A stretch of 64,000 nt of DNA, from positions 1 through 64,000 of the forward strand of contig QXHL01000008.1 of the NCBI GenBank assembly GCA_003584005.1. Reading direction: 5' to 3'. Both the position numbers and the translations under genes were made by a program. Below, piece after piece: positions 1 through 64,000 of this stretch (position 1 is its first letter; each line of letters opens with the position of its first letter). This stretch comes from Alicyclobacillaceae bacterium I2511 (GTDB lineage: Bacteria > Bacillota > Bacilli > Alicyclobacillales > Alicyclobacillaceae). The notes beneath the pieces are model-generated. The model saw only the letters and a program-made list of their open reading frames with translations, did not search any database and had not been told where the DNA came from.

Positions 1-6
1 TGCATC

Positions 7-129
7 TTATACTTCACGTTGAGCGTCCTCCTCAATCAGGGAATGAATGTCCTGCATTCGGAACCCAGCATACAGGAGGCGCTCTTTTTGTTTCAAGCCC
101 GAAATTAATTCATTACAGGAATGGCTCCT
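7..129 (-). pseudogene. possible C-terminal fragment of an unknown protein
   Basis: A short open frame on the minus strand ends at a TAA at 7-9 and reads ...KQKERLLYAGFRMQDIHSL..., which looks protein-like (mixed charge, no low complexity). A stop codon lies just upstream and there is no start codon with a ribosome binding site, so at best it is the tail of a broken gene. I do not recognise the family. The rest of 130-400 shows no gene I can support. Confidence 0.2.
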
Positions 130-408
130 TCATTGAAAGACCGGAAGTTATCTCCTATGATTGGAAGCACCTTCCTCTCTTAAGTTTACCAATATTTTTG
201 TTTCTGCTCTACCCCACCCACCACGGGTCAACTCTATTGGACTAAAATTTTTTCGTTTGTACACTTGCAACAGAACGCAGGTAACGGCTCGAATGCGCAT
301 GTACCCCATTTGAGTAGAGCGGTGTCGAGCAGCATTTTGTCCATCGTGCCAAAGGTGAAACGTTGTTTGAATTCAACTTACAGGGATTTCCAGATACGCT
401 CTCTTGGA

Positions 409-437
409 TTGCCATGTACTGGGTGTACCTTTATACT
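409..437 (+). promoter_or_regulatory. sigma-A-type promoter of the cysteine desulfidase-like gene
   Basis: TTGCCA (409-414) and TATACT (432-437) are separated by 17 bases, a good match to a housekeeping promoter. It lies about 80 bases upstream of the ATG at 517 and is followed by a purine-rich ribosome binding site (AAGGGGTTGG) just before the start. Confidence 0.5.
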
Positions 438-516
438 TTATAATGAAGTACTATTAAAATGTAAAAAACAAGGGATTCATCACTTCAAAAGAAGGTATTC
501 ATAAGGGGTTGGAAAA

Positions 517-1794
517 ATGAGGGATTTTAAGATACTCGTAGAAATCTTAAAAGACCAAGTGAAACCTGCTATGGGATGCACTGAACCTGTTGCCGTTGCG
601 TGGGCTGTTGCAAGGGCTCGACACGAGCTCAGTGAGAAAATTCGAAAAGTGACAATAACAGTAAGCCTCAACCTATTTAAAAATGGCATGGGAGTTGTCA
701 TCCCTGGGACGAATGAAATGGGTTTGGAAATGGCAGCAGCAATCGGTGCAATAGGTGGAGATCCAAACCTAGAACTAGGAATTTTAGAAAGTATTCAACC
801 TGATGAAGTGGAAGAAGCGCGGCATTTTTTGCGGTCCGGAAATTTGAACTTAAGAGTTGATAAGAAACGACAGGGTATTTATATTGATTGTCTTGTTGAG
901 TCGATGTCCCAAACTGCAGAGGTTGTAGTGGAAGGCGGACATACTCGAATGATACAACTCTATCGTCAAGGAGAATTAGTTTGGCAGGAGTCACCTCAGA
1001 TTGATTCACTAAGAGATGAGTCTGACCTTATTGACTGGACCTTACAAGAATTGCGACAGTCTGTTGAAAAAATCCCCATATCTTTATTGAGGTTTTTAGC
1101 CGATGGCATAGAAATGAACATTCAAATGGGTAAAAACGGATTGGAAGGGAACTTAGGATTGAAGGTTGGCGCAACCTTACAGCAACTAGTTGATGACGGA
1201 ATCCTTGCTAAAGATGTTGTAAATGAAGTAAAGATTCTTGCTGCTGCTGCTGCTGATGCAAGAATGAGCGGCTCTAAAGCAATGGTAATGTCGAGTGGCG
1301 GGAGTGGAAATCAAGGAATTGTAGTAACTATTCCAATTGCAGTGATGGCACGACGTGAAAACTGGTCTGAGGACATCTTGTTACGAGCATTGGCTCTCGG
1401 CCACCTTGTAAACATATGGGTTAAGGGATATACCGGAAAATTAGCTGCTGTTTGCGGAAGTGGTATTGCTGCTGGAGTCGGTGCAGGAGTTGGATTAGCT
1501 TGGGGATATGGGGGTAATGATGATGTCCTAGCAAGTGTTGTTAAAAATATTGTGGGAAACCTCGCTGGAATGGTTTGTGATGGAGCTAAAGGTGGATGTG
1601 CCCTTAAAGTAGCAACTTCATGTGGGGAAGCAATTATTTCGGCTCAGTTAGCTTTGCGAGGAGTAAGCATTTCATCAAATGATGGAATTGTTGGGCGGAC
1701 AGCCGAAGATACCATGAATAACCTCGGCATATTGGTGCGAGAAGGTATGGAAAATACCGACAAAGTCATTCTTGACATCATGTTGAATAAGTAA
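517..1794 (+). CDS. cyuA: L-cysteine desulfidase / UPF0597 (serine dehydratase alpha-like) family
   Basis: 425 residues, the usual length of the YhaM/CyuA (CdsB-like) family, which degrades L-cysteine to pyruvate, ammonia and sulfide using a [4Fe-4S] cluster in the cytoplasm. Seen directly: an N-terminal MGCTEPVAVAWAV motif with Cys21, a Cys near residue 313 in the VCGSGIAAGVGAG glycine-rich stretch, and the C-terminal VCDGAKGGC pair near residues 353-361. These are the expected cluster-binding cysteines. The gene is intact and monocistronic: a promoter precedes it and an IS607 relic follows. Assignment to cysteine rather than serine or another amino acid rests on family knowledge. Confidence 0.75.
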   Translation: MRDFKILVEILKDQVKPAMGCTEPVAVAWAVARARHELSEKIRKVTITVSLNLFKNGMGVVIPGTNEMGLEMAAAIGAIGGDPNLELGILESIQPDEVEEARHFLRSGNLNLRVDKKRQGIYIDCLVESMSQTAEVVVEGGHTRMIQLYRQGELVWQESPQIDSLRDESDLIDWTLQELRQSVEKIPISLLRFLADGIEMNIQMGKNGLEGNLGLKVGATLQQLVDDGILAKDVVNEVKILAAAAADARMSGSKAMVMSSGGSGNQGIVVTIPIAVMARRENWSEDILLRALALGHLVNIWVKGYTGKLAAVCGSGIAAGVGAGVGLAWGYGGNDDVLASVVKNIVGNLAGMVCDGAKGGCALKVATSCGEAIISAQLALRGVSISSNDGIVGRTAEDTMNNLGILVREGMENTDKVILDIMLNK

Positions 1795-1927
1795 GGTTGA
1801 ATAAATGAAGGAAGATCAATCTTTTCCATCTCGTTTTCTACCACTTGAGACCGTCTGTTCTGCTTTACCAACACGCAGAGGTTAAAACAACATATATATT
1901 CTCTATTAAATGTAGTATAATGTGATT

Positions 1928-2134
1928 ATGGAAACCGAAGAGTTTTTACCTGTTGGTAAGGTGGCTAAACTACTCGGTGTCACACCCTAAACCATTCGCA
2001 GGTGGCAGAAAAAAGGAAGAATTCAAGAAACACGCTCACCCACAAATCGACGCTTATATTGGGAAACGTTCACAAGCGTTTCGGCAAAAGACAAAACAGC
2101 TCATCAACCAGATGGAAGGGGGTGTGACATGTGA
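1928..2134 (+). pseudogene. IS607-family TnpA, MerR-like HTH end only
   Basis: Starting at ATG 1928 the frame encodes a MerR-type helix-turn-helix (GKVAKLLGVTP-stop-TIRRWQKKGRI) typical of the N-terminus of IS607 serine recombinases. An in-frame TAA interrupts the helix-turn-helix at 1988-1990 and the frame ends at 2132-2134 without the serine-recombinase catalytic domain. The end overlaps the GTG of the adjacent tnpB relic, as in IS607 elements. A catalytic-domain fragment of the same family lies at 63499-63702. Confidence 0.7.
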
Positions 2135-2990
2135 CAATGGTGATGAAAACAGTGAAGATTGGGATCCATAAAGAAGTTCATGCGGTAAAACGGCAAGCCA
2201 TCTTGACGACACAAACCTTATATAACCAGACGATTGCGTTTTACATGGAGTTTTTCGTCGGTCATTTAGCAATATTGGATGCGAAGAAAGAAGTTCACCG
2301 CAAGGATGGCACGCCTTATGAACGGTCATGGAAAAATCAAGAACTGCTCACATTTGCAGAAGTGCATACGCTGGACACCAAAGCACATCCTCACCCTTTG
2401 CAGTCGTTGATTGAAAGTCTGCCGAGTGCGCGAACCATGCCTGTCAGCCTTCGTCGTGCGGCCATTAACCAGGCCATTGGAAAAGTAAAATCGTGGTACA
2501 GCCTGCGCAAATTGTGGGAAGCGACTGACCGCAAGAAATGTCCGCCACAACTAGGCCAGCCCAACGAACCCATCACGTTTTATGCGGATATGGTGGCCTA
2601 TCCTGATGCAGATCTAGCGGTTCAACGCCAAGTTCGTCATGACTTTGTGGCCGTGAAATTGTTCTACGAAGGGAAGTGGCAGTCAGTGCCCTTGCCAGTG
2701 ATCCTGCATCACCAAGCACAAACCGTTTTGTCCGAATCACAAAAGGCATTTTAACGGTCGAACGCAATCCTGCGTATACATCACAAATGTGCCCCCACTG
2801 TCCGCATGAATATCGAGAAGTAGGACAACGGGTGAAACACGCGTTTACTTGCTTAAACCCAAATCACACGTACCACGCGGATGCCGACTTTGTGGGGATG
2901 ATGAACCTGTACCGCAAGTGGAATGGCACTTTTGCGTATCCTTCCAAACGAAGGAAGGATGAACCAAAGCCTGCGCAGGCAATTGCCTAA
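2131..2990 (+). pseudogene. IS607-type TnpB (RuvC-like nuclease), internally deleted
   Basis: The first frame (2131-2754) carries the N-terminal TnpB region, including the conserved MPVSLRRAAINQAIGKVKSW segment. A second frame then supplies only the C-terminus: the zinc finger (CPHCPHEY...CLNPNH) and the RuvC-III-like YHADADFVGMMNL motif. The RuvC-I and RuvC-II region is missing and a frameshift joins the two parts near 2690-2754, so no RNA-guided nuclease could be made. In intact elements TnpB is guided by an omega RNA made from the 3' end of the element. Confidence 0.75.
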
Positions 2991-3160
2991 AACAGCGTAG
3001 GTCTATCATTCAGCCAGTGACTGTCTGGTAGTGCTCGTGTGGTACGAGTAGAGTCTGAACACTTCTCTCGGGATGACGGTTTACTGAAATGGGAGAAGTG
3101 TACACGCCGATAAGGGGTCCCGTTCTCAAGCCCCTCCACGCACTTGCGTGAGAAAAAGGT
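2991..3160 (+). ncRNA. probable omega-RNA / right-end remnant of the IS607 element
   Basis: Noncoding stretch directly after the tnpB stop. It has several short self-complementary blocks (such as GTGCTCGTGTGGTACGAGTA and GAAGTGTACAC) and a GGTCCCGTTCTCAAGCCCC boundary-like segment. TnpB-carrying elements place their guide-RNA scaffold at this position, so this is inferred from location; I cannot verify the fold or the exact end. Confidence 0.35.
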
Positions 3161-3290
3161 CAGCCTAACAACAGCCGATCATCATATTTTAATAGGTTAT
3201 CGGGCAACTGTTGATACCACTCAGAGATTTCCCTGTACAACCTCACCCGTGGCGCAGTACCTTCAGGCTTTTGTGCCCAGTCTGCGCCAT

Positions 3291-3515
3291 TCATCCCTCA
3301 AACAACAAGGATTCAGGGCCTTTCAGCATCCCTGCGAAAACCCAAAAACGTACGGCTTCACTGCCATTGGCAATACGGTGGTCATAGGACAATGCAAAGT
3401 ACATCATCGGCTGGATTTCCGCCTGCCCATGTATCGCCACAGGTCGCTCTTGTATGGTGTGCATTCCTAAAATCCCCACCTGAGGGTCCCCGCCCACAAT
3501 CCCATTGGACGACAC
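3291..3515 (-). pseudogene. fragment of a 2-oxoacid dehydrogenase E2 (dihydrolipoamide acyltransferase) catalytic domain
   Basis: About 70 residues match the end of the E2 acyltransferase domain: VGILGMHTIQERPVAI, QIxPMMYxALSYDHR-type and ...PESLLFEG. The catalytic HxxxDG motif reads DHRIANG, with the aspartate replaced by asparagine. The N-terminal lipoyl and subunit-binding domains are absent and nothing of the pathway is nearby. It is a stranded core-gene fragment between mobile-element debris. 3516-3738 shows no gene. Confidence 0.7.
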
Positions 3516-3738
3516 GTCCGCCTGTGCCAGTAGGGGGGATGAAACTTGTAAGTTAGGTTTCGCGATGGCGACAGCTGACGCCCCTCTTGGCCTGCACTTT
3601 ACTCAAAGTTTACCATAGAGGAAACGAAATCAGCAAACAAATGTTCCCTTTTGCTCCCCACACCCTTGCATAAACCCCCTCTCACGGCCTATTCTAGATA
3701 GGAACATATGTGCGTATCTTTGGACGGGGGGATCTCCT

Positions 3739-3996
3739 GTGCATGCCAGCACCCTTTTACGCGGACTGCTGTTGCTGGACTTGGCCGAGCGGCAACTCCA
3801 GGAAAAACGACGCAAACTCAAGCAGCGACTGACCCAGGCTGGGATTAAAGTGCTCGACATTCACGAGGACGACACAGAGTTTCGCGTCCAGTTTCGCAAA
3901 AACAACCTGGAACACGAGGCCATCTACATGCAGGCGACGCTCAATGCAGAGTTGCAGGCTCGAATGAATTTTGGAGGGAACGGACCTGACCGCTGA
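3739..3996 (+). CDS. small coiled-coil-like protein preceding the Y-family polymerase
   Basis: 85 residues from a GTG start with a GGGGG-rich ribosome binding site. The first half is a charged amphipathic helix (LAERQLQEKRRKLKQRL) followed by a short beta-rich region (VLDIHEDDTEFRVQFRKN). It overlaps the start of the polymerase gene, which suggests co-translation. I do not recognise the family; position suggests an accessory role in the same damage-response operon. Confidence 0.55.
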   Translation: MHASTLLRGLLLLDLAERQLQEKRRKLKQRLTQAGIKVLDIHEDDTEFRVQFRKNNLEHEAIYMQATLNAELQARMNFGGNGPDR

Positions 3997-5248
3997 GTGG
4001 ATTGTGGGCCTCATCGACATGCAGAGTTTCTACGCCTCGGTGGAAGTGGCTACTCGCGCCGAATACCTCAGGCGTCGGTTTCTGGAAGCAGACGACTCTG
4101 ACCCGGCTTTGGCGGTCACGGGCGATCCCAAACGGCGCAGCGGCATCATCCTGGCGGCCACGCCAGCCGCAAAAGCCTGCGGGGTGTCCACGGCGATGCG
4201 CTTGGGCGAAGCCCTCCATGCCTGTCCGTCGCTGGTCTACGTTCCGCCCCGGATGCAACTGTACATCGACACTTCCGTGCGCATCCATGAGACCGTGCGC
4301 CAGACATTTCCCAAGTACGAGCCGTTCTCGGTGGATGAGTGTTTTTTCGCCTTTCCCTCGCCTTCCGACCTGTTCCCGGACCCCGTCCAGGCCGCTGCAG
4401 ACCTGCGAACGCGAATTTGGAACCAGTTTCGCATTCGTAGCCGCGTAGGCTTGGCCCCCAACAAGTGGGCCGCGAAAATGGCGAACAAAGCGGCCAAAAA
4501 AGTGTCGGGGGGCGTGCTGTGGTGGCGGTCCCAGGAGAATGTCCTCGACGCCATACACCCCCTTCCAGTGACCGACATGTGGGGGTTAAAACGGCGAGCC
4601 GCCACACTGCAAGCGGAGTTGGGTTGCTCCACCATTGGCGATGTGGCGAGGCTTCCCTTGGGACGACTGCGGGCCCGTTTTGGCGTATGGGGCGAGGTGA
4701 TTCACCGCTGGGCCAATGGGTTGGACTACAGCGAATTGAACACGGACACCATGAGTCTCCCCCACCAGGGTTACAGCCATCGCACCACGTTGCCCCGGGA
4801 TTATACACGGCGGGATGAGGTGACCGTGGTGATACTGGAATTGTTGGACGAAGTCTGCACCCGTGCCCGACAGGCCCAGCAAAAGGGACGGCGAATCGGC
4901 CTGGGCCTCACCTATGCGAGCCTCACAGGTGGGTTCTACAAGGCGAAAACATTGCCGTTTGCCAGCAATCACAGCGAGGCGCTGTACTCAACTTTGCTGG
5001 AACTCCTAGACCGACATTGGGATCTAAGCGGAGTACGAGCGGTCAGTGTATCCCTGGATCAACTCGGATTTGAAGACGGGGTGCAGCTCAACTTATTAGA
5101 AGACATTCTCCGCCGACAAGCCTTGTGGGCCACGGTAGACGAGGTGCGGCGCAACTATGGCGAGACAAGCCTGATGCGCCTGTCCAGCCTGCTGCCTGCC
5201 GGGCAGCTGAGAGAGCGGGCACACAAAATTGGAGGGCATACGGCATGA
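3971..5248 (+). CDS. UvrX/UmuC-like Y-family translesion DNA polymerase
   Basis: 425 residues, the normal length of Gram-positive UvrX-type polymerases that copy past damaged bases. Seen directly: the palm motif LIDMQSFYASVE (first catalytic Asp at about 16), the second acidic pair FSVDECFF (Asp122-Glu123), an RVGLAPNKWAAKMAN fingers/helix-hairpin segment, and a C-terminal little-finger region. The TTG at 3971 gives the longest form; a GTG at 4004 would also fit homologue lengths, so the exact start is open. Its stop overlaps the start of the YolD-like gene by four bases (ATGA), an arrangement typical of uvrX-yolD pairs. Confidence 0.85.
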   Translation: MEGTDLTAEWIVGLIDMQSFYASVEVATRAEYLRRRFLEADDSDPALAVTGDPKRRSGIILAATPAAKACGVSTAMRLGEALHACPSLVYVPPRMQLYIDTSVRIHETVRQTFPKYEPFSVDECFFAFPSPSDLFPDPVQAAADLRTRIWNQFRIRSRVGLAPNKWAAKMANKAAKKVSGGVLWWRSQENVLDAIHPLPVTDMWGLKRRAATLQAELGCSTIGDVARLPLGRLRARFGVWGEVIHRWANGLDYSELNTDTMSLPHQGYSHRTTLPRDYTRRDEVTVVILELLDEVCTRARQAQQKGRRIGLGLTYASLTGGFYKAKTLPFASNHSEALYSTLLELLDRHWDLSGVRAVSVSLDQLGFEDGVQLNLLEDILRRQALWATVDEVRRNYGETSLMRLSSLLPAGQLRERAHKIGGHTA

Positions 5249-5574
5249 AGATCAACGAGGGCAACGTATTTGAAGCGATGCGCATTTTACTTCCGGAGCA
5301 TCGGGAGGCAACGGTGAAGTATCGACAGCTGCGGGAGCAACCCAAGCCACCGACATGGGACGAACAGCGCTTGGAGGAATTGGATCGACAACTGCAAGAG
5401 GCCCTCGCGGGGAAGAACCCTGTCCGCATCTGGACATTCACGGGCGGCGAGGAATGTGCTGTACAGGGTGTGATTGTGGCGGTCTATGCGGACACGCTGA
5501 CTCTGGTCACAGACGAGGGAATAAGTCGCAAAGTGAAGCTGCGGGAGATTGCGGGGATAGAGGCAGCTGATTAG
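5245..5574 (+). CDS. YolD-like protein
   Basis: 109 residues from ATG 5245. The first half is helical and charged; the second has the beta-barrel-like pattern of YolD proteins (VRIWTFTGGEECAVQGVIVAV...DTLTLVTDEG...VKLREIAGIE). YolD-like proteins are regularly coupled to UvrX polymerases and are thought to act as accessory factors; the four-base overlap here supports coupled translation. Confidence 0.75.
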   Translation: MKINEGNVFEAMRILLPEHREATVKYRQLREQPKPPTWDEQRLEELDRQLQEALAGKNPVRIWTFTGGEECAVQGVIVAVYADTLTLVTDEGISRKVKLREIAGIEAAD

Positions 5575-6282
5575 ACTGGCTCTACTCTGCTTTTTGGAAG
5601 GTGGCGAGTTTATAAGCCCACTGGCGGTCGTATACGAGCGAGCTGTTCATTGAGTGTTTTAGTTATCTCATAATGCCCAAAAGCTGACGGTGTTGGGTGT
5701 CCAGGATTTGATGCCGATATTGACCCAGCCGTTTTATCCATTCCCCTATTTTTCCTGTTGTAGGAGTGGGAGAGGTGAATGGGCGTAGGACAGAGGGGAG
5801 GAGCGAAGCGGTTTCCCCTGCATTGTCTTTGGCATACACAGCCGTATCAAGCATTTCTAAGCTCACAAACCGATGACACAAGCAAGGTAGATTTTTCAGA
5901 GAACACGTCGCATAGAAGTAGTAAGAGAAAAAAGCTCCCTTCCGCCACGATTACGAAAATGATTTTGAGAAATCAAGTGATTTTTGAGTGATTTTCAAAT
6001 TTTATTTTTGATCTGTGATTTCCAGTATGAATGCAAAATCCTCCTCTGCAAGTAGGAGAAAGTCAATAAGAACAGAGGACAGAAACCCTTACCCCGTTTG
6101 GCTCGGCGAATGCCGAGAGGTTATAATCGAATCTGGAGGAATTCGTATATCGATTCAATCGTCGGCGTGGTGCAACAAATTAGTCGAGCGGTGGCTCAAT
6201 ACATGTGCACTAGCTACCCCATTATATGCCACCGAAATGATCTGAGTAGGAGCTAATCTCACATTTATACGTATATCGATAT
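5575..6282. other. intergenic, no well-supported gene
   Basis: A minus-strand frame at 5663-5881 (72 codons, containing IGEWIKRLGQYRHQILDTQ) might be a gene fragment but has no recognisable family or ribosome binding site. The segment CCCAAAAGCTGACG near 5684 recurs in the inverted repeat at 63057-63122. A CTCGGCGAATGCCGAG hairpin lies at about 6101-6116. Nothing else stands out. Confidence 0.3.
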
Positions 6283-6417
6283 TTATGTTAATTTTTTTGG
6301 TAGTATAAAATAAGTTACAGTATGTGATTTTAAGTGCATCTCTATTAACAAGGCAGTATCTAAAATAACTACAACGGTGATTACTCCAACGACAATATAA
6401 AATATTTTTTTTAACAT
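6283..6417 (-). CDS. 44-residue single-pass membrane peptide
   Basis: ATG at 6417 is preceded by a strong AAGGAGAT ribosome binding site at the right spacing. The product begins MLKKIFYIVVGVITVVVILD, a short basic N-terminus plus one hydrophobic helix, and ends with a polar tail. It lies downstream of the secreted-protein gene on the same strand, beyond the hairpin at 6452-6487. Function unknown; a partner or immunity peptide for the upstream secreted protein is possible but unproven. Confidence 0.5.
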   Translation of the reverse strand: MLKKIFYIVVGVITVVVILDTALLIEMHLKSHTVTYFILPKKLT

Positions 6418-6451
6418 GAACCATATCTCCTTTTTGAATGAACTATACTTT

Positions 6452-6487
6452 GTGGCTGTGACGTCGAGAACCTGACGTCACAGCCAC
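6452..6487 (-). terminator. strong hairpin after the secreted-protein gene
   Basis: A perfect 14-base stem (GTGGCTGTGACGTC / GACGTCACAGCCAC) with an eight-base loop. It has no long U tract on either side, so it could be a terminator or attenuator, or a 3' stabiliser between the secreted protein and the downstream membrane peptide. Confidence 0.55.
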
Positions 6488-6495
6488 TCTAATAT

Positions 6496-7392
6496 TTATC
6501 CTATATTGTAGGCTGCTTCCTCGACAAATTGAGATGTACTATATCCATTAAAACTGGTTACAAGTTGCTCCGTCCATGAAGTTCCTACGTCCTGTACGCC
6601 TAATACGTCTGAGAAAGTTGCCTGATCACTTGAGTATGGTCCCCAATTCCCAAGAATTTGTTTATCACCATTGTAAGTTGCTCCAACCCCAATACCAAAT
6701 GAGCTAGCTCCAGCAGAAACATTATATATATTAATATTATAATGCGTTCCATCACTGGAAATTACAGGATTGAAGTCTGTATACAGATTATTTGTTATCC
6801 ACTCTACGCCAACTGAATCTGTCCATGTATTTGTGTCTTGATAATTATTACCACCTAAATTTACATACGAATCTGGTGAGATAGTTGTAGTACCATTAGA
6901 AGTTGGGCTGGTAGATTGAATAGGTTCAATTGTGTTCGTTCTGGTAATTGTACTACCATCTGGAAACACATACTTAATGGTTACTCCGGCTGGTAATGGA
7001 TTATTTATATCTTTCGGCCAATAGGCTAGATTGTTTGACTCAGCATTTTTAAAGAGATTTTTCGCAAAATCTTTATTTTGTTTAAGATACATTTGAAATT
7101 TTTGCCCACTAACAGAATTAAGGAATTGATTAGTTGTGCCATGAATATTCGCATTAATCAATTCATTAACTAATTTATGCTGCTCAGTTGGGAGACTTGA
7201 AATAAAATTCTCCTCATTGTTGGAAATAGCAGGGTTTTGAGGAGTTGGACTAACTATAACTGTTTTCGAAATTTCTGTTCCAAAATTAAATATTTGATTA
7301 TTAGATGAAGTGGAAGCAGCAAAGACTGTTGGAATCGATACACAAGTAACAAAAAGAGCCGAGGTAGAAATTGCAATTAAATTCCTTTTCAT
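6496..7392 (-). CDS. secreted protein behind a c-di-GMP riboswitch
   Basis: 298 residues with a classical signal peptide (basic MKRN, hydrophobic core, VFA-AST cleavage region near residue 25). The mature part is rich in Asn, Ser, Thr and Gly and contains the segments LGGNNYQDTNTWTDSVGVEW and a GVGATYNGD C-terminal region. No family recognised. A GAGGAGGA ribosome binding site precedes ATG 7392. The long 5' leader (to about 7925) contains a GEMM riboswitch and terminator, so expression should respond to cyclic di-GMP. Confidence 0.75.
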   Translation of the reverse strand: MKRNLIAISTSALFVTCVSIPTVFAASTSSNNQIFNFGTEISKTVIVSPTPQNPAISNNEENFISSLPTEQHKLVNELINANIHGTTNQFLNSVSGQKFQMYLKQNKDFAKNLFKNAESNNLAYWPKDINNPLPAGVTIKYVFPDGSTITRTNTIEPIQSTSPTSNGTTTISPDSYVNLGGNNYQDTNTWTDSVGVEWITNNLYTDFNPVISSDGTHYNINIYNVSAGASSFGIGVGATYNGDKQILGNWGPYSSDQATFSDVLGVQDVGTSWTEQLVTSFNGYSTSQFVEEAAYNIG

Positions 7393-7498
7393 TTAAATAT
7401 CCTCCTCGTATCAAAATAGCAAACAAACCTCATGAGTTTATTTGAGTGAACGGTAAATCACAACCATTAGCAAATAACTCGGTCTATCAGTAAACGCA

Positions 7499-7675
7499 CT
7501 AACGATTTAACTGCCTTTTGGATAGCTGTCTCTGATCACTAATCATCATCACCAGACCTCTGTGATTGCGAGCATTGCCTGTCATAGAACGCATAACGAC
7601 CTGATTGAACATTTGGCAGATCTCGATGTCCTCGTAATCACTCTTCTCAAAGTAAATGATGTTTGTGCTAACGAC
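7499..7675 (-). other. conserved 58-codon open frame inside the riboswitch leader, copy 1
   Basis: Between the leader terminator and the secreted-protein start, a stop-to-stop frame has protein-like composition (SDYEDIEICQMFNQVV..., ending LSKRQLNR). Internal ATGs exist, but no good ribosome binding site precedes them. It is preserved in the second leader copy at 43008-43184. It may be a relic of a gene displaced by leader duplication, or a leader peptide. Confidence 0.3.
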
Positions 7676-7790
7676 TCATTGGACTGACGTCACCCGGAAT
7701 TCACAGCAATCAACAGATTTGTTATGAGAATGCAGCCGTTGCTTAAGAATTGAACGACAAATGATCTTCTAATGGAATTCACCCCTCTCC

Positions 7791-7823
7791 AAAAATCAAA
7801 AATCTGGCCGTATTCCGCCAGAC
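7791..7823 (-). terminator. intrinsic terminator of the GEMM expression platform, copy 1
   Basis: On the minus strand the stem TCTGGCGGAATACGGCCAGA is followed directly by TTTTTGATTTTT. It lies about 20 bases downstream of the aptamer, where an expression platform is expected, and about 400 bases upstream of the secreted-protein start. Confidence 0.8.
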
Positions 7824-7837
7824 TGTACAGATACTCT

Positions 7838-7925
7838 ATCTGCAACCTGGCTGGCGTAGTGCCTATCGCACTGTAGCCCCATGGCTTTGCGTCCCTCAGT
7901 TTCCCGAGGTTTGCCCCTTGTCCCC
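7838..7925 (-). ncRNA. c-di-GMP-I (GEMM-I) riboswitch, copy 1
   Basis: On the minus strand, in order: GGGGCAAACC, a GGGAAACTGAGGGACGCAAAGCC block (tetraloop-bearing first stem then the GACGCAAAGCC ligand core), ATGGGGCTA, a variable stem, and GCCAGCCAGGTTGC closing the tetraloop-receptor helix. These are the conserved elements of the Vc2-type aptamer in the right order and spacing. A terminator follows, so it is a transcriptional switch. A second near-identical copy is at 43347-43434. Confidence 0.85.
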
Positions 7926-8309
7926 GTCTCAACATTCTCTATTTAATGTAATCCTAGTCTCCCACATTCCCTCTTGCAAACACATTCATTCCCTGTGTCG
8001 TTACGGAATTTAGTAGAACTTACTGAGAATCCCGTATTTGCTCTGTTTTATGGAGCTTTTCGTAGCATTTCTCCTTTTTACCACCACTTCACTTTTCTGG
8101 TTAGAAAGACATGGGTCGAAAAGGTCGTCTTCATCAGATTTCTCGCGTCGAACGTCCGGGTCCAAGCACGACATTTTCTGCTGTGCCTAATTGGCCTCTG
8201 GCGGAATATCATAGTTTTCCGGGATAGACACTCATGCCGCTGTTAGCGGCACCAGCTGGGGATGTAAATCCACGAACCTGTATTTACTAGGATGGGATGC
8301 TCAACGTTT
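7926..8309. other. leader promoter region and recJ 3' flank
   Basis: Noncoding. It should contain the minus-strand promoter of the riboswitch transcript. A GCCGCTGTTAGCGGC hairpin at about 8234-8248 probably terminates recJ. The segment is largely repeated at 43435-43752, but the hairpin and roughly 60 surrounding bases are missing from that copy. Confidence 0.4.
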
Positions 8310-10022
8310 TCACCGCCCATCCACCATCCGCAGTTGAACCGTTCGTTCGCCCTTCCACTGGTGGTCCCCCACCGTGACCAGCAGGTGATGTAGCGTCCCT
8401 GTCTGCCATACCTGGCGTTGCTCCCCCTTGCCAAAAGCGAGCACGGGGTAAGTGAAGCCCTGCTCGTTTCTCACCCACACTTTCAAATGCTGGTTCTCTT
8501 TGCCCATCGTCTGCGCCGCTTCCACGGTGACACCTGCGACAAAGAACACCGGCTCTGGGTTCCCGTTCCCGAACGGTTCCAGCTTGGCCAAGTCGTCCAC
8601 CAGTGAAAACGAGAGTTCCCCCAGGTCCAACGGGGCATCGGTGATTCGGTGCGGGTCCAGTTCTACATCCTCAAACCAGTTGCGTTCCACGGCGTACCCA
8701 TAGGATTTCTGCAGGCGGTTGAGGTCTGCCGTCGCCAGGCTGAACCCTGCGGCCGCCTCGTGCCCGCCAAACTTCTCGAACACCCCCGTGCGCTGTGGTA
8801 CGTCCGCCAACGCCCGGTACAAGTCGTACTCCGGAATCGCTCGCCCCGATCCCTTGGCCCGGTCCCCGTCCACCGTCACGCACAGCGTGGATTTCCAGAA
8901 ACGCTCGGTCAGCTTGCCCGCGACAATGCCGATCACGCCCTCGTGCCAGCCTTTTCCCGCCACCACCAGCCCCTTTTTCTCCAGCCAGTTTGGGTGTGCC
9001 TCAATTTGTGTCAGGGCTTCCGTTTCCACCTGGCTCTGCAACGCCTTGCGCCGGTCGTTGTACACGTTCAGTTCACGAGCGATGCTCAAGGCTTCCTGCG
9101 GGTCCTCCGTCAGAAACAGCTCCACCGCCCGCTTCGCATGCGCCAGACGGCCTACCGCGTTGATTCGCGGGGCCAACTGAAACGCCGCCGCCGTGGAGGT
9201 CACGCGTTTTTCAGCCAAGCCCGCGACTGCGATGAGCGCTGCTAGGCCCAGGTTGGGCTCGCTGTTGAGACGTTTGAGGCCCTCTTTGACCAACACCCGG
9301 TTTTCACCAACCAGCGGGACTTGGTCTGCCACTGTGGCCAGAGCCACCAAGTCTAGCAGGTCTTCCGGGAATTCGCCCAGGAGGGCTTGGGCCAGTTTGA
9401 AGGCGACTCCCGCGCCGCACAGGTCGGGAAAACTGTACATTGACCGGGGATAGGCCGGATGGACAAGGGCGACAGCGTTTGGCACCGTTGAGATATGATG
9501 GTGGTCTGTGACAATTAGGTCCACACCCAGGGCTTTGGCGGCGTCTCCCGCTTCCACCGCCGTGATTCCGGTGTCCACGGTGATGAGGAGCTTCACCCCC
9601 TGCTCTGCGGCCGCTTGGACTATTTTGGTGTGCAGGCCATAGCCGTCGGTGAAGCGGGACGGAACGAACCAGGCGGGGTCTGCGCCCAGTTTGCGCAGGG
9701 TCCGGACCAGAATGGCCGTGGCCGCCGTTCCGTCCACATCGTAGTCGCCATAGACCAGGATGGGTTCTTGGGCTTGGATGGCCTGGCGAATGCGGGCCAC
9801 AGCACGGGGCATGTCGTGCATCATCATAGGGTCAATCAAACTGGAGCGATTCGCTTGGAGGAACGCCCCTGCGGACTCGACGCGAGCACAGTTCCGGGTG
9901 GTGAGAATCCGGGCCACCAGGGGATGCAGGTGGAATGTATCGGCCAATATGTGGGCCGCATCTAAATCGGCTTGGCGGCCGATCCATTTGTATTTGATGG
10001 GAAACACTGTGGTCTGAGTCAA
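8310..10022 (-). CDS. recJ: RecJ-like single-stranded-DNA exonuclease
   Basis: DHH-family 5'-3' ssDNA exonuclease used in recombination and repair. Seen: VYGDYDVDGTAATAILVR (motif I), LITVDTGI, VTDHHHIS (DHH motif), HPAYP and the C-terminal DHHA1/OB-like part (GSGRAIPEYDLYRAL, FGGHEAAAGFSL). I choose the TTG at 10022 (AGAGGGGG eight to nine bases upstream) over an upstream ATG at 10103; this gives 570 residues, near the E. coli length and shorter than many Bacillota RecJ proteins. Intact, with all catalytic motifs. A broken second copy is at 43753-45479. Confidence 0.85.
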   Translation of the reverse strand: MTQTTVFPIKYKWIGRQADLDAAHILADTFHLHPLVARILTTRNCARVESAGAFLQANRSSLIDPMMMHDMPRAVARIRQAIQAQEPILVYGDYDVDGTAATAILVRTLRKLGADPAWFVPSRFTDGYGLHTKIVQAAAEQGVKLLITVDTGITAVEAGDAAKALGVDLIVTDHHHISTVPNAVALVHPAYPRSMYSFPDLCGAGVAFKLAQALLGEFPEDLLDLVALATVADQVPLVGENRVLVKEGLKRLNSEPNLGLAALIAVAGLAEKRVTSTAAAFQLAPRINAVGRLAHAKRAVELFLTEDPQEALSIARELNVYNDRRKALQSQVETEALTQIEAHPNWLEKKGLVVAGKGWHEGVIGIVAGKLTERFWKSTLCVTVDGDRAKGSGRAIPEYDLYRALADVPQRTGVFEKFGGHEAAAGFSLATADLNRLQKSYGYAVERNWFEDVELDPHRITDAPLDLGELSFSLVDDLAKLEPFGNGNPEPVFFVAGVTVEAAQTMGKENQHLKVWVRNEQGFTYPVLAFGKGEQRQVWQTGTLHHLLVTVGDHQWKGERTVQLRMVDGR

Positions 10023-10128
10023 CGGAAACGCCCCCTCTGGGAATATTGTAGCGCGTGGGGAGGGGGGCGTGGGGGAAACGAGGGCATTGTGCGAGTGGAG
10101 CACGTCACGTGACCTTGGTGAGTTGCGT

Positions 10129-10191
10129 CTAATGACTGGGGCACCGTTTGGGTGTCGGTCAATTTGTGAGAGGTGCAGGACACGTTAAAAC
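10129..10191 (+). repeat. promoter/RBS segment shared by three loci, copy A
   Basis: The segment AATGACTGGGGCACCGTTTG...GTGAGAGGTGCAGGACA recurs at 45573-45627 and 60287-60350. At 45.6 kb it ends in the ribosome binding site and ATG of a lipoprotein gene, which identifies it as an expression cassette. Here the ATG is lost (ACACG) and the next lipoprotein uses its own start 130 bases on. Confidence 0.6.
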
Positions 10192-10319
10192 AGGCAGTCA
10201 TGTTGTTATTCCGCATTATTTAGAAGTATAGCAAACCTTATATTGGGCAAACCACCTTGTAACTAAATAAATAAACTGACGTCTATCTTTGTCGTGAAAC
10301 AATTCGAGGAGGTAATGAA

Positions 10320-10886
10320 ATGAAAAAATATGGTAAATGGGCAACGGTAGGTGTGGCGTTGACAATGATGAGTGTTCTAGCGGGATGTGAAACAGGCGGT
10401 GGAGCAAGCTCGGGATCTGTTCCCGCATCGAACGCTACAAATATGGTAAGTAATGCGAAAAATAATACAAGCGCAGGAACATCATCCAACAATTCTCCCT
10501 TGGGCGCTAATAACACTACGGTTTCAAATACGGGTACAAGCCAAACTCAGGCCAAAGTTTATGTATTTAGTCAACCCATTCTTAAAGCTATGTATGCAGC
10601 ATTAAAGGACAGTTCTGCTGGTCCAATTATAATACCGACTGACATAACACGAGGAACCATAATATGGGCGCAAAGGCTATCTGTGGATATGCTTAGTTAT
10701 GTACCTGAACAAGACCGTGCGTTGGATAAACAACTCATAAATGGGATACGGAATCCGCAAGAACCTCCGCTTAAAGACCTGCCTGGTTATACATTAAAAA
10801 GTTATCAAACCCCGACGGGTGGTGGATCCTATTGGTGGCCAACCGATAACGTTTGGCCAAAGTGGGTAGATCCGATTCAACAATAA
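10320..10886 (+). CDS. lipoprotein, convergent with a glucosaminidase-like gene
   Basis: 188 residues with a lipoprotein signal (MKKYGKWATVGVAL...VLAGC, Cys at about 23), then a Ser/Asn/Thr-rich linker to about residue 75 and a compact C-terminal domain (ILKAMYAALKD...LSYVPEQDRALDKQL...SYWWPTDNVWPKW). A GAGGAGG ribosome binding site precedes ATG. No known family. It is anchored outside the membrane and ends 58 bases from the end of the convergent effector gene; I infer an immunity or partner role. Confidence 0.7.
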   Translation: MKKYGKWATVGVALTMMSVLAGCETGGGASSGSVPASNATNMVSNAKNNTSAGTSSNNSPLGANNTTVSNTGTSQTQAKVYVFSQPILKAMYAALKDSSAGPIIIPTDITRGTIIWAQRLSVDMLSYVPEQDRALDKQLINGIRNPQEPPLKDLPGYTLKSYQTPTGGGSYWWPTDNVWPKWVDPIQQ

Positions 10887-10901
10887 TCTTGTGATAAAAG
10901 G

Positions 10902-10926
10902 GGCTGTTCCGTTGGCAGGAACAGCC
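10902..10926. terminator. hairpin between convergent genes
   Basis: Nine-base stem GGCTGTTCC / GGAACAGCC with a seven-base loop immediately after the lipoprotein stop; a plausible bidirectional terminator. Confidence 0.7.
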
Positions 10927-10944
10927 CAATAACAGCCACTAAAT

Positions 10945-11946
10945 TTACGAAACACAATCGTAGGAGGATAGGCAACTCGTTGTGACTGTGGAATATAGAC
11001 TGCATCCAACCCATCCACATCCATTGCAACTGCTAACACAGGAGTTCTGAACCACTCCTTCGTCGTACCCAGAGCTGTTCTGACTACAGCTATAATATGA
11101 TTGTCCGTTACCCGCAGTCGTTGAAGTCATGTAACAGTTATTACTGACCGCTTCGTCGTAGCCGTTGATGACACAATAGACGCCATTATATCGACCGGTA
11201 GCGTAAATATTAGCATTGTATCCAGACCCAGGCTCGCAACCAGCGCCAAGGGCTTTACATGCTTCTTCCAAGCCATAGTTATCATATGCCCATTTCACAA
11301 ATGAGTATTTGTTGTTCATAGCCGAAATATAGGCATTGACACCATCGGCCAGAGTTGAGAACGATGATACCCCGCAACCTCCACAGGTAGTGCACGTTGG
11401 TTCCCCTGACACGACAAGATTGCCTGGATTGTTGCAGTTCGGCAACCCTGCAGATGTTCCCCAAGCTGTTTCAAGCCCCCAATGTCCAAGTATAAAACTC
11501 ACAGGCAAACCCGTTTGACTGGATGCAGTTTCTGCGTAACTGAGGTAGTTATTGATAAATGTTTGCTGATTGCTGCTGCATGACGTTGGCGGACTAGACG
11601 GGAAGGAACAACTACCCGAACCGCTAGTGCTCGACGCACATGGGCAAGCTGTATTAGAACTCCAGTTACTTCCACATGTTGACGTTGGGTTTTCTGACGT
11701 CGGTGGGCTTGGAAATTCAGACGGATAAGCACCGTTCATTGCGTAATAAGCATAAGCCGTGGAAATGTAGAACGTGTCCGATGCCGTAGTTCCTGCTCCG
11801 TTGATAAAATAATTTGCCACAGGTAATGCGTCCGTTGGTGCTGCAATTGCAAACGGTGTATGACCTGCGGCTTCTCCTGCCGGATTCGACCACCCACAAG
11901 GATTGAAGTAGAGTGCGTCCAATGCCGCACCACCTACCGCAATCAC
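10945..11946 (-). CDS. signal-less glucosaminidase-like protein with the GWSNPAGE module
   Basis: 333 residues counted from a GTG at 11946. Residues 1-85 form the module also seen at 28703-29179 (NPCGWSNPAGEAAGHTPF, NGAGTTA). A Pro/Ser/Cys linker leads to a FlgJ/LytG-type glucosaminidase domain (FILGHWGLETAWGTSAG, NNPGNLVV, YATG near residues 150-260) and a Cys-rich tail. There is no signal peptide. Homology continues in frame upstream (DNPIYNSF...GYPNYLV) to a stop near 12035 with no start codon, so the gene is probably 5'-truncated. It would cut peptidoglycan if exported. Confidence 0.65.
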   Translation of the reverse strand: MIAVGGAALDALYFNPCGWSNPAGEAAGHTPFAIAAPTDALPVANYFINGAGTTASDTFYISTAYAYYAMNGAYPSEFPSPPTSENPTSTCGSNWSSNTACPCASSTSGSGSCSFPSSPPTSCSSNQQTFINNYLSYAETASSQTGLPVSFILGHWGLETAWGTSAGLPNCNNPGNLVVSGEPTCTTCGGCGVSSFSTLADGVNAYISAMNNKYSFVKWAYDNYGLEEACKALGAGCEPGSGYNANIYATGRYNGVYCVINGYDEAVSNNCYMTSTTAGNGQSYYSCSQNSSGYDEGVVQNSCVSSCNGCGWVGCSLYSTVTTSCLSSYDCVS

Positions 11947-12357
11947 TAAATAATTTGGGTATCCGGATTTTATGGTGGAATCATGGTGACAGACAAATGA
12001 ATTATAAATCGGATTATCTAGTGGATGACCGTGACCATCTCAGGGATTTCGGACCTTGTGGTACAACCAGATTCGACTGATTGTCGAGAGTAGAAGGCGA
12101 TTTCATCACGCTGACGCGAGACTGTGCCCGACTGCTTCGGTCATTTCGTCTCACCTCGTGGCTATACTAAGACGACTCAGACGATCAAATGAAGATAAAG
12201 AAAGGGGGCCAGTCCCCGATTTATCGAGGCTGGCACCTTTATTACAAGACAACAAAATTCATTGTGAGTGTATCCTGATTTTTACACATTTTGCCGATCA
12301 GCAACTTCACTAGACGATATCCTCTTCAAAGTCCCAGGGTGCTTGGTATCGCGGTAG
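11947..12357. other. decayed 5' part of the effector gene and terminator region
   Basis: 11947-12034 still encodes the effector module in frame on the minus strand but lacks a start. A nested palindrome (GCCAG-CC-CGAT / ATCG-GG-CTGGC) at 12208-12234 is a good terminator candidate for the minus-strand RHS-tail/immunity transcript. No other gene is visible. Confidence 0.45.
12208..12234 (-). terminator. terminator after the Imm50-like gene
   Basis: 27-base near-perfect palindrome with a two-base loop, followed on the minus strand by CCCCCTTTCTTTAT. It lies 124 bases beyond the stop of the immunity-like gene. Confidence 0.6.
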
Positions 12358-12750
12358 TTATGGCTGAATGGTTGAATCAGTTACCGATTCTATCATCACC
12401 GTTTTAGCAACAATTCTGGCACCAAACTCGGTGGAACCAATCAAACGTACCTCCACGTTATCATTTTCATATCGCTCGACATCTATTCCTAAGAGATAGT
12501 TATGCTCGGACAACCCATCAAGTTCCACATCGGAAACACCGTTCAGTTTAAATGTCACTATTCCTGTTTTACCTCGAATCACGCGCCCTTGACCGTCCAC
12601 CCCATTAATCCATTCGGACGCAAGTATCTGGAAAGAAACAGATGGACCTTTATGACTAAGAATAACTGTCAATACTTCGTCATCATGAAAACTGGGAAAA
12701 TATCCAAAGAACCTTTCAACTAGGTTTTTGTTTTTGATAAGATCCTCCAA
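12358..12750 (-). CDS. Imm50-like immunity protein for the orphan RHS tip
   Basis: 130 residues. The segment FFGYFPSFHDDEVLTVILSH is close to the FG-W/F-PSFHDAE start of Imm50 immunity proteins; the rest is an alternating beta pattern (VTFKLNGVSDVELDGL, LLGIDVERYENDNVEVRLIG). It begins 36 bases after the orphan RHS tail and is followed by a terminator, the standard toxin-then-immunity order. Role: neutralise the toxin tip encoded upstream, in the cytoplasm. Family assignment is by pattern memory, not a search. Confidence 0.6.
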   Translation of the reverse strand: MEDLIKNKNLVERFFGYFPSFHDDEVLTVILSHKGPSVSFQILASEWINGVDGQGRVIRGKTGIVTFKLNGVSDVELDGLSEHNYLLGIDVERYENDNVEVRLIGSTEFGARIVAKTVMIESVTDSTIQP

Positions 12751-12786
12751 GAATATACCTCCCTTGGCTTTAGAAATTATCTAGTT

Positions 12787-14214
12787 TTAAGCAAGTGCGA
12801 GAAACATAACATAGGGTCCATATTCAGAAATCAATGTACCTAGCAGGACGCCTCCACTAACAATCGCACTGCCAGTTACTATTGCCGATGGGTTAGGAAG
12901 AATATCACCGTTTTGGTCATATTCTTCGTCTGTCAATTCTCTTCCACCACCTGATTGTCTACTAGGGGCGCCACCATTTGGATCAGGGATCCAATCATGT
13001 GCATGCTCACCTTGTTTACACCAAGGATGACTTACTGGATTATCATGATTCTTGGGATGAATGTCTTTTGTTACCCATCCGTCCGGACCATAGAATCTTC
13101 GTTGATTAACAGCCCCATCCCTACCAATTTGGTCATGAACACTATTGGGAGTTTCTTTCCTTGGTACATGATGATCTGAGCTCTGCGTGTGATTGTTAAA
13201 CGGATTGGGACCTAGCTCTCCATCAGCACCCATTTGACGTGTTCCCAAAGGATCAATATTTGTAAGTGGGTTATTTGTTACGTACGCATACTCATTGTAG
13301 CTTAGGGCATCTCCAACTTGCGGTGCTACGGGATCCTTGGACAAAAACCGTCCGATTGTAGGGTTATAATACCGTGCATTCAGGTAGTACAGCCCAGTAT
13401 CCCAATCGAACCAGTATCCATGGTAAATAAACGGATTTTGGTCCCAAATGTTTAACCCGCTGGTATCTGTATGACCGATGACATTCCCCCAAGCGTCGTA
13501 CGTGTAGGTTACGACTTCTTGGCCAGTACTATTATCAATAAGCCCAACAATCTGCCCAAGGCCGTCGTACAGGTAGCTGTAGTCATGCCATGTGCCACTG
13601 ATGTCGATATCCATCAGTATGGGTAATCCCGCATCGTTGTAGACAAACCGCTTTACTACATTGTTGTTCGAATCCGTGACATAGCCAACCAAGTCTGTCT
13701 GGCCGATATAACCGATGCGGTAGCCGTCGATATTGTCCCGACGGCCCAGTGGGTCGTACCCATACGTATCGGATTGGGAACCATTCGTGACCTGAGACAG
13801 TTCGTTTTCCGCATTCCACGTATAGGAAGTCGGACCACAACTTATAATCTGGCCGTTGGCATTGTAGGTTACTGAATTGCTTCCAACAGAGGTTAGACGG
13901 TTTCCTTCCGTATCATACGAATAGTTGGTTGTCGCAGTCGTGCTTGAATCCGTCACAGATGTACGATTGCCCAGCTTATCGTATGCATAGGAGATGGTAT
14001 CTCCAGTCCAAGTCGTCTCCTGAGTTAACTGGTTCAAACTGTCATACGAATAGCTTACACTGGTCGGAGTGCTACCTGCATTATTCGTAATCTGCTTGAT
14101 GTTGCCGTTTGCGTCATACAAATACGTGTAGTCTTCTAGAATATTCCTGTTTTTATCCACGGCTCGGATCTCAGAGAGCTGGCCTGTAGGTAAATACGTG
14201 TACATACATCTCAA
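12787..14214 (-). pseudogene. orphan RHS C-terminal fragment with alternative toxin tip
   Basis: 475 codons. The N-terminal two thirds are almost identical to the end of the large RHS protein (YD repeats, then YYNPTIGRFLSKDP and the DPLG boundary). After GELGPNPF it diverges into a different ~147-residue tip containing RRFYGPDGWVTKDIHP and GEHAHDW, a motif style of nuclease-like polymorphic toxins, and a hydrophobic end. The 5' side is cut by the IS1595 end at 14203 and the first codons come from the IS. It cannot be secreted alone but can donate its tip by recombination with the intact gene. Confidence 0.8.
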
Positions 14215-14225
14215 GTCTCGTAAGT
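14203..14225 (+). repeat. IS1595 left terminal inverted repeat
   Basis: CATACATCTCAAG-T-CTCGTAAGT, 23 bases, matched on the opposite strand at 17758-17780 with a single T/C difference. The adjoining eight bases (TACGTGTA) differ from those beyond the right end (ATTCTTTA), so no target duplication remains. Confidence 0.85.
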
Positions 14226-14254
14226 GACTTGGGTCAGGTCCCCACTTTCAAGGA

Positions 14255-14809
14255 TTAAGGGGACTGGGCGAGGCTTGTTTGTGCACTGGCTGCTAACAAG
14301 CGTTCCACCAGTCGGTGACCAAAGTTCCGGCGGTTGTACCGATACGTATATTCCTCCATGTACAGTTGGTCATCGAGTTGACGACCATGATATGTGCCAT
14401 CGATGAATTTCTTGAAGTTGCTGATTGCCTTGTCCAGCCATTGGAATGTCTCATTCTTGTTCCCGTCTCTTGACCGGGCTATCAGGTGACTTTGCACCCC
14501 TAAGTCCTCTGCACAACTGGCGTAGGTCGGCCACCCGTCGGTCTCCAAGATGACGCCTTTGGTGAGTCGTCCAGAGAGAACCTCCAGTACGGAGTGTTTG
14601 CTGAGATCGTTCACCAGATCCATGAACAGATACTCCGGCTTCCCCTTTTTCATGGAGACACCGGTCACCACAGGGGCCTGGTCTGTTCCCCGCCCGCGTT
14701 TGCCTTCGCTCTCACCGCCGAGATAGAAATCGTCAATTTGGACAATGTCCTCGAGTCTGTACTTCGCATTGCGATCTGCCATTGCGATGCGAATCTTGCG
14801 CAACATCAG
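14255..14809 (-). pseudogene. IS1595 transposase, 3' exon (DDE catalytic half)
   Basis: Begins LMLRKIRIAMADRNAKYRLE right after the predicted intron 3' end and contains IDDFYLGGESEG (first Asp), ILETDGWPTY (second Asp) and NFKKFIDGTYHG (third acidic/Asn region). Precise splicing would join the 5' exon TAW to LMLRKIR, restoring the normal IS1595 sequence and frame. I label it pseudogene only because it is split; it is functional if the intron splices. Confidence 0.8.
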
Positions 14810-16762
14810 GTCGGGTAGCTTGGGCACCTTGTGGTGCCCTTGCCCCCTAAGAACCGGGCGAGACTCTTTCGAGTCACACGGCTCAAGCCATCCTGCAGTT
14901 TTGACGTTGTCGTTGGCCCTTTGACTGTTTTCCTTGCCAGACCACTTGCCATCAACAATGCTTTCTTGATTGGAAAGATAGCGTTCTGGGTTGTCTGGCA
15001 AAGTATCATAGTCATGGATGGAACGATACTTTTCGTAGCACCATCGATGCGTAACGACGACATTTTCAATCGTGTTGTGCCCACCCAATCGGTCGGGAAT
15101 CATCCGAGCGAAAAGGATGTCATTATCTCCGTTTACCTGCCAGTGGCGGAAGTGTTCTACCGATATATTGCATCCGCATAGGGCACATCTGCCACCCGTT
15201 TTGTGCACCACTTTCTTTTGGAAGCCATTCAATCGCTTGAGTAGCAGTTGCTCTCGTCTTGCCTCAAAGTATTCATGGTCGCTCGGTCGGTGGGGTGAGC
15301 GTCGTCCCTGTATCTTGATGTGCCGAATGATACGTATGTCGCTCATGGTAGCCAGCGTAAACGGCCCGTCCGCGAATACCCAGTTTCGGTTTCCGCGCCG
15401 AGTGAAGTATCTCTGGTAAATCCACCATGCGGACTTTTTAGGGTGCCGACGTTTTGCCCATTTCCACAGCATCTGAATTATCTTGTGGTCGCAGTATCCA
15501 AAGACCTTCTTGCTGACCTGTGTGCTGTAGTAATTGCCCCACCCGCGAATAATAGGATTGAGCAACCGAATGACCATAGACTGTTTGGCTGACTTATTCG
15601 CGTCCAATATGCCCTTGATTTTCCGTAGAACAGCGAGTTTACTGTCCTTGGCGGGTTTAATCAATAGCTGTCCCTTGTACTTGCGGACATGGAATCCGAG
15701 GAAGTCGAACCCGTCATTGATGTTCGTTATGTGCGTTTTTTCTAGACTGAGTTCGACGCCTACATTATCCGCAAGCCACTGGGCGATGACTGGAACGAAC
15801 TGCTCTGCTTGCTCCTTCGTTTTGCACGTGACAATGAAGTCATCCGCATAAGAGACGATGTTGATGCCAGGATTAGCACGGCTGCTTCCGAATCTCATTT
15901 GGAATGCCTTTTGCCGCAAATCTTTCTCCATACCCTGTAGCGCGATGACCGCAATTAACGGCGAAATCAGGCCACCCTGCGGAGTGCCTCGCGTGCTTGC
16001 CAGCAGGCCTTCTTCGGGGTCGAGGACCGGAGCTTTCAGCATACGCCGAACATATATGCGGTCCTCCGGGGCCAGTCTAGCCAAGAGTTTCGCATGGTCG
16101 ACGTTGTCAAAATAGCCACGTATGTCCCCTTCGATGACCCATTGGGCAGAACCTGACTTGCAGAAGTTCGCGAAGACTTGACTCATGGCATCCCACGTTG
16201 ACCTTTGTGGACGGAATCCGTACGTATTGGGCGAAAACTGAGTGTCCCATTCTGGTTCCATGGCCGCTTTATGAATGGCCTGGCACACGCGATCATGAGT
16301 AGTTGGAATACCGAGCGGCCTGGGTTTTCCGTTTTTCTTGACGATATACACACGCCGAACGGGTAGGGGACGGCTTCCGAGATCGACGAGTCCACGTAGC
16401 TCACGTCTCTTTTCTGGCGTGGTGTACGTTTTTCCGTCTACCCCCGGTGTGCGGCGTCCCCGGTTTTCTTGTGTCACATGCCGAATGGCCATAAGTTTGG
16501 TGTGGTGGCTGGTACGGATGAGCCACTTATAGTGGCGCACAGCTTTACGATTGTTGTGTTCGACTGCGTGGGCCAGTTGTCGCTGTAACCTGAGAACGTG
16601 GTGTTCGATTTCCTTCCAGTCTATCCACTCGTCTGCATGCTCACTGGCGTCCGCTGTTTGAGCTTTTACCCATGCGCGCATAATTGCGTCTTCGTGGATT
16701 TCGCGAGGATTCTTACGAATGTGGCCTGTTGACTCGTCTTGTGAGACGGCTTTCCGGTTCAT
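14255..16762 (-). CDS. ltrA: group II intron reverse transcriptase/maturase reading on into the 3' exon
   Basis: ATG 16762 follows an AAAGGAGT ribosome binding site. The protein has the RT domain (GVDG..., RPLGIPTTHDRVCQAIHKA, FRPQRSTWDA, GTPQGGLISP, SYADDFIV), a maturase X region and a C-terminal HNH-like domain (CALCGC...HFRHWQVNGD...NVVVTHRWC). There is no stop before the intron 3' end: the frame runs through domains V and VI into the transposase exon in the transposase frame. Unspliced RNA would therefore encode an RT-transposase fusion of about 835 residues. The intron-encoded role is splicing and retrohoming. Confidence 0.85.
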   Translation of the reverse strand: MNRKAVSQDESTGHIRKNPREIHEDAIMRAWVKAQTADASEHADEWIDWKEIEHHVLRLQRQLAHAVEHNNRKAVRHYKWLIRTSHHTKLMAIRHVTQENRGRRTPGVDGKTYTTPEKRRELRGLVDLGSRPLPVRRVYIVKKNGKPRPLGIPTTHDRVCQAIHKAAMEPEWDTQFSPNTYGFRPQRSTWDAMSQVFANFCKSGSAQWVIEGDIRGYFDNVDHAKLLARLAPEDRIYVRRMLKAPVLDPEEGLLASTRGTPQGGLISPLIAVIALQGMEKDLRQKAFQMRFGSSRANPGINIVSYADDFIVTCKTKEQAEQFVPVIAQWLADNVGVELSLEKTHITNINDGFDFLGFHVRKYKGQLLIKPAKDSKLAVLRKIKGILDANKSAKQSMVIRLLNPIIRGWGNYYSTQVSKKVFGYCDHKIIQMLWKWAKRRHPKKSAWWIYQRYFTRRGNRNWVFADGPFTLATMSDIRIIRHIKIQGRRSPHRPSDHEYFEARREQLLLKRLNGFQKKVVHKTGGRCALCGCNISVEHFRHWQVNGDNDILFARMIPDRLGGHNTIENVVVTHRWCYEKYRSIHDYDTLPDNPERYLSNQESIVDGKWSGKENSQRANDNVKTAGWLEPCDSKESRPVLRGQGHHKVPKLPDLMLRKIRIAMADRNAKYRLEDIVQIDDFYLGGESEGKRGRGTDQAPVVTGVSMKKGKPEYLFMDLVNDLSKHSVLEVLSGRLTKGVILETDGWPTYASCAEDLGVQSHLIARSRDGNKNETFQWLDKAISNFKKFIDGTYHGRQLDDQLYMEEYTYRYNRRNFGHRLVERLLAASAQTSLAQSP

Positions 16763-17342
16763 AACAGACCACTCCTTTCGTCTCATGCTGCAGGATTTCC
16801 GGCTGGATGACCTTGGGCAAGTCTGCACGTTTTCGCGTCAGGGTATCTCGGCATTTTTGCCGCCCCTATCTGTCCCATTACAAGACAGCCTTCGCTTTTT
16901 GCCCGTTCCTTTACCCCCTGAAGAGTTCGGCGTCACTCACGTTTTGCTTACTGTCTATTCTTCAGACAGACCTCATGGGGCTTACCTTGTTCCGTTGACA
17001 ACCCGTCTTTGAAGTGTTTAGGTGCTCCGACTCCCGCGGTAGCGCTCAGAACTGCGAATCAGTAAGCGTGGAGTGCTGATTCCGGCTACATGCCTTTTGG
17101 CTCAAGCGTGTCAAGGTGTTTCGCTCGTTTCCGATAACGCGGTTTATATGGAGTTCAGGTCACTTCACCATGCACTTCACAACCTAGCTCTGGCTGGAAT
17201 TCACCTTAACCAGCGCGGCTACGTTGTCCCGCGAGCTCCGTAAGACGGTATTACCACCATCCCACGTCGCGGTAGGTTCGCTCTCGCAGTTCAGAGAGGG
17301 CGGATTTGCACCACATGATTGTCAACAGCTTTCAAGTCGCAC
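14810..17342 (-). other. group II intron
   Basis: 5' end GTGCGACTTGAAAGC at 17342 (canonical GTGYG); 3' end CTACCCGAC at 14810-14818. Domain V is at 14851-14884: GAGCCGTGTGACTCGAAAG...GTCTCGCCCGGTTC, with a GAAA tetraloop. Domain VI is a GGGCACCACAAGGTGCCC hairpin just before the 3' end. The large 5' domains occupy about 16763-17342. It interrupts a conserved position of the IS1595 transposase, so it depends on the IS as host. Confidence 0.85.
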
Positions 17343-17687
17343 CCACGCGGTCGGATACGACACACCCAACGCCCGTTCCAGCGTTGTAGCGGCGATACCG
17401 CCTTTATCATTGGCCACCAAATAAATGGCGACAAACCATTTCGTCAGCGGCGTTTGACTCTTGTGAAAGATAGTACCAGACGTGACGGACGTTTGACGAT
17501 GACAATCCTTACACACAAACAGGGGCACCCGGTTCACTGCGTTCCTTCGATGTGCTGCTTGCACCCGCATTGCGTTACGACTGCCACACTTGGGGCAGCA
17601 GAACCCCGACGGCCACCGAAGTGCAATAGGGTGTTCCTCACATGCAGATTCACTGGAGAAACGATTCGTGAAATCGACCAAGTTCAT
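17343..17687 (-). pseudogene. IS1595 transposase, 5' exon (zinc ribbon)
   Basis: Starts MNLVDFTNRFSSESAC and has the zinc-ribbon cysteines (CCPKCGSRNAM...FVCKDCHRQTSVTSGTIFH) and the TPLTKWFVAIYL segment typical of IS1595 transposases. It ends at ...GVSYPTAW, exactly where the group II intron begins. Confidence 0.85.
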
Positions 17688-17757
17688 CTATGACCACCTC
17701 GATACGAACGTATGCTCCGTATCGAGTTTAGCACTCATTCCCCACTTTGACTACAGA

Positions 17758-17780
17758 ACTTACGAGGCTTGAGATGTATG
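17758..17780 (-). repeat. IS1595 right terminal inverted repeat
   Basis: Reverse complement of CATACATCTCAAG-C-CTCGTAAGT; partner of 14203-14225. The 217 bases beyond it (17781-17997) show no gene. Confidence 0.85.
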
Positions 17781-17997
17781 ATTCTTTATAATTTCGATAT
17801 TTCCAACACGGAAATTAATATCCAGTGTCGCGCTCGACAGAAATAATATACTGTGCCGAATCAACTCTCTGCCCATTTTATGGAAATCATCACAACCATA
17901 TACTCCAACTTAATCTTCTGGTATATTAAACGTAGAACTAATGACATTTTTATAGACGAGCGAAAATGTATCACGACCTTACGGGTCTGAGTTGCCA

Positions 17998-19221
17998 TCA
18001 ATCATCATCATGATCCCATGCCACCTTATATCGACCACAATGTATACATTGGAATAGGTAAACACCAATTGGAGTGGTTAACTCTGCGTTCTGCGGGGAA
18101 TCCGAGCGCATGCTAGACCACAAGTATCCTACGTCAATGTGATCGTCAATCATTGAAGACAAGAAACGTTTACCCTCGCCGTCGGGGGAAAGCTCATTGA
18201 AATCGCTTTGTCCCGCTTGCTTTAAATAGCAGCAATAATCACCGCAGTGTGCAGGAACAAATAGATGTTGATAGGTGGGTATAAAGGGTGTTCTCTGCTC
18301 CAGATCTACCGTACATTTTTGAGCTAACATTTCAATCTCTTCGTTACTCAAGACACCAAATCCCTGTAATTGTCTAACCAATGAACCTTTGTCACCTTCA
18401 TTGGTCGTAAAACCATTTTCGCCGAGTTTTCCGTTAATTAGGCATTCCTCACAGACGAATTCCATTTCTTCTAGCCCGTAAAATTCGCCCATATATCCAG
18501 TACGATATTGACCGCATAGTTCACATGTCGACAGATTGTCCGTATAAGTGGAGAATTGATAAGGATGTCTAAAATACCGATATGGGTTTTCAAACTTTAA
18601 TCGGGCAAGAATTGTCGCACTGTCGACAGGTCTGGTATCATGCTCACTTTGTGTGCAATAGTGAGCTTTATTTTTTGATAGGTGGACTTTTTCTGTAGGT
18701 GCACCATCCAATTGAACTCTGAACACTAGATCTTCAAAATCAACCTCACCGGGCCCATGACTGCAGTGAAACTCATACAAAGCGTCATTTAGTTGCTCAA
18801 CGTATAGCCCTGCGTTTCCAATCCAAGCGTCTACTCTGTTTACCTCTTTAGAATAAATCCAAACGTTCCAAATTCGCATGATTCCTGAGTCTCCTTTTGG
18901 GAAACACCTGAACCTAATTTTATTAGGGGCTGTATCAGTAAAGAATATTGGACGAGTGTATTTAGTTTCATTGTCGTGATCATCCAGGGCAAGATATCCT
19001 TGACGTCGATCCACAGAAATTTCAATACCTTGACGGTAAGGGGGGTGGGAATTTTTATAACGTAAAAATTCTATTTCAAATTCTTGACCCGGATTAACGT
19101 TAAAGGTGTAGCTCATATGAACAGATTTCGCACCGAACGATATTGGACCTCCTTGAGCTTCACCAAGCATTTCCGCTAACGATAACCTCATATTAAGTCC
19201 TCCTATGGAAATCCGTAGCAC
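17998..19221 (-). CDS. CbrC-like (UPF0167) two-domain protein, candidate immunity for the RHS toxin
   Basis: 407 residues. The N-terminal ~190 residues are a beta-rich domain of unknown type. From about 200 it matches CbrC: ENPYRYFRHPYQFS, then paired zinc-binding cysteines (CELCGQYR, FVCEECLINGK), further cysteines (GDYCCYLK) and a final FQCIHCGRYK. E. coli CbrC gives tolerance to the DNase colicin E2, so a role against a nuclease toxin is plausible. It is the gene immediately downstream of the big RHS gene on the same strand, the immunity position, although a hairpin lies between them. Confidence 0.7.
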   Translation of the reverse strand: MLRISIGGLNMRLSLAEMLGEAQGGPISFGAKSVHMSYTFNVNPGQEFEIEFLRYKNSHPPYRQGIEISVDRRQGYLALDDHDNETKYTRPIFFTDTAPNKIRFRCFPKGDSGIMRIWNVWIYSKEVNRVDAWIGNAGLYVEQLNDALYEFHCSHGPGEVDFEDLVFRVQLDGAPTEKVHLSKNKAHYCTQSEHDTRPVDSATILARLKFENPYRYFRHPYQFSTYTDNLSTCELCGQYRTGYMGEFYGLEEMEFVCEECLINGKLGENGFTTNEGDKGSLVRQLQGFGVLSNEEIEMLAQKCTVDLEQRTPFIPTYQHLFVPAHCGDYCCYLKQAGQSDFNELSPDGEGKRFLSSMIDDHIDVGYLWSSMRSDSPQNAELTTPIGVYLFQCIHCGRYKVAWDHDDD

Positions 19222-19278
19222 ATAACACTATTTAAGGCGTATTCCGAATCCGTTATTTACGTGTTTGCTGCATATTAT

Positions 19279-19306
19279 AACAAGGCTGGGGAAGCCCAGC
19301 CTTGTT
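19279..19306 (-). terminator. hairpin between the RHS toxin and the CbrC-like gene
   Basis: Twelve-base stem AACAAGGCTGGG / CCCAGCCTTGTT with a four-base loop, followed on the minus strand by ATAATATG. It could attenuate read-through into the downstream gene, which would then need its own promoter (19222-19278). Confidence 0.75.
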
Positions 19307-19312
19307 AAATCA

Positions 19313-22300
19313 TTAAAAAAAGAACAACAGTGTAGCCATTAAATCGATTAATTCTTCTCCTCCAGCAGCATCCGCAACGTCTTCTGCAGCAACGTCTCCA
19401 TATTCAGGTCCTAGTCGTCTATATGGATCAGATGAGGCATGCTCCTGAGGCCATTTTGGCACCATTTCAGTGCCCCCCCACCTTTTGGGAATTGGTTCAT
19501 GACTCAGCTCCATGGATTCATTGCGGCCTATATCCTCGTTATAACGAGTAGGGGGATTCCCTTTCTGCATACGTTTGAGATCATTTTCTGTGTAATCATC
19601 TCTAGAAGGGTTTTGTGCTTCATTCTTCCATCTTCTACGATTGACCGTTCTATCTGATGGGGAAGAACCATTTCTGGTTGGTGCATATATATCGTCACCT
19701 GGTTTCCAACTAAATGGATTTGGTCCTAGCTCTCCATCAACACCCATTACACGTGTTCCCAAAGGATCGATTCCTGTAATAGGATTATTTATCGTGTACG
19801 CATACTCATTGTAGCTTAGGGCATCTCCAACTTGCGGTGCTACGGGATCTTTGGACAAAAACCGTCCAATTGTGGGGTTGTAGTACCGTGCATTCAGGTA
19901 GTATAGCCCAGTATCCCAATCGTACCAATATCCATGGTAAATGAACGGGTTGGAATTCCACAGGTTCAGACCCGTGCTGTCAGTATGCCCGATCACATTC
20001 CCCCAAGCGTCGTACGTGTAGGTTACCACTTCTTGGCCAGTACTATTATCAATAAGCCCAACAATCTGCCCAAGGCCGTCATACAGGTAGCTGTAGTCAT
20101 GCCATGTGCCACTGATATTAATATCCATCAGTATGGGTAATCCCGCATCGTTGTAGACAAACCGCTTTACTACATTGTTGTTCGAATCCGTGACATAGCC
20201 AACCAAGTCTGTCTGGCCGATATAACCGATACGGTAGCCATCGATATTGTCCCGACGGCCCAGTGGGTCGTACCCATACGTATCGGATTGGGAACCATTC
20301 GTGACCTGAGACAGTTCGTTCTCCGCATTCCACGTATAGGAGGTCGAACCATAGCCCGTTATCTGGCCGTTGGCATCGTAGGTTACCGAATTGCTTCCAA
20401 CAGAGGTTAGACGGTTTCCTTCCGTATCATACGAATAGTTGGTTGTCGCAGTCGTGCTTGAATCCGTCACAGATGTACGATTGCCCAGCTTATCGTATGC
20501 ATAGGAGATGGTATCTCCAGTCCAAGTCGTCTCCTGAGTTAACTGGTTCAAACTGTCATACGAATAGCTTACACTGGTCGGAGTGCTGCCTGCATTATTC
20601 GTAATCTGCTTGATGTTGCCGTTTGCGTCATACAAATACGTGTAGTCTTCTAGAATATTCCCGTTTTTATCCACGGCTCGGATCTCAGAGAGCTGGCCTG
20701 TAGGTAAATACGTGTAATATACCGTGGCCCCAGCAGTCTGATACATTATTGCCGCAACTTCGCCATTGGCTGCATAGCCAAATTGGACAGTCCCGGTGCC
20801 ATCACTCGTTTGCATCAACTGACTACCAATGTTAAATTGGTTCGTCTCATTCCAAGTCGTTCCGCCTACATCGTACGCAACTTGTTTGGTATTCCCAAGC
20901 GGATCGAGAGTGAAGTTTTCAGTATTATTCACTGTACTTGAATATGGCGCAGTAACAGATGTCAATTCATTATTGGCATTATAGCCATCGTTATAGACTG
21001 TACTGCCATTTTGGGTTGCTTTTAGCAAATTGCCATTGTTGTCATACGAATAGCCAAAGGTATCCGTTGTGGTAGCACTCTTATCGGTGACACTCGTTAT
21101 CCGATTGGCATTGTCGTAGCCTAGGCTCATCGAGGTCCCATTTGGATCCTGGATTCCCGTGAGCAAACCACCGGCATTATAATTCTCCATCGTATTGAGA
21201 GCCGTGCCATTGACCGTTTCAGTCTGCTGAGTTGGCTCGTTCAACTGGTTATATTGATACGCAACTTGATTTCCATTCGGATCCTGAATCGATTTCAGGT
21301 TTCCATTCTGGTCATACGTGTAGTTGAAGGTCGGATAGACGGTCGATCCATTTACCTGGGCGGTGTACGTATATCCTACAACCTGATCCATCTTGTTATA
21401 CGAGTAATACGAATTGTTACCGTTCGGATCCGTGATTTGATTCGGGTCCCCGGTATTTTCACCTGTAAAGTTGGTGCTGAACCCACCACTCGTATTATCG
21501 TTGCCGTAGCCGATTTGTACGGTATGACCCAATTGATCGGTAATTTGGGTTGTATAGTTGTTGTTAGCATCATAGCTGTACGACGTAAACAAGTTCGATT
21601 CATCCAGTAAGATGTCATCGAAATAGGCTGCCGCGTTCGAACCATTGGCATCCGGGTCGACCGCTAAGGTCACTTGGACACTTGCTGTATGGGTCGGGAA
21701 CTCTGATGCAGGCACGACCACATCTACGCGGGTCCAGGGAACGTCTCCAGCCGAGTTCTGATTAGTATATCCGATCTTCTGGCTATCAAACGATTGAAGC
21801 ACATTTCCATTCGCGTCGAGTGCGTCGAGACGAATATACGCATCGTTTCCGGACATGTTGTGCGTGTGAATGTATCCGATGAGCGTGAAATTATGATTGC
21901 CAAACGAATCATTCATTTGGTCGCTCACAGTCTCAGTTGTTGCACCAGACACGCTGCTTGATTCAGGGACGAGCTCCAATGCTTTTTGTCCACTGTGAAC
22001 ATCTGTACTTTCCCAACTTGCACTCCCGCTACCGACAGCCGTGTTCCAATAATCTGGCCAATTGCTCCCATTCGCTTGCGTATAGTCGTACTCAAATCCG
22101 GGGTCCTCTAAAACATTGTAATCACTGGCCGATGACGAAGCCGCCAGAAAACGCGCTTGTAACCCGTTGAACCAAGCCTGTCCCGTCTCATAGTTGTAGT
22201 CAACATACACCTCAAGCGTCGAGGGCAATTCACCATTACTGTCCTTCAACTGACTTAATGAAAACGGCGCTTCAACTTGATTCCAGACGTCGTTCGTACC

Positions 22301-25300
22301 CGTCGGGAAATACAAATTCGATGCTCTAATGTTCTGCGTATTCCCATCAGCATAAGTGGCGTACAGCTTTAAATCATACTCTGGGGTGGTCGATTCACTC
22401 GATCCCGTTGCATTTTCCTCTTTCGACCAACCCGAAAGGATAAGTCCATTCCACGCATATTGGGGGAGGTTAATATACTGATACAACTGATTCCCTTGTG
22501 ACGTCGCACCGCCCAACAACATCGATGCCATTCCGTTATGGCTACCCGTCGCACTCGTATCCATCTTTACGGTCGCCGGTGCACTGGTTACTGAACCCCA
22601 GTCCACTGGCAAAGTAGCGCTGGGAGGATTGTTGGTGAAAGATTGGTTTAAGATGGAGTTATTCGTTCCAGCTCCACTTAATGGCTCCAGTTGTATGCCG
22701 TCCCAATAAGCCGTGCCTGTCGTACCGTAGAGCACCACATTGATTAATACATAATTTGCATCCGATGGTGCGGTGATTTCGGCAGTTTCACGAGTCCATC
22801 CATTCGTTCCCAGCATATTGTCAAGATAATTCGTACCTGGGGTCGCCGACGGGGTTCCCGTGTTGTTTTGGTACCAGTGCATGTTGATAACCGCACCGAC
22901 TGGACTTCCGCCATTGGGTGTTCCATCAACACCGACTGTCTTTAACCATGTAGACAGATTGTAACTGCCGTTCGGTTGAACCGGGACGTATTCACTCATT
23001 TCAACAGCTTCGTCTCCGCTCGTGCTGGTCGCTGCTTGAAGTTCTAAAGAATGTGTCCCGAATTCCGATTGTGTCGTTGTGTCTGTGGCGGATCCACCGG
23101 TCCCAGATGAAGTATTCGTCCACTCTGCTGGTAAACCGTTACTTTGGGTGACCTCAAAGCTGCTGTTCGGAATGAGATTTTGACCGAGTGAAACGGGAGG
23201 ACTCACCTCAGTGGGCATACCATATTGGTTATAGTCCGTCATTTGGTTTTTACCCAAAGAGTTCACACTGTCCGTCAATTCGGTACTATTGTAGCGATTC
23301 CCTGAGATGCCAGCGTTATTGTTGTCATTGCCGGTTAACTGTGAATTGCTGTTATAAGACAAATACTGGTTGTTGCCCATGGCATCTGTGGCTTGAATCG
23401 GCAATGAGTTTCCTGTCGTGCCAGTCCCATTGTCATATTGATACGATGTTGTATTTAAGTTTGGGTCTTCAACTTGTTTAAGCTGATCGTTTTGATCCCA
23501 TGTGTAAACGGTCTTCAAATTCAAACCGGTTGGATCAACTTGTTCCTCCGTGACATTGCCAGATGCGTTGGTGGTGTACATTACCTCGTGACCATTTGGA
23601 TCGGTTACGGTCATGGTCGGGTAGCCATTGGACGTCCCAGTCGTATAGGTATCACTGGCATTCACAACCGATCCGTTCACCGTGATTGGACTGGTGACGG
23701 AGGATATCTCATTCCCACTATAGCCGTACGAAGTAGTAACTCCATTCGGATCGGTAACCGATGTCAGCTGATTTGACGAGTTGTATCCATAACCCGTTGT
23801 CGTCGTATCGGTTGAGCCGCTTTCTGCCGCGATGGTAACACCGGTGAGATTCCCGTTTGAATAAGTGTAGGAAGCGACACGTCCTGCTGGATCCGTAATC
23901 GATGCGATCTGTCCATTACTGTTCAAGGTAACCGACATGACACGGCCTGATGGATCCGTGATGGTCGAAAGCTGACCAGAAGAGTTATAGCCAAAGGTCG
24001 TTATATTGTAACCGCCGTTCACGATGGGAACCGAGATGCGGGTCAACTTGCGGGACGCGTTGAATTGAATCTGTGTCCCATCCTGTTCAGTGACGGTGTA
24101 CCCGGAACTACTGATCGTGAGTGAAAGGTGTTCCGCATCCGAAACAATATATGAGCCATTCCCATTTGGAATAAAGAAATGTTGGCGACCATTCGCATCG
24201 GTAAAGACAATCGGCCCATGTCCCCAATTGGCAATGGACATGTCCAAGTTGGAGGTCCATCCGTTACCAAACAAATTGGTATGGCCTGGAGCCGAAGATT
24301 GATTGGTCAAACTGTTGTACGTCCGCGTCACGGTCAGAGGGTACCCTCGACCCGGTGTATTTAAATCGGTCTGTGATAGTTCCAAATTGCCATCTGAAAC
24401 ATTGACTCCATCTGCGGTTTGGGTCCAGAAGGACGCTGTGCCCACTGGTTGAACACTGTAGGTGATGGACAGGACCGGCTGTTCGTTGGCACCTGTATTC
24501 AAGTTGGTGCCAAATTGCGCATAACTGCTCGTACCGCCAACAAGAGCAATCCCGTAGTTATCCGCCTGTTCGCTGTACCATTGTTTGACCAGCGATGTAA
24601 CATTGAAATTCCAAGTTCCTACGTATGGACTGCTGGAGGATACGTTGGATGTGGCTTGCGTTTGCGTATCCGTCGCGCTTCCATATGAAGGCTGCGTGCT
24701 CCAAGTCACGGAAGTGGGAGGCCAGCCAGAAGTGATGGGTTCTGCCGAAATTCCCATTCCGTTTTCTCCCGAATAGTTCTGATACGCTTCAAACGTGGCC
24801 GATTGAATCGTTGCACCGGTCGCTCCTGGAAGCAGTGCCGGTAACTGTTCAAACTGGTAGAGTGTATTCATCGTCCCATTGACCGACGATGTTCCCACAT
24901 CCGCAAGGGTGGTCCCGGAATAGTTGCTGTTCGGATAATTGGACACGACAAACGCAGCCTGGGTTGCCTGTGAAGGACTACCCGTTTGAATCGTTGGGTC
25001 AATGGTCACCGGGAAGACCCGCCCTGCTTGTTGCAACCATGAGGAATCCGCTGTAATGGTCAGCGTAGCGGTACCATTTCCATTATTCGTAATCGATTGA
25101 GTGACAGCCTGAGAAGTGACATGGTTTGCATCAAACATATACGGTGCCGGAATATAGGCCACCGGTTTACCGGTGTGTATGTCCGTAAATGTGATACTCC
25201 CATCGTTGTTTTGGACATAAGACAACCCTTGTAGATTGAGGGTGAACGATTCCGAATTCGGCGCGGAAGCTGAATTTAAAATAATCGATTCTTTTACACC

Positions 25301-26617
25301 ATCCGGCAACATGTCATAGCTCAAGTTGGTGTTGTTTAAGGCTCCGGTAAAAGAGATTCCATTTCCCTGGACGGTCGAGGAAACATTGGTCGCATGATTT
25401 AAACCCATATCGATGGAATCTCCATCAACGGAAAATTGCATCATGTTTGAAGACTGGGCTTTTCCGGCAAAGGCAACTTCAAAACCATTCGCGGCATTGT
25501 GGTAAGGGAAATTGGCGTCCGTTCCCTGAACAAGGCTGTTATCGATGCTTTGCCAGTGTCCGGTTTCATCCTTATAGAACTGAGGAGTGGTATAGACATC
25601 CGTCGTAAATGTACCATTTGGGTTCAGGAACGTTTGGGAATTTGCCGTCCGTAGTCCTAAAAGCTCTTGAGGAGTACTACTCGGAGAGGGTAGATTCAAT
25701 TCCGAATAGTCTGCTCGATTCCCTGTAGTATCCGACCCACTTGTAGGAGACGACGAAGACGAAGGAGCCCAAGCCGGACCGTTTACATTTACGATGGATG
25801 GGTCAATCGTGATCGGAAACGCCCGTTTCAGGCTATGCAGCCAAGAAGAATTTACCTCGATATTGACGACGAAATCACCATTCGCAATTGGATACGCCGT
25901 CATGGATGCAGCGGTCTTCGACTGTACGCCGTTTGCATCGGTTACAACAGGATTGGGTATCATTGCAACTGGCTTATGGGTTTGTTTATCATATAAGATA
26001 ATTCCTTGGGATTTCACATAACGAACCATAAGATGAGATGTTTGTACAGTAAAAGTGAATTGTGTCTGGGTTTTATTATTGTGAAGCACAATTCCTTCTT
26101 TGATACCATTTTTCCCAGTGGTATAAACAACATCTACACCCGGCAGAATCCCCGCATATTTGACGCCATCAGACGTAAGGGAAACGGGTACCTGCTTTGC
26201 GTTTTGCAAGGTAAATTGAATCTGATTTAATCCGTTCTTGTAAGAAACGAGTGGACCGTTTCCAGACTCAGAGGCGAAGTGCGTCTCGTATATTGGTGTC
26301 GTACTTGGGGTACTTACCTTTTTGACACCCTTTCCGATCGGTGAGCTAAATCGGACAGGGTTTGAAGCTAAAGAAGAGTTCGAAAAATGGATAACTTTCA
26401 ATTTGTCCATTGATGTTTTAGATGCTCTGGGGTTCGTCGGATTCGACGGTTGACTCAGAGACCCAAACTTCGGTGGGAAAGAAATGCTATTTGCCGTATG
26501 AACATCGTTACCCGAAGTTCTAGTCAATGGTACGTTTACCTCGGCCTCAGTTGGAGTTGTAAGCCCAAGCAAGGTCGATAGTGCAACTAAAACAGAGATG
26601 TAACCCTTGAGTGACAC
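19313..26617 (-). CDS. WapA-like RHS-repeat polymorphic toxin, 2434 residues
   Basis: GTG start with GGGGGATA. Order: signal peptide (1-26), two repeated beta domains (about 100-530), a DNRLRE-type region (about 545-725), a DUF6531-like start of the RHS shell (NLELSQTDLNTPGRGYPL), many YD repeats interleaved with carbohydrate-binding-like modules (1150-1650), the RHS core (ARYYNPTIGRFLSKDP, about 2240) and DPLG boundary. The last ~147 residues form a distinct tip with NRRRWKNEA, RNESMELSHEPIPKRWGG and WPQEHASSDPYRR, resembling HNH/endonuclease VII-fold nucleases. Contact-dependent interbacterial toxin; the tip is released into a neighbour. Next gene is a CbrC-like candidate immunity protein. 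Confidence 0.85.
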   Translation of the reverse strand: MSLKGYISVLVALSTLLGLTTPTEAEVNVPLTRTSGNDVHTANSISFPPKFGSLSQPSNPTNPRASKTSMDKLKVIHFSNSSLASNPVRFSSPIGKGVKKVSTPSTTPIYETHFASESGNGPLVSYKNGLNQIQFTLQNAKQVPVSLTSDGVKYAGILPGVDVVYTTGKNGIKEGIVLHNNKTQTQFTFTVQTSHLMVRYVKSQGIILYDKQTHKPVAMIPNPVVTDANGVQSKTAASMTAYPIANGDFVVNIEVNSSWLHSLKRAFPITIDPSIVNVNGPAWAPSSSSSPTSGSDTTGNRADYSELNLPSPSSTPQELLGLRTANSQTFLNPNGTFTTDVYTTPQFYKDETGHWQSIDNSLVQGTDANFPYHNAANGFEVAFAGKAQSSNMMQFSVDGDSIDMGLNHATNVSSTVQGNGISFTGALNNTNLSYDMLPDGVKESIILNSASAPNSESFTLNLQGLSYVQNNDGSITFTDIHTGKPVAYIPAPYMFDANHVTSQAVTQSITNNGNGTATLTITADSSWLQQAGRVFPVTIDPTIQTGSPSQATQAAFVVSNYPNSNYSGTTLADVGTSSVNGTMNTLYQFEQLPALLPGATGATIQSATFEAYQNYSGENGMGISAEPITSGWPPTSVTWSTQPSYGSATDTQTQATSNVSSSSPYVGTWNFNVTSLVKQWYSEQADNYGIALVGGTSSYAQFGTNLNTGANEQPVLSITYSVQPVGTASFWTQTADGVNVSDGNLELSQTDLNTPGRGYPLTVTRTYNSLTNQSSAPGHTNLFGNGWTSNLDMSIANWGHGPIVFTDANGRQHFFIPNGNGSYIVSDAEHLSLTISSSGYTVTEQDGTQIQFNASRKLTRISVPIVNGGYNITTFGYNSSGQLSTITDPSGRVMSVTLNSNGQIASITDPAGRVASYTYSNGNLTGVTIAAESGSTDTTTTGYGYNSSNQLTSVTDPNGVTTSYGYSGNEISSVTSPITVNGSVVNASDTYTTGTSNGYPTMTVTDPNGHEVMYTTNASGNVTEEQVDPTGLNLKTVYTWDQNDQLKQVEDPNLNTTSYQYDNGTGTTGNSLPIQATDAMGNNQYLSYNSNSQLTGNDNNNAGISGNRYNSTELTDSVNSLGKNQMTDYNQYGMPTEVSPPVSLGQNLIPNSSFEVTQSNGLPAEWTNTSSGTGGSATDTTTQSEFGTHSLELQAATSTSGDEAVEMSEYVPVQPNGSYNLSTWLKTVGVDGTPNGGSPVGAVINMHWYQNNTGTPSATPGTNYLDNMLGTNGWTRETAEITAPSDANYVLINVVLYGTTGTAYWDGIQLEPLSGAGTNNSILNQSFTNNPPSATLPVDWGSVTSAPATVKMDTSATGSHNGMASMLLGGATSQGNQLYQYINLPQYAWNGLILSGWSKEENATGSSESTTPEYDLKLYATYADGNTQNIRASNLYFPTGTNDVWNQVEAPFSLSQLKDSNGELPSTLEVYVDYNYETGQAWFNGLQARFLAASSSASDYNVLEDPGFEYDYTQANGSNWPDYWNTAVGSGSASWESTDVHSGQKALELVPESSSVSGATTETVSDQMNDSFGNHNFTLIGYIHTHNMSGNDAYIRLDALDANGNVLQSFDSQKIGYTNQNSAGDVPWTRVDVVVPASEFPTHTASVQVTLAVDPDANGSNAAAYFDDILLDESNLFTSYSYDANNNYTTQITDQLGHTVQIGYGNDNTSGGFSTNFTGENTGDPNQITDPNGNNSYYSYNKMDQVVGYTYTAQVNGSTVYPTFNYTYDQNGNLKSIQDPNGNQVAYQYNQLNEPTQQTETVNGTALNTMENYNAGGLLTGIQDPNGTSMSLGYDNANRITSVTDKSATTTDTFGYSYDNNGNLLKATQNGSTVYNDGYNANNELTSVTAPYSSTVNNTENFTLDPLGNTKQVAYDVGGTTWNETNQFNIGSQLMQTSDGTGTVQFGYAANGEVAAIMYQTAGATVYYTYLPTGQLSEIRAVDKNGNILEDYTYLYDANGNIKQITNNAGSTPTSVSYSYDSLNQLTQETTWTGDTISYAYDKLGNRTSVTDSSTTATTNYSYDTEGNRLTSVGSNSVTYDANGQITGYGSTSYTWNAENELSQVTNGSQSDTYGYDPLGRRDNIDGYRIGYIGQTDLVGYVTDSNNNVVKRFVYNDAGLPILMDINISGTWHDYSYLYDGLGQIVGLIDNSTGQEVVTYTYDAWGNVIGHTDSTGLNLWNSNPFIYHGYWYDWDTGLYYLNARYYNPTIGRFLSKDPVAPQVGDALSYNEYAYTINNPITGIDPLGTRVMGVDGELGPNPFSWKPGDDIYAPTRNGSSPSDRTVNRRRWKNEAQNPSRDDYTENDLKRMQKGNPPTRYNEDIGRNESMELSHEPIPKRWGGTEMVPKWPQEHASSDPYRRLGPEYGDVAAEDVADAAGGEELIDLMATLLFFF

Positions 26618-27149
26618 ATTTATCCCCCTTTGCGAAATAAATTTCGTACAGAGGGAACATTAACAGGAAATTTAAAATGCATCATTGCAAAGATCCTGTT
26701 AAAAGCACTATTCAATTGGACAAGTACCCATTTTAGACCGTGCTTTTCCAGAGATAGCCTCTTAATAGGTTACCGCTTGAATTCGGCCGCCTTAGCCGGA
26801 CAGACGGTATTCCAGACGGTTATACCATTGTTTTGTGCTGGAGATCCGCTGAAGAGATAATATCGCGGGAAGTAGTATATTGTCATGAATCAAAATAAAA
26901 CATAGTGACCAGCTGCATGGTATCATTATAATTTCATGATCGGAAGAGTGGAAAATGCGAAGAAATAATGAAGTTCCTGAAGGCAGTGGAAGATTTCTTC
27001 TTAATACAATCACCGCGCATATGGCGAGGAATGAATACCACGTGTAGGAAGGGTTCTATGAAGCTTGATGACAGGGTTGAATTTTTGGTACATGTCACAG
27101 ATAAAGTTTCTGAAACCGGAACTGGTGAAGGGAGGGAAGAAAATCGATA
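26618..27149. other. region between the RHS gene and the ISL3 transposase
   Basis: 532 bases without a supported gene. It should hold the minus-strand promoter of the RHS gene. A GC-rich block (CGGCCGCCTTAGCCGG, near 26783-26798) could form a hairpin. I see no known riboswitch here. Confidence 0.35.
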
Positions 27150-28496
27150 ATGGTTGATATTCTCAATTTACCTCAATTAAACATCAGTCGTATTCTTGAA
27201 AATGAACACGATTTCCAAATACACGTAAGTGCTATCCATGAGCCTTCTGTTTGTCCACATTGCGGTTCGGTGGCCAATCTTTACAAGCACGCTTCCAGAG
27301 AACAACTATGCATGGACCTACCGATCCATGGAAAACGTGCGGGACTCCTTATCCATCGTCAAAGATACAAGTGTCGCGAGTGCGGGCAAACGTTCTGGGA
27401 GCGATTGGACCATACCATTGATGCGAAGCGAAATTGCACTAAGCGGCTGTTGGCCTACATTGAGAAACAAAGCTTGAAGCGAACGTTTGTCAGTATTTCA
27501 GAAGATGTTGGACTCGATGAGAAAACCATCCGAAATATCTTTCGTGACTATGTGAACCGATTGGAGCAAACCATCCGATTTGAGACCCCTAAATGGCTCG
27601 GGATTGACGAAATTCACATTCTCAAGCCGCGGTGTGTCATAACGAATATTGAGGAGAGAACCCTCGTTGAGCTTCTTCCGAATCGAAACAAGGAAACGGT
27701 CATCCATTATCTTCAGCGGTTACCAAATAAGGACCGAATCAAATACGTCACCATGGACATGTGGGCACCATACAGAGACGCCGTTCAAGCAATACTTCCT
27801 GGTGCAACCATTATTGTGGATAAGTTTCATGTTGTACGTATGGCCAATCAAGCTCTGGAAACCATTCGCAAAGAACTCCGGGAGGGTCTTTCTCCAAAAG
27901 AACGGCGCGGTTTGATGCATGATCGGTTTATCCTATTGAAACGTAAGCACGAACTCTCAGATATGGAACAAATCACGCTTCAGGCATGGACAAAAAACCA
28001 TGCGTCTTTGGGCACTGCCTACGAACTAAAGGAGTCTTTCTTTGACATTTGGGAAAGTGAGAGCCGACAGATGGCGGTGCTCAAATATCAGGATTGGAAG
28101 GCCCGGATCCCATCAAACTTGGAACATGCTTTTAAACCCTTGTTGAAAGCACTCACAAGTTGGGAGAACGAGGTCTTTGCCTACTTTGACCATCCCATCA
28201 CCAACGCTTATACCGAATCGCTGAACAGCTTAATACGTGTCATAAATCGATTGGGTAGAGGTTATTCCTTTGAGGCGTTGAGAGCAAAAATTCTGTATAC
28301 CGAGGGATTAGCGAAGGTTCGAAAGCCAAAATATCAAAAGAGGAAATTCACAGCTAGTTCCGAACTTACGGAGCATGATTACCAAATGTTTCACCAGCTA
28401 AGTTTACCTTCAGTGGTGCGTGAAGAACCTCACGAACAACTGCTCGGTATAGACATTTCCACCTTGATCGAGAAATTGGAGAAGGGTGATTTATAA
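27150..28496 (+). CDS. ISL3-family transposase
   Basis: 448 residues. N-terminal zinc finger (CPHCGSV...YKCRECGQTFWE), helix-turn-helix (SEDVGLDEKTIRNIF), then the DDE_ISL3 core: LGIDEIHI (Asp), VTMDMWAPYRDAV (Asp), IIVDKFHVVRMANQAL and the C-terminal TNAYTESLNSLIRVINR (Glu). Apparently intact. It cuts into the gene fragment at 28497-28680. A weak candidate end (GGGTTCTATGAAGC at 27052) has only partial similarity to the right end, so I do not assign inverted repeats. Confidence 0.85.
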   Translation: MVDILNLPQLNISRILENEHDFQIHVSAIHEPSVCPHCGSVANLYKHASREQLCMDLPIHGKRAGLLIHRQRYKCRECGQTFWERLDHTIDAKRNCTKRLLAYIEKQSLKRTFVSISEDVGLDEKTIRNIFRDYVNRLEQTIRFETPKWLGIDEIHILKPRCVITNIEERTLVELLPNRNKETVIHYLQRLPNKDRIKYVTMDMWAPYRDAVQAILPGATIIVDKFHVVRMANQALETIRKELREGLSPKERRGLMHDRFILLKRKHELSDMEQITLQAWTKNHASLGTAYELKESFFDIWESESRQMAVLKYQDWKARIPSNLEHAFKPLLKALTSWENEVFAYFDHPITNAYTESLNSLIRVINRLGRGYSFEALRAKILYTEGLAKVRKPKYQKRKFTASSELTEHDYQMFHQLSLPSVVREEPHEQLLGIDISTLIEKLEKGDL

Positions 28497-28680
28497 GCCC
28501 TTTTCCACCATAAAATCCGAATACCCAATAATTTCCACTCGAAACGTGGCCCCAAATGACACTAAAGTCGTTCTGAATACTGGTACTCGGCAGTCCTAAA
28601 GCTGCTGCAATACCTCGCACCATTTGTAAATCCGCTGTCTCTGCTGCGTACAGTAGGACTTGAGATGCGGCAATTCCCAT
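28497..28680 (-). pseudogene. 5' fragment of a signal-less GWSNPAGE-family protein, cut by ISL3
   Basis: From ATG 28680 (GAGGAGGGA ribosome binding site) the product starts MGIAASQVLLYAAE and continues through LGLPSTSIQNDF, IWGHVSSGNYWVFGFYGG, matching the start of the gene just upstream (VPAGNILLYPAD..., IWMHTSSGNYLVIAVGA). It runs into the ISL3 end after about 61 codons. It was therefore the second of two tandem paralogous genes in one operon. Confidence 0.7.
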
Positions 28681-28702
28681 GTAGATCCCTCCTCGTGTTT
28701 TG

Positions 28703-29179
28703 TTAACAAGTGCAGCCTTGGTTAGAATTCATGCCTGAGTTACAACTGGTGCTTGCGTCCGCTTCTGCTGGTAATGTACTTCCCCATCCGAACGGATAAC
28801 TTCCATGAACGGCGTAGTACGCGAGCATAGCAGCCAATTTCAGTGTACCTAGAGCTGTTGTACCTGCTCCGTTTTCAAAGTAGTTTGCACCAGGAAGTGA
28901 TGTTTCCGATTCGGTTGCATGAGCAAACGGTGTATGCCCTCCTGCTTCACCCGCAGGATTTGACCATCCACATGGGTTATAGTAGAGAGCCGTGTTTGCA
29001 TTGGCACCAACGGCGATTACAAGATAATTTCCGCTCGACGTGTGCATCCATATGTCATAGAAGTTTCCCAACACATTCGGAGAAACTGGAATACCGGAAA
29101 TCGCTGCGGCTGCTAATGCCATGTCGTAGTTCTGTGGGTCTGCTGGATAAAGGAGTATGTTCCCTGCTGGTACAGTCAT
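28703..29179 (-). CDS. signal-less GWSNPAGE-module protein
   Basis: 158 residues, no signal peptide. It is the fullest example of a module found four times in the window: N-terminal PAGNILLYPADPQNYD and IPVSPNVLGNFYDIWMHTSS, then NPCGWSNPAGEAGGHTPF, ANYFENGAGTTALGTLKLAA, LAYYAVHGSYPF and a Cys-rich C-terminus. ATG 29179 follows GAGGTGATATCTA. It is 189 bases downstream of the holin/sigma operon on the same strand. I do not recognise the fold; I infer a cargo or targeting module because at 10945-11946 it is fused to a glucosaminidase. Confidence 0.65.
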   Translation of the reverse strand: MTVPAGNILLYPADPQNYDMALAAAAISGIPVSPNVLGNFYDIWMHTSSGNYLVIAVGANANTALYYNPCGWSNPAGEAGGHTPFAHATESETSLPGANYFENGAGTTALGTLKLAAMLAYYAVHGSYPFGWGSTLPAEADASTSCNSGMNSNQGCTC

Positions 29180-29367
29180 TAGATATCACCTCATTTTTTG
29201 ATAACAAAAATCTAGCGGTTTTTGGATGGACGATTGATTGAAGTGAACACATGTTGATCTGGTGTGGATGTTTCCTCCAGTCCGCGACATTCCCTTTAAA
29301 AAGTGAAGAGTAGAGAACCTCGTTTCGACCCTCTACTTATATAAAAGACATCGACCCTCGATTTTGA
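29180..29367 (-). promoter_or_regulatory. promoter region of the module genes with small hairpin
   Basis: AGTAGAG / CTCTACT stem at about 29307-29338 can end the sigma operon transcript. The following 120 bases upstream of ATG 29179 must hold the promoter; it is the only intact effector promoter region in the window and the best place to look for the SigO-like recognition sequence. Confidence 0.4.
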
Positions 29368-29574
29368 TTACACATTTTTAAATTTTTTTGTGATGACCTC
29401 ACGAATCAAAATCTCACACACCTCCTGGATGGCTTCGGGCTGCATTCGCCCAGACAACCGTGTGGCTCTTCGGATCTCCGGCATGAATCCTTGGCAAAGG
29501 GGTCCTATAGACTGCCAATTCTCTCGACGGACTTGCAGCAGGAGGTCATGAATTTGCTGTGGACTGCGTTTCAC
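29368..29574 (-). CDS. RsoA-like small sigma co-factor
   Basis: 68 residues, all helical: MKRSPQQIHDLLLQVRRENW, then LCQGFMPEIRRATRLSG and IQEVCEILIREVI. Size and pattern resemble the N-terminal helix-turn-helix segment of RsoA (YvrHa), which supplies sigma region 2 to B. subtilis SigO. The GTG start overlaps the TGA of the sigma gene (GTGA), indicating coupled translation. Assignment is by size, context and pattern. Confidence 0.5.
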   Translation of the reverse strand: MKRSPQQIHDLLLQVRRENWQSIGPLCQGFMPEIRRATRLSGRMQPEAIQEVCEILIREVITKKFKNV

Positions 29575-29954
29575 TGTTTCATCCCCGTTCCTATATGTCG
29601 CAATGCCTTTCGATGCAATCGACTCACTTCAGACTGACTCATTCCTAAAATTGCAGCCGTTTCCCGCTGTGTCGCTTGATGAATATAGAGGCTCACCATG
29701 ACTTTGCGTTCCTATGGAGACAAAGTTTCAAAGACTAATCGCAACTCCACTTCTTGACAATTTTTGTCTGTCGATTCGGATGGAATCAATTCTCCCATTT
29801 CTTCTCCATCCTCTGTGAGGATTTCATTGAGCGCCAGTAAATCCTTAGCCCACCGGGTGTATTTTTGATTAACTCGAATGGCCGCATTTCGAATCACTGT
29901 CTTACACCAAGCCACTTCCTGTTCCGGTGTGTACCCATCCTGACCCTCGGTCAT
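29571..29954 (-). pseudogene. SigO-like sigma factor with an in-frame amber codon
   Basis: ATG 29954 overlaps the holin-like stop (ATGA). The product has a region-2-like helix (TPEQEVAWCKTVIRNAAIRV) and acidic linker, then FETLSP, a TAG at 29712-29714, and in the same frame ERKVMVSLYIHQATQRETAA and ILGMSQSEVSRLHRKALRHIG, a clear sigma region 4. A single sense-to-amber change splits an otherwise complete 127-codon gene. In B. subtilis, SigO responds to acid stress. It is a pseudogene unless the amber is suppressed. Confidence 0.7.
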
Positions 29955-30250
29955 TTTCCTCCCCCATTTCTGCCCTTTAGATAAACTCCCTGCGCTAAAT
30001 GTCCGCCTCCAATGGCTGCAGACGCGGACAGAAGACCGTTCAACCCCAACACGATCCACCCCGCAACAGAAGCAGGAAAAGGACGAGTGGTGGACAAGAA
30101 AAGCAGTTCCCCAACTCCGACAGCCAGCCATTCTATAGCCACCTGTTTGATTCCAGGAACCCGATGAAGAACTTGAACGATGAGAAATACAGCGAAACTG
30201 GCTCCCCCGAAAGTGTGCAAAGAAGTCGTCGAAAACAAAGCGTCTGTCAT
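29951..30250 (-). CDS. holin-like three-TM protein, copy 1
   Basis: 99 residues. Three predicted membrane helices (about 15-32, 37-55, 62-83) and a basic C-terminal tail ending KGRNGGGK: the class I holin layout. The name is by topology, not homology. It is translationally coupled (ATGA) to the SigO-like gene. A near-identical copy is at 47686-47985. Known parallels for a holin next to a dedicated sigma factor are TcdE/TcdR and the UviA/UviB pair of clostridia. I infer it makes a pore for export of the signal-less hydrolases. Confidence 0.6.
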   Translation of the reverse strand: MTDALFSTTSLHTFGGASFAVFLIVQVLHRVPGIKQVAIEWLAVGVGELLFLSTTRPFPASVAGWIVLGLNGLLSASAAIGGGHLAQGVYLKGRNGGGK

Positions 30251-30530
30251 CAAGGACCACCCTACCCAAACATTTGTTCGCTTAATATTTGACGAAGCTG
30301 TCCCTGATTGTGTGACACGCAGAGGCAAACAACGAGAGATTTTTTGTTGGAGATTGACAGATCACTTCCCGTTGTAGGGGACATACTGAGAGGGGACGTT
30401 TAGGGGATGGATGTCCTTCATTTCAAGCGCAAAAGAAGAAAAATGCCCCCTTTCTGCACAGTTTTCGTGCAAGAAGGAGGCCAGCACCACCTGGAGTTTG
30501 GGGTTTGACTGTATCCCCCATGAAGGTATG
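30251..30530 (-). promoter_or_regulatory. conserved upstream region of the holin-sigma operon, copy 1
   Basis: Closely conserved with 47986-48200. On the minus strand it includes AATGAAGGACATCCATCCCC and GTCCCCTACAACGGGAAGTG shortly upstream of the operon. It contains no stop-free protein frame conserved in both copies, so I read it as a promoter/operator region. The 30533-30745 plus-strand frame is not supported. Confidence 0.45.
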
Positions 30531-30648
30531 CTATGCTCAATGTTTTCCGGAAAGGACATTCGCCCATGAAGCGCATCAACCTCCAAGACACCTTTTTCGT
30601 CAATGTCAAAGAGGACCACACCGTTTTTCTCACGAATCGGATTTTATT

Positions 30649-30987
30649 TCAAGAGAAAAACGTCGGATTCGAACCCAACAGATCTTTTCTGTCCCAAGGC
30701 CAAACGGCTTCCTCACGCTGTTCCACCGCCGCGTCCTCCGTGTAGGGCACAGCCGCTTTTCTCCACGACTCGGACTGCCAATCGGTGTCATCCATCAACA
30801 CATAGAGGTCAAATTTTTCCCCGTCCCGAGTCATCGTCAACGCATGGCTTGATCCTTGCTGAATTGCGGTGTCAATGGTGTTTCGCAGCGCCAACAAACC
30901 CGCTTTGTTTCCCAAGATGAATGCGGGTTGGTGCCACTCTTGCTGGGCATGAAGGTGCAAAAGATTGGGCCTATTATCACCGTTCAT
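30649..30987 (-). CDS. conserved-looking small protein of unknown function
   Basis: 112 residues. It begins MNGDNRPNLLHLHAQQEW and continues with FILGNKAGLLALRNTIDTAI and GEKFDLYVLMDDTDWQSESW, a mixed alpha/beta soluble protein. ATG 30987 directly follows the stop of the upstream gene, with AGGAGTG as ribosome binding site. Family not recognised with confidence. Confidence 0.6.
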   Translation of the reverse strand: MNGDNRPNLLHLHAQQEWHQPAFILGNKAGLLALRNTIDTAIQQGSSHALTMTRDGEKFDLYVLMDDTDWQSESWRKAAVPYTEDAAVEQREEAVWPWDRKDLLGSNPTFFS

Positions 30988-31290
30988 CTAAATCACTCCT
31001 TCACCTGGCGCGGTATTGTCCTGCACCACGTTCCCATTAGCGTCGTAATACCTTGTTTTCCAACCAGGATGGCAGTTTTCGACATGCCATTCTCCATCAA
31101 ACACAACATCCAGATTGCTACTGTTGTTTGCGCCGACAATCGTGCCCATTTTGCCGCTCACTTCGATTCGCATACCTTGATAGGCAAATGAAATATTTCT
31201 TTGTTGGCATACTGATGTAAAGGTTTCTGGATTGCCAAAAAGGGATCGAACACTGGCTATTCCGATCTTTTTGACGCGCAAGTGAGGCAT
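30988..31290 (-). CDS. small protein with a beta-rich NCHP-type domain
   Basis: 100 residues. The C-terminal half reads MGTIVGANNSSNLDVVFDG, then NCHPGWKTRYYDANGNVV, a small beta-barrel-like pattern I associate with plasmid and phage accessory proteins; no function known. First gene of a two-gene unit with 30649-30987. The Tn3 terminal repeat lies only 39 bases upstream of its start, so its native promoter has been removed. Confidence 0.55.
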   Translation of the reverse strand: MPHLRVKKIGIASVRSLFGNPETFTSVCQQRNISFAYQGMRIEVSGKMGTIVGANNSSNLDVVFDGEWHVENCHPGWKTRYYDANGNVVQDNTAPGEGVI

Positions 31291-31329
31291 GATGTCAATA
31301 AATAGGGCTTCCCAAATTCCGTCCTGTAA

Positions 31330-31367
31330 GGGGTACCGCCAACAAAACGCGAATTAACAACGCTATA
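31330..31367 (+). repeat. Tn3-family terminal inverted repeat (left end)
   Basis: Begins GGGGTACCGCCAACAAAACG, matching the GGGGTACCGCCA start of Tn4430-type 38-base ends. No reverse-complement partner (TGGCGGTACCCC) is visible up to 36 kb. Confidence 0.75.
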
Positions 31368-31373
31368 ATTGGA

Positions 31374-34349
31374 TTAAAATGTATGTTGGTCTGAGTCGCT
31401 CAATCTCAATGGTCTTAGACGGTCCAATGTAGGGTGCTGATCATCGTCGAATTTGTATTCTCCAAGGAAATTAATGTGTTCGAATCCGAGTGGGAAGATG
31501 TGATGTAGTAAACTCTCATCAACATTTCCGCTTGTTTTGAGGAATTTCACCGCTTCCGTCAGATAGACCGTATTCCATACACTGATTGCATTAATCAATA
31601 TGTTGAGGGCGCTGGCCCGCTGCAATTGGGCTTGTAGTGCGCGTTCCCGGAATTCCCCGCGTTTACCAAAACAAATCGCCCTAGCTAGGTCATTCATATT
31701 TTCACCTTTATTAAGCTCTTTTTGAATTCGACGCCGAACCACCTTATCCGAGAGAATGTCGACTAAGAAAATCGTTTTTTCAATACATCCCATTTCATGT
31801 AACGCCTTGGCTAAACTATTTTTACGGGCATATGAACCGAGCTTACCCATGATGAGTGCACCAGGTACGATACCTTTCCGGATTGAATGGGAAACTCTCA
31901 ACACCTCGTCGTAGTTTTCTCGAATGACCTTCACGTTAATTTGACCACGTAGCAGAGCGCTAATTTTCGAGAAGTCACCTGGCTTTCCGAACGTATGGAA
32001 TCGGGTATCTTCTATATCTCGTAGACGGGGCGCGAAGCGAAATCCTAATAGGTGAGTAAGTCCAAATACATGGTCTGTATAACCGGCCGTATCCGTGTAG
32101 TGTTCCTCGATCTGTAGATCCGTCTCATGATGTAAAAGCCCATCAATCACATGCATTGCATCACGTGAATTCGTGTTGATCACCTGAACATAAAAAGATG
32201 TCCCTTGATCGCTCGTGAAACGATAAATCGTGGCACCCTTACCAAATCCATAATGCGGATTTGAATCCGCATGAAGTGATGATACGCCAACCGTCATGCG
32301 CATACCATCGGATGACGAGGTTGTTCCATCGCCCCAAGCCGATGCTAAAGGGAGTCGATGCTGAAAATTTACTAGGCTGGTTTGAGCGCGGTGGAGCGTA
32401 TCTTCATCCATTCGCCACTGGGCTGCATGTGCCATTTGTCGATAGCTGATACCCGGCGTGGCCTCAGCCATTTTAGTCAGCCCGATATTTGTGCCCATAG
32501 CCATGAGAGCAGCCATAATGACAGGTTTTTCTTCCGGGCTCGGAGGTTTCCCGATCGAGCTATGGAGCAATTGCTGCTCAAATTCTGTCCAATGAGACAC
32601 TTCGAGAAGTAAATCCGTAAGGTTTATGCGAGGGAGCATGCTATAGAGGGTTCGGCTCAGGGCTTTGGCTGCTTCAGGTACGTCACTTTCCAAGCGGTCA
32701 ACATGTAAATGGCCGTCTTCGAGTGCAATACCGTCTAATTCATCAATGTGGTCGCTTAAAAAATTTAAACGCTGCGTTAGAGTTTCCATACGTTCAGACA
32801 GGTACTCGTCTACTGAACTGCTGACGGCCAATCCTGTATCGCCAGCCTGTTTTGCCCTTTCCCACTCATCCTTTGAAACCAGGTATTCTTCAAAGTCCTT
32901 GTGCTGTCGGCTTCCTACAATGGAGATGTTCCCACCGCGCACAGCATTTCTTAACTCGGTCAGAGCCGCCATTTCGTAGTAGGCGCGATTAATCTGTCCA
33001 TCCGAGCCAATGACGTGGTTCCTCCATCGCCGTGGCACAAATGAAACGGGAGCATCGTCAGACATCTTTCGCTTGCCTGACGTATTCATCTCACGAATCG
33101 TTTCAATGGCTTCGATGATGGGCTTTGCAGACGGAGTGGCCTGAAATTCTAAGGCCTTGAGGAAACTCGGTGTGTATTTACGAAGATAACCGAAACGGCC
33201 TTCAATAAGGTCCAAATAATCATAATCTATAGGTCTGGATAGTTGCTGTGCAGTTTCCACGGCAGCAGTAAGTTGATCCCATGGCATCACCTTTTCGACC
33301 ATTTGAAAAGGGTCTACATTGCTATCTCGAGCTTGAATCAGTGCTGTACCTAATTCAGCAAAGGCAACGACCATGGCATTGATTGATTTGCCATTTTGTT
33401 GTTGTATCTCCTCCTGAGTCTTACGGCCTTTGTTCTGCAATGCGATCATTTGTCGATGGTGAATTTCGAAGGCCTGGTCGATGAGGTCTTGGCTTAGTTC
33501 CCGTAGATAGACAACTAAGATGGCGTATCGTTTAAGGTCTTGAAATCGCCGAAGTGCGAATGGTTCATATCGTGAACCGATTTTCGCTAACTGACGTAAC
33601 CGGTTTGGATGTACAGTGCTTAGATCATTCGGTAACCCCAATGAACGAATCGTCTCCAATCGTTCAACCACCTGAAGAAAGGCTTCAGGTGAAGTCCGCT
33701 CCGGGGCTTCTTTTAGCCACGACCAAGTGGTTTTGTTTCCCTCGTGGGATGCCTCTAACAACTGGTCTAATGCTTGTTTCTGGGCATCCGAGAGTAACAA
33801 ATAAATGTGCTTAAAAATGGCGTCCGATGTGTGGCGTCGAGCACTCCAGGCAACGCGCTCAATTGTCGTGATGGCAGGGAGAATGACTTTCTCTTGGCGG
33901 AGCATCGATATTGCCGTTCGAATCAAATCAAGGGCATAATCATTTTCCAAAGCCTGCTTCGTGAGGCGCTGAAACAGTCGTCGATATGATTGGAGTGAAA
34001 AGGACTGGTACCCGTAGGTGCCTCGAATTTCTTTGAGATGATCCCACACCGTATTCTCGCGAGCCGCATATGCATTCCAAAATTGCGGATCGACGTGAAT
34101 CTGTTGGGCTGCGTGGCGAACAATCTTACCCGGTATCAGGGGGTAAGTGAACAAAGGCCACCCTGGATAGCGAATTAGTGCTAACTGCACTGCAAATCCT
34201 AGTCGAGTGTCATCTCTGCGGTGCCGCGCGATAACAGCTAGGTCTCTAGCCGAAAATGTATGGTACGCGGCCAACTCCCATTCGCTTAGCTCATTCAAGT
34301 CCATCAAAGATTGGCGCTGTTCATTGGTTAACAACTCTTTTCCACGCAC
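31374..34349 (-). CDS. tnpA: Tn3-family transposase TnpA
   Basis: 991 residues, the normal length of Tn3 transposases (Tn4430 TnpA is about 987). Catalytic-region motifs are present: ASAWGDGTTSSSDGMR (first Asp), EEHYTDTAGYTDHVFG (second Asp), FRFAPRLRDIEDTR, and the Glu region CFGKRGEFRERALQAQ. It ends within seven bases of the terminal repeat. It performs replicative transposition, leaving cointegrates for the recombinase to resolve. Apparently intact. Confidence 0.9.
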   Translation of the reverse strand: MRGKELLTNEQRQSLMDLNELSEWELAAYHTFSARDLAVIARHRRDDTRLGFAVQLALIRYPGWPLFTYPLIPGKIVRHAAQQIHVDPQFWNAYAARENTVWDHLKEIRGTYGYQSFSLQSYRRLFQRLTKQALENDYALDLIRTAISMLRQEKVILPAITTIERVAWSARRHTSDAIFKHIYLLLSDAQKQALDQLLEASHEGNKTTWSWLKEAPERTSPEAFLQVVERLETIRSLGLPNDLSTVHPNRLRQLAKIGSRYEPFALRRFQDLKRYAILVVYLRELSQDLIDQAFEIHHRQMIALQNKGRKTQEEIQQQNGKSINAMVVAFAELGTALIQARDSNVDPFQMVEKVMPWDQLTAAVETAQQLSRPIDYDYLDLIEGRFGYLRKYTPSFLKALEFQATPSAKPIIEAIETIREMNTSGKRKMSDDAPVSFVPRRWRNHVIGSDGQINRAYYEMAALTELRNAVRGGNISIVGSRQHKDFEEYLVSKDEWERAKQAGDTGLAVSSSVDEYLSERMETLTQRLNFLSDHIDELDGIALEDGHLHVDRLESDVPEAAKALSRTLYSMLPRINLTDLLLEVSHWTEFEQQLLHSSIGKPPSPEEKPVIMAALMAMGTNIGLTKMAEATPGISYRQMAHAAQWRMDEDTLHRAQTSLVNFQHRLPLASAWGDGTTSSSDGMRMTVGVSSLHADSNPHYGFGKGATIYRFTSDQGTSFYVQVINTNSRDAMHVIDGLLHHETDLQIEEHYTDTAGYTDHVFGLTHLLGFRFAPRLRDIEDTRFHTFGKPGDFSKISALLRGQINVKVIRENYDEVLRVSHSIRKGIVPGALIMGKLGSYARKNSLAKALHEMGCIEKTIFLVDILSDKVVRRRIQKELNKGENMNDLARAICFGKRGEFRERALQAQLQRASALNILINAISVWNTVYLTEAVKFLKTSGNVDESLLHHIFPLGFEHINFLGEYKFDDDQHPTLDRLRPLRLSDSDQHTF

Positions 34350-34368
34350 GCAACTTTGCCTCCGATAA

Positions 34369-34971
34369 TTAGCCTAAATCCAACCGCAAATAAACAGCCT
34401 TTTTGTTCTCTTCCGTAATTCCGATGTACCTCAATGTGGTGCGTTCTGAGGAATGATTAAACAAATCCTGCAGAAGTGCTAAATCTACGCCTGACTGGTA
34501 AGCATGGTATCCAAATGTTTTTCGTAAGGTGTGTGTACCAATTCGCCCGGAGGCCAGCTTCCCATCGTTATCCCAATCCACTAATCCAATTAGCTCTGCA
34601 GCTTGATTTAGAATTTCCCACGCTCGTTCGCGCCGGATGGGTAGGCCAGTATGCTTTCTACTTGGAAACAAATAGTCATCCATGCTGGGGTGTTCTTGCT
34701 GGTAGTAACGTTCCAAAAGTTTCTTCACGGTATCACCGAGATAAACCCGTTTAGTCTTCCCTGTCTTTTTTTCAACAATGGTGAGATCTTCACGGGCCTT
34801 AGACGGCGCGCGAAAAACATCACCGGCCTTTAAGCTTAGAATGTCGCTGATACGGAGTCCCGAGTTGATGCCCAATACAAACAACAGTTCGTTACGAATC
34901 GATTGATCTCGTAACACAGTTCGCATGGCTTGAATTTGTCTGATTTCCCGAATTGGTTCCACCGTTTTCAA
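34369..34971 (-). CDS. TnpI-like tyrosine recombinase (short form)
   Basis: 200 residues containing only the catalytic domain: NSGLRISDILSL (first Arg), THTLRKTFGYH (His-x-x-Arg), FNHSSERTTLRYIG (His and Tyr). Tn4430 TnpI is about 284 residues, so the N-terminal core-binding domain is missing or reduced. It lies directly upstream of tnpA on the same strand, consistent with cointegrate resolution. Confidence 0.8.
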   Translation of the reverse strand: MKTVEPIREIRQIQAMRTVLRDQSIRNELLFVLGINSGLRISDILSLKAGDVFRAPSKAREDLTIVEKKTGKTKRVYLGDTVKKLLERYYQQEHPSMDDYLFPSRKHTGLPIRRERAWEILNQAAELIGLVDWDNDGKLASGRIGTHTLRKTFGYHAYQSGVDLALLQDLFNHSSERTTLRYIGITEENKKAVYLRLDLG

Positions 34972-35090
34972 ATCTCTTATTCCACCTTTTTATATGCAAC
35001 ATTATAGTTGATATAATATCGTTATGTGGTATTCAAAACGATACAAAATGCACAATTTATAGAAATCGTTGATATGACGGGATTTTGAAC

Positions 35091-35113
35091 CGAACACAAA
35101 TACTTTATGTTCG
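35091..35113. other. candidate recombination core for the TnpI-like recombinase
   Basis: CGAACA-CAAATACTTTA-TGTTCG: six-base inverted arms around an 11-base centre, upstream of the recombinase gene where Tn4430 has its internal resolution site. Accessory repeats were not resolved by eye. Confidence 0.4.
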
Positions 35114-35214
35114 ATTCATAATTGTTTAAAATTTAACAAAACTATTCCGCTTAATAGAAGATTATGATAAACTTGCAATTGTAAGGAACATTTTGTTATA
35201 TAGGGGTGATTTGG

Positions 35215-35772
35215 ATGAAGTTGAAAATGGTCGCTTCTGTTGCTACTGGTATTTTAGGTATTGGTCTAATTACTACTCCCGCATTTGCTGCTTCCACGTC
35301 GACGCAACATGCTCCTGCAGCACCCATACTTAGGCAGGCATCAGTATCAGCAACAAATACTCACGGTACAGGCAACCTAATTACTGAATCAATGACGACA
35401 AGTAACCCTTCTTCTGGAACCAAATCAAGCAAGCCCGGTACGATTTCTCCAAATGCTTCGGTTTCGCAAACATACAATGCGGGGACGGCAACTTTTTACG
35501 CCTATAACATGGGCGGAGGAGTTGAAGAAGGTCAATGGAAATTAGTTAGCAGTGTTGGTTTCATCACCTCTGTGAATATGTTTACGACCTTCGATACAGA
35601 ATCATTTCAAGACAACTACCCCACTGCTTGGAATACAGTTCAAGCCAATGCTCACCAGGCTAATGTAGGTACTGGATGGCATGATGTCGGATTTTCTGGT
35701 TACGGAACCGCCGATGCATTTTTGATTAGCTTTACCGTGCCCTATAACCAAGTAGGGACGGAGATTTATTGA
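35215..35772 (+). CDS. secreted protein of unknown function
   Basis: About 185 residues from ATG 35215 (AGGGGTGA five bases upstream; an in-frame GTG at 35206 is less likely). Signal peptide with AFA-AST cleavage near residue 28, a Ser/Thr/Pro-rich linker to about 85, and a compact C-terminal domain (TFYAYNMGGGVEEGQWKLV, AWNTVQANAHQANVG, FLISFTVPYNQVG). Family unknown. A strong terminator follows. Confidence 0.7.
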   Translation: MKLKMVASVATGILGIGLITTPAFAASTSTQHAPAAPILRQASVSATNTHGTGNLITESMTTSNPSSGTKSSKPGTISPNASVSQTYNAGTATFYAYNMGGGVEEGQWKLVSSVGFITSVNMFTTFDTESFQDNYPTAWNTVQANAHQANVGTGWHDVGFSGYGTADAFLISFTVPYNQVGTEIY

Positions 35773-35790
35773 ACGAATGCAACGTAAATG

Positions 35791-35833
35791 GATGAGAACT
35801 GCTCTAGATTTTCTTATCAGAGCAGTTCTCATC
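35791..35833 (+). terminator. terminator after the secreted protein
   Basis: Fifteen-base perfect stem GATGAGAACTGCTCT / AGAGCAGTTCTCATC with a 13-base loop. Confidence 0.75.
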
Positions 35834-35851
35834 TGAGGGGCGTGGACAAGA

Positions 35852-36676
35852 TTGAAACTCAGTGTAAAGTTATATCAGATTATCAGCATTGTTTTCTTTC
35901 TGTGCATAGCTACGGTTTCAGATGCACTGATTGTCCATTCAGCGATTGAGTTTAATATGAAAGTGCACGAACCACAAAATGTATTTTATTGGTTGAATCC
36001 CGTATTAGCCCCCATTCAAGCTGGGAATACGGTTCTATTGCTTGGTGGTATTGGGAGTGGTTTAGTTGGAGCGCTTATTCCCAGTGTGACTGATAAACCA
36101 TTCAAAAACGTCTTACGGATATTACTCCCGGTAATACTCTCCATCGAGTTAGTTGCAGTTTCAATCTTATCCAATATGATTTACCAGTGGGCTATTATTG
36201 GGTATCATCCCGTTAATATTCCTAACTTACCAATACACGAATTCAAAATGTTCTTAGGCATGATGTTGTACTTCTTATTCTGGATTTATGTTGGGCAGGG
36301 AATTAGATTAACGACTTCACCCCTATTTAGTAGTCTGGTCGTTGCTGGAATTCAGGTGGCCGAGCTTTTTGTGATTTACCCCCATAATCAAGTCATAGCT
36401 CAGTATCTCCCCACGGGGTTAAGCCGGGAACTTGTAGTATCGCATTTTCAATATTGGCAACCCGGATCTTGGTCCTTCAATCCAAATGTAGTCCATTTCG
36501 CTAGTACCTCTGTATTGATTAATTCAAACCACGAATTTCTTAATCCATCGTTTTCTCGATTGTATGGATCGTTACTTATGTATATTTTGATTTGCTATAT
36601 GTATCCAATTGCACGTAATATCTTGCATAACAAAGTGGTACAGCCGGAGGTGCCTTCAAATGCTCAAAGAGATTGA
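35852..36676 (+). CDS. polytopic membrane protein, unknown
   Basis: 274 residues from a TTG start. About six hydrophobic helices (near 8-30, 55-80, 85-110, 130-155, 160-185 and 230-255). It resembles ABC-2-type permease subunits in length and spacing, but no ATPase gene is adjacent, so this is only a possibility. It overlaps the next gene by 17 bases, so the two are coupled. Confidence 0.6.
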   Translation: MKLSVKLYQIISIVFFLCIATVSDALIVHSAIEFNMKVHEPQNVFYWLNPVLAPIQAGNTVLLLGGIGSGLVGALIPSVTDKPFKNVLRILLPVILSIELVAVSILSNMIYQWAIIGYHPVNIPNLPIHEFKMFLGMMLYFLFWIYVGQGIRLTTSPLFSSLVVAGIQVAELFVIYPHNQVIAQYLPTGLSRELVVSHFQYWQPGSWSFNPNVVHFASTSVLINSNHEFLNPSFSRLYGSLLMYILICYMYPIARNILHNKVVQPEVPSNAQRD

Positions 36677-37346
36677 TCCACGCACACTGTCACGTCCAAC
36701 ACAACAACTAGATATTAAACTCATCCGTCTTAATACTAATACCGATTTTGATTCCAACGCTCGCGCATCGTTGGAATCTAATACTGCATCAAACGTCTTA
36801 GTATGTATGTTACTTAATAACCCAGTCGGTCCCGTCCGTTTTTTATTTGAGCAACCTATGGCCGATCTTACCTCCATTTATAAGGATGTACGATGTTCGG
36901 TTTTGTGTACGTTATGCTTAGAAGTGTTTGCGATACAGAGCAATAACTCTTTCATAGGAATGCAGATGCAGAATATTCAAGCTGATCGTATTGATAACGC
37001 AGTAAAAGACTCTCTCAAGCAAGACATTTTATCCCTTTTTTCACCAACCGAAAAAACAGAATTTGTAGCGCCGAAAGCGGGATCGATTCGTGCATTTTTA
37101 GTACAAAAAAATAGTCCATCAGCGTCATCCACATTTTGGTCTGGTGAACAATTTTTAGTAAATCAATGCAAGTTATCTGGTGGGATATTGGGGATTCCAT
37201 TATTAGGGAAGAGTATTAATGAGATAGACTCAAACTCTGCATTGACAGCCTTATCTGAGACGGTTAGCAAGGTCATTATTCTAGGAGGGAGCACAAACGG
37301 AGAGGAATGGCAGTCAACCCATCTAATACTCGAAACGCAACAATAG
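36660..37346 (+). CDS. soluble protein coupled to the membrane protein, unknown
   Basis: 228 residues. ATG 36660 is preceded by GGAGGTG inside the upstream gene. No signal peptide or membrane helix. Segments such as VLVCMLLNNPVGPVRFLFEQ and a C-terminal SGEQFLVNQCKLSGGILGIP show an ordinary alpha/beta protein. Unrecognised; probably acts with the membrane protein encoded before it. Confidence 0.6.
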   Translation: MLKEIDPRTLSRPTQQLDIKLIRLNTNTDFDSNARASLESNTASNVLVCMLLNNPVGPVRFLFEQPMADLTSIYKDVRCSVLCTLCLEVFAIQSNNSFIGMQMQNIQADRIDNAVKDSLKQDILSLFSPTEKTEFVAPKAGSIRAFLVQKNSPSASSTFWSGEQFLVNQCKLSGGILGIPLLGKSINEIDSNSALTALSETVSKVIILGGSTNGEEWQSTHLILETQQ

Positions 37347-37487
37347 AGCTTTACGAAGATGAGAATAACACAACACAGATGATTAGAATCACTGCCTTAT
37401 AAAGGAACACTCACAATTGGGAACGTATGCCTCAATCGTGTTTGTTATACCCTTTTACTTCCAATTTTAGCGTTGTAAATCCGCGTT

Positions 37488-38540
37488 TTGTTGGCGGCAC
37501 CCCCATTAGAACAGGCGAAAACCATCGTTATGGTCGGTCGCGCCACGGGATGGGCCAGCTCACCGAATCAAATTTTTCGGACCACGACATCTGGCGAAAA
37601 ATGGGTAAGCGTTTTGAAATCTTCAGCCATCCTGACAATGGATGCCGTCACTTCGAAAACCGCTTGGGTGGTCACCCAAGACGGTGCTCATGATGTCATC
37701 CTAAGCTATACGCACGACGGAGGCGTACACTGGGCAACACATACACTCCATGCGTCATGGCCTGTAGCTCAAGCTCAGGTGAATGTCGCCACTCACTCGG
37801 CGGATGGCTCGTTTGGATCGGTGCTGTTATCGGGTCCAGTGGGTATGCAAACAGGCCCGCAAGCCCTGTGGACCATTTCTCAGGGTCATGTGTCATCCGC
37901 CCCTGTCTACACCACCGCCCACGGGGCATTCGCGGCCGTTGCGTGGATATCCTCTACTCGCGCATGGGCAATCTCTGACGGCGCTAGCTCCCCTGCCCTG
38001 ATGGACTCGATGAACGGCGGCGCGTCGTGGAGTCCGGTGGCACTACCCCTCCCGAGCTGGGTGTCTCCCAAAGCTATGAACAATCCCCGACCACAACTTC
38101 AGGCCTCCTTGGAGGCCTTTCAACCACCTACCTTTGTCGATGGCGTGGGCTACCTGTCTACCACCCTAAATGTGCCGTATATCGGCTCTCAGAACATTGT
38201 GAAATACCATCACTATGCTGTGCTTTACAAGACGACTCGCGGAACCATATGGAAACCTATTTGGACCCGTGCTAATGCATCTGTGGTCTCTCTGGACTGG
38301 ATCACATCGCAAGATGGGTGGGATATTGTCGCGAAAGGGCATCAGGTGCAATTGGACCACACCGCGACGAGCGGTCACACATGGCAAGACGTTTTCACCG
38401 TTCCCTCGACCATTCATCCCCTTAGCGTAAAGTTCTTTAGTCAAACGGGATGGATCGTCTCGCAAAGCACTCAGGCGAATACGTTGTCGTTATGGCAATC
38501 TCACAACAACGGAAAACAATGGCAGGTCGTGCACGAGTAG
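37488..38540 (+). pseudogene. YCF48/BNR-like surface beta-propeller that has lost its export signal
   Basis: 350 codons of Asp-box/BNR-type repeats (SYTHDGGVHWATH, MDSMNGGASWSPV, DHTATSGHTWQDV, WQSHNNGKQWQVV). It resembles the lipoprotein at 45628-46749. Upstream, a hydrophobic stretch (TLLLPILAL) is followed in frame by TAA at about 37470, so the signal is separated from the body and no good ribosome binding site precedes the remaining frame. It ends 18 bases from a convergent GH25-like gene. Confidence 0.6.
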
Positions 38541-38558
38541 CACGACCTGCACGACCAT

Positions 38559-39260
38559 TCAACAAATACCCGGGGGTGTGGTGGGATGCCACGTGTAATT
38601 GGAACTGTAATTCACGCCCCCAGCATATGGGGTGACATCGTAATCCGGGTCCTGGTAATACTGCCAGATCATCGGAAAGTATCCCCCCACCGTGGGCATA
38701 GGACAATACAGTCCTTCCACGGTCGTACAATCTTGCGAGGACTGGGTCGCGGCGATCCATACCACAATAGGTTGCGGCGAACTCTAGTTGCTAGCATCGA
38801 GAAGGTTCTGGAATTCCCCGGTTTGACTACCGTAGAGACCGAGCGTTGTTGATGACGAATAAGAATGTGCCGAATTTAGACTGGCAAGCTTATTCAAAAA
38901 TCCTTCCACAACAGCTTGATTTTCACTCCAAGCCGTAGAATCATTCGCAGTATTCCAGCCGCCGCTACCAAGCGATACAGAGCCAAACATTGTACCCCCA
39001 GGATATCCGCCGGGATATTGTTGGTTCCAAAATTGGCTCCAGAAAGCCTGAGCCTGTTCTGCTCCCCACTCTTGATACGTCTTTCCAGAAGGGGTATTTC
39101 CTGGGCCTTCAATGTTCCAGTAGGCAAAGGCTGGAATAGAAGTACTCGTGACAGTCCAATAGATGCTCACCGTAGTGCCGTAGCCCATGCGGCCGAGATA
39201 AAAATTCATTCCGCAAGGATTACTGGAAGTCCCTGAGTCCGATCCAAAATACCACGCCAT
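38559..39260 (-). pseudogene. signal-less GH25/DUF1906-like hydrolase with an in-frame amber codon
   Basis: ATG 39260 (AAGAGGAGGAAA ribosome binding site): MAWYFGSDSGTSSNPCGMNF, YLGRMGYGTT..., EWGAEQAQAFW, GLYGSQTGEFQ, then TAG at 38784-38786 and in the same frame PIVVWIAATQSSQD and PMIWQYYQDPDYDVTPYAGG. The last part is the WQY...D end typical of GH25 lysozyme-like folds, so the amber splits one domain. No signal peptide. Convergent with the beta-propeller gene. Confidence 0.65.
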
Positions 39261-39472
39261 TGACTTTTCCTCCTCTTAATATCTCTAGAGCATCGCCCGA
39301 AGGCACTTTGAGCGTAACGCCCGAAACCGACACTTGGCCGACAGTAATCTGGCATGTTTCCGACACTTTTTGAAACCCGAAAGGCTCGATGGCCCAAGGG
39401 ATTGCGGGCCAAAGCTCCACAAGATCGCGGCAGAATGCTCACAAGGTGCGCCAAACGTGGAAGACCGGCTAG
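39261..39472. other. gap between hydrolase relic and winged-helix gene
   Basis: A minus-strand frame at 39220-39420 (ITVGQVSVSGVTLKVPSG...) overlaps the hydrolase start by 41 bases; it has protein-like codons but no convincing ribosome binding site, so I leave it unannotated. Confidence 0.25.
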
Positions 39473-39805
39473 TTACGACACGAACGGAGCCTGTGTCGAC
39501 GGAATGCGCAGACAATAACCGACGGTGCGATAGGTCAGGACCCTTTGGGGATGGTGCGGATGGGGTTCGACAGCCTGACGAATGCGGTGAATATGCCGCC
39601 CCAGGTCATCGGGCACATGGGGTTCCCCCGGCCATCCCACCGCCAATAATTGATCATTGGCGATGACGGTATTGGGATGACGGGCGAGATAGGCCAAAAT
39701 GGCCCACGTGCGAGCGGGAAGGGGGATAAAGCGGCGACCGCGCCAGACCCCATCCAGTGCAAAATCGATGCGAATGTGCGCAGATAACACCAAAATCTCA
39801 GCCAT
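39473..39805 (-). CDS. stand-alone OmpR/PhoB-type winged-helix DNA-binding protein
   Basis: 110 residues from ATG 39805 (GGAGGCGCCG upstream). It is almost entirely a Trans_reg_C winged helix: FIPLPARTWAILAYLARHPN, VIANDQLLAVGWPG, VPDDLGRHIHRIRQAVEP and TYRTVGYCLRI. There is no receiver domain. A candidate c-di-GMP-type RNA lies about 95 bases upstream of its start, and its closest downstream neighbour is the GH25-like relic, which it might regulate. Confidence 0.7.
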   Translation of the reverse strand: MAEILVLSAHIRIDFALDGVWRGRRFIPLPARTWAILAYLARHPNTVIANDQLLAVGWPGEPHVPDDLGRHIHRIRQAVEPHPHHPQRVLTYRTVGYCLRIPSTQAPFVS

Positions 39806-39867
39806 CGGCGCCTCCATACAGGGATACTCGCTGGATGGGACAGGCGCGGAAGCCGAGAGAAGAACAC

Positions 39868-39893
39868 GCCGTCTGATTGACGGGCAGTCAGGC
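39868..39893 (-). terminator. hairpin downstream of the GEMM-like RNA
   Basis: GCCTGACTG-CCCGT-CAATCAGACGGC forms an imperfect stem, followed on the minus strand by GTGTTCTTCTCTC, a weak U-rich stretch. It sits between the aptamer-like element and the winged-helix gene. Confidence 0.4.
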
Positions 39894-39898
39894 TATCT

Positions 39899-39969
39899 GG
39901 TCCCGACGCGCGTCAGGACGGAAGACCCTATGACTTTGCGACCCCGGCTTCCGCGCGGGTGTGCACATG
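39899..39969 (-). ncRNA. candidate variant c-di-GMP-I (GEMM) riboswitch
   Basis: On the minus strand: GTGCACACC, then GGGGTCGCAAAGTCATAGGG (compare GGGACGCAAAGCCATGGGG of the confident copies), then TCTTCCGTCCTGACGCGCGT and CGGGACC. The order of core, short stem and closing helix fits GEMM, but several conserved bases differ (TCGCAAAGTC instead of ACGCAAAGCC) and the 5' GGGCAAACC is poor. It could be a ligand-shifted or decayed variant. Confidence 0.4.
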
Positions 39970-40184
39970 TTAAATGTTGGTAATGATATAACGCTGATAA
40001 AGACGGACAAGTTACGGCAGAACGATAAGAGCCTGACCAATACCGAAAAGCATGAAATGCTATCATGAAAGCACAGCCCGTTTGCAGAGTGATCAACACG
40101 GTCGGGTGCTTCAACACACCGTCGACGATATCGCCATTTCAACAGAACATTGATGGATGAACAACCGGCTAAGGAGAGCCTGTT

Positions 40185-40676
40185 TCAATCACGGAATACG
40201 AATACCCGTTTTTTGGTCCCTGAATTGTCAAATGGCGAGACATCAATATCCAGTGGAACGTACAGACGATCCTTATCACGTCCCAAACGAACAGACGAAA
40301 CGGTCACGTCGAAATCGTGCAGGAGGTTCGCTGATTCCTCTAGAATGACGGACTCCCAGTCGGATTTTGGGGCAGCCATGTCGAGGCGTTGACGCAGTGT
40401 GGGGCTGGATGGAACGGTGTCAATTTGCAACGCAGCAAAAAAGAACTCATCCTCACGAAACGGCTCAATGTGATCGAAGTCGCTCTTTCCTTGACAGAGC
40501 AAGCCAAGATAAGAGTAGGCGATGTCACGGTTCGATATATCAGGTGCACCTACCCCAGGCACAACGGTTTTGTTCAAACGTGATCCGAGATGCGTTTTGT
40601 CCAGCAACAATCCGACAAGAGATAAGCCGGAATGCGTTGTGATGGTCTCGTCAGACGGCTCAATGATGAAGCGCAA
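40185..40676 (-). pseudogene. IS1380-family transposase, N-terminal part
   Basis: Begins MRFIIEPSDETITTHSGL and contains AYSYLGLLCQGKSDFDHI, IDTVPSSPTLRQRLD and the first catalytic region DIDVSPFDNSGTKK, all typical of IS1380 transposases, then breaks off. About 160 of the usual ~430 residues remain. 40677-40815 is its noncoding upstream end. Confidence 0.75.
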
Positions 40677-40815
40677 GAGATCACCTCATAGGTGAGTTTA
40701 GAAAAATAAGATTAACTCCGGATCTCTCAATTTTAATCCATCTTTCTACGAATATCTACGTTTTTCAAGAACGCATGTCACGGATTCAGGAAAGAGTATT
40801 TGACCCATTTAATGG

Positions 40816-40907
40816 TTTCATTTTGTAGTGAGGGGTTTATCATCAACTAATTTGCGGGAGAGCCACTTTGAATCGGTACGGGTGGCAACTTTCATCGTAA
40901 TATGCAC
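40816..40907. mobile_element. IS21-type terminal segment (scar)
   Basis: Contains TGAGGGGTTTATCATCAACT and GGGAGAGCCAC...GTGGCAACTTTC repeats. The same segment is found inverted at 56190-56250 and in part at 48628-48655 and 56508-56530. No transposase gene is attached here. Confidence 0.55.
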
Positions 40908-40910
40908 ATT

Positions 40911-41018
40911 GTCGGAAGCCATATCAAATTGGTTCGGATATGTCCCTTGAAAAACCGAACGGTACAATTGACCTGATAAAGTGTACAAATTGAATTGATA
41001 CGGGAAATCCATTGGGTT
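40911..41018 (-). pseudogene. 108-bp copy of part of the lipoprotein gene at 48711-49859
   Basis: Encodes DFPYQFNLYTLSGQLYRSVF and TYPNQFDMASD, identical to residues in the intact lipoprotein; at the DNA level it matches 49017-49124 with one visible mismatch. It is sandwiched between an IS21 end and a transposase N-terminus, so it marks a recombination junction. Confidence 0.8.
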
Positions 41019-41124
41019 CCCGGCGTAGTTTTTCCACCCCGTCCTATTGAAATACGATGCCTGCCAGTACGGAGTTCCACACCGCGCGCACCGGGTAGTC
41101 ATTGCGACCCTTGGCGCGGTGGCG

Positions 41125-41246
41125 ATGGAGGACCTCATCAGCTCTTCATCCGGCATAGATTCGAGCACCAGACGCAGGCGCTCCAAATCTCCAAGCAGTT
41201 GCATTTCACGCCAGTCAAACAGTTTGAGCTGTGGTATAATCGCCAT
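41125..41246 (-). pseudogene. transposase N-terminal fragment (IS1182-like pattern)
   Basis: From ATG 41246: MAIIPQLKLFDWREMQLLGD, then LERLRLVLESMPDEELM, the start of an IS transposase, broken after about 40 residues. Family assignment is tentative. Confidence 0.45.
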
Positions 41247-41373
41247 GCAGATCACCTTCCACTTTCGTATCTTGAGATGTATGAATGAAAATATAGATTC
41301 CTTCATTTGGATTGATGAACACCAAAATCATAGGCTTTTCGGACACGCTCTATTAGTACGAGGAGATGTTATT

Positions 41374-41811
41374 ATGAAAAATCTATTTTCATTAAAGCGT
41401 TTATTGAAGGTTTTCGCCATAATAATTGTAATATTAGCAATATTGTTTTTCGGAGTGTTTACTCATAAGGCTAATAGTCGGTTTTTACTGTATCTAAAAG
41501 GTACAAATAATACAGTATATATATACAAGAACAATCAATACCGACCCGTGAAGAGTGACAACAACATTTTTTACTTAAATAGTAAAAATATATATCAACT
41601 TGATAGATCGCTATATTTTACAATAACTAATAATTACCGTGGTGAAATTATTATGAAAAGAATTATCTTTCATGGCATGAATGCTGGAACATTATTTTTA
41701 AACAACGTTGAAATGAACGGGTCTCAAATGGTGTTAATAAATAACATTTGGTACGAAATAAGATTATCCGGGGGATCGAGTTATTCTGTGAAAATTAAGT
41801 CAGAGAAGTAA
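41374..41811 (+). CDS. AT-rich single-pass membrane-anchored protein
   Basis: 145 residues from ATG 41374 (GAGGAG at good spacing). One N-terminal membrane helix (LLKVFAIIIVILAILFFGVF), then an extracytoplasmic domain of beta type rich in Asn, Tyr and Ile. Base composition is far more AT-rich than the flanks, suggesting recent transfer. Function unknown. It ends convergently with the G1 peptidase gene. Confidence 0.65.
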   Translation: MKNLFSLKRLLKVFAIIIVILAILFFGVFTHKANSRFLLYLKGTNNTVYIYKNNQYRPVKSDNNIFYLNSKNIYQLDRSLYFTITNNYRGEIIMKRIIFHGMNAGTLFLNNVEMNGSQMVLINNIWYEIRLSGGSSYSVKIKSEK

Positions 41812-41830
41812 ATTGGACTTCTCTGACTTA
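41796..41830. terminator. bidirectional terminator
   Basis: Fourteen-base perfect stem TAAGTCAGAGAAGT / ACTTCTCTGACTTA spanning the end of the AT-rich gene and facing the peptidase gene. Confidence 0.75.
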
Positions 41831-41849
41831 ATATGGTCTTAACTTTATT

Positions 41850-42905
41850 TCAGCCTACCGGGTCGATATTCCCATAATTTTTCCAATAATCGGTAAAAGA
41901 ATTCACCGTAGTTAAAGGATTATTCGCTGAAGCCATTGTTAATCCATCTTCACTCATAGTAAGTTCATTATTTGGCCAATCTCCAATGGCGAATGGGCCC
42001 GGTTCTGTAACTGAACCCGCAGCCGCACTTGTAAACACTTCGCTACCAAAATCCGTGAGGTGAGGATAACTATTATTTTCTTCTGTACGTTCAACAATCC
42101 ATTCAGCCGTACTGCCATTATAGTCACTGGAATCCCCGGAGTCGGAAAAACTTACAGCAACATTTGTTGTTTCATCTACCAAGTAGAAGTAAGCTGTACT
42201 ATTCGAATAACTGACGTCCGCATACATTTTATCTCCGGCTGAAATCACCATATTGGTTAAATCTTGTTGGTAAGGATACTTGGGAAGTATTTCAAACCAC
42301 GGATAGTAATTAGGAAACATGACATACGTCCTTAGAGTTATTGTCAGATCAGCTTCAGTACCCATTTGGATTAAATCGGGGTTACCGTTTCCCCCGATGC
42401 CAACCCAAGTGCAAGAATATTGATAATTCGGTCCACCAGGACCACCAGTAGTGGCATTTGGAACAGTCCACGTAGCTCTTACATCCGTATATCCATTATA
42501 ATTATATCCATTATACGCATAATAACCTGACCAATTATGAGATGAGGCTGAACCGCTTGCTGTACTTTGGTTTGTGGTATAGTGGTGGGTACTGATGACA
42601 CTCTTAAAGGTAGGAATAATGAAACGTTTGGAATGCTCCATAGCAGTTTTCCAAGCAGATAACAGTGAAGGGTTTGTCGGTTTTGTAGGAAAACCGTGCG
42701 CTTTGAGCTCACCGTTTGTTGCAGTAAGAGGATTAAAACCACTTGATGGAATATGCACGGCTACCCCAAGTTGTTGTGCTGTTTCTGTCGTAGCAGATGA
42801 AGTATTAGCAGACAATGTACTAGCAGACGCCGTGTTACCATATGTTGTCTCACATAATAGCGTGGTCATACCAATCGCAGTCATCAATAAAATTTTCTTC
42901 ATCAT
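41850..42905 (-). CDS. secreted G1-family (eqolisin) glutamic peptidase
   Basis: 351 residues. Signal peptide (1-25), propeptide to about 120, then the eqolisin beta-sandwich: HNWSGYYAY (123-131), ATWTVPN (144-150), CTWVGIGG (165-172), LIQMG with candidate catalytic Gln180, WFEILP (203-208) and AEWIVER with candidate catalytic Glu268. G1 peptidases use a Gln/Glu pair and work at acid pH, fitting an acidophile. Transcription starts behind a c-di-GMP riboswitch leader shared with the unrelated secreted protein at 6496-7392. Confidence 0.85.
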   Translation of the reverse strand: MMKKILLMTAIGMTTLLCETTYGNTASASTLSANTSSATTETAQQLGVAVHIPSSGFNPLTATNGELKAHGFPTKPTNPSLLSAWKTAMEHSKRFIIPTFKSVISTHHYTTNQSTASGSASSHNWSGYYAYNGYNYNGYTDVRATWTVPNATTGGPGGPNYQYSCTWVGIGGNGNPDLIQMGTEADLTITLRTYVMFPNYYPWFEILPKYPYQQDLTNMVISAGDKMYADVSYSNSTAYFYLVDETTNVAVSFSDSGDSSDYNGSTAEWIVERTEENNSYPHLTDFGSEVFTSAAAGSVTEPGPFAIGDWPNNELTMSEDGLTMASANNPLTTVNSFTDYWKNYGNIDPVG

Positions 42906-43007
42906 TTACCACTCCTCATATAAAAATAACAAACAAGCCCCCGAAGTTTTTTTAGTGAACGGTAAATCACAACCATTAGCAAATAACTCGGTCTATCAGT
43001 AAACGCA

Positions 43008-43184
43008 CTAACGATTTAACTGCCTTTTGGATAGCTGTCTCTGATCACTAATCATCATCACCAGACCTCTGTGATTGCGAGCATTGCCTGTCATAGAACG
43101 CATAACGACCTGATTGAACATTTGGCAGATCTCGATGTCCTCGTAATCACTCTTCTCAAAGTAAATGATGTTTGTGCTAACGAC
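43008..43184 (-). other. conserved 58-codon open frame inside the riboswitch leader, copy 2
   Basis: Same frame as 7499-7675, with the stop preserved. It lies between the leader terminator and the peptidase start. Confidence 0.3.
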
Positions 43185-43299
43185 TCATTGGACTGACGTC
43201 ACCCGGAATTCACAGCAATCAACAGATTTGTTATGAGAATGCAGCCGTTGCTTAAGAATTGAACGACAAATGATCTTCTTATGGAATTCACCCCTCTCC

Positions 43300-43332
43300 A
43301 AAAATTAAAAATCTGGCCGTATTCCGCCAGAC
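43300..43332 (-). terminator. intrinsic terminator of the GEMM expression platform, copy 2
   Basis: Identical stem to copy 1 (TCTGGCGGAATACGGCCAGA) followed by TTTTTAATTTTT on the minus strand. Confidence 0.8.
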
Positions 43333-43346
43333 TGTACAGATACTCT

Positions 43347-43434
43347 ATCTGCAACCTGGCTGGCGTAGTGCCTATCGCACTGTAGCCCCATGGCTTTGCG
43401 TCCCTCAGTTTCCCGAGGTTTGCCCCTTGTCCCC
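43347..43434 (-). ncRNA. c-di-GMP-I (GEMM-I) riboswitch, copy 2
   Basis: Same conserved elements as copy 1, including GGGGCAAACC, GGGACGCAAAGCC and GCCAGCCAGGTTGC, with no visible change in the aptamer. It controls the acid peptidase gene. Confidence 0.85.
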
Positions 43435-43752
43435 GTCTCAACATTCTTTATTTAATGTAACCCTATTCTACCAAATCTCCTCTTGCAAACACATTCATTC
43501 CCTGTGTCGTTACTGAATTTACCGAAACATACTAAAAATCCCGGAGTTGCTCTGTTTTATGGTGTTTTTCTCGAAATCCCTCTTTTTACTACAATATCTC
43601 TTTCCAGACTAGAACAACATGGGTCGACAAGATCATTTTAATCAAATTTCTCGCGTCGGACGCCGGGTCCAAACGCGACATTCTCCGCTGGGCCAGAGTG
43701 TCCTCTGGTGGAATGTCGTAGCTTTCCGGGATACAGAGGAGGCTCAACGTTT

Positions 43753-45479
43753 TCACCGCCCATCCACCATCCGCAGTTGAATCGTCCGTTCGCCCTTCCA
43801 TTGATGGTCCCCCACCGTGACCAGCAGGTGATGTAGCGTCCCTGTCTGCCAAGCAGGGCGTTGCTCCCCCTTCCCAAAAGCGAGCACGGGGTAGGTGAAG
43901 CCCTGCTCGTTTTTCACCCACACTTTCAAGTGCTGGTTCTCTTTGCCCATCGTCTGCGCCGCTTCCACGGTGACGCCTGCGACAAAGAACACCGGTTCCG
44001 GGTTCCCGTTCCCGAACGGTTCCAGCTTGGCCAAGTCGTCCACCAGCGAAAACGAGAGTTCCCCCAGGTCCAACGGGGCATCGGTGATCCGGTGCGGGTC
44101 CAGTTCCACGTCCTCAAACCAGTTGCGTTCCACGGCGTACCCGTAGGACTTCTGCAGGCGGTTGAGGTCCGCTGTCGCCAGGCTAAACCCTGCAGCCGCC
44201 TCGTGCCCGCCAAACTTTTCGAACACCCCTGTGCGCTGTGGTACGTCCGCCAACGCCCGGTACAAGTCGTACTCCGGAATCGCTCGGCCCGATCCTTTCG
44301 CTCGGTCCCCGTCCACCGTCACACACAGGGTGGATTTCCAGAAACGCTCGGTCAGCTTGCCAGCGACAATGCCGATCACGCCCTCGTGCCAGCCGCTTCC
44401 CGCCACCACCAGCCCTTTTTTCCCAGCCATTTCGGGTGCGCCTCAATTTGTGCCAGGGCTTCCGCTTCCACCTGACTCTGCAACGCCTTGCGTCGGTCGT
44501 TGTACACGTTCAGTTCACGAGCGATGCTCAAGGCTTCCTGCGGGTCCTCCGTCAGAAACAGCTCCACCGCCCGCTTCGCATGGGCCAGACGGCCTACCGC
44601 GTTGATTCGCGGGGCCAACTGAAACGCCGCCGCCGTGGAGGTCACGCGTTTTTCAGCCAAGCCAGCGACTGCGATGAGCGCTTCTAGGCCCAGGTTGGGC
44701 TCACTGTTGAGACGTTTGAGACCCTCCTTGACCAACACCCGGTTTTCGCCAACCAGCGGGACTTGGTCTGCCACCGTGGCCAGAGCCACCAAGTCTAGCA
44801 GGTCTTCCGGGAATTCGCCCAGGAGGGCTTGGGCCAGCTTGAAGACGACTCCCGCGCCGCACAGGTCGTGAAAACTGTACATTGACCGTGGATAGGCCGG
44901 ATGGACAAGGGCGACAGCGTCTGGCACCGTTGAGATATGATGGTGGTCTGTGACAATCAGGTCCACCCCCAGGGCTTTGGCGGCCTCTCCCGCTTCCACC
45001 GCCGTGATTCCGGTGTCCACGGTGATGAGCAGTTTCACCCCCTGTTCTGCGGCCGCTTGGACTATGTTGGTGTGCAGGCCATAGCCGTCCGTGAACCGGG
45101 ACGGGATGAACCAGGCGGGGTCCGCGCCCAGTTTGCGCAGGGTCCGGACCAGAATGGCCGTGGCCGCCGTTCCGTCCACATCGTAGTCGCCATAGACCAG
45201 GATGGGTTCTTGGGCTTGAATGGCCTGGCGAATGCGGGCTACAGCACGGGGCATGTCGTGCATCAGCATGGGGTCAATGAGGCTGGAGCGAACCGCTTGG
45301 AGGAACGCCTCTGCGGACTCGACGCGAGCACAGTGGCGCGTGGTGAGAATCCGGGCCACCAGAGGATGCAGGTGGAACGCATCGGCCAGCGTGCGGGCCG
45401 CATCTAAATCGGCTTGGCGGCCGATCTATTTGTATTTGATGGTAGATAGTGTAGTCGGAGTCAACAGCAACGCCCCCTC
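43753..45479 (-). pseudogene. recJ: second copy of recJ, broken
   Basis: Closely matches 8310-10022. Two lesions are visible: a one-base deletion near 44424 in a poly-purine run (HPNWLEKKGLVV becomes HPKWLGKKGWWW), and a TGG-to-TAG change at 45426-45428 in the N-terminal KYKWIGRQ. The catalytic motifs in between are still readable, so decay is recent. Confidence 0.85.
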
Positions 45480-45572
45480 TGGGGATAGTGTAGCGTGAGT
45501 AGAAAGGAGATGTGGGGGAAAACGAGTGCATTATGCGAGTGGGGTGCGTCACGCGACCTTGGGGAGTTGCGT

Positions 45573-45627
45573 CTAATGACTGGAGGACCGTTTGGGTGCT
45601 GGGCAATATTTGTGGGAGGTGTAGGGA
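45573..45627 (+). promoter_or_regulatory. shared promoter/RBS segment, copy B
   Basis: AATGACTGGAGGACCGTTTGG...GTGGGAGGTGTAGGGA ends directly at the lipoprotein ATG, defining the function of the three-copy repeat. Confidence 0.6.
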
Positions 45628-46749
45628 ATGAAGAAAAAGGCTGTAATGACGGCGGGAATCTTCGCCTTCGCGTTAGTGGTGTTAGTGGGATGCGGGGGAA
45701 CAAGTGGAACGACAAATCAAACGACTGTCTCTCACACTCCAGCGCCAATTTTCTCATCTCCCGTTTCATTAAACGGAGTAAATTTTTTTGGCGTGCAAAA
45801 TGGATGGGCTACCAGCTCAAACGGAGGTGTTTTTGTAACAGCAAGCGGTGGTCGTGAATGGAAGCATGTATCGCCAAAATTGACACCCAACAATATGGCA
45901 ACTTTTTATGATTTTTTAAATCAAAATACCGCTTGGTTATTGGATGAAAGCAAAGATGGAACGATTACTGTTTGCAAAACTTTTGATCGTGGTCGTTATT
46001 GGACACAAATGGGAACCCTTCACCTTGCATACCCCGGTGGGGGTGTTCAAGTCGATTTTGTAGATGCTTTACACGGACTTATTGAAAATACTCTTCCTGG
46101 AATGATGTCTCTTCCAGCTGTTCTATATTCCACAAATAACGGCGGTTCTACATGGAAACAAATAAATTCCACAGATGACTCTGGAAATCATTCAAATAAA
46201 ATGCCGTTTGGTGGTGAAATTTTGTTTCACACAGCATTGGATGGTTGGCTTTATGGATCTCCGCGCGGCTTCGACATGGGTGGATTGTATCACACAAATA
46301 ATGGTGGACTACAATGGCATCATATCGACATTCCTGTGAGTAAAAAAGATCATCATGCCGTGATGCTATTCCCATCCACGATTGTCGAATTTAATCCACA
46401 AGTGCTTATCGTTCCAGTTTTCTTTCAAAGGAATGGGGTACAAGTAGATCAAAAGTTATACAGTAGCACCAATGACGGCTTAACTTGGACAGTCCACAAT
46501 TTACCCGCAGATTCCTCAGCCAATATTTCATTTCTGAATGGTGCTCAAGGGTGGGTCATCTCGATGAACGGTGCACTTTATCAGACAGACAATAGCGGTC
46601 ATACGTGGAAATTACTTCAGCCGAATCTAAATTTAAATGCAACTTACCCATTTCAATTTGCCACTGCTGTTGATGGTTGGGTTGTTGTTAATGGAAAGTT
46701 GTATTATACACGAGATAGTGGAGAATGGTGGGAAAAAATTTATGGATAA
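45628..46749 (+). CDS. YCF48/BNR-like beta-propeller lipoprotein
   Basis: 373 residues. Lipoprotein signal (MKKKAVMTAGIFAFALVVLVGC), then repeated Asp-box/YCF48-like blades: YSTNNGGSTWKQI, YHTNNGGLQWHHI, YSSTNDGLTWTVH, YQTDNSGHTWKLL, YYTRDSGEWWEKI, and NGWATSSNGGVFV at the start. Outer-face, membrane-anchored. Convergent with a GH25-like gene 45 bases away; I infer a binding or immunity role toward that hydrolase. Intact. Confidence 0.75.
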   Translation: MKKKAVMTAGIFAFALVVLVGCGGTSGTTNQTTVSHTPAPIFSSPVSLNGVNFFGVQNGWATSSNGGVFVTASGGREWKHVSPKLTPNNMATFYDFLNQNTAWLLDESKDGTITVCKTFDRGRYWTQMGTLHLAYPGGGVQVDFVDALHGLIENTLPGMMSLPAVLYSTNNGGSTWKQINSTDDSGNHSNKMPFGGEILFHTALDGWLYGSPRGFDMGGLYHTNNGGLQWHHIDIPVSKKDHHAVMLFPSTIVEFNPQVLIVPVFFQRNGVQVDQKLYSSTNDGLTWTVHNLPADSSANISFLNGAQGWVISMNGALYQTDNSGHTWKLLQPNLNLNATYPFQFATAVDGWVVVNGKLYYTRDSGEWWEKIYG

Positions 46750-46757
46750 GTAACGAA

Positions 46758-46786
46758 GAGGAAGGGCAACATTAACGCCCTTCCTC
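46758..46786. terminator. terminator between convergent lipoprotein and hydrolase genes
   Basis: Ten-base stem GAGGAAGGGC / GCCCTTCCTC followed on the plus strand by TCTCTTTATTA. Confidence 0.75.
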
Positions 46787-46794
46787 TCTCTTTA

Positions 46795-47420
46795 TTAATC
46801 GACATATACGTCATAATCGGCTGATTCCGTAGATACATATTGCCACAAGATAATGTCACTCGAAGAGTAACCACCAAATGCTTCTGCACCGCTCATACTT
46901 GTAGGTGGACTACTTTCTTGAAATTCCGATGTCCAACCGTATCCCGGGGCTATTATTTTTGCAGAATTGCTTCCGCATACCGCATTCCATTGTGAAGGAG
47001 AAGAGTAAATTCCAGGAACGAAAGCAAGGGACTGCAGTTCTGAACAGAATCCCTTCACGATATCGTAGTTGTTTAGTTGTGTTATCTAACCACGTTCCCT
47101 GTTCCACATCGGCATAAATAACCCCGATATAAAAATTTGTATATTTATTTGCCTCACTCGCGGCCAACTGAGCCATATATTGACCCCACTCCGCATCGGT
47201 TCCTGAATAAACAGATGGCTTGTTCGTTAAAAACCAATACCCTTGAACAAAGCCACCAGATTCAATAGCTGTTTGTGCCATGCTTGTTTCAAAGTAAGCG
47301 GTAGTCGCACCTTTGCCATAACCCAGTTGCCCAATGTAAAATCGTGTCCCCGATGTGTTGGGGGCCATGAAGTTGTTCCGCTATCTGCTCCGTACCAGTT
47401 CGCGCTGTGTGTACCCGTAC
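46795..47420 (-). pseudogene. signal-less GH25-like lysozyme with two frameshifts
   Basis: Piecing frames together gives NWYGADSGTTS, a shift, RFYIGQLGYGKGATTAYF, ESGGFVQGYWFL, FYIGVIYADVEQGTW (DxE catalytic-type motif), a second shift near 47058-47080, then FVPGIYSSPSQWNAV, YGWTSEF and DIILWQYVSTESADYDVYVD. These are GH25 features in order. Its 5' end is fused to the truncated sigma gene next door, so the natural start and promoter are lost. Confidence 0.7.
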
Positions 47421-47689
47421 AAGTACATTCTTTTAATGATGATTTGTTCTCGTTCCGACAAAACTTTAAGTGCCAAATGTAACTCACAATTTTTGAAAGC
47501 ACGCTCGGCTTCCTCTGAGGGAATCAAATTTTCAACCTCATCCCCGTCTTCCGTCATTGTGTTAAGAGTGAGACTCTCCCGTTGCCATCGGGCATACTTT
47601 TTTATTGCGTTCATAGCCGCATTTCGAATCACTGTCTTACACCAAGCCACTTCCTGTTCCGGTGTGTACCCATCCTGACCCTCGGTCAT
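47381..47689 (-). pseudogene. SigO-like sigma factor, copy 2, truncated in region 4
   Basis: ATG 47689 overlaps the holin-like stop (ATGA). Same start as copy 1 (MTEGQDGYTPEQEVAWCKTV), a region-2-like helix and acidic linker, then LSEREQIIIKRMYLYGYTQREL, the first half of region 4, ending in unrelated sequence at the junction with the GH25-like gene. No amber is present here, but the DNA-binding helix and the RsoA-like gene are missing. Confidence 0.65.
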
Positions 47690-47985
47690 TTTCCTCCCTC
47701 ATTTCTGCCCTTTAGATAAACTCCCTGCGCTAAATGTCTGCCTCCATTGGCTGCAGACGCGGACAGAAGACCGTTCAACCCCAACACGATCCACCCCGCA
47801 ACAGAAGCAGGAAAAGGCCGAGTGGTGGACAAGAAAAACAGTTCCCCAACACTGACAGCCAGCCATTCTATGGCCACCTGTTTGATTCCAGGAACCCGAT
47901 GAAAAACTTGAACGATGAGAAATACAGCGAAACTGGCTCCCCCAAAAGTGTGCAAGGAAGTCGTTGAAAACAAAGCGTCTGTCAT
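47686..47985 (-). CDS. holin-like three-TM protein, copy 2
   Basis: 99 residues, differing from copy 1 at only a few positions (for example VFHRVP for VLHRVP and KGRNEGGK for KGRNGGGK). Same three helices and coupled downstream sigma gene. It is preceded by a GGGGGGTCCTTG ribosome binding region. Confidence 0.6.
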   Translation of the reverse strand: MTDALFSTTSLHTFGGASFAVFLIVQVFHRVPGIKQVAIEWLAVSVGELFFLSTTRPFPASVAGWIVLGLNGLLSASAANGGRHLAQGVYLKGRNEGGK

Positions 47986-48200
47986 CAAGGACCCCCCATT
48001 TACAAACGTACGTTCGCTTAATACTTGACGAAGCTGCCCCTGGTTGTGTGACACGCAGAGGCAAACAACCAGAGATTTTTTGTTGAAGGTTGACAGATCA
48101 CTTCCCGTTGTAGGGGATATACTGAGAGGTATGTTTGGAGAATGAATGTCCTTCATTTCAAATGCAAAGGCAGAAAAACGCCCCCTTTCTGCACCGATTC
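47986..48200 (-). promoter_or_regulatory. conserved upstream region of the holin-sigma operon, copy 2
   Basis: Matches 30251-30500. Conservation of noncoding sequence in both copies argues that transcriptional signals lie here. Confidence 0.45.
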
Positions 48201-48274
48201 GTGCAAGAAGTAGTTGAATATCTATTCGACCATAGGGACACGGCACGTTTTCCGAACGGGTTATCTCATACAAA

Positions 48275-48485
48275 AGAGTCAGGCGTGTCAGAACTACGCA
48301 GCTTTGCACGTGGATTAAGGCAGGACCAAGACGCCGTCACTGCTGCATGGGTCGAGAGTTGGAGCAATGGGCCGGTGGAAGCAGCAGTGAACAGTCTGAA
48401 GACCGTGAAAAAGGAAATATTTAGAAGATGGAAGCTTGATTTGCTAAGGAAACGATATCTCCACCTGTCCATTCGAATAAATACT
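48275..48485 (+). pseudogene. ISL3-family transposase C-terminal fragment
   Basis: Reads SELRSFARGLRQDQDAVTAA, WVESWSNGPVEAAVNSLKTV and FRRWKLDLLRKRYL, the end of IS1167-type ISL3 transposases including the conserved W-S-N-G-x-V-E. The catalytic core is missing. 48486-48660 holds no gene; an IS21-like end lies at 48628-48655. Confidence 0.7.
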
Positions 48486-48660
48486 GGAAGCCGCCGTTCA
48501 CGTCAACAAGAAACGCAACAAAACTAACACGTTATGATCCCAGTCGCCAAATGAATAGATGGAAACTGAGGTTGTACGATGCGACACCTCTGTTTCCATA
48601 GGTGCAGATGATTTAATCAACAAAATAGTGGGAGAGCCAACTTTCATCGTAATATGCAGT

Positions 48661-48692
48661 TATAAGGTGTGTGAGAAATCACACACCTTATA
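48661..48692 (-). terminator. terminator of the 48.7-kb lipoprotein gene
   Basis: Perfect 14-base stem TATAAGGTGTGTGA / TCACACACCTTATA with a GAAA loop. Confidence 0.75.
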
Positions 48693-48710
48693 CTAGCAAC
48701 TATGCGCTCG

Positions 48711-49859
48711 TCATTGCGAGGACGACAATTTAACGAGATCGTACCCGTTTCTCGGGAAAATATTGTTGTCTATCGAAAGGGCAATTACACCATCACAGAT
48801 CGTGAAGTTCTTGTACCTGCTCGGGATCTGTACGTATTTCTCGTCCTTTGTGTTGAAGAGATACTCCTGATTCTTGTCCAATGTGCTCATTTCAATGTAG
48901 TTGCCCGATATGAGGACATTACTCGCTTCATTGAGGATATGGTAGACGTGACCTGATGAATTTTCGGAGTAGTAGTAAACACCCCCTTGATTCGAAGACC
49001 ATACCCAAGTCCCCTTGTCGGAAGCCATATCAAATTGGTTCGGATATGTCCCTTGAAAAACCGAACGGTACAATTGACCTGATAAAGTGTACAAATTGAA
49101 TTGATACGGGAAATCCGTTGGGTTAGCATAAACTTGCGAAAAAGGAGCCGAAATGACGCCAATTAGGTCATCGGAAACATGAAAATCATAAATGGTTGTC
49201 TGGTTGCTCAACGTTACTTCATTCGATGCAATCGAAGTGGACAATACAGTTTTTTTCACATTCGAATTTAGATTGTCGGCTATAACACGCCGTGTGATAT
49301 TGGTGCTCTCTTGTTGATCTAGCCCATAATAGAGAGTTCCATGATTCAACTGAACATCAAACAATTGCGTATGAGTGTCAGGTGTTTTCCATATCAAGCT
49401 CGTCTTTTTCGTTGCGACGTTGTATGCGTACAAACGCTCACCATAATCTTGGCCCAAGCCATTATTTAAATACATCCAAGTAATCCAGTTTCCATCGGTT
49501 TGTACAAAGGCACATCCGTAATCAGCAAGCGGGTTGGGTTGTGGGAGGTATGTCATCCTCCTTTCAAATATCACGCTCTGTGGCTTGTAGGACACGGTGG
49601 GCATTCCTCGTTGCCCTGCCGGGAACACAGGCGTAACACTAATCACACCGGTGTTTTTTGAATAGGCCAAAGGTAAAAATGGACCACGGTAATGTTCAAC
49701 ATCGCGCACGTCCAAACTTTCCGAAGGTTGATTCGTCAAGTTAGTCACTTGGGATGTGTCGCTTTGTTGACTTTTAGTCGAAGACTGGCCGCATCCAAAC
49801 ATGGCGAGTGATATCAATACGCAGAGACCTATGTGAGCCGAACGATACGAACGTAGCAT
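48711..49859 (-). CDS. lipoprotein with a propeller-like body
   Basis: 382 residues. Lipoprotein signal ending LISLAMFGCG (Cys at about 23), Ser/Thr/Gln linker, then repeated beta segments (AFVQTDGNWITWMY, LYAYNVATKKTSLIW, TLYYGLDQQES, FNLYTLSGQLYRSVF, VWSSNQGGVYYYS) compatible with a beta-propeller. It starts one base after the stop of an effector-like chimera on the same strand. A 108-bp piece of it is found at 40911-41018. Intact. Confidence 0.7.
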   Translation of the reverse strand: MLRSYRSAHIGLCVLISLAMFGCGQSSTKSQQSDTSQVTNLTNQPSESLDVRDVEHYRGPFLPLAYSKNTGVISVTPVFPAGQRGMPTVSYKPQSVIFERRMTYLPQPNPLADYGCAFVQTDGNWITWMYLNNGLGQDYGERLYAYNVATKKTSLIWKTPDTHTQLFDVQLNHGTLYYGLDQQESTNITRRVIADNLNSNVKKTVLSTSIASNEVTLSNQTTIYDFHVSDDLIGVISAPFSQVYANPTDFPYQFNLYTLSGQLYRSVFQGTYPNQFDMASDKGTWVWSSNQGGVYYYSENSSGHVYHILNEASNVLISGNYIEMSTLDKNQEYLFNTKDEKYVQIPSRYKNFTICDGVIALSIDNNIFPRNGYDLVKLSSSQ

Positions 49860-49860
49860 C

Positions 49861-50547
49861 CTAAGAGATAACCCCCTGAAAGTTTAGCCCTGGTTTTGAC
49901 GAACCTTCCAGACCTTGAAGTGTTGCCACAGAATTCGTAATGTGGTGTCCGTAGCTATTGATGTCTGACTCGTCATACCATGTGACATCCTGCGAACTGG
50001 CGGTACCGTAACCGTAGCCGCTGTAGGCATATCCAGTAACGTAATGATAGGTATATCCGAGATACCAAACGCTTTTATATCCAGGCAAATATCCGTAGAT
50101 GTTATCTATGTTCCCGATATCGCTGAGACCAACTGTCGTAGCTGTGTCGACGAAGACGTCTGCTGGTGTCGGATTGGGCATGACGGAATAGGTGTAATAA
50201 GATTGGTCGCTGTTCAGTGTGGACGTCCAGTTGCTACCGAGATTAGTGCCATCACCTTGAGTCCAACCCAGTTGCGACTCCAAAGTTGAGAGAGAAGGCG
50301 CAACAACCATGCAGGAAATTTCCATTGCAGTGAGTTGTCGATACAAACCATATCCGGTAGGCCCCGCTTCGTAACAAACCTCCAAGTGCACGCCTTTTCC
50401 TAACTGCCCAATCAGTTTACGAATAGCCTCAGAAGTATTCGGTATGGAACCAAAATATCTCGGGGCACCTCGACCAACGTCAGCGACTGCAACTGAAATC
50501 GACTCCTTTGAGACATCCAAACCAACAAACTTTGTGATACTCTTCAT
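49861..50547 (-). pseudogene. in-frame chimera: IS110 transposase N-terminus joined to an effector-like C-terminus
   Basis: From ATG 50547 (AAAGGAGCC upstream): MKSITKFVGLDVSKESISVA (IS110 DEDD motif start), EVCYEAGPTGYGLYRQL and VVAPSL, then at about 50290 a switch to ESQLGWTQGDGTNLGSN, ADVFVDTATTVGLSDI and GYAYSGYGYGTASS, of the Asn/Tyr/Gly-rich style of the local signal-less proteins. The frame stays open across the join. The IS110 part is about 85 of ~400 residues, so it is inactive. Confidence 0.7.
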
Positions 50548-50900
50548 ATTGTCGGCTCCTTTCGTATTGTGGCTCTGCACTGGCTTCACAGCTACAGTGT
50601 AATCCACGTTATTACGAAATGGGGCCGGCCTCGTTCATTATGACTACTCGATTCGACCACCTTATTCAACCTCTATTGCACTTTTCGTTCCAATGCTACA
50701 CAAACCCCATTTCCACGTCGATGCTGGAATGAGCGGCCACACCAACGGCGTGTGGGTCTATAGGCCAAGAACAGCACTGCATCACGTTTACTCGGACACA
50801 TGGTCAAAATAAATCAGGGAATAAGAGGTAACCATACCCTTGTCACATTATAAAGAGCTGTTTCGTCGATTGTATGTAAGAAAACAAGGGAGACCCTGTA
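50548..50900. other. IS110 left flank and lipoprotein promoter region
   Basis: 50548-50640 is the noncoding left part of the IS110 relic, where a bridge RNA would be encoded in an intact element; I cannot delimit it. The rest leads to the plus-strand lipoprotein, with GGGAGACCC as its ribosome binding region. No gene seen. Confidence 0.35.
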
Positions 50901-51413
50901 ATGAAAAAAAACTACTCTTTGCTCTTAAGTGGGCTTATAGGTATTTCGGTGTTATCTTTGGCCGGTTGCGGTAACACACCCGTTGCTTCTTCTCCAGGAA
51001 CTAATGCCGTAACGGCTAACACCGTATCGACTGGTTCATCAAATGCAACAACCCCAACGAATAATACCAAACAGGGCAAAGTAACACTGACAGTTTCTGC
51101 GCCAACGAGAGGCCTATATTTCAAGCCGGGATTAACCACCCCAGTATCGGGGAAAGTATCTGGAGTGAGTTCCTTTAATGGTCACGATGTCTTAGTAACG
51201 CTCTATTCAGGGACAAAAGCCATGAATCAATTCATGATTAAGTATCAGACTTACTCACTCACATCAAGTGGACATTTTTCAGGAATGTTCGCTGTACCAA
51301 ACAAATCATTTACTGGTTCAGGCGGTGGCCAATTTATTATGACATTCCAAGCAAACTACCCTGAGGCTCCTATCTATACAGTTCCCTTGACAATTCCAAC
51401 GGCTAAAGCGTAA
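50901..51413 (+). CDS. lipoprotein, convergent with a lysozyme-like gene
   Basis: 170 residues. Lipoprotein signal MKKNYSLLLSGLIGISVLSL-AGC, Thr/Asn-rich linker to about 60, then one Ig-like or beta-sandwich domain (VTLTVSAPTRGLYF, VSGKVSGVSSFNGHDVLVTL, FIMTFQANYPEAPIYTVPL). Intact. Its end is 38 bases from the end of the convergent hydrolase-like gene. Confidence 0.7.
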   Translation: MKKNYSLLLSGLIGISVLSLAGCGNTPVASSPGTNAVTANTVSTGSSNATTPTNNTKQGKVTLTVSAPTRGLYFKPGLTTPVSGKVSGVSSFNGHDVLVTLYSGTKAMNQFMIKYQTYSLTSSGHFSGMFAVPNKSFTGSGGGQFIMTFQANYPEAPIYTVPLTIPTAKA

Positions 51414-51423
51414 AAACAGCAAA

Positions 51424-51448
51424 GTGGGCCTCCGTTAGCGAGGGCCAC
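51424..51448. terminator. hairpin between convergent genes
   Basis: GTGGGCCTC / GAGGGCCAC stem (one mismatch) with a seven-base loop. Confidence 0.6.
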
Positions 51449-51451
51449 CCT

Positions 51452-52015
51452 TTAACAAGTGGAGCCGATCTGTGAAACAGTAACTGGGCCGTATCCACAA
51501 GATGAACATGTTCCATTGTTACAGGTGTTCATTAGATTGACGCACGACGGGCCGTCCAATGTTGGCATGTACCCGACAAAGTTTGTATACAAATCTCCGG
51601 ATATTGCGTTGTTTAGAGTCAAACAAGTTGCACTCGCCCCATATGGTAAGAAATCACTGTTAGAAATAGAACTGTACTGACATAACCCGTTGTACGCACT
51701 CAATGCTGACGGAATCGATGAATATGCTGCCATCTTTTGATTTACTAACAAATCGGTCCCATGATCCATGCTTGTCATGAAATCGTTATACCCACACTGC
51801 ATTGGATCGGTATACCCATAGTTTGTCTCCATCCCTAAAATACCCAGAATTAACTTCGGATTTACGTTGTACTTACAACCGAACAAATTTGCAAATAAAA
51901 GTTCAAACTGATAAGTGACTGTTACTGCAGAGCTGTTAATAGCAGGATGATTTGTATTCCACCCTCCGGGGTTCAGCAATTGAGATTCTTTCATGTTAAT
52001 ATACTGCAAACTCAT
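51452..52015 (-). CDS. signal-less lysozyme/transglycosylase-like protein
   Basis: 187 residues, ATG 52015 after AAAGGAGGAG. No signal peptide. NPKLILGILGMETNYGYTDP has the catalytic-Glu context of lytic transglycosylase/lysozyme-like folds; AAYSSIPSALSAYNGL is the second conserved helix. The C-terminus is Cys-rich (NTCNNGTCSSCGYGP), like the tail of the glucosaminidase-like protein at 10945. It is 24 bases downstream of a GWSNPAGE-type relic, forming a targeting-module-then-hydrolase order. Confidence 0.65.
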   Translation of the reverse strand: MSLQYINMKESQLLNPGGWNTNHPAINSSAVTVTYQFELLFANLFGCKYNVNPKLILGILGMETNYGYTDPMQCGYNDFMTSMDHGTDLLVNQKMAAYSSIPSALSAYNGLCQYSSISNSDFLPYGASATCLTLNNAISGDLYTNFVGYMPTLDGPSCVNLMNTCNNGTCSSCGYGPVTVSQIGSTC

Positions 52016-52039
52016 GAGCCTTCTCCTCCTTTCGTTTGA

Positions 52040-52420
52040 TCAGGCCTGGCAAGAAGTCGAATTGATTTGACATTGGGTTGGCATTCCTGAGAGTGATGTT
52101 CCACTTAATGCATTATGGGCCAAATAGTATGCGACTTGCAGCGAGTCGAGTGCGGTCGTTCCACAACCATCAATAGGTCCCTTAGACGGCGAGCTCTGCC
52201 ACGCACTGTAGTTACAGAAGTTTACATAAGATGAATTTTCGCCAAGCAATTTTTCCATTGAAGCCAGCCCTACACCGATAACTGGAAGCGACGAGGACAC
52301 CCACGAATTTGCCAGTGCCAAATCTCCAGTGATCTGATTAACTGGAATGCTGAGGGTTAGTGCAACCCAAAAGGCAGCGGTTAAATCCACATTATCCTCT
52401 GCATAAAAACTTTCCGCGAA
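52040..52420 (-). pseudogene. 5'-truncated member of the signal-less module family
   Basis: In frame from a TGA near 52420: FYAEDNVDLTAAFWVALTLS, VIGVGLASMEKLLGE, NFCNYSAWQSSP and CGTTALDSLQVAYYLAHNA, aligning with LLYPADPQNYD..., NPCGWSNP and GTTALGTLKLAA of 28703-29179. The start is lost at the junction with the AbrB-like fragment on the other strand. Confidence 0.6.
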
Positions 52421-52606
52421 GTATCAATTAACTCTACCTCAAGAGGTGAGAGAGGCTATCCAGGCGCAAATCGGAGATCGCATAGTGTTTCGTCAATTGG
52501 AGGATGGGTCGGTAGTTGTGCAAACCCTCAAAGGAGTCCAAGCGCAAAAGTTGTTTGGGGCTTTGTCCGAGGACTTACCAGAGATAGGGGGACGCTCGTT
52601 TGCACT
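52406..52606 (+). pseudogene. AbrB-type antitoxin fragment
   Basis: Reads KLSAKYQLTLPQEVREAIQA and IGDRIVFRQLEDGSVVVQTL, a SpoVT/AbrB swapped-hairpin DNA-binding domain, without a start codon (TAA at 52403). It is joined on its right to a DGQHR-domain fragment in another frame. Confidence 0.65.
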
Positions 52607-53311
52607 GGACCGGCTTCGATTATTGATGGTCAGCATCGCATTGAAGGCATCAAGCGATTTTTGGATGAGTACAGCACCGAGGTCCGAATTCCCTTTTGCG
52701 CGATTCACAATCTCGACGAGAATGAAGAAATTGAGACCTTTTTGATTGTGAATACCACTGCGAAGCCGATCCAAAAATCGCACGTTCATTATCTGGAGAG
52801 AGACCGGGACCCCATTTCGTGGGTGGCTACGCAGCTGGCCACCGATCCCCGTAGCCCGTTCTATGGCATCACCGCAATCACAGGCGTGCGGCAGTGGCGG
52901 CGTGGATTGCCTGTCACCCTGCAAAACCTGGTCAAAATGGTCACGGTCTTGTATCGAAAAGTGGACGCGAAAAAGGTGCCTAAAGAAGCCATGCTGGAGA
53001 TTGCGTTAACCTATTTTTCCGAGATTAAAAATACCTTTCCAGAGGCATGGGAGGATGTGAAGCACCACGGCATGATGCAGATTGCCGTGTTAAATGCGTT
53101 GGCGATGGTGGCGGCACAGATGATCGATACAAGTCAAGGGGAGGCAGCTACGGATTTGTATGCCCTGAAACAGTCTGTCGCAAACATGAAAGGGTTTGAC
53201 TGGAGTCGCGAGCGATTCAAGGGAATCAGTGGTCCGAAAGGCAGTGAAACGATTCAAGTGGAACTATTAACCCATATGGCCAAACAGAGTGCGAGGAGAG
53301 GGACAGAGTAA
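52607..53311 (+). pseudogene. DGQHR-domain protein, 5'-truncated
   Basis: GPASIIDGQHRIEGIKRFLD starts the recognisable part, followed by ETFLIVNTTAKPIQKSHVHY, then a long helical C-terminus ending at 53311. DGQHR-domain proteins occur in DndB/phosphorothioation and other defence loci. The natural N-terminus is missing; an internal ATG at 52661 would lack the DGQHR motif. Confidence 0.65.
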
Positions 53312-53372
53312 ACCTTAGGGGTGCGTGTACCATGAAATGTCCGAGCAAGGCTGTGCCGCGTATAGATCAAAA

Positions 53373-53401
53373 AAAGCCAGGTCCACGTAGGACCTGGCTT
53401 T
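53373..53401. terminator. bidirectional terminator
   Basis: AAAGCCAGGTC / GACCTGGCTTT, 11-base stem with A and T tracts on both sides, between the DGQHR relic and the convergent Rpn gene. Confidence 0.85.
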
Positions 53402-53416
53402 GTGTTGTCGTAGGAG

Positions 53417-54283
53417 CTATTGTAGTTCCTCTTTGAGTTTCTGGACTTCCTCCAGCGGCAAGTCTGTCGCTTTTGCGACTTGGTCCGCGGTCATCCCCAT
53501 CTGCAACAAATTCCTAGCTGTGGTCACGGCCCGGATATGTTCGCCTTCCTGTCGTCCTTCCTGTCGTCCTTCCTGCCGACCTTCCTGGATACCTTCCTGG
53601 ATACCTTCCTGTCGTCCTTCTTGACGGCCTTCCTGGTATAATTCCTCTGCAATCTTCGACATTTTTCTCAACTCCCTTCGCAAATGGGCTCGTTGCTTGT
53701 CATTCAACGAATGGTCTCCAAGCGCTGCAATTGCACTCACAACCAGGTCCTTTTCGGTTTCATTCGGAACTACGGATACCAGTTCAAGGACTCGATTTAA
53801 TGTTACAGACATATCCTGTACCCTCATATTCAATGCTAAAGCTAATCGCAATCGGTCTTTCGGTTCCCATTGTCCCATTTTCAGGTGCTGTGAAACCTCA
53901 TCTAACGCCCTATCCCCATCCATTTGGGATAAATATATATTTTCCACGTGATACATCGCAGTGCCAATATTCAACTCGCTGGGGGCATCGTTGACCTTCG
54001 CATGATACAAAACTACAGTCCGTATCTGCGTGAAGTGTTGGTGTGCCAAACGGGCATCATATTCCAAAAAGCGGTGCAACGTCGGTTCTCGTGTGCTTTG
54101 AAACTCTAAGTGAAACACGCGCCCATCTTGCATCCGCCACGCTTTATCCATGCGCAGGGTGTTCGCAGGCAACTCGGTTGGCAACGGTTCTGCCAACTCC
54201 ACACCCAAGACTCCTAAAACATCCAAAGCCCCACCGGATAGTGAACGGGTGAGAGCTTTCATCATTGTATCTTGTCCAGCCAT
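53417..54283 (-). CDS. Rpn-family recombination-promoting nuclease (PD-(D/E)xK)
   Basis: 288 residues. The N-terminal PD-(D/E)xK core has RMDKAWRMQDGRVFHLEFQS (acidic and E-x-Q catalytic positions) and LEYDARLAHQH. The C-terminus carries seven or more consecutive EG(R/I)Q units encoded by a 12-base repeat at about 53545-53630, then a helical tail. Rpn proteins promote RecA-independent recombination and have been linked to phage defence. The repeat tract can change length by slippage without shifting frame. Confidence 0.75.
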   Translation of the reverse strand: MAGQDTMMKALTRSLSGGALDVLGVLGVELAEPLPTELPANTLRMDKAWRMQDGRVFHLEFQSTREPTLHRFLEYDARLAHQHFTQIRTVVLYHAKVNDAPSELNIGTAMYHVENIYLSQMDGDRALDEVSQHLKMGQWEPKDRLRLALALNMRVQDMSVTLNRVLELVSVVPNETEKDLVVSAIAALGDHSLNDKQRAHLRRELRKMSKIAEELYQEGRQEGRQEGIQEGIQEGRQEGRQEGRQEGEHIRAVTTARNLLQMGMTADQVAKATDLPLEEVQKLKEELQ

Positions 54284-54343
54284 GGGAACACCTCTAATCC
54301 CTAGTATAGGGGGATGGACTCGTCTTCACAAGACACCTTGTCT

Positions 54344-54601
54344 TTAGCCTATCAGTTTCAACTGCCCGCTGTCCTCTACCCCGTACAACGTCGCCTCTGC
54401 CGCGTCTTCATTCGCGTGCTTCGGCACCACCTTGTAGCCCAACTCCTCGGCCAACGCCTTCAGCAGCTCAATTTTGGTGTTCAAGCGTCGGTTTTTGAAC
54501 TCACGGACAATGGCCGGGGCCTCCGCTTGTGCGACGGCAAACAACGCACGGTTTAAATCGCTACGTTTGGGCCCCCACATTTGCTCGGGTTTTGCGAACA
54601 C
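54344..54601 (-). CDS. small protein of unknown function, possibly a fragment
   Basis: 85 residues from a GTG; helical N-terminus (SDLNRALFAVAQAEAPAIVR) and GYKVVPKHANEDAAEA. No signal, no known family, no clear ribosome binding site, so it may be the tail of a larger lost gene. Confidence 0.4.
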   Translation of the reverse strand: MFAKPEQMWGPKRSDLNRALFAVAQAEAPAIVREFKNRRLNTKIELLKALAEELGYKVVPKHANEDAAEATLYGVEDSGQLKLIG

Positions 54602-54688
54602 CTGCAGCCAAGTGAGAAATGCATCGAATCAGTATTTTGCTCTGGAATTAGAAAGACCCAACCTCTCCCGCGAAAGGAGGGAGTATTC

Positions 54689-54896
54689 GTGTTTCTGATC
54701 AAATGTTGCAATTGCGGGCGCACTGTCGAATGGAAAACAGTAGTCAAGTCGGTCACATGGAGATCGAAGTTCCCGGCAGTGTCGTCGTCTGCTCCTGCGG
54801 TCACGGTATCGCCGAGGACGCGGGTCATGATGCTCTGAGGGAGTTCAACGTGTCAACTGGGTATCGTGACGACGATCCCCTCGAACCCCGTGACTG
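54689..54896 (+). pseudogene. frameshifted small zinc-ribbon protein
   Basis: GTG 54689 after AAAGGAGGG: FLIKCCNCGRTVEWK, then a one-base shift, then HMEIEVPGSVVVCSCGHGIA and EFNVSTGYRDDDPLEPRD. The two CxxC-type pairs belong together as one zinc ribbon of about 68 residues. 54897-55086 holds no gene. Confidence 0.5.
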
Positions 54897-55086
54897 ATTC
54901 TCGCAGGAAGAGCGACTACATCCCATCGAACGCAGAAGACAGGCCACATAGAACGGCCTGTATTCTGTTTTATCTACTAACTTCAACATTGTTTAAAAAC
55001 ACATATAAAGCCGTCAAAATGCCCATTAAACGTCATAAAATTGATACCATATGGAAGGGATAAGAGAACTACAGTGATAGATTTTC

Positions 55087-56061
55087 TTATTGCATGTACG
55101 GCCTCATCGAAATTGCCATTGACAATCCCGTTTGAATTGGGTTCTTCGCATGGCTATAGGTATCAACTTCGTAGACGTGCTGCCCTTCTTGCCAAGTCAC
55201 ATATTCGCCAGTACTTTGCCCCGTTGGTTCTCCGTTTACATTCTCACCCGGATATGAAGTGACCAAGATCGTGCCTTTGCTGTTTGGGACAGGCATAAAA
55301 TAGGTGTGCAGATATGCTGCAACTTCATTTGCTTGATTCGTTGGCACTTGTGTAGTTTGGCTATTTACCACGAGAATCTGCCATCGCCCTTCACTCCAAC
55401 TCAATGATGCTGAAGAGACTTCCATCGCACTGTGCGCAGGAGCTACGAAGGTCACTTCCTTTGCAACGATCCCTGAAGTAAGGTGGACGGATGATTCAGA
55501 GATATGTCCATCTTGCGGTAGGTTTAGGTTTAATCGGACAGCACCATCGGCTGACATCCCCGTATAGGTTGACCCCGAAAATGTTGCTAAACGATTATGT
55601 GGTGACGAATATTGTACGCTGTAATTCAATATTGGGCCTGTAGTCGTATCCCACGTACGGTAGAACAACTGATTCGATCCCGAGCTTGAAGTCGGCAAAA
55701 CAGTCGGAGACTCTGGGCTGTTTAATACTTTCGAAGGAAAATGCTTCATCGCCATATTGATGACATTCGGGAACTGAGATGCAGGAAAATTTGACTGACT
55801 GGCTGATGTTGCCGTGTTAACCGAAGAGTTCTCTGTACTTGCGGTATTCTGCGATGTGGCTGTCACGGTGGTTGGAGTATTGTTCGTGCTGTTTGAAATC
55901 ACTGAATTTGTAACATTGGTCGCCACACGATTTGATGAGGGCGTCGTTCCGCCGACTGGCTGCCGACTGCCTTGAGTCGCACAACCAGCTACCCCAACCG
56001 TTGTAAGTACAAGAACAGTAAGACCAATTCCAAGACGTTTATATGAAACCATTGAATTCAC
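55087..56061 (-). CDS. lipoprotein of unknown function
   Basis: 324 residues. Lipoprotein signal ending VGVAGC (Cys at about 27), a Thr/Ser/Asn linker to about 100, then a beta-rich domain (LFYRTWDTTTGPILNYSVQY, EVTFVAPAHSAMEVSSASLS, WSEGRWQILVVNSQ, GEYVTWQEGQHVYEVDTYSH). Unlike the other lipoproteins here it has no hydrolase-like neighbour; its downstream side is fragmentary genes. Confidence 0.7.
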   Translation of the reverse strand: MNSMVSYKRLGIGLTVLVLTTVGVAGCATQGSRQPVGGTTPSSNRVATNVTNSVISNSTNNTPTTVTATSQNTASTENSSVNTATSASQSNFPASQFPNVINMAMKHFPSKVLNSPESPTVLPTSSSGSNQLFYRTWDTTTGPILNYSVQYSSPHNRLATFSGSTYTGMSADGAVRLNLNLPQDGHISESSVHLTSGIVAKEVTFVAPAHSAMEVSSASLSWSEGRWQILVVNSQTTQVPTNQANEVAAYLHTYFMPVPNSKGTILVTSYPGENVNGEPTGQSTGEYVTWQEGQHVYEVDTYSHAKNPIQTGLSMAISMRPYMQ

Positions 56062-56189
56062 CTCGTAGAACGGATTTGAGTGCGTCTTCTCCTTTGACGA
56101 GGCTCGGAGAGGTTAGGTTACAAAAATCGACACAACCAGTCTGACGTAACCTTTCTAGCCATGGAGAAAGACAACAATAATGCATAGTA

Positions 56190-56960
56190 CGATGAAAGTT
56201 GGCTCTCCCGCAAATTAGTTGATGATAAACCCCTCACTACAAAATAAAACCATTAAATAGGTCAAATACTCTTTTACATAATCTTAAAATACCTTTTAAT
56301 TATAATAATTTACTTATTGTTTTCATTTGGGTCTGTACAGGCCAAAAATAGCGAACACGATTCTAGTCGACGGACAAGGCCTTCTGCTGGCTAATTCGTC
56401 ACGGGACCTCGCTTAAAACCTGCACGAGCTCTTGGAAATGGAAAATTTCGTGAATCAACATGTGCTGTTGAAGTGTTCCAGGGTAAACTGCCACCCGATG
56501 AGGGATCAACTAATTTGCGGGAGAGCCCGAAAGTTGCCACCAAATCCGAAGCAAAGTTGCCACTACATTTGAATTAAATCCGGCTCCGATTCCGGTTCAA
56601 AGTTGCCACTTCTTTTTCCCTCTTATGAACTCACCAGAGTGTGTAGGGCGAACTGGAAATTCACTCGGGCTCTACGTTGGATTTTTCCGGGGAAAGTCCC
56701 TGGATTTTTCGCATCGATTCTCCCGTTAACTTGATTTTATACGCGTTGTGGACCAGCCTGTCCAGTATGGCGTCCGCAATCGTTGGATCGGTCATTACCA
56801 AGTGCCTTCTCGCAATCTCCCTTTGAGACAACCCCTCGTGCAGATACGCGAGCAGAATCTCCTGCTTCTGAATCAACCGAACCATCTCCTCAACCTCCTC
56901 ACCGTAGTGAGGGTACCATAGATGGGGTACTTTTAGCTTATCAAACACACATGGGCGGTT
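56190..56960. mobile_element. IS21-family remnant
   Basis: Terminal-type repeats on one side (AAAGTTGCCAC three times between 56530 and 56615, a hallmark of IS21 ends) and a collapsed istA-istB frame at 56661-56948. The segment around 56200-56250 is the inverse of 40816-40860. Confidence 0.65.
56661..56948 (-). pseudogene. IstA-IstB collapse product of an IS21 element
   Basis: 95 codons. IQKQEILLAYLHEGLSQREI is the helix-turn-helix start of IstA; after ARRH it jumps to TDPTIADAILDRLVHNAYKI and LTGESMRK, the C-terminus of the ATPase IstB. More than 2 kb of the IS has been deleted in frame. Confidence 0.8.
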
Positions 56961-56973
56961 CTGTGAGATTCAA

Positions 56974-57261
56974 GTGAAATCGCTCCGAGGAAAGGGATAC
57001 GTATTTACTCAGAAGAGCAAGTTTGACATAAACAACAAGAACTTATATCTTACGTTGCTGATATTTGAGCCTGGCAAACTACCAGACATTTTCCTGATTC
57101 CTTCTGAGGCATAGAGAGTTCCAAACGAGGTGTTTGTGGACAGGAACTATGACAAACCTGGGCAAAAGAGCAAACCTGAGTATGGAATCAACGTATCCCA
57201 ACGAAACCATGAGATTCTGGATATATTCAGGTTCGAAAAGGCAATTAAAGATTTCGTGTGA
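56974..57261 (+). pseudogene. DUF4365-like protein fragment with an amber codon
   Basis: In one frame: VKSLRGKGYVFTQKSKF, LYLTLLIFEPGKLPDIFLIP, SEA, TAG at 57112-57114, RVPNEVFVDRNYDKPGQKSK and PEYGINVSQRN. The QVKS start resembles the Q-x-K end of a restriction-like nuclease core, followed by the LIPS-x-x-W pattern of such proteins; the amber probably replaces that Trp. The N-terminal part was removed by the IS21 relic. Confidence 0.5.
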
Positions 57262-57329
57262 AGAGTGACCGACGATGATCCAGATACGCAATTTGAAGGC
57301 ACAGTGCATTATTCGACTTTTGACGATTC

Positions 57330-58040
57330 CTAATCTTGTGGCACGTCTTCATTTGTAGCGGCTACGTCTTCAACTTGGTAGGCATCCAGTTCAACACCTG
57401 CAGACATGGCTCGGTACATCACGCTTGCTCCGATGATAAGGCATACTCGAAACGTCAACATAACCGACCAAGCCAGACAAACCGTCGCAAAAGAATAATG
57501 CCATATAGCCCAACCCGAAGGTAAGTTGTTTGTAATGACTCCAAGGATAGAAAGACTGAAACATCCCAGGGAATCCCAATAGCTGAGTGGTAACAGAAGG
57601 TCTAAGAAGTGGCGCAGGGCTTCGTGAGTAAATCCCTCTACTGAGGGTCTTAATGACTCAAGGTCAACGTCGTCACTCTCACGAAATTGGTCGGGAAACT
57701 TGAGTTGGATGCGCTCGATAACTCGATATAGCGCATTTGTTACTTTATGAGTAAATTGTTGCGACACGATGACTTCCTGTTTAGCAACCAGCACAAGCAT
57801 CCAGGCAAATGAAAATGAAGCCAGAGTAATGCACAACGCTGAGAGATCGGATGTATGGTAAAGGGGCTTCATGATCAATAACGTGAAGACGAATACAGCC
57901 CATGAAGCCCACTTTACCAGCTTAGGCATCGACGTGTGTGACTGCTTGAACGTAGACCCAAACTCCTCTACAAACGCACTAATGATGATCTTGTTTGCTT
58001 CAATCATGGTCGATGTTTGCTTTGCGAATTTCCGCTTCAT
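57330..58040 (-). CDS. four-TM membrane protein, unknown
   Basis: 236 residues, ATG 58040 after AAGGAGACAAG. Two helix pairs (about 45-80 and 140-210) separated by a cytoplasmic-looking charged region (RVIERIQLKFPDQF, DDVDLESLRP), and an acidic C-terminus. No family recognised. Intact and apparently monocistronic. Confidence 0.6.
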   Translation of the reverse strand: MKRKFAKQTSTMIEANKIIISAFVEEFGSTFKQSHTSMPKLVKWASWAVFVFTLLIMKPLYHTSDLSALCITLASFSFAWMLVLVAKQEVIVSQQFTHKVTNALYRVIERIQLKFPDQFRESDDVDLESLRPSVEGFTHEALRHFLDLLLPLSYWDSLGCFSLSILGVITNNLPSGWAIWHYSFATVCLAWSVMLTFRVCLIIGASVMYRAMSAGVELDAYQVEDVAATNEDVPQD

Positions 58041-58141
58041 GTGACTTGTCTCCTTTATGTCTTGGGCACGAGTGGTGAGCCTTTTCTTACATCTGTAACG
58101 TGAGCGTCAAACAGAACCCACATAACAATCACATTTGATTC

Positions 58142-58340
58142 GTGAGAAGATACTCCCCGGATGATTCCGGGAGGCGAATTTTCGCGAAGAAAGCGGAGTT
58201 GGAGAAACATAGAGAGTCTTGGCGCATGCGAGTCGCAGACTTTCGGGCCAGCGGACTCAGCGGAGCGGCCTGGTGTGCTGCGAATCAGGTCAAAGATCAT
58301 CAGCTTTGGTTGTGGTTAGATAATCGCCGTTCGGTAACAG
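58142..58340 (+). pseudogene. IS66 accessory protein (TnpA-like) fragment
   Basis: HRESWRMRVADFRASGLSGA and AWCAANQVKDHQLW match the start of IS66 accessory proteins; the frame then continues into unrelated sequence that belongs to a HicA-like gene on the other strand. Confidence 0.6.
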
Positions 58341-58427
58341 TTTACGGTAGAAGTCGTGGTCAGTGCTCTTGTACAACTCCCATCCGTCGTTCTGGCAAAA
58401 ACGTCTGTGTTCCTTAGTCCCCGGCAT
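58290..58427 (-). pseudogene. HicA-like toxin, truncated
   Basis: ATG 58427 overlaps the antitoxin end. MPGTKEHRRFCQNDGWELYK, STDHDFYRKLLPNGD is the first strand-helix and catalytic His region of a HicA-type mRNA interferase; after 45 codons it ends in IS66 sequence. The second half is missing. Confidence 0.65.
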
Positions 58428-58842
58428 TGAGCAACCCTACAATATCATCGAGACTAGTTTGCAATGCGATTTTAAGAACATATGGGAAGTGACAGCGCCT
58501 GTTCGGTGCATTGAAAAACAGCTTAAAGCTGGTCGTAAGGTATTCTTCGGCGTATTCTCGCATGAGTTGTGCCATGTTCAACAGAGCTACTTCGCGGGTT
58601 TCTCCGCTTACCACGATGTCCTCAATTTCTGTGATAGTAGCAATGCATTCCTTGTTTTCATTTACTTCCAGTTCAGTATGAAACGTCACTCCATCCAAAA
58701 GCGCTGCAAGTTGCTCTGGGTTGAGCCATACGAATAAGTGGCGATTCCGGATCACGAATACAGGATGATCGTGTACAACGGTATCCACGTATTCTGAAAA
58801 GTTCTGCCGAACGTCTGATGCTTTAGCCGTTAAGTCTAACAT
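58414..58842 (-). CDS. antitoxin-like protein upstream of the HicA-like toxin
   Basis: About 142 residues from ATG 58842 (GGAGG at good spacing). N-terminus MLDLTAKASDVRQNFSEYVD, VVHDHPVFVIRNR resembles a Phd/YefM antitoxin fold; the middle has VSGETREVALLNMAQLMREY like a HicB core; the end NAPNRRCHFPYVLKIALQTS is repeated in the next relic. It appears intact although its toxin is not. Confidence 0.6.
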   Translation of the reverse strand: MLDLTAKASDVRQNFSEYVDTVVHDHPVFVIRNRHLFVWLNPEQLAALLDGVTFHTELEVNENKECIATITEIEDIVVSGETREVALLNMAQLMREYAEEYLTTSFKLFFNAPNRRCHFPYVLKIALQTSLDDIVGLLNAGD

Positions 58843-58925
58843 CAGCATCCCCTCCACACCTCCATTGTATCGCACTTGTACAATTTGTACGATTGTTAAG
58901 AAATATGAAGGGAGTCAATTTAGGG

Positions 58926-58996
58926 CTACCAGTAGCACGAACAAGCACCCATCTGTTCCGTAGCCAGTACCCCTCTAAATCACTCCAACTGGGCAT
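58926..58996 (-). pseudogene. second HicA-like toxin, start only
   Basis: ATG 58996 overlaps the end of the antitoxin relic. MPSWSDLEGYWLRNRWVLVR is the HicA start pattern; homology ends after ATGS. Confidence 0.5.
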
Positions 58997-59268
58997 CGCC
59001 ATGCAACATGGATGCAACCGATTCTGCATCATCTTCGAATAATATACGGAGTACATAAGGGGCATGTTTCTTCGTGTTTGATGCATTAAAATAACGCTGA
59101 TACTCATTCATGTAGTCGTTTACGTAGTCCATCAAGTGATGGGTCAAGTTCGCACGAAGTTCCTCCAAATTAGCACCATCTGCAACAATATACTCGATCT
59201 CTTCGATAGATCCCGCATACCTGCCATCTTCATCCGCCTCATACTCGTAGTTCAGTTCGTAGGCGGAC
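58980..59268 (-). pseudogene. second HicB-like antitoxin, 5'-truncated
   Basis: ELNYEYEADEDGRYAGSIEE, YIVADGANLEELRANLTHHL and NTKKHAPYVLRILFEDDAES; the DG-x-Y-x-G-x-I pattern and C-terminus match the 58414 antitoxin. No start codon upstream. Confidence 0.6.
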
Positions 59269-59329
59269 TATGGTGGACCCCTACATAGCCGCCACGCTGA
59301 AAATCCGTTTGGTATCCCCTCCCAAGGGC

Positions 59330-59599
59330 TTAACCCTTTATCCGCTTGAGTATTCGATAACCCTCACCGTCATTTCGCTTGCCAATCAGCACAACCCGAA
59401 GGTCGTCCCCCTCCACCTCATAGACAACCCTATACTCTCCGATGTCTACACGATGGTAGGGATATCCCCTCAACTGTTTTGAGTCATGTGGATAAGGCTC
59501 AGACAAGAGCCGAAAAACAGTAGTGACAACCTGGCGAAATTGTTTTGGCGGCAATGTATCCAGGAAGTCACGCGCTACCTTACTCAGTAGGAGCTTCAT
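59330..59599 (-). CDS. RelE/ParE-family toxin
   Basis: 89 residues: MKLLLSKVARDFLDTLPPKQ, LRGYPYHRVDIGEYRVVYEV, LRVVLIGKRNDGEGYRIL. This is a full-length RelE-type mRNA interferase with the basic R/K residues of the active face and the GEYRVVYE strand. It overlaps the end of the antitoxin gene by 20 bases. Intact pair. Confidence 0.85.
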   Translation of the reverse strand: MKLLLSKVARDFLDTLPPKQFRQVVTTVFRLLSEPYPHDSKQLRGYPYHRVDIGEYRVVYEVEGDDLRVVLIGKRNDGEGYRILKRIKG

Positions 59600-59840
59600 T
59601 CAGTCGCTCCGCAATCCAAGATGTCGTTTCATCGGCACTCATAAACCCTTCAGTCGCCGCTTTGCGTGCCTGTTCACCCCACCAGGCATCCTCTAGCTCC
59701 TGGAACCGTTCATAAGCCTCATACGACAAGATAACGGCCACAGGCCGCCCACTTTTCTCCACCAATACCGGTTCTGTTTTAAGCCCCTCAACCACTTCGC
59801 CAAACTTGTGCCGCAATTCTGTTGCCGTCAATGTCTTCAT
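59580..59840 (-). CDS. Phd/YefM-family antitoxin
   Basis: 86 residues from ATG 59840 (GAAGGTGGTTTCTC upstream). MKTLTATELRHKFGEVVEGL, EPVLVEKSGRPVAVILSYEA is the Phd DNA-binding half, followed by the acidic toxin-binding tail. Autoregulation through the upstream region is expected from the family. Confidence 0.85.
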   Translation of the reverse strand: MKTLTATELRHKFGEVVEGLKTEPVLVEKSGRPVAVILSYEAYERFQELEDAWWGEQARKAATEGFMSADETTSWIAERLNEAPTE

Positions 59841-60060
59841 GAGAAACCACCTTCTTTGTATATTGTTCATTTTACTCGTTTTGTTCAAAATGAATACAGG
59901 GAAATGTCTACTGCGAGAAAAAAGAGGGAGTGGCCACTTTACCGAATGCGTCGTAAAAAAAGAGTCGCTGCTGTCGACCTAAATCGGCCTTCACTCTGGC
60001 AGTCATTCCCTTGCCGTTTGAGTCCTGCATGGGTAGATAGCATCGATGCATTTCAAAAGG

Positions 60061-60127
60061 TACAAATTTAGGGACATCATACGCGTCAGAAGTGGGTCAG
60101 GCAACTCCGTCAGCTTCCGGGCATTCT
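60061..60127 (+). repeat. left inverted repeat of a 3-kb segment
   Basis: ACATCATACGCGTCAGAAGT lies in a 39-base block that matches the reverse complement of 63082-63120 with two differences. An eight-base insertion follows, then a 21-base block (CGTCAGCTTCCGGGCATTCTG) with three differences. 59841-60060 holds no gene. Confidence 0.75.
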
Positions 60128-60286
60128 GCCTTAGTGGAAACACCCATGGTAAGCTCGCGCTCGCAATCCAGAGCGGGTGGGTTTTCATCACATGGACCCT
60201 AAAACCATCAAGTCACACTCGCATACCCATAGTGTAGCTTACGCGAACCCCTTTCTGCTGTCCGAATCCCTGGGTCCACTATAGTC

Positions 60287-60350
60287 CAATGACTGGGGCA
60301 ACGTTTGGGTGTCGGTCAATTTGTGAGAGGTGCAGGACATGAAAAAATTT
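60287..60350 (+). repeat. shared promoter/RBS segment, copy C
   Basis: AATGACTGGGGCAACGTTTG...GTGAGAGGTGCAGGAC is followed by ATGAAAAAATTTGTTTAA, i.e. the start of a lipoprotein-like gene that stops after five codons. Confidence 0.6.
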
Positions 60351-60446
60351 GTTTAATACATCTTCTTCATCTTCAACGATTCCAAGGAATCGCCGTGACC
60401 TACAAATGGAGGAGTGCCATAGGATAATGGAACACGACCCGGAGTG

Positions 60447-60890
60447 ATGCCTGTGGCCAGGAATAATAGGCAGTCGAATGTACCTAATGGAATGGAAGCT
60501 CTGCAGTACTCTATAGATTTCGTGACCGCTATTTTGTTGTTAACGGGTCACATCACAACGTCAGGCATCTTTGTAGTACCAGAAGGCTTCTTCCTGAGTG
60601 CCACGGGTCCTATCCTAGGTGGTGACAATTTTGAGGGTAAAACAACTCAAACTTCGATAGGACTGAGAACAATCAACTTGGTCTCAGCTATCTTATTAAT
60701 TCTCAATGTGATCCGTGTGACTGGACCTTACATTACAAGTAGACGCGCTTTCGTTGTGTTCAGCGGTGAGATCTTTGGCATCAAGGAGATTGCTGGCGCT
60801 GTGCGAATGGAGGATATGAATCGAAGGGCGGCTTCTCAGCTGAGACAATATGTTCGCTCGGAACTGCTATCAGTGCACAAGAATGTCTGA
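60447..60890 (+). CDS. membrane-associated protein with an internal duplication
   Basis: 147 residues (ATG 60447; its start overlaps the stop of a six-codon leader, TGATG). Two similar halves, IDFVTAILLLTGHITTSGIF..FLSATGPILG and INLVSAILLILNVIRVTGPY..FVVFSGEIFG, suggest a duplicated helix-plus-strand unit. No signal peptide. Function unknown. It lies inside the inverted-repeat-bounded segment. Confidence 0.5.
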   Translation: MPVARNNRQSNVPNGMEALQYSIDFVTAILLLTGHITTSGIFVVPEGFFLSATGPILGGDNFEGKTTQTSIGLRTINLVSAILLILNVIRVTGPYITSRRAFVVFSGEIFGIKEIAGAVRMEDMNRRAASQLRQYVRSELLSVHKNV

Positions 60891-60909
60891 TAAGAAGAGG
60901 AGAGAGCAC

Positions 60910-61032
60910 ATGGAAAAACCAGTTGACTCGTTCAGGCTGGGAAGTCGATTTTACGTGATTGCGTTTCTGGTCGTTTTCTACTATTTCTTTACGAAACCAG
61001 TCAATCGAGCAAAAGCACTTGAAATAAAATAG
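60910..61032 (+). CDS. 40-residue single-pass membrane peptide
   Basis: ATG 60910 after GAGGAGAGAG. MEKPVDSFRLGSRFYVIAFL, one membrane helix, basic end. Directly downstream of the duplicated-unit protein, so probably co-transcribed. Confidence 0.45.
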   Translation: MEKPVDSFRLGSRFYVIAFLVVFYYFFTKPVNRAKALEIK

Positions 61033-61419
61033 ACTCCCATGCCACTTGGGCGGCACCACCAGGAGGAGGCAAATAGTCTTGTACTGATTGTTTTTTGTGG
61101 CTGATGAAGGCAGGTCGTCAATTCTTGCTAATTAGAGCCCTTGGAATAGACTGAGCACAGCGACCCTATGTACCACAGAATATCGCACTCCCGACTTGGC
61201 AAGTACGCAGGATGGGGTAAAAACAGCCTTTAAATGATTTACTGGTTTTTCTTGAACACCGCCCACATCAGTGGGACTTCCATCCGTTTCCCAGATGGAG
61301 GCTCGACTGATTTTCTGTTCCAGAATCGGTTCGATGCTACTTTTGCTCAGGTTCTACACACACGCAAAAAATGCGCTCCCGGGCTTTCTTATTTTAATTT
61401 TTACAGTCATCACCACAGG

Positions 61420-61620
61420 ATCCTAGACCGTACCTCGGCACTATTTTCCCTCTCCACGGCTTTTCCCTCCAAAGAAGGCATCGTCAATTTGCACCAATCC
61501 TGCTAATCGATATTTTGCATTGCATTCGGCCATCGCAAAACAGATCGTTCTCAGAATGCTCCAAACCGCCGGAACAATATTGATCAAATAGGTATTGCTC
61601 ACAGGCTTTTTCGGTTCCAA
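61420..61620 (-). pseudogene. IS1595 transposase fragment
   Basis: Minus strand reads FAMAECNAKYRLAGLVQIDD, AFFGGKSRGEGK, then stop: the same region as the 3' exon of the 14-kb IS1595, from a different family member. 61033-61419 shows no gene. Confidence 0.6.
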
Positions 61621-61739
61621 AGTGCTCTATAAATCCTCCAAAATCATCTAGACTATCACTGAAAATTCAATTTATTAAGATAATTATACTCCTATCCCTC
61701 TGCTTTTGTGTTCATTTGATGGTAAATATGTAAGCTAAC

Positions 61740-61830
61740 CTCAATCAATACCATTTCACTCTTACGATTCATCTTCTGCCACGTTTCTTGCAGATACTCC
61801 GGTGTGATGATATGCACCAGAGAGCTAAAT
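61740..61830 (-). pseudogene. group II intron reverse transcriptase fragment
   Basis: RFSSLVHIITPEYLQETWQK, MNRKS resembles the N-terminus of group II intron RTs of the LTPEFLxETW type, cut just before the GVDG motif. 61831-61924 is noncoding. Confidence 0.45.
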
Positions 61831-61924
61831 CGCGTTTTCTTATCTGGATTTCCTTAACCAAATCACGAATAAAATCATTGGATTAAAGAAACACTTTTTA
61901 TGGTACCCATAAACGTATTGTCGA

Positions 61925-63058
61925 ATGGATGAATTTTATATTTTGGAGATTAACTTGAAAACCACGTCAAAGCTTTCTCGTTATCAGGTCATAGTTTTGC
62001 TTATTTGGACAATTACTTCCACAGGTTTGCTTGTGATGCCAACCGGCATTGGTCACTTTACGACTCAAGACGGGTGGTTGGTACCCATCCCATTTTTTTT
62101 GGGAGCCTGTCTGAGCGCCGCTATTTCTCAAGTGTTTGTTCGTACCTTTCCAGGCCAATCATTTACCCAAGCCATGGAAAGTGCACTAGGCAAAGGACCG
62201 GGCAAGGTAGTGAATCTGTGGTGGGCAATCTGGCTGTATTTGTTTGGCTGCATGATTATGCGCGAATTGAATTTATTTTTAGAAACAACTGTGTTCCATA
62301 ATATCCATCTTTACTTGATTAGTGCAGTGATGCTGCTACCCCTCGCGTACTCGACGTATCTAGGGTTCATTGCCACAGCTCGCATTGGTGAATTGCTGTT
62401 ACCTATATTTACAATAAGTATGTTGTTTACAATACCAGTATCCTTCCAAAATTTTGACTGGAATCAGTTAAATCCCGTCCTAGCAGAAGGTATTTCCCCA
62501 GTTTGGCAAGCCAGTGTTGTTCCTGTATTTGGCATTGTTGTACTAATGCTTATGTTACTTCAGTTTGTACCGTACCTGGAGCATCCACAAAAAATTGGGC
62601 GAGACTTTCTTATAGTAGGTGCGTCTTTAAGCGCGTTTGGGATAATTGTGGAAGCATTAGTTATAGGAACACTTGGGGATTCAGTTAGATACCTACAATA
62701 TCCGTTGCTAGAAATCGTTCGTTCTGTTCGCATCGGAGACTATTTGGAACGTCTAGATACCATTTATGTGATGGGGATTGTGGCCATCATCTTCATAAAA
62801 TTAAGTTTCATTCAATACACACTCCTACTGAGTTTAAAAGACCTGTTCCATCTCCCCACAATTCGTCATATAGCATTGGCAAGTTTGGGCGCGGTCTGGT
62901 CAGGAAATATTTTCCTCTTTCGAGATTCCGCAGATTTAACCCAGTACATGATTTTTGTGGCCCCTGTCTACGTGTTTTTTACGCTTGTAGTTTTACCAAT
63001 GGCAGCAATTTTTGTTCGAATTTTTCGAAAAATACTTGTACTTAATTGTTTTCGCTAA
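61925..63058 (+). CDS. GerAB-family spore germinant permease
   Basis: 377 residues, about ten membrane helices, the usual length of GerAB proteins (APC superfamily), which form the membrane channel/sensor of Ger germinant receptors. Typical pieces: KLSRYQVIVLLIWTITSTGL, GWLVPIPFFLGACLSAAISQ, LNLFLETTVF, and the LxPV region near 150-190. No gerAA or gerAC homologue is adjacent, so it is an orphan B subunit. Its stop lies two bases from the right inverted repeat. Confidence 0.8.
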   Translation: MDEFYILEINLKTTSKLSRYQVIVLLIWTITSTGLLVMPTGIGHFTTQDGWLVPIPFFLGACLSAAISQVFVRTFPGQSFTQAMESALGKGPGKVVNLWWAIWLYLFGCMIMRELNLFLETTVFHNIHLYLISAVMLLPLAYSTYLGFIATARIGELLLPIFTISMLFTIPVSFQNFDWNQLNPVLAEGISPVWQASVVPVFGIVVLMLMLLQFVPYLEHPQKIGRDFLIVGASLSAFGIIVEALVIGTLGDSVRYLQYPLLEIVRSVRIGDYLERLDTIYVMGIVAIIFIKLSFIQYTLLLSLKDLFHLPTIRHIALASLGAVWSGNIFLFRDSADLTQYMIFVAPVYVFFTLVVLPMAAIFVRIFRKILVLNCFR

Positions 63059-63060
63059 GA

Positions 63061-63120
63061 CAGAATACCCAAAAGCTGACGTGACCCACTTCTGACGCGA
63101 ATGATGTCCCTAAATTCGTA
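63061..63120 (-). repeat. right inverted repeat of the 3-kb segment
   Basis: CAGAATACCCAAAAGCTGAC, GTGACCCACTTCTGACGCGA, ATGATGTCCCTAAATTCGTA; partner of 60061-60127. Beyond it (63121-63498) I see no supported gene, though 63140-63200 resembles the noncoding sequence beside the holin operons. Confidence 0.75.
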
Positions 63121-63498
63121 CCGTGCTGGGAGAGGAAATATAGGGAACGGATGTGCTTCCCGTCAAACGCAAATACAGGAAAAGGCCCTTCTCCGCACAG
63201 GTTCTTACAAAAAGAGGTCTAAGTCACACCACCTTAGGTACTGGGGCAACGACGGTTCGGGACCACGGCGCAGATATTATCGGATTACAACCCAAGGACA
63301 TGAACAGCTTGCCAAGAATCGAGAATTTTAGAAGCGAAATTAAGCCATCGTGAATACCTTCCTGGAAGGGGTGGAACCGACGTGAATGAGATCGAAAACT
63401 ATCTGAAACACATCGTCCATCGTAACGGATTAACGCTCAGTGTGCAGACTGAGTGGGTCGCTGAAATGTCCACACATACAATCTTCAATTAATTTATT

Positions 63499-63702
63499 TC
63501 ATTTCTTGCGATTGTAGTTTAAGCCACTCCTTATGTCCTCAAAAATCTCATCCACGATCATCCCTCTGGCGTTAGCAAACTGTTTTAAAAATTCAATTTT
63601 ATTTGTCAAGTCATCCTGCTGGTTGGTGTTGATACTCTGATGTAAATAATCGTTTGCCCCTTTTCTAGAGCCTTTTGCTTTGTGATTCCACTGCTTATGC
63701 AA
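63499..63702 (-). pseudogene. IS607-type serine recombinase fragment
   Basis: YLHQSINTNQQDDLTNKIEF, LKQFANARGMIVDEIFEDI and SGLNYNRKK match the catalytic N-terminal part of IS607 TnpA (Y-x-R-x-S ... D-x-G-S-G-L-N-Y-x-R) with the catalytic Ser retained but Arg replaced by His. It complements the MerR-like end at 1928-2134 in content. Confidence 0.7.
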
Positions 63703-63854
63703 CCAGGGACAGAAGGCACATAAGCGAAATAGTCATTATCAGGCTTTTCCACAATAACAGTGTACCTTAATAACCGTGTACCTTTTCACGTTTATCAGCT
63801 CTGATTCCAGTATAATCATAAAATTGGATATAAATTCGTTTCCCTCATGCAAGA

Positions 63855-64000
63855 CTATCGGCAAAGTGTAAGTCCAAATTTGTTTTCCAATCCCTTAAAT
63901 CCCCTGTCCGTCATACGGATCGCTCGCCCACCTGGGATTCGCTCGATCCAGCCAAGGTCAAACAGTCGACTGGTTACTGCCGCCCCTAGCGCCCCGGCCA
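63855..64000 (-). CDS. ArsR-like winged-helix regulator, C-terminal part (runs off the window)
   Basis: AGALGAAVTSRLFDLGWIER, IPGGRAIRMTDRGFKGLE is the wing and last helix of ArsR-type regulators of the kind that end in a short helix. The stop is at 63855-63857; the start is beyond the window edge. Confidence 0.6.
   Translation of the reverse strand, partial: AGALGAAVTSRLFDLGWIERIPGGRAIRMTDRGFKGLENKFGLTLCR

Follow-up and report, generated by a model that had tools for sequence, protein, structure and literature searches.

We analysed a 64,000-nt window of the genome of Alicyclobacillaceae bacterium I2511 and found that a riboswitch and leader on the minus strand upstream of a predicted secreted-protein gene (gene A) have a near-perfect twin 35 kb away. 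The leader is long but not unique, and the twin cassette is more interesting than the riboswitch itself. On balance, we think it probable that the element is a class-I c-di-GMP riboswitch that switches expression off by termination, that the extra leader behind it is a passive spacer private to the species, and that the identity of the twins arose by gene conversion.

The conserved GEMM-I elements that a preliminary description had read in order on the minus strand were confirmed by the covariance-model scan that it had proposed. The c-di-GMP-I (GEMM-I, RF01051) aptamer of copy A, located at 7838–7925 (minus strand), scored 77.1 bits (E 2.1e-13), well over the gathering score of 35, and matched the model over its full length (positions 1–87 of 87). 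In the alignment, the GNRA-type tetraloop of P2 and the conserved internal stretches were present, with GGCAAACC, GAAA and GGGACGCAAA in register with RF01051. The intrinsic terminator claimed to lie 3' of the aptamer was found by a consensus scan at 7791–7824 (minus strand), as a stem at 7824–7801 followed by the U-rich tail TTTGATTTTT. The fold of the full-length RNA of copy A contained P2 and P3 of the aptamer along with the terminator hairpin and a further small hairpin. Copy A is a complete c-di-GMP-I aptamer with a terminator, a genuine but ordinary riboswitch, and its match to the family suggests that it binds c-di-GMP. The host genome has eight RF01051 matches. Since at least 40 of the 41 genomes of the family carry at least one (among the matches listed), the aptamer as such is ordinary in this family.

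The preliminary description had overlooked the twin, an aptamer with the same score (copy B, 43347–43434, minus strand, RF01051, 77.1 bits) and its leader. Sequence comparison delimited a shared tract on the minus strand, at 7445–7938 in copy A and 42954–43447 in copy B, with only 2 differences in 494 positions (7938–7445 vs. 43447–42954); within the leader part at 7451–7790, 339 of 340 positions were identical. The 2 differences speak against the duplication of a single sequence in assembly and in favour of two genuine copies. The surroundings of the tract had diverged: the identity of the two copies was 77.6–82.7% in the upstream intergenic DNA and 77.8% in the 58 nt directly preceding the start codons. 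Copy A is preceded by recJ (8310–10103, minus strand; TIGR00644 above cut-off) and copy B by a second, frame-broken recJ copy in two overlapping frames (43753–45359, minus strand), the two being 92.1% and 94.9% identical in their halves and about 93% overall. At a divergence of 7 to 20%, the tract would be expected to hold 35 to 99 differences, and the probability of 2 or fewer is below 1e-12 by a simple binomial. The simplest and most likely account is that the tract was copied recently, by gene conversion within an older duplication that would have included recJ and the leader. The alternative is a strong constraint on the spacer, which also predicts near-perfect identity over the 340 nt of leader in this comparison within one genome. 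No Rfam match was found at L139 and L140, the two closest of the 80 recJ-relative loci kept.

The extra leader of copy A occupies the stretch from terminator to start codon (7393–7790, minus strand). From the end of the tail at 7791 to the ATG at 7392 there are 398 nt, in agreement with the roughly 400 bases given in the preliminary description. Its view that the leader is unusually long held only in part. The distance from aptamer to start codon is 445 nt in copy A and 441 nt in copy B, compared with a median of 103.5 nt for 74 family riboswitches among the matches listed, where individual distances are approximate because start codons were picked by a simple ribosome-site rule. However, 7 of these 74, copies A and B included, have a distance of at least 430 nt, which places the window's copies in the upper tenth. 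This survey dropped L039 (near a contig edge) and L058 and L061 (loci shorter than the standard layout), and the distance of L105 is 27 nt too short because the contig end cuts the locus.

It had also been stated that the aptamer does not account for the long leader; this proved correct, and we found no second element in the leader. The extra leader folded no better than chance (z +1.70; 97 of 100 shuffles folded equally well or better) and gave only chance-level Rfam matches, and a structured RNA was rejected on these grounds. An invertible DNA switch was likewise rejected, since the inverted repeats were no better than those of shuffled sequence: the best exact-type repeat was 7 bp, a score attained by 196 of 200 shuffles, and 12-nt pairs matched at 83% only. 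The longest open frame had 58 codons, which 280 of 500 shuffles equalled, and no read-through frame had a Pfam match within the cut-off, leaving a hidden gene on either strand unsupported. The candidate mobile or phage origin found no match either, with 376 leader bases compared with plasmid and phage collections and a leader 26-mer compared with viral contigs; nor did a 22-mer match the genome contigs (the last two being exact-match searches). The extra leader was absent from the other 40 family genomes searched. Given this absence, and given that repeats, fold, Rfam matches and frames did not exceed chance, the best reading of the extra leader is a passive spacer, perhaps debris.

Debris of a decayed gene or insertion that came to separate the secreted-protein genes from an older riboswitch is an origin compatible with a passive spacer, and we regard it as possible, though short of probable. 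It would fit the recurrence of 129 nt of the leader, at 95% identity, at C148:20319–20447 (L011 1501–1629) without an aptamer; this piece sits among gene fragments and follows a short frame that opens with a start codon and stops early. The decayed-gene origin is opposed by the lack of a Pfam match within the cut-off for the read-through frames and by open-frame lengths no greater than chance. In addition, a search at the protein level through 299 genomes of the class found no relative outside the window's own genome. The piece at L011 was also considered as a further riboswitch locus and rejected, the aptamer being absent from that contig.

We next consider the spacer as a second regulatory layer that acts after read-through and that selection keeps identical in both copies; it might be, for example, an invertible switch, a small ORF in the leader or a region bound by a protein or an sRNA. 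A precedent is the flgB leader of Clostridioides difficile, in which, according to the available part of PMC5386303, 338 nt separate the Cd1 termination site from the start codon and house a 154-bp invertible switch. The flgB/Cd1 system resembles copy A in its long leader after the terminator and shares the OFF logic predicted for copy A, but it controls flagella, and its invertible element is bounded by 21-bp inverted repeats (available part of PMC5386303), none of which were detected in the leader of copy A. The single difference in 340 leader positions between copies with diverged flanks would also suit such a layer. Against it stand the shuffles that match the best inverted repeat, a leader fold and open frames that lie within chance, and the lack of the leader in the other 40 genomes. 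We therefore judge a second layer unlikely and retain the passive spacer.

The direction of the switch was approached by folding the RNA of copy A in prefixes counted from the aptamer start. The expression platform consists of the terminator (7824–7801) and an alternative pairing with the 3' strand of the aptamer. In RNAs of 110–122 nt, the minimum-energy fold was an antiterminator, in which the aptamer 3' strand at 7854–7846 quits P3 and pairs with TCTGGCGG (7822–7815) in the terminator 5' arm; this fold was better than the aptamer-enforced fold by 3.6–4.0 kcal/mol. From 125 nt onward, the terminator together with an intact aptamer became the minimum-energy fold. The two sides of the antiterminator map to 7843–7854 and 7815–7825 (minus strand), and the terminator 5' arm and aptamer 3' strand form a 9-pair run (GCCAGGTTG/CAGTCTGGC); among 200 shuffles, 1% reached this run for copy A and 0% for copy B. 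A stricter test was weak: when the 36 nt downstream were shuffled, 45 of 300 sequences attained the same energy gap. Among the 74 family riboswitches listed, a terminator was found in 48 and not found in 26; a pair run of at least 6 was present in 30 of the 48, and the shuffle frequency was 0.05 or less in 9 of the 48. The recurrence of this complementarity in the family fits an OFF design like that of C. difficile Cd1.

These pairings suggest the following model. In the absence of ligand, the 5' arm of the terminator, once transcribed, would pair with the aptamer 3' strand, polymerase would read through, and the secreted protein of gene A would be produced. With c-di-GMP, the aptamer would be locked, the terminator hairpin would form, and transcription would halt about 400 nt 5' of gene A. 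The anatomy of copy A favours a transcriptional OFF switch, a direction predicted from alternative pairings on paper. Some c-di-GMP-I riboswitches are ON switches, and the reverse arrangement, in which c-di-GMP prevents termination, has that in its favour. However, the sole strong alternative partner that we found for the terminator 5' arm is the aptamer's own 3' strand, so that a ligand-stabilised aptamer would free the terminator; we consider an ON switch doubtful.

No sigma-70-like promoter was found in the leader or upstream of the aptamer in a scan for sites of this type on the minus strand at 6699–8400. The missing recognised promoter upstream of the aptamer counts against the OFF-switch model. 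It might be argued that the riboswitch is uncoupled from gene A, with a promoter within the leader driving the gene and the aptamer yielding only a short terminated RNA. The 398 nt would accommodate a promoter, and Bc1 of Bacillus thuringiensis, which belongs to the same c-di-GMP-I class and has a long expression platform too, shows no net response in the available part of PMC11218506. Bc1 differs in having two terminators 28 bp apart (same source), whereas the strand of copy A had one terminator in the scan of 6300–8400. The same promoter scan, limited to sigma-70-like sites, argues against uncoupling, which we hold to be improbable. Very unlikely, in our opinion, is a portable control cassette in which the 494 nt of riboswitch and leader were copied whole onto different secreted-protein genes and the 400 nt after the terminator are functional and hence invariant.

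Gene A (6496–7392, minus strand, ATG at 7392) encodes an orphan protein of 298 aa without a match in Pfam, NCBIfam, PDB sequences, plasmids or the other 40 family genomes. Its structure predicted without an alignment was unusable (mean pLDDT 33.7). A hairpin of 15 pairs directly 3' of gene A (6452–6487, strand unassigned) was picked up by the consensus scan and is a probable terminator. Behind copy B lies gene B (41850–42905, minus strand), whose 351-aa product was placed by profile score in Peptidase_A4 (eqolisin-type, PF01828; 102.9 bits against a gathering score of 22.3, E 2.1e-29) and distantly resembles aspergillopepsin II (E 1.4e-8). Both products have a basic start followed by a hydrophobic stretch, weaker in B, from which secretion is predicted. 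It is natural to suppose that the predicted secreted protein of gene A would be linked to c-di-GMP. As the module of copy A also precedes the A4/G1 protease-like gene B, 35 kb off, both products would be expected at low c-di-GMP.

We know of no twin leader at ppep-1/zmpI (CD2830) of C. difficile. That locus resembles gene B in carrying a class-I riboswitch before a secreted protease that is on at low c-di-GMP, but the protease is a metalloprotease rather than an A4-type enzyme, according to the available part of PMC11477304. In the open-access literature, we found no paper on a c-di-GMP-I riboswitch in Alicyclobacillus; a wider search that combined these subjects with glutamic peptidases brought up a single paper, unrelated by its title and abstract. 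None of the 29 A4 loci scanned in relatives had a c-di-GMP-I riboswitch upstream of the peptidase gene, so the protease pairing is not conserved, and a conserved association between this riboswitch and A4 proteases was rejected. The sole c-di-GMP-I match at these loci (L079, 2314–2415) is located behind the A4 match. In two relatives, the A4-peptidase match is followed by a ZMP/ZTP riboswitch (L080 2545–2625 and L098 2440–2520). Over most of the first ORFs downstream of the 74 family riboswitches (among the matches listed), the Pfam domains were EAL (18), HAMP (8), Spo0E-like (7) and MCP signalling (6); Peptidase_A4 occurred once, in what its E-value identifies as the window's gene B.

Two other features of the window were recorded. 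A weak third c-di-GMP-I match at 39880–39975 (minus strand; 39.9 bits against the threshold of 35, GAAA loop missing), which the preliminary description had overlooked as well, lies 62 nt 5' of a 114-aa ORF with a lone Trans_reg_C winged-helix domain. Parts of a group II intron (RF00029, RF02012; 14810–17298, minus strand) flank a reverse-transcriptase-like ORF that continues into a transposase-like frame, as judged by eye.

The near-perfect twin with diverged flanks lends itself well to the question of whether gene conversion spreads riboswitch leaders. In this one organism, c-di-GMP would be tied to an orphan predicted secreted protein and to a protease-like gene of A4 type, whereas EAL is the commonest Pfam domain behind the family riboswitches among the matches listed (18 of 74).

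Follow-up and report, generated by a model that had tools for sequence, protein, structure and literature searches.

Two secreted-protein genes of Alicyclobacillaceae bacterium I2511 lie behind almost identical leaders, each carrying a c-di-GMP riboswitch, within the 64,000-nucleotide stretch of DNA analysed here (the window). How did one leader come to stand before two genes that are unrelated in sequence, and what would it do there? A reading of the letters alone (the sequence-only reading) had taken the repeat as direct evidence of a regulatory cassette being moved to recruit a new gene into a c-di-GMP regulon. The history that we consider probable is a segmental duplication of recJ, promoter and leader, with later conversion of the leader core and an OFF switch on both genes.

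Two leaders and the genes behind them

Leader 1 precedes a gene for a 298-aa secreted protein (6496-7392, minus strand) that has a signal-peptide-like N-terminus but no Pfam family and no PDB relative; its relatives are limited to a 40% homologue fragment in genome G044 and a short piece in one more relative. Leader 2 precedes a gene for a secreted G1/A4 (eqolisin-type) peptidase (41850-42905, minus strand), which matches PF01828 with 102.9 bits (2.1e-29) and, in the PDB, aspergillopepsin II. In the alignment with that enzyme, the Q of LIQMG falls on ILQTG and an E is found in AEWIVE, in keeping with the family assignment; we take the aligned Gln and Glu to be the catalytic residues of the G1/A4 family. 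BLASTP detects no relationship between the two proteins (best E 0.17), one having a PF01828 domain and the other no Pfam family, so the claim that the genes are unrelated holds at the level of sequence. Hidden homology was considered and, for the sequences, rejected on the same BLASTP result, though the two proteins may still have a fold in common. Structure predictions of the two proteins, made without an alignment, are uninformative, with mean pLDDT values of 34 and 30.

The c-di-GMP-I aptamers are located at 7838-7925 (copy 1, model positions 1-87) and 43347-43434 (copy 2, full length), both on the minus strand. Each scores 77.1 bits (E 2.1e-13) against RF01051, compared with a gathering score of 35. 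An intrinsic terminator hairpin follows each aptamer directly on the same strand: that of copy 1 (7801-7824) has a T-rich tail after it and folds alone at -12.3 kcal/mol, and that of copy 2 lies at 43310-43333. When prefixes of the leader are folded by energy in the absence of ligand, the 5' arm of the terminator pairs with the 3' strand of the aptamer at 132-138 nt, forming an antiterminator, and from 144 nt both aptamer and terminator are present. Each leader thus has an expression platform composed of a terminator (7824-7801 or 43333-43310) and an alternative antiterminator pairing. Because ligand binding would favour the fold with aptamer and terminator, this modelling suggests that both leaders are c-di-GMP OFF switches.

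The element is of a known kind. As in other members of the c-di-GMP-I (GEMM-I) family RF01051, a full-length aptamer is followed by an intrinsic terminator in both copies; unlike them, one leader occurs nearly identically before two unrelated genes, and the stretch from terminator to start codon is unusually long (~400 nt). The Bc1 riboswitch of Bacillus thuringiensis (PMC11218506) also combines a class I aptamer with a long platform, but it has two terminators, whereas here a single terminator precedes an unstructured stretch. In Clostridium difficile, all seven functional class I c-di-GMP switches act in the OFF direction, and one of them controls a secreted protease (PMC6366702); the OFF direction predicted here from folding is the same, with the warning from that study that switch direction is not to be extrapolated between species.

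Upstream of the predicted transcription start, a 34-nt island on the minus strand is identical in both copies (7971-8004 and 43480-43513); a genome search that allowed up to 3 mismatches returned these two occurrences and no more. The island contains an ACACA-N9-TGTGT dyad and the hexamer TTGCAA, a possible -35 element, and a weak -10 candidate, TAGGAT, is present at 7951-7956. We infer from these motifs a promoter of the form TTGCAA-N17-TAGGAT, a weak match with a predicted start at ~7944. A consensus scan reported no sigma-70 site at the leader.

The recJ-leader duplication

The repeat is not confined to the leader. Window self-BLAST and pairwise alignment identify one collinear duplication of ~2.7 kb on the minus strand, in two pieces of 91.5% and 93.2% identity, with copies at 7402-10179 and 42912-45625. 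These lie ~35.5 kb apart on one 91 kb contig; the source is a single draft genome of 232 contigs. In the transcription sense, the block consists of a recJ-type gene, a spacer, the promoter region and the leader; copy 1 begins 76 nt upstream of recJ, includes the whole gene and ends in the 3' end of the leader. A gap of ~64 nt in the spacer interrupts the alignment. On the leader side, homology stops short of the ATG by 9 nt at the 298-aa gene and by 6 nt at the peptidase gene, confirming the earlier placement of the join close to the two start codons. At the other end, homology in copy 2 fades near 45628, where a lipoprotein-like gene has its start codon. The sequence-only reading overlooked this extension, at ~93% identity, which takes in the promoter region and all of recJ as far as 10179 and 45625. 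Its proposal that a regulatory cassette was moved is not supported and is probably wrong in that form: the duplicated unit is recJ, promoter and leader together, and neither leader is found without its neighbouring recJ.

The recJ-like single-stranded DNA exonuclease gene of copy 1 (8310-10103, minus strand) is intact, encoding 597 aa with DHH, DHHA1 and RecJ_OB domains (8313-10103 open). Its counterpart in copy 2 (43753-45506, minus strand) is broken by an in-frame TAG and a frameshift. Differences between the two are distributed 16/20/77 over codon positions 1, 2 and 3, which indicates that coding constraint acted on both copies for much of the time since they separated, with the decay of copy 2 coming later. 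The sole other full-length recJ copy in the genome (G000:C166:78589-80361) has two TGA codons within its reading frame, and a match to the usual type of recJ was not found in the genome. Some relatives carry a recJ of the window type beside or in place of the usual one. A recJ of this type is also present on an Alicyclobacillus acidoterrestris plasmid (47% identity).

Further direct repeats occur in the window (13197-14206/19711-20719, 29878-30476/47613-48210 and 40909-41018/49015-49124), several of them also ~93% identical, and these may share one age or donor. Pieces of group II introns are found at 14810-14886 and 17172-17298 (minus strand). The shared level of identity would fit a different history, in which one block was transferred from a sister species with ~93% identical DNA instead of being duplicated within the genome, and the plasmid-borne recJ homologue of A. 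acidoterrestris is in line with such movement. However, no such donor was present among the genomes searched, and the window recJ shares only 52% identity with the recJ of G001, a genome of the same genus. We therefore consider transfer possible but unlikely.

The leader core

Within the duplication, a leader core (7446-7948 and 42955-43457, minus strand) differs between the copies at three of 503 aligned sites (7771, 7797 and 7939), with a constant offset of 35,509. The near base-for-base match reported earlier between 43000-43440 and 7490-7930 is upheld and proves slightly longer, and it does include aptamer and terminator, the former with no difference between copies. The core begins at about the predicted transcription start and stops ~54 nt short of the start codon. 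Its divergence (0.6%) contrasts with that of the flanking non-coding parts of the duplication (77/417, 18.5%; Fisher 9e-25) and of recJ third codon positions (77/597, 12.9%; Fisher 4e-18); even recJ second codon positions, with 20/596 different, exceed it. The longest run free of differences is 326 nt, compared with a maximum of 141 in 20,000 shuffles of silent sites, a procedure that ignores rate variation along the sequence. Homology continues at 79% identity over 43 nt on the gene side and at 80% over 276 nt on the recJ side, so the core is embedded in an older duplication. It thus has the form of a gene-converted tract, with high identity between diverged homologous flanks, and its identity relative to these flanks points to later homogenisation and away from a recent hop made by the leader separately.

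The copies might also be kept identical without conversion, by strong purifying selection acting on all 500 nt of the leader RNA. Such selection would account for the upstream edge of the core, which coincides with that of the transcript near the predicted start (~7944; a weak promoter match), and for the identity of the 34-nt promoter island; in addition, a 130-bp part of the leader (7645-7774) recurs on contig C148 at 95% identity. The fragment on C148, however, has no aptamer and is accompanied by further pieces of window sequence, riboswitch platforms are normally variable outside the aptamer, and the post-terminator stretch is absent from all relatives searched. That stretch accounts for 351 nt of the core with a single difference between copies, yet its predicted structure is no greater than that of shuffles (z +0.84), no Rfam family matches it and it contains no long ORF, which argues against selection base by base. 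A known RNA in this stretch was likewise rejected on the Rfam result and the fold score. Overwriting of one copy by the other is most likely, and we regard maintenance by selection on every base as distinctly unlikely.

Had the core moved alone as a cassette, replacing part of the older recJ duplication or inserting into it, a distinct block of near-identity such as the one observed would be expected. The region around the leader was already common to both sites, however, since homology of ~79-80% is found both on the promoter side and in the 45 nt that separate the core from the gene start, and inspection of the core edges by eye found no terminal repeats or target-site duplications. A cassette move is decidedly improbable on this evidence, with the proviso that it and conversion over a homologous leader are mechanistically nearly one event and not fully separable. 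An artefact by which mis-assembled repeats produced the identical tract is scarcely credible: the assembly is a draft and the 326-nt identical run is longer than common short reads, but the three core differences are resolved, the copies share a contig, and each runs without a break into diverged flanks at both ends (flanks could have been swapped between copies, which would leave the main conclusion unchanged).

Distribution of the leader and possible recruitment of a gene

Riboswitches of the c-di-GMP-I class are common in this group, being present in 59 of 61 related genomes surveyed. In this genome, a third, weak aptamer of the window (39880-39975, minus strand; 39.9 bits) precedes a gene for a 114-aa protein with a Trans_reg_C DNA-binding domain only. 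Two others (G000:C152:10181-10265, plus strand, and G000:C195:5025-5109, minus strand) are each followed immediately by a short ORF for a SinI antirepressor (PF08671; 1e-7 and 7e-8), and after one of these comes a SinR-like HTH protein. At these aptamers, a hairpin CCGAAG..CTTCGG extends into the ribosome-binding site, which suggests that c-di-GMP may control sinI translation; no aptamer-sinI pair was seen among the other aptamer loci examined. Two more (L001 and L005) precede an EAL-type and a GGDEF-type protein, as judged by reading the sequence rather than by family search, and this arrangement suggests possible feedback on c-di-GMP turnover.

The leader beyond the aptamer is found in 0 of 58 other genomes of the order, and plasmid records contain no copy of the leader. 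The search for more copies in the genome that the sequence-only reading had proposed returned no other full leader, and the sole further piece is the 130-bp post-terminator fragment without aptamer on contig C148 (20319-20447, in locus G000:C148:14000-26000). Near this fragment are pieces matching window positions 29329-29547 and 4349-4478, in a patchwork of genome fragments. The leader was also considered as a mobile element and rejected as such, since neither the genome, the order nor plasmid records yielded a further full copy.

In the relatives examined, no homologue of either gene was found behind the riboswitch. Among 27 G1 peptidase loci of relatives, an aptamer was detected at one, where it is placed after the peptidase gene and directed towards a different one. 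No c-di-GMP-I aptamer was found upstream of the genome's own second G1 peptidase, at the recJ homologues inspected or, among the relatives examined, upstream of any homologue of the 298-aa gene, and the longest ORFs behind 51 other aptamers include no relatives of the 298-aa protein or the peptidase. A scan of the genome contigs with the peptidase as query found no relative. These loci mostly comprise 1.5 kb flanks and the homologues are distant (~33-40%), so the lack of upstream aptamers supports a young association of leader and gene moderately rather than strongly. Independent ancestral leaders on the two genes, the alternative raised by the sequence-only reading against itself, are rejected, as no riboswitch lies upstream of the homologues examined. 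Recruitment of at least one gene by the leader is plausible, given the absence of a riboswitch from these homologues and from the second G1 peptidase. The earlier claim stands as far as the same leader before two genes unrelated in sequence is concerned; 'direct evidence' of recruitment was too strong a term, as either gene, or neither, may have owned the leader first.

In the history of duplication and conversion that we favour, a segment of ~2.7 kb comprising recJ, its 3' spacer, the promoter region and the c-di-GMP-I leader would have been duplicated ~35.5 kb apart. One end of the copied segment falls just before a start codon, and the same promoter and riboswitch would thereby have come to serve two secreted-protein genes unrelated to each other. 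At the second site recJ has decayed, and the leader core would later have been homogenised, with ectopic gene conversion between the copies as the most likely mechanism. Each leader would act as a transcription-attenuating switch: in the emerging RNA, the terminator 5' arm would pair with the aptamer 3' strand, and once c-di-GMP is bound the aptamer would stay closed, releasing the terminator arm so that transcription stops. Both secreted proteins would thus be turned off together at high c-di-GMP. At low c-di-GMP, in a motile or dispersing state, both would be made, which would suit a secreted peptidase. Of this history, the duplication with its boundaries, the aptamers and terminators, the contrast in identity and the broken second recJ are shown by the sequence, whereas conversion, the OFF direction, the promoter and joint regulation of the two genes are inferred.

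Regulatory regions are known to spread by duplication and by gene conversion between paralogues. The present case resembles those systems in having a homogenised tract inside diverged duplicates, and differs in that the tract is a riboswitch leader before non-homologous genes. It is tempting, if doubtful, to go further and suppose that recurrent gene conversion targeted to the transcribed leader keeps the two paralogous leaders matched, and that the c-di-GMP regulon grows by segmental duplication plus conversion.

Our literature search found no paper on c-di-GMP riboswitches in Alicyclobacillus, and one passing mention. The closest parallel is the class I switch of C. difficile zmpI (PPEP-1), by which a secreted protease is repressed by c-di-GMP (PMC6366702), although that enzyme is a zinc metalloprotease with a single leader and the one here an acid G1 peptidase. 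The locus would accordingly offer a proposed case of direct c-di-GMP control of an extracellular acid peptidase. It would also be a clean and recent example of how a bacterial second-messenger regulon may gain a gene, in which a segmental duplication brought a promoter and riboswitch to a new coding sequence and the RNA part was then homogenised.
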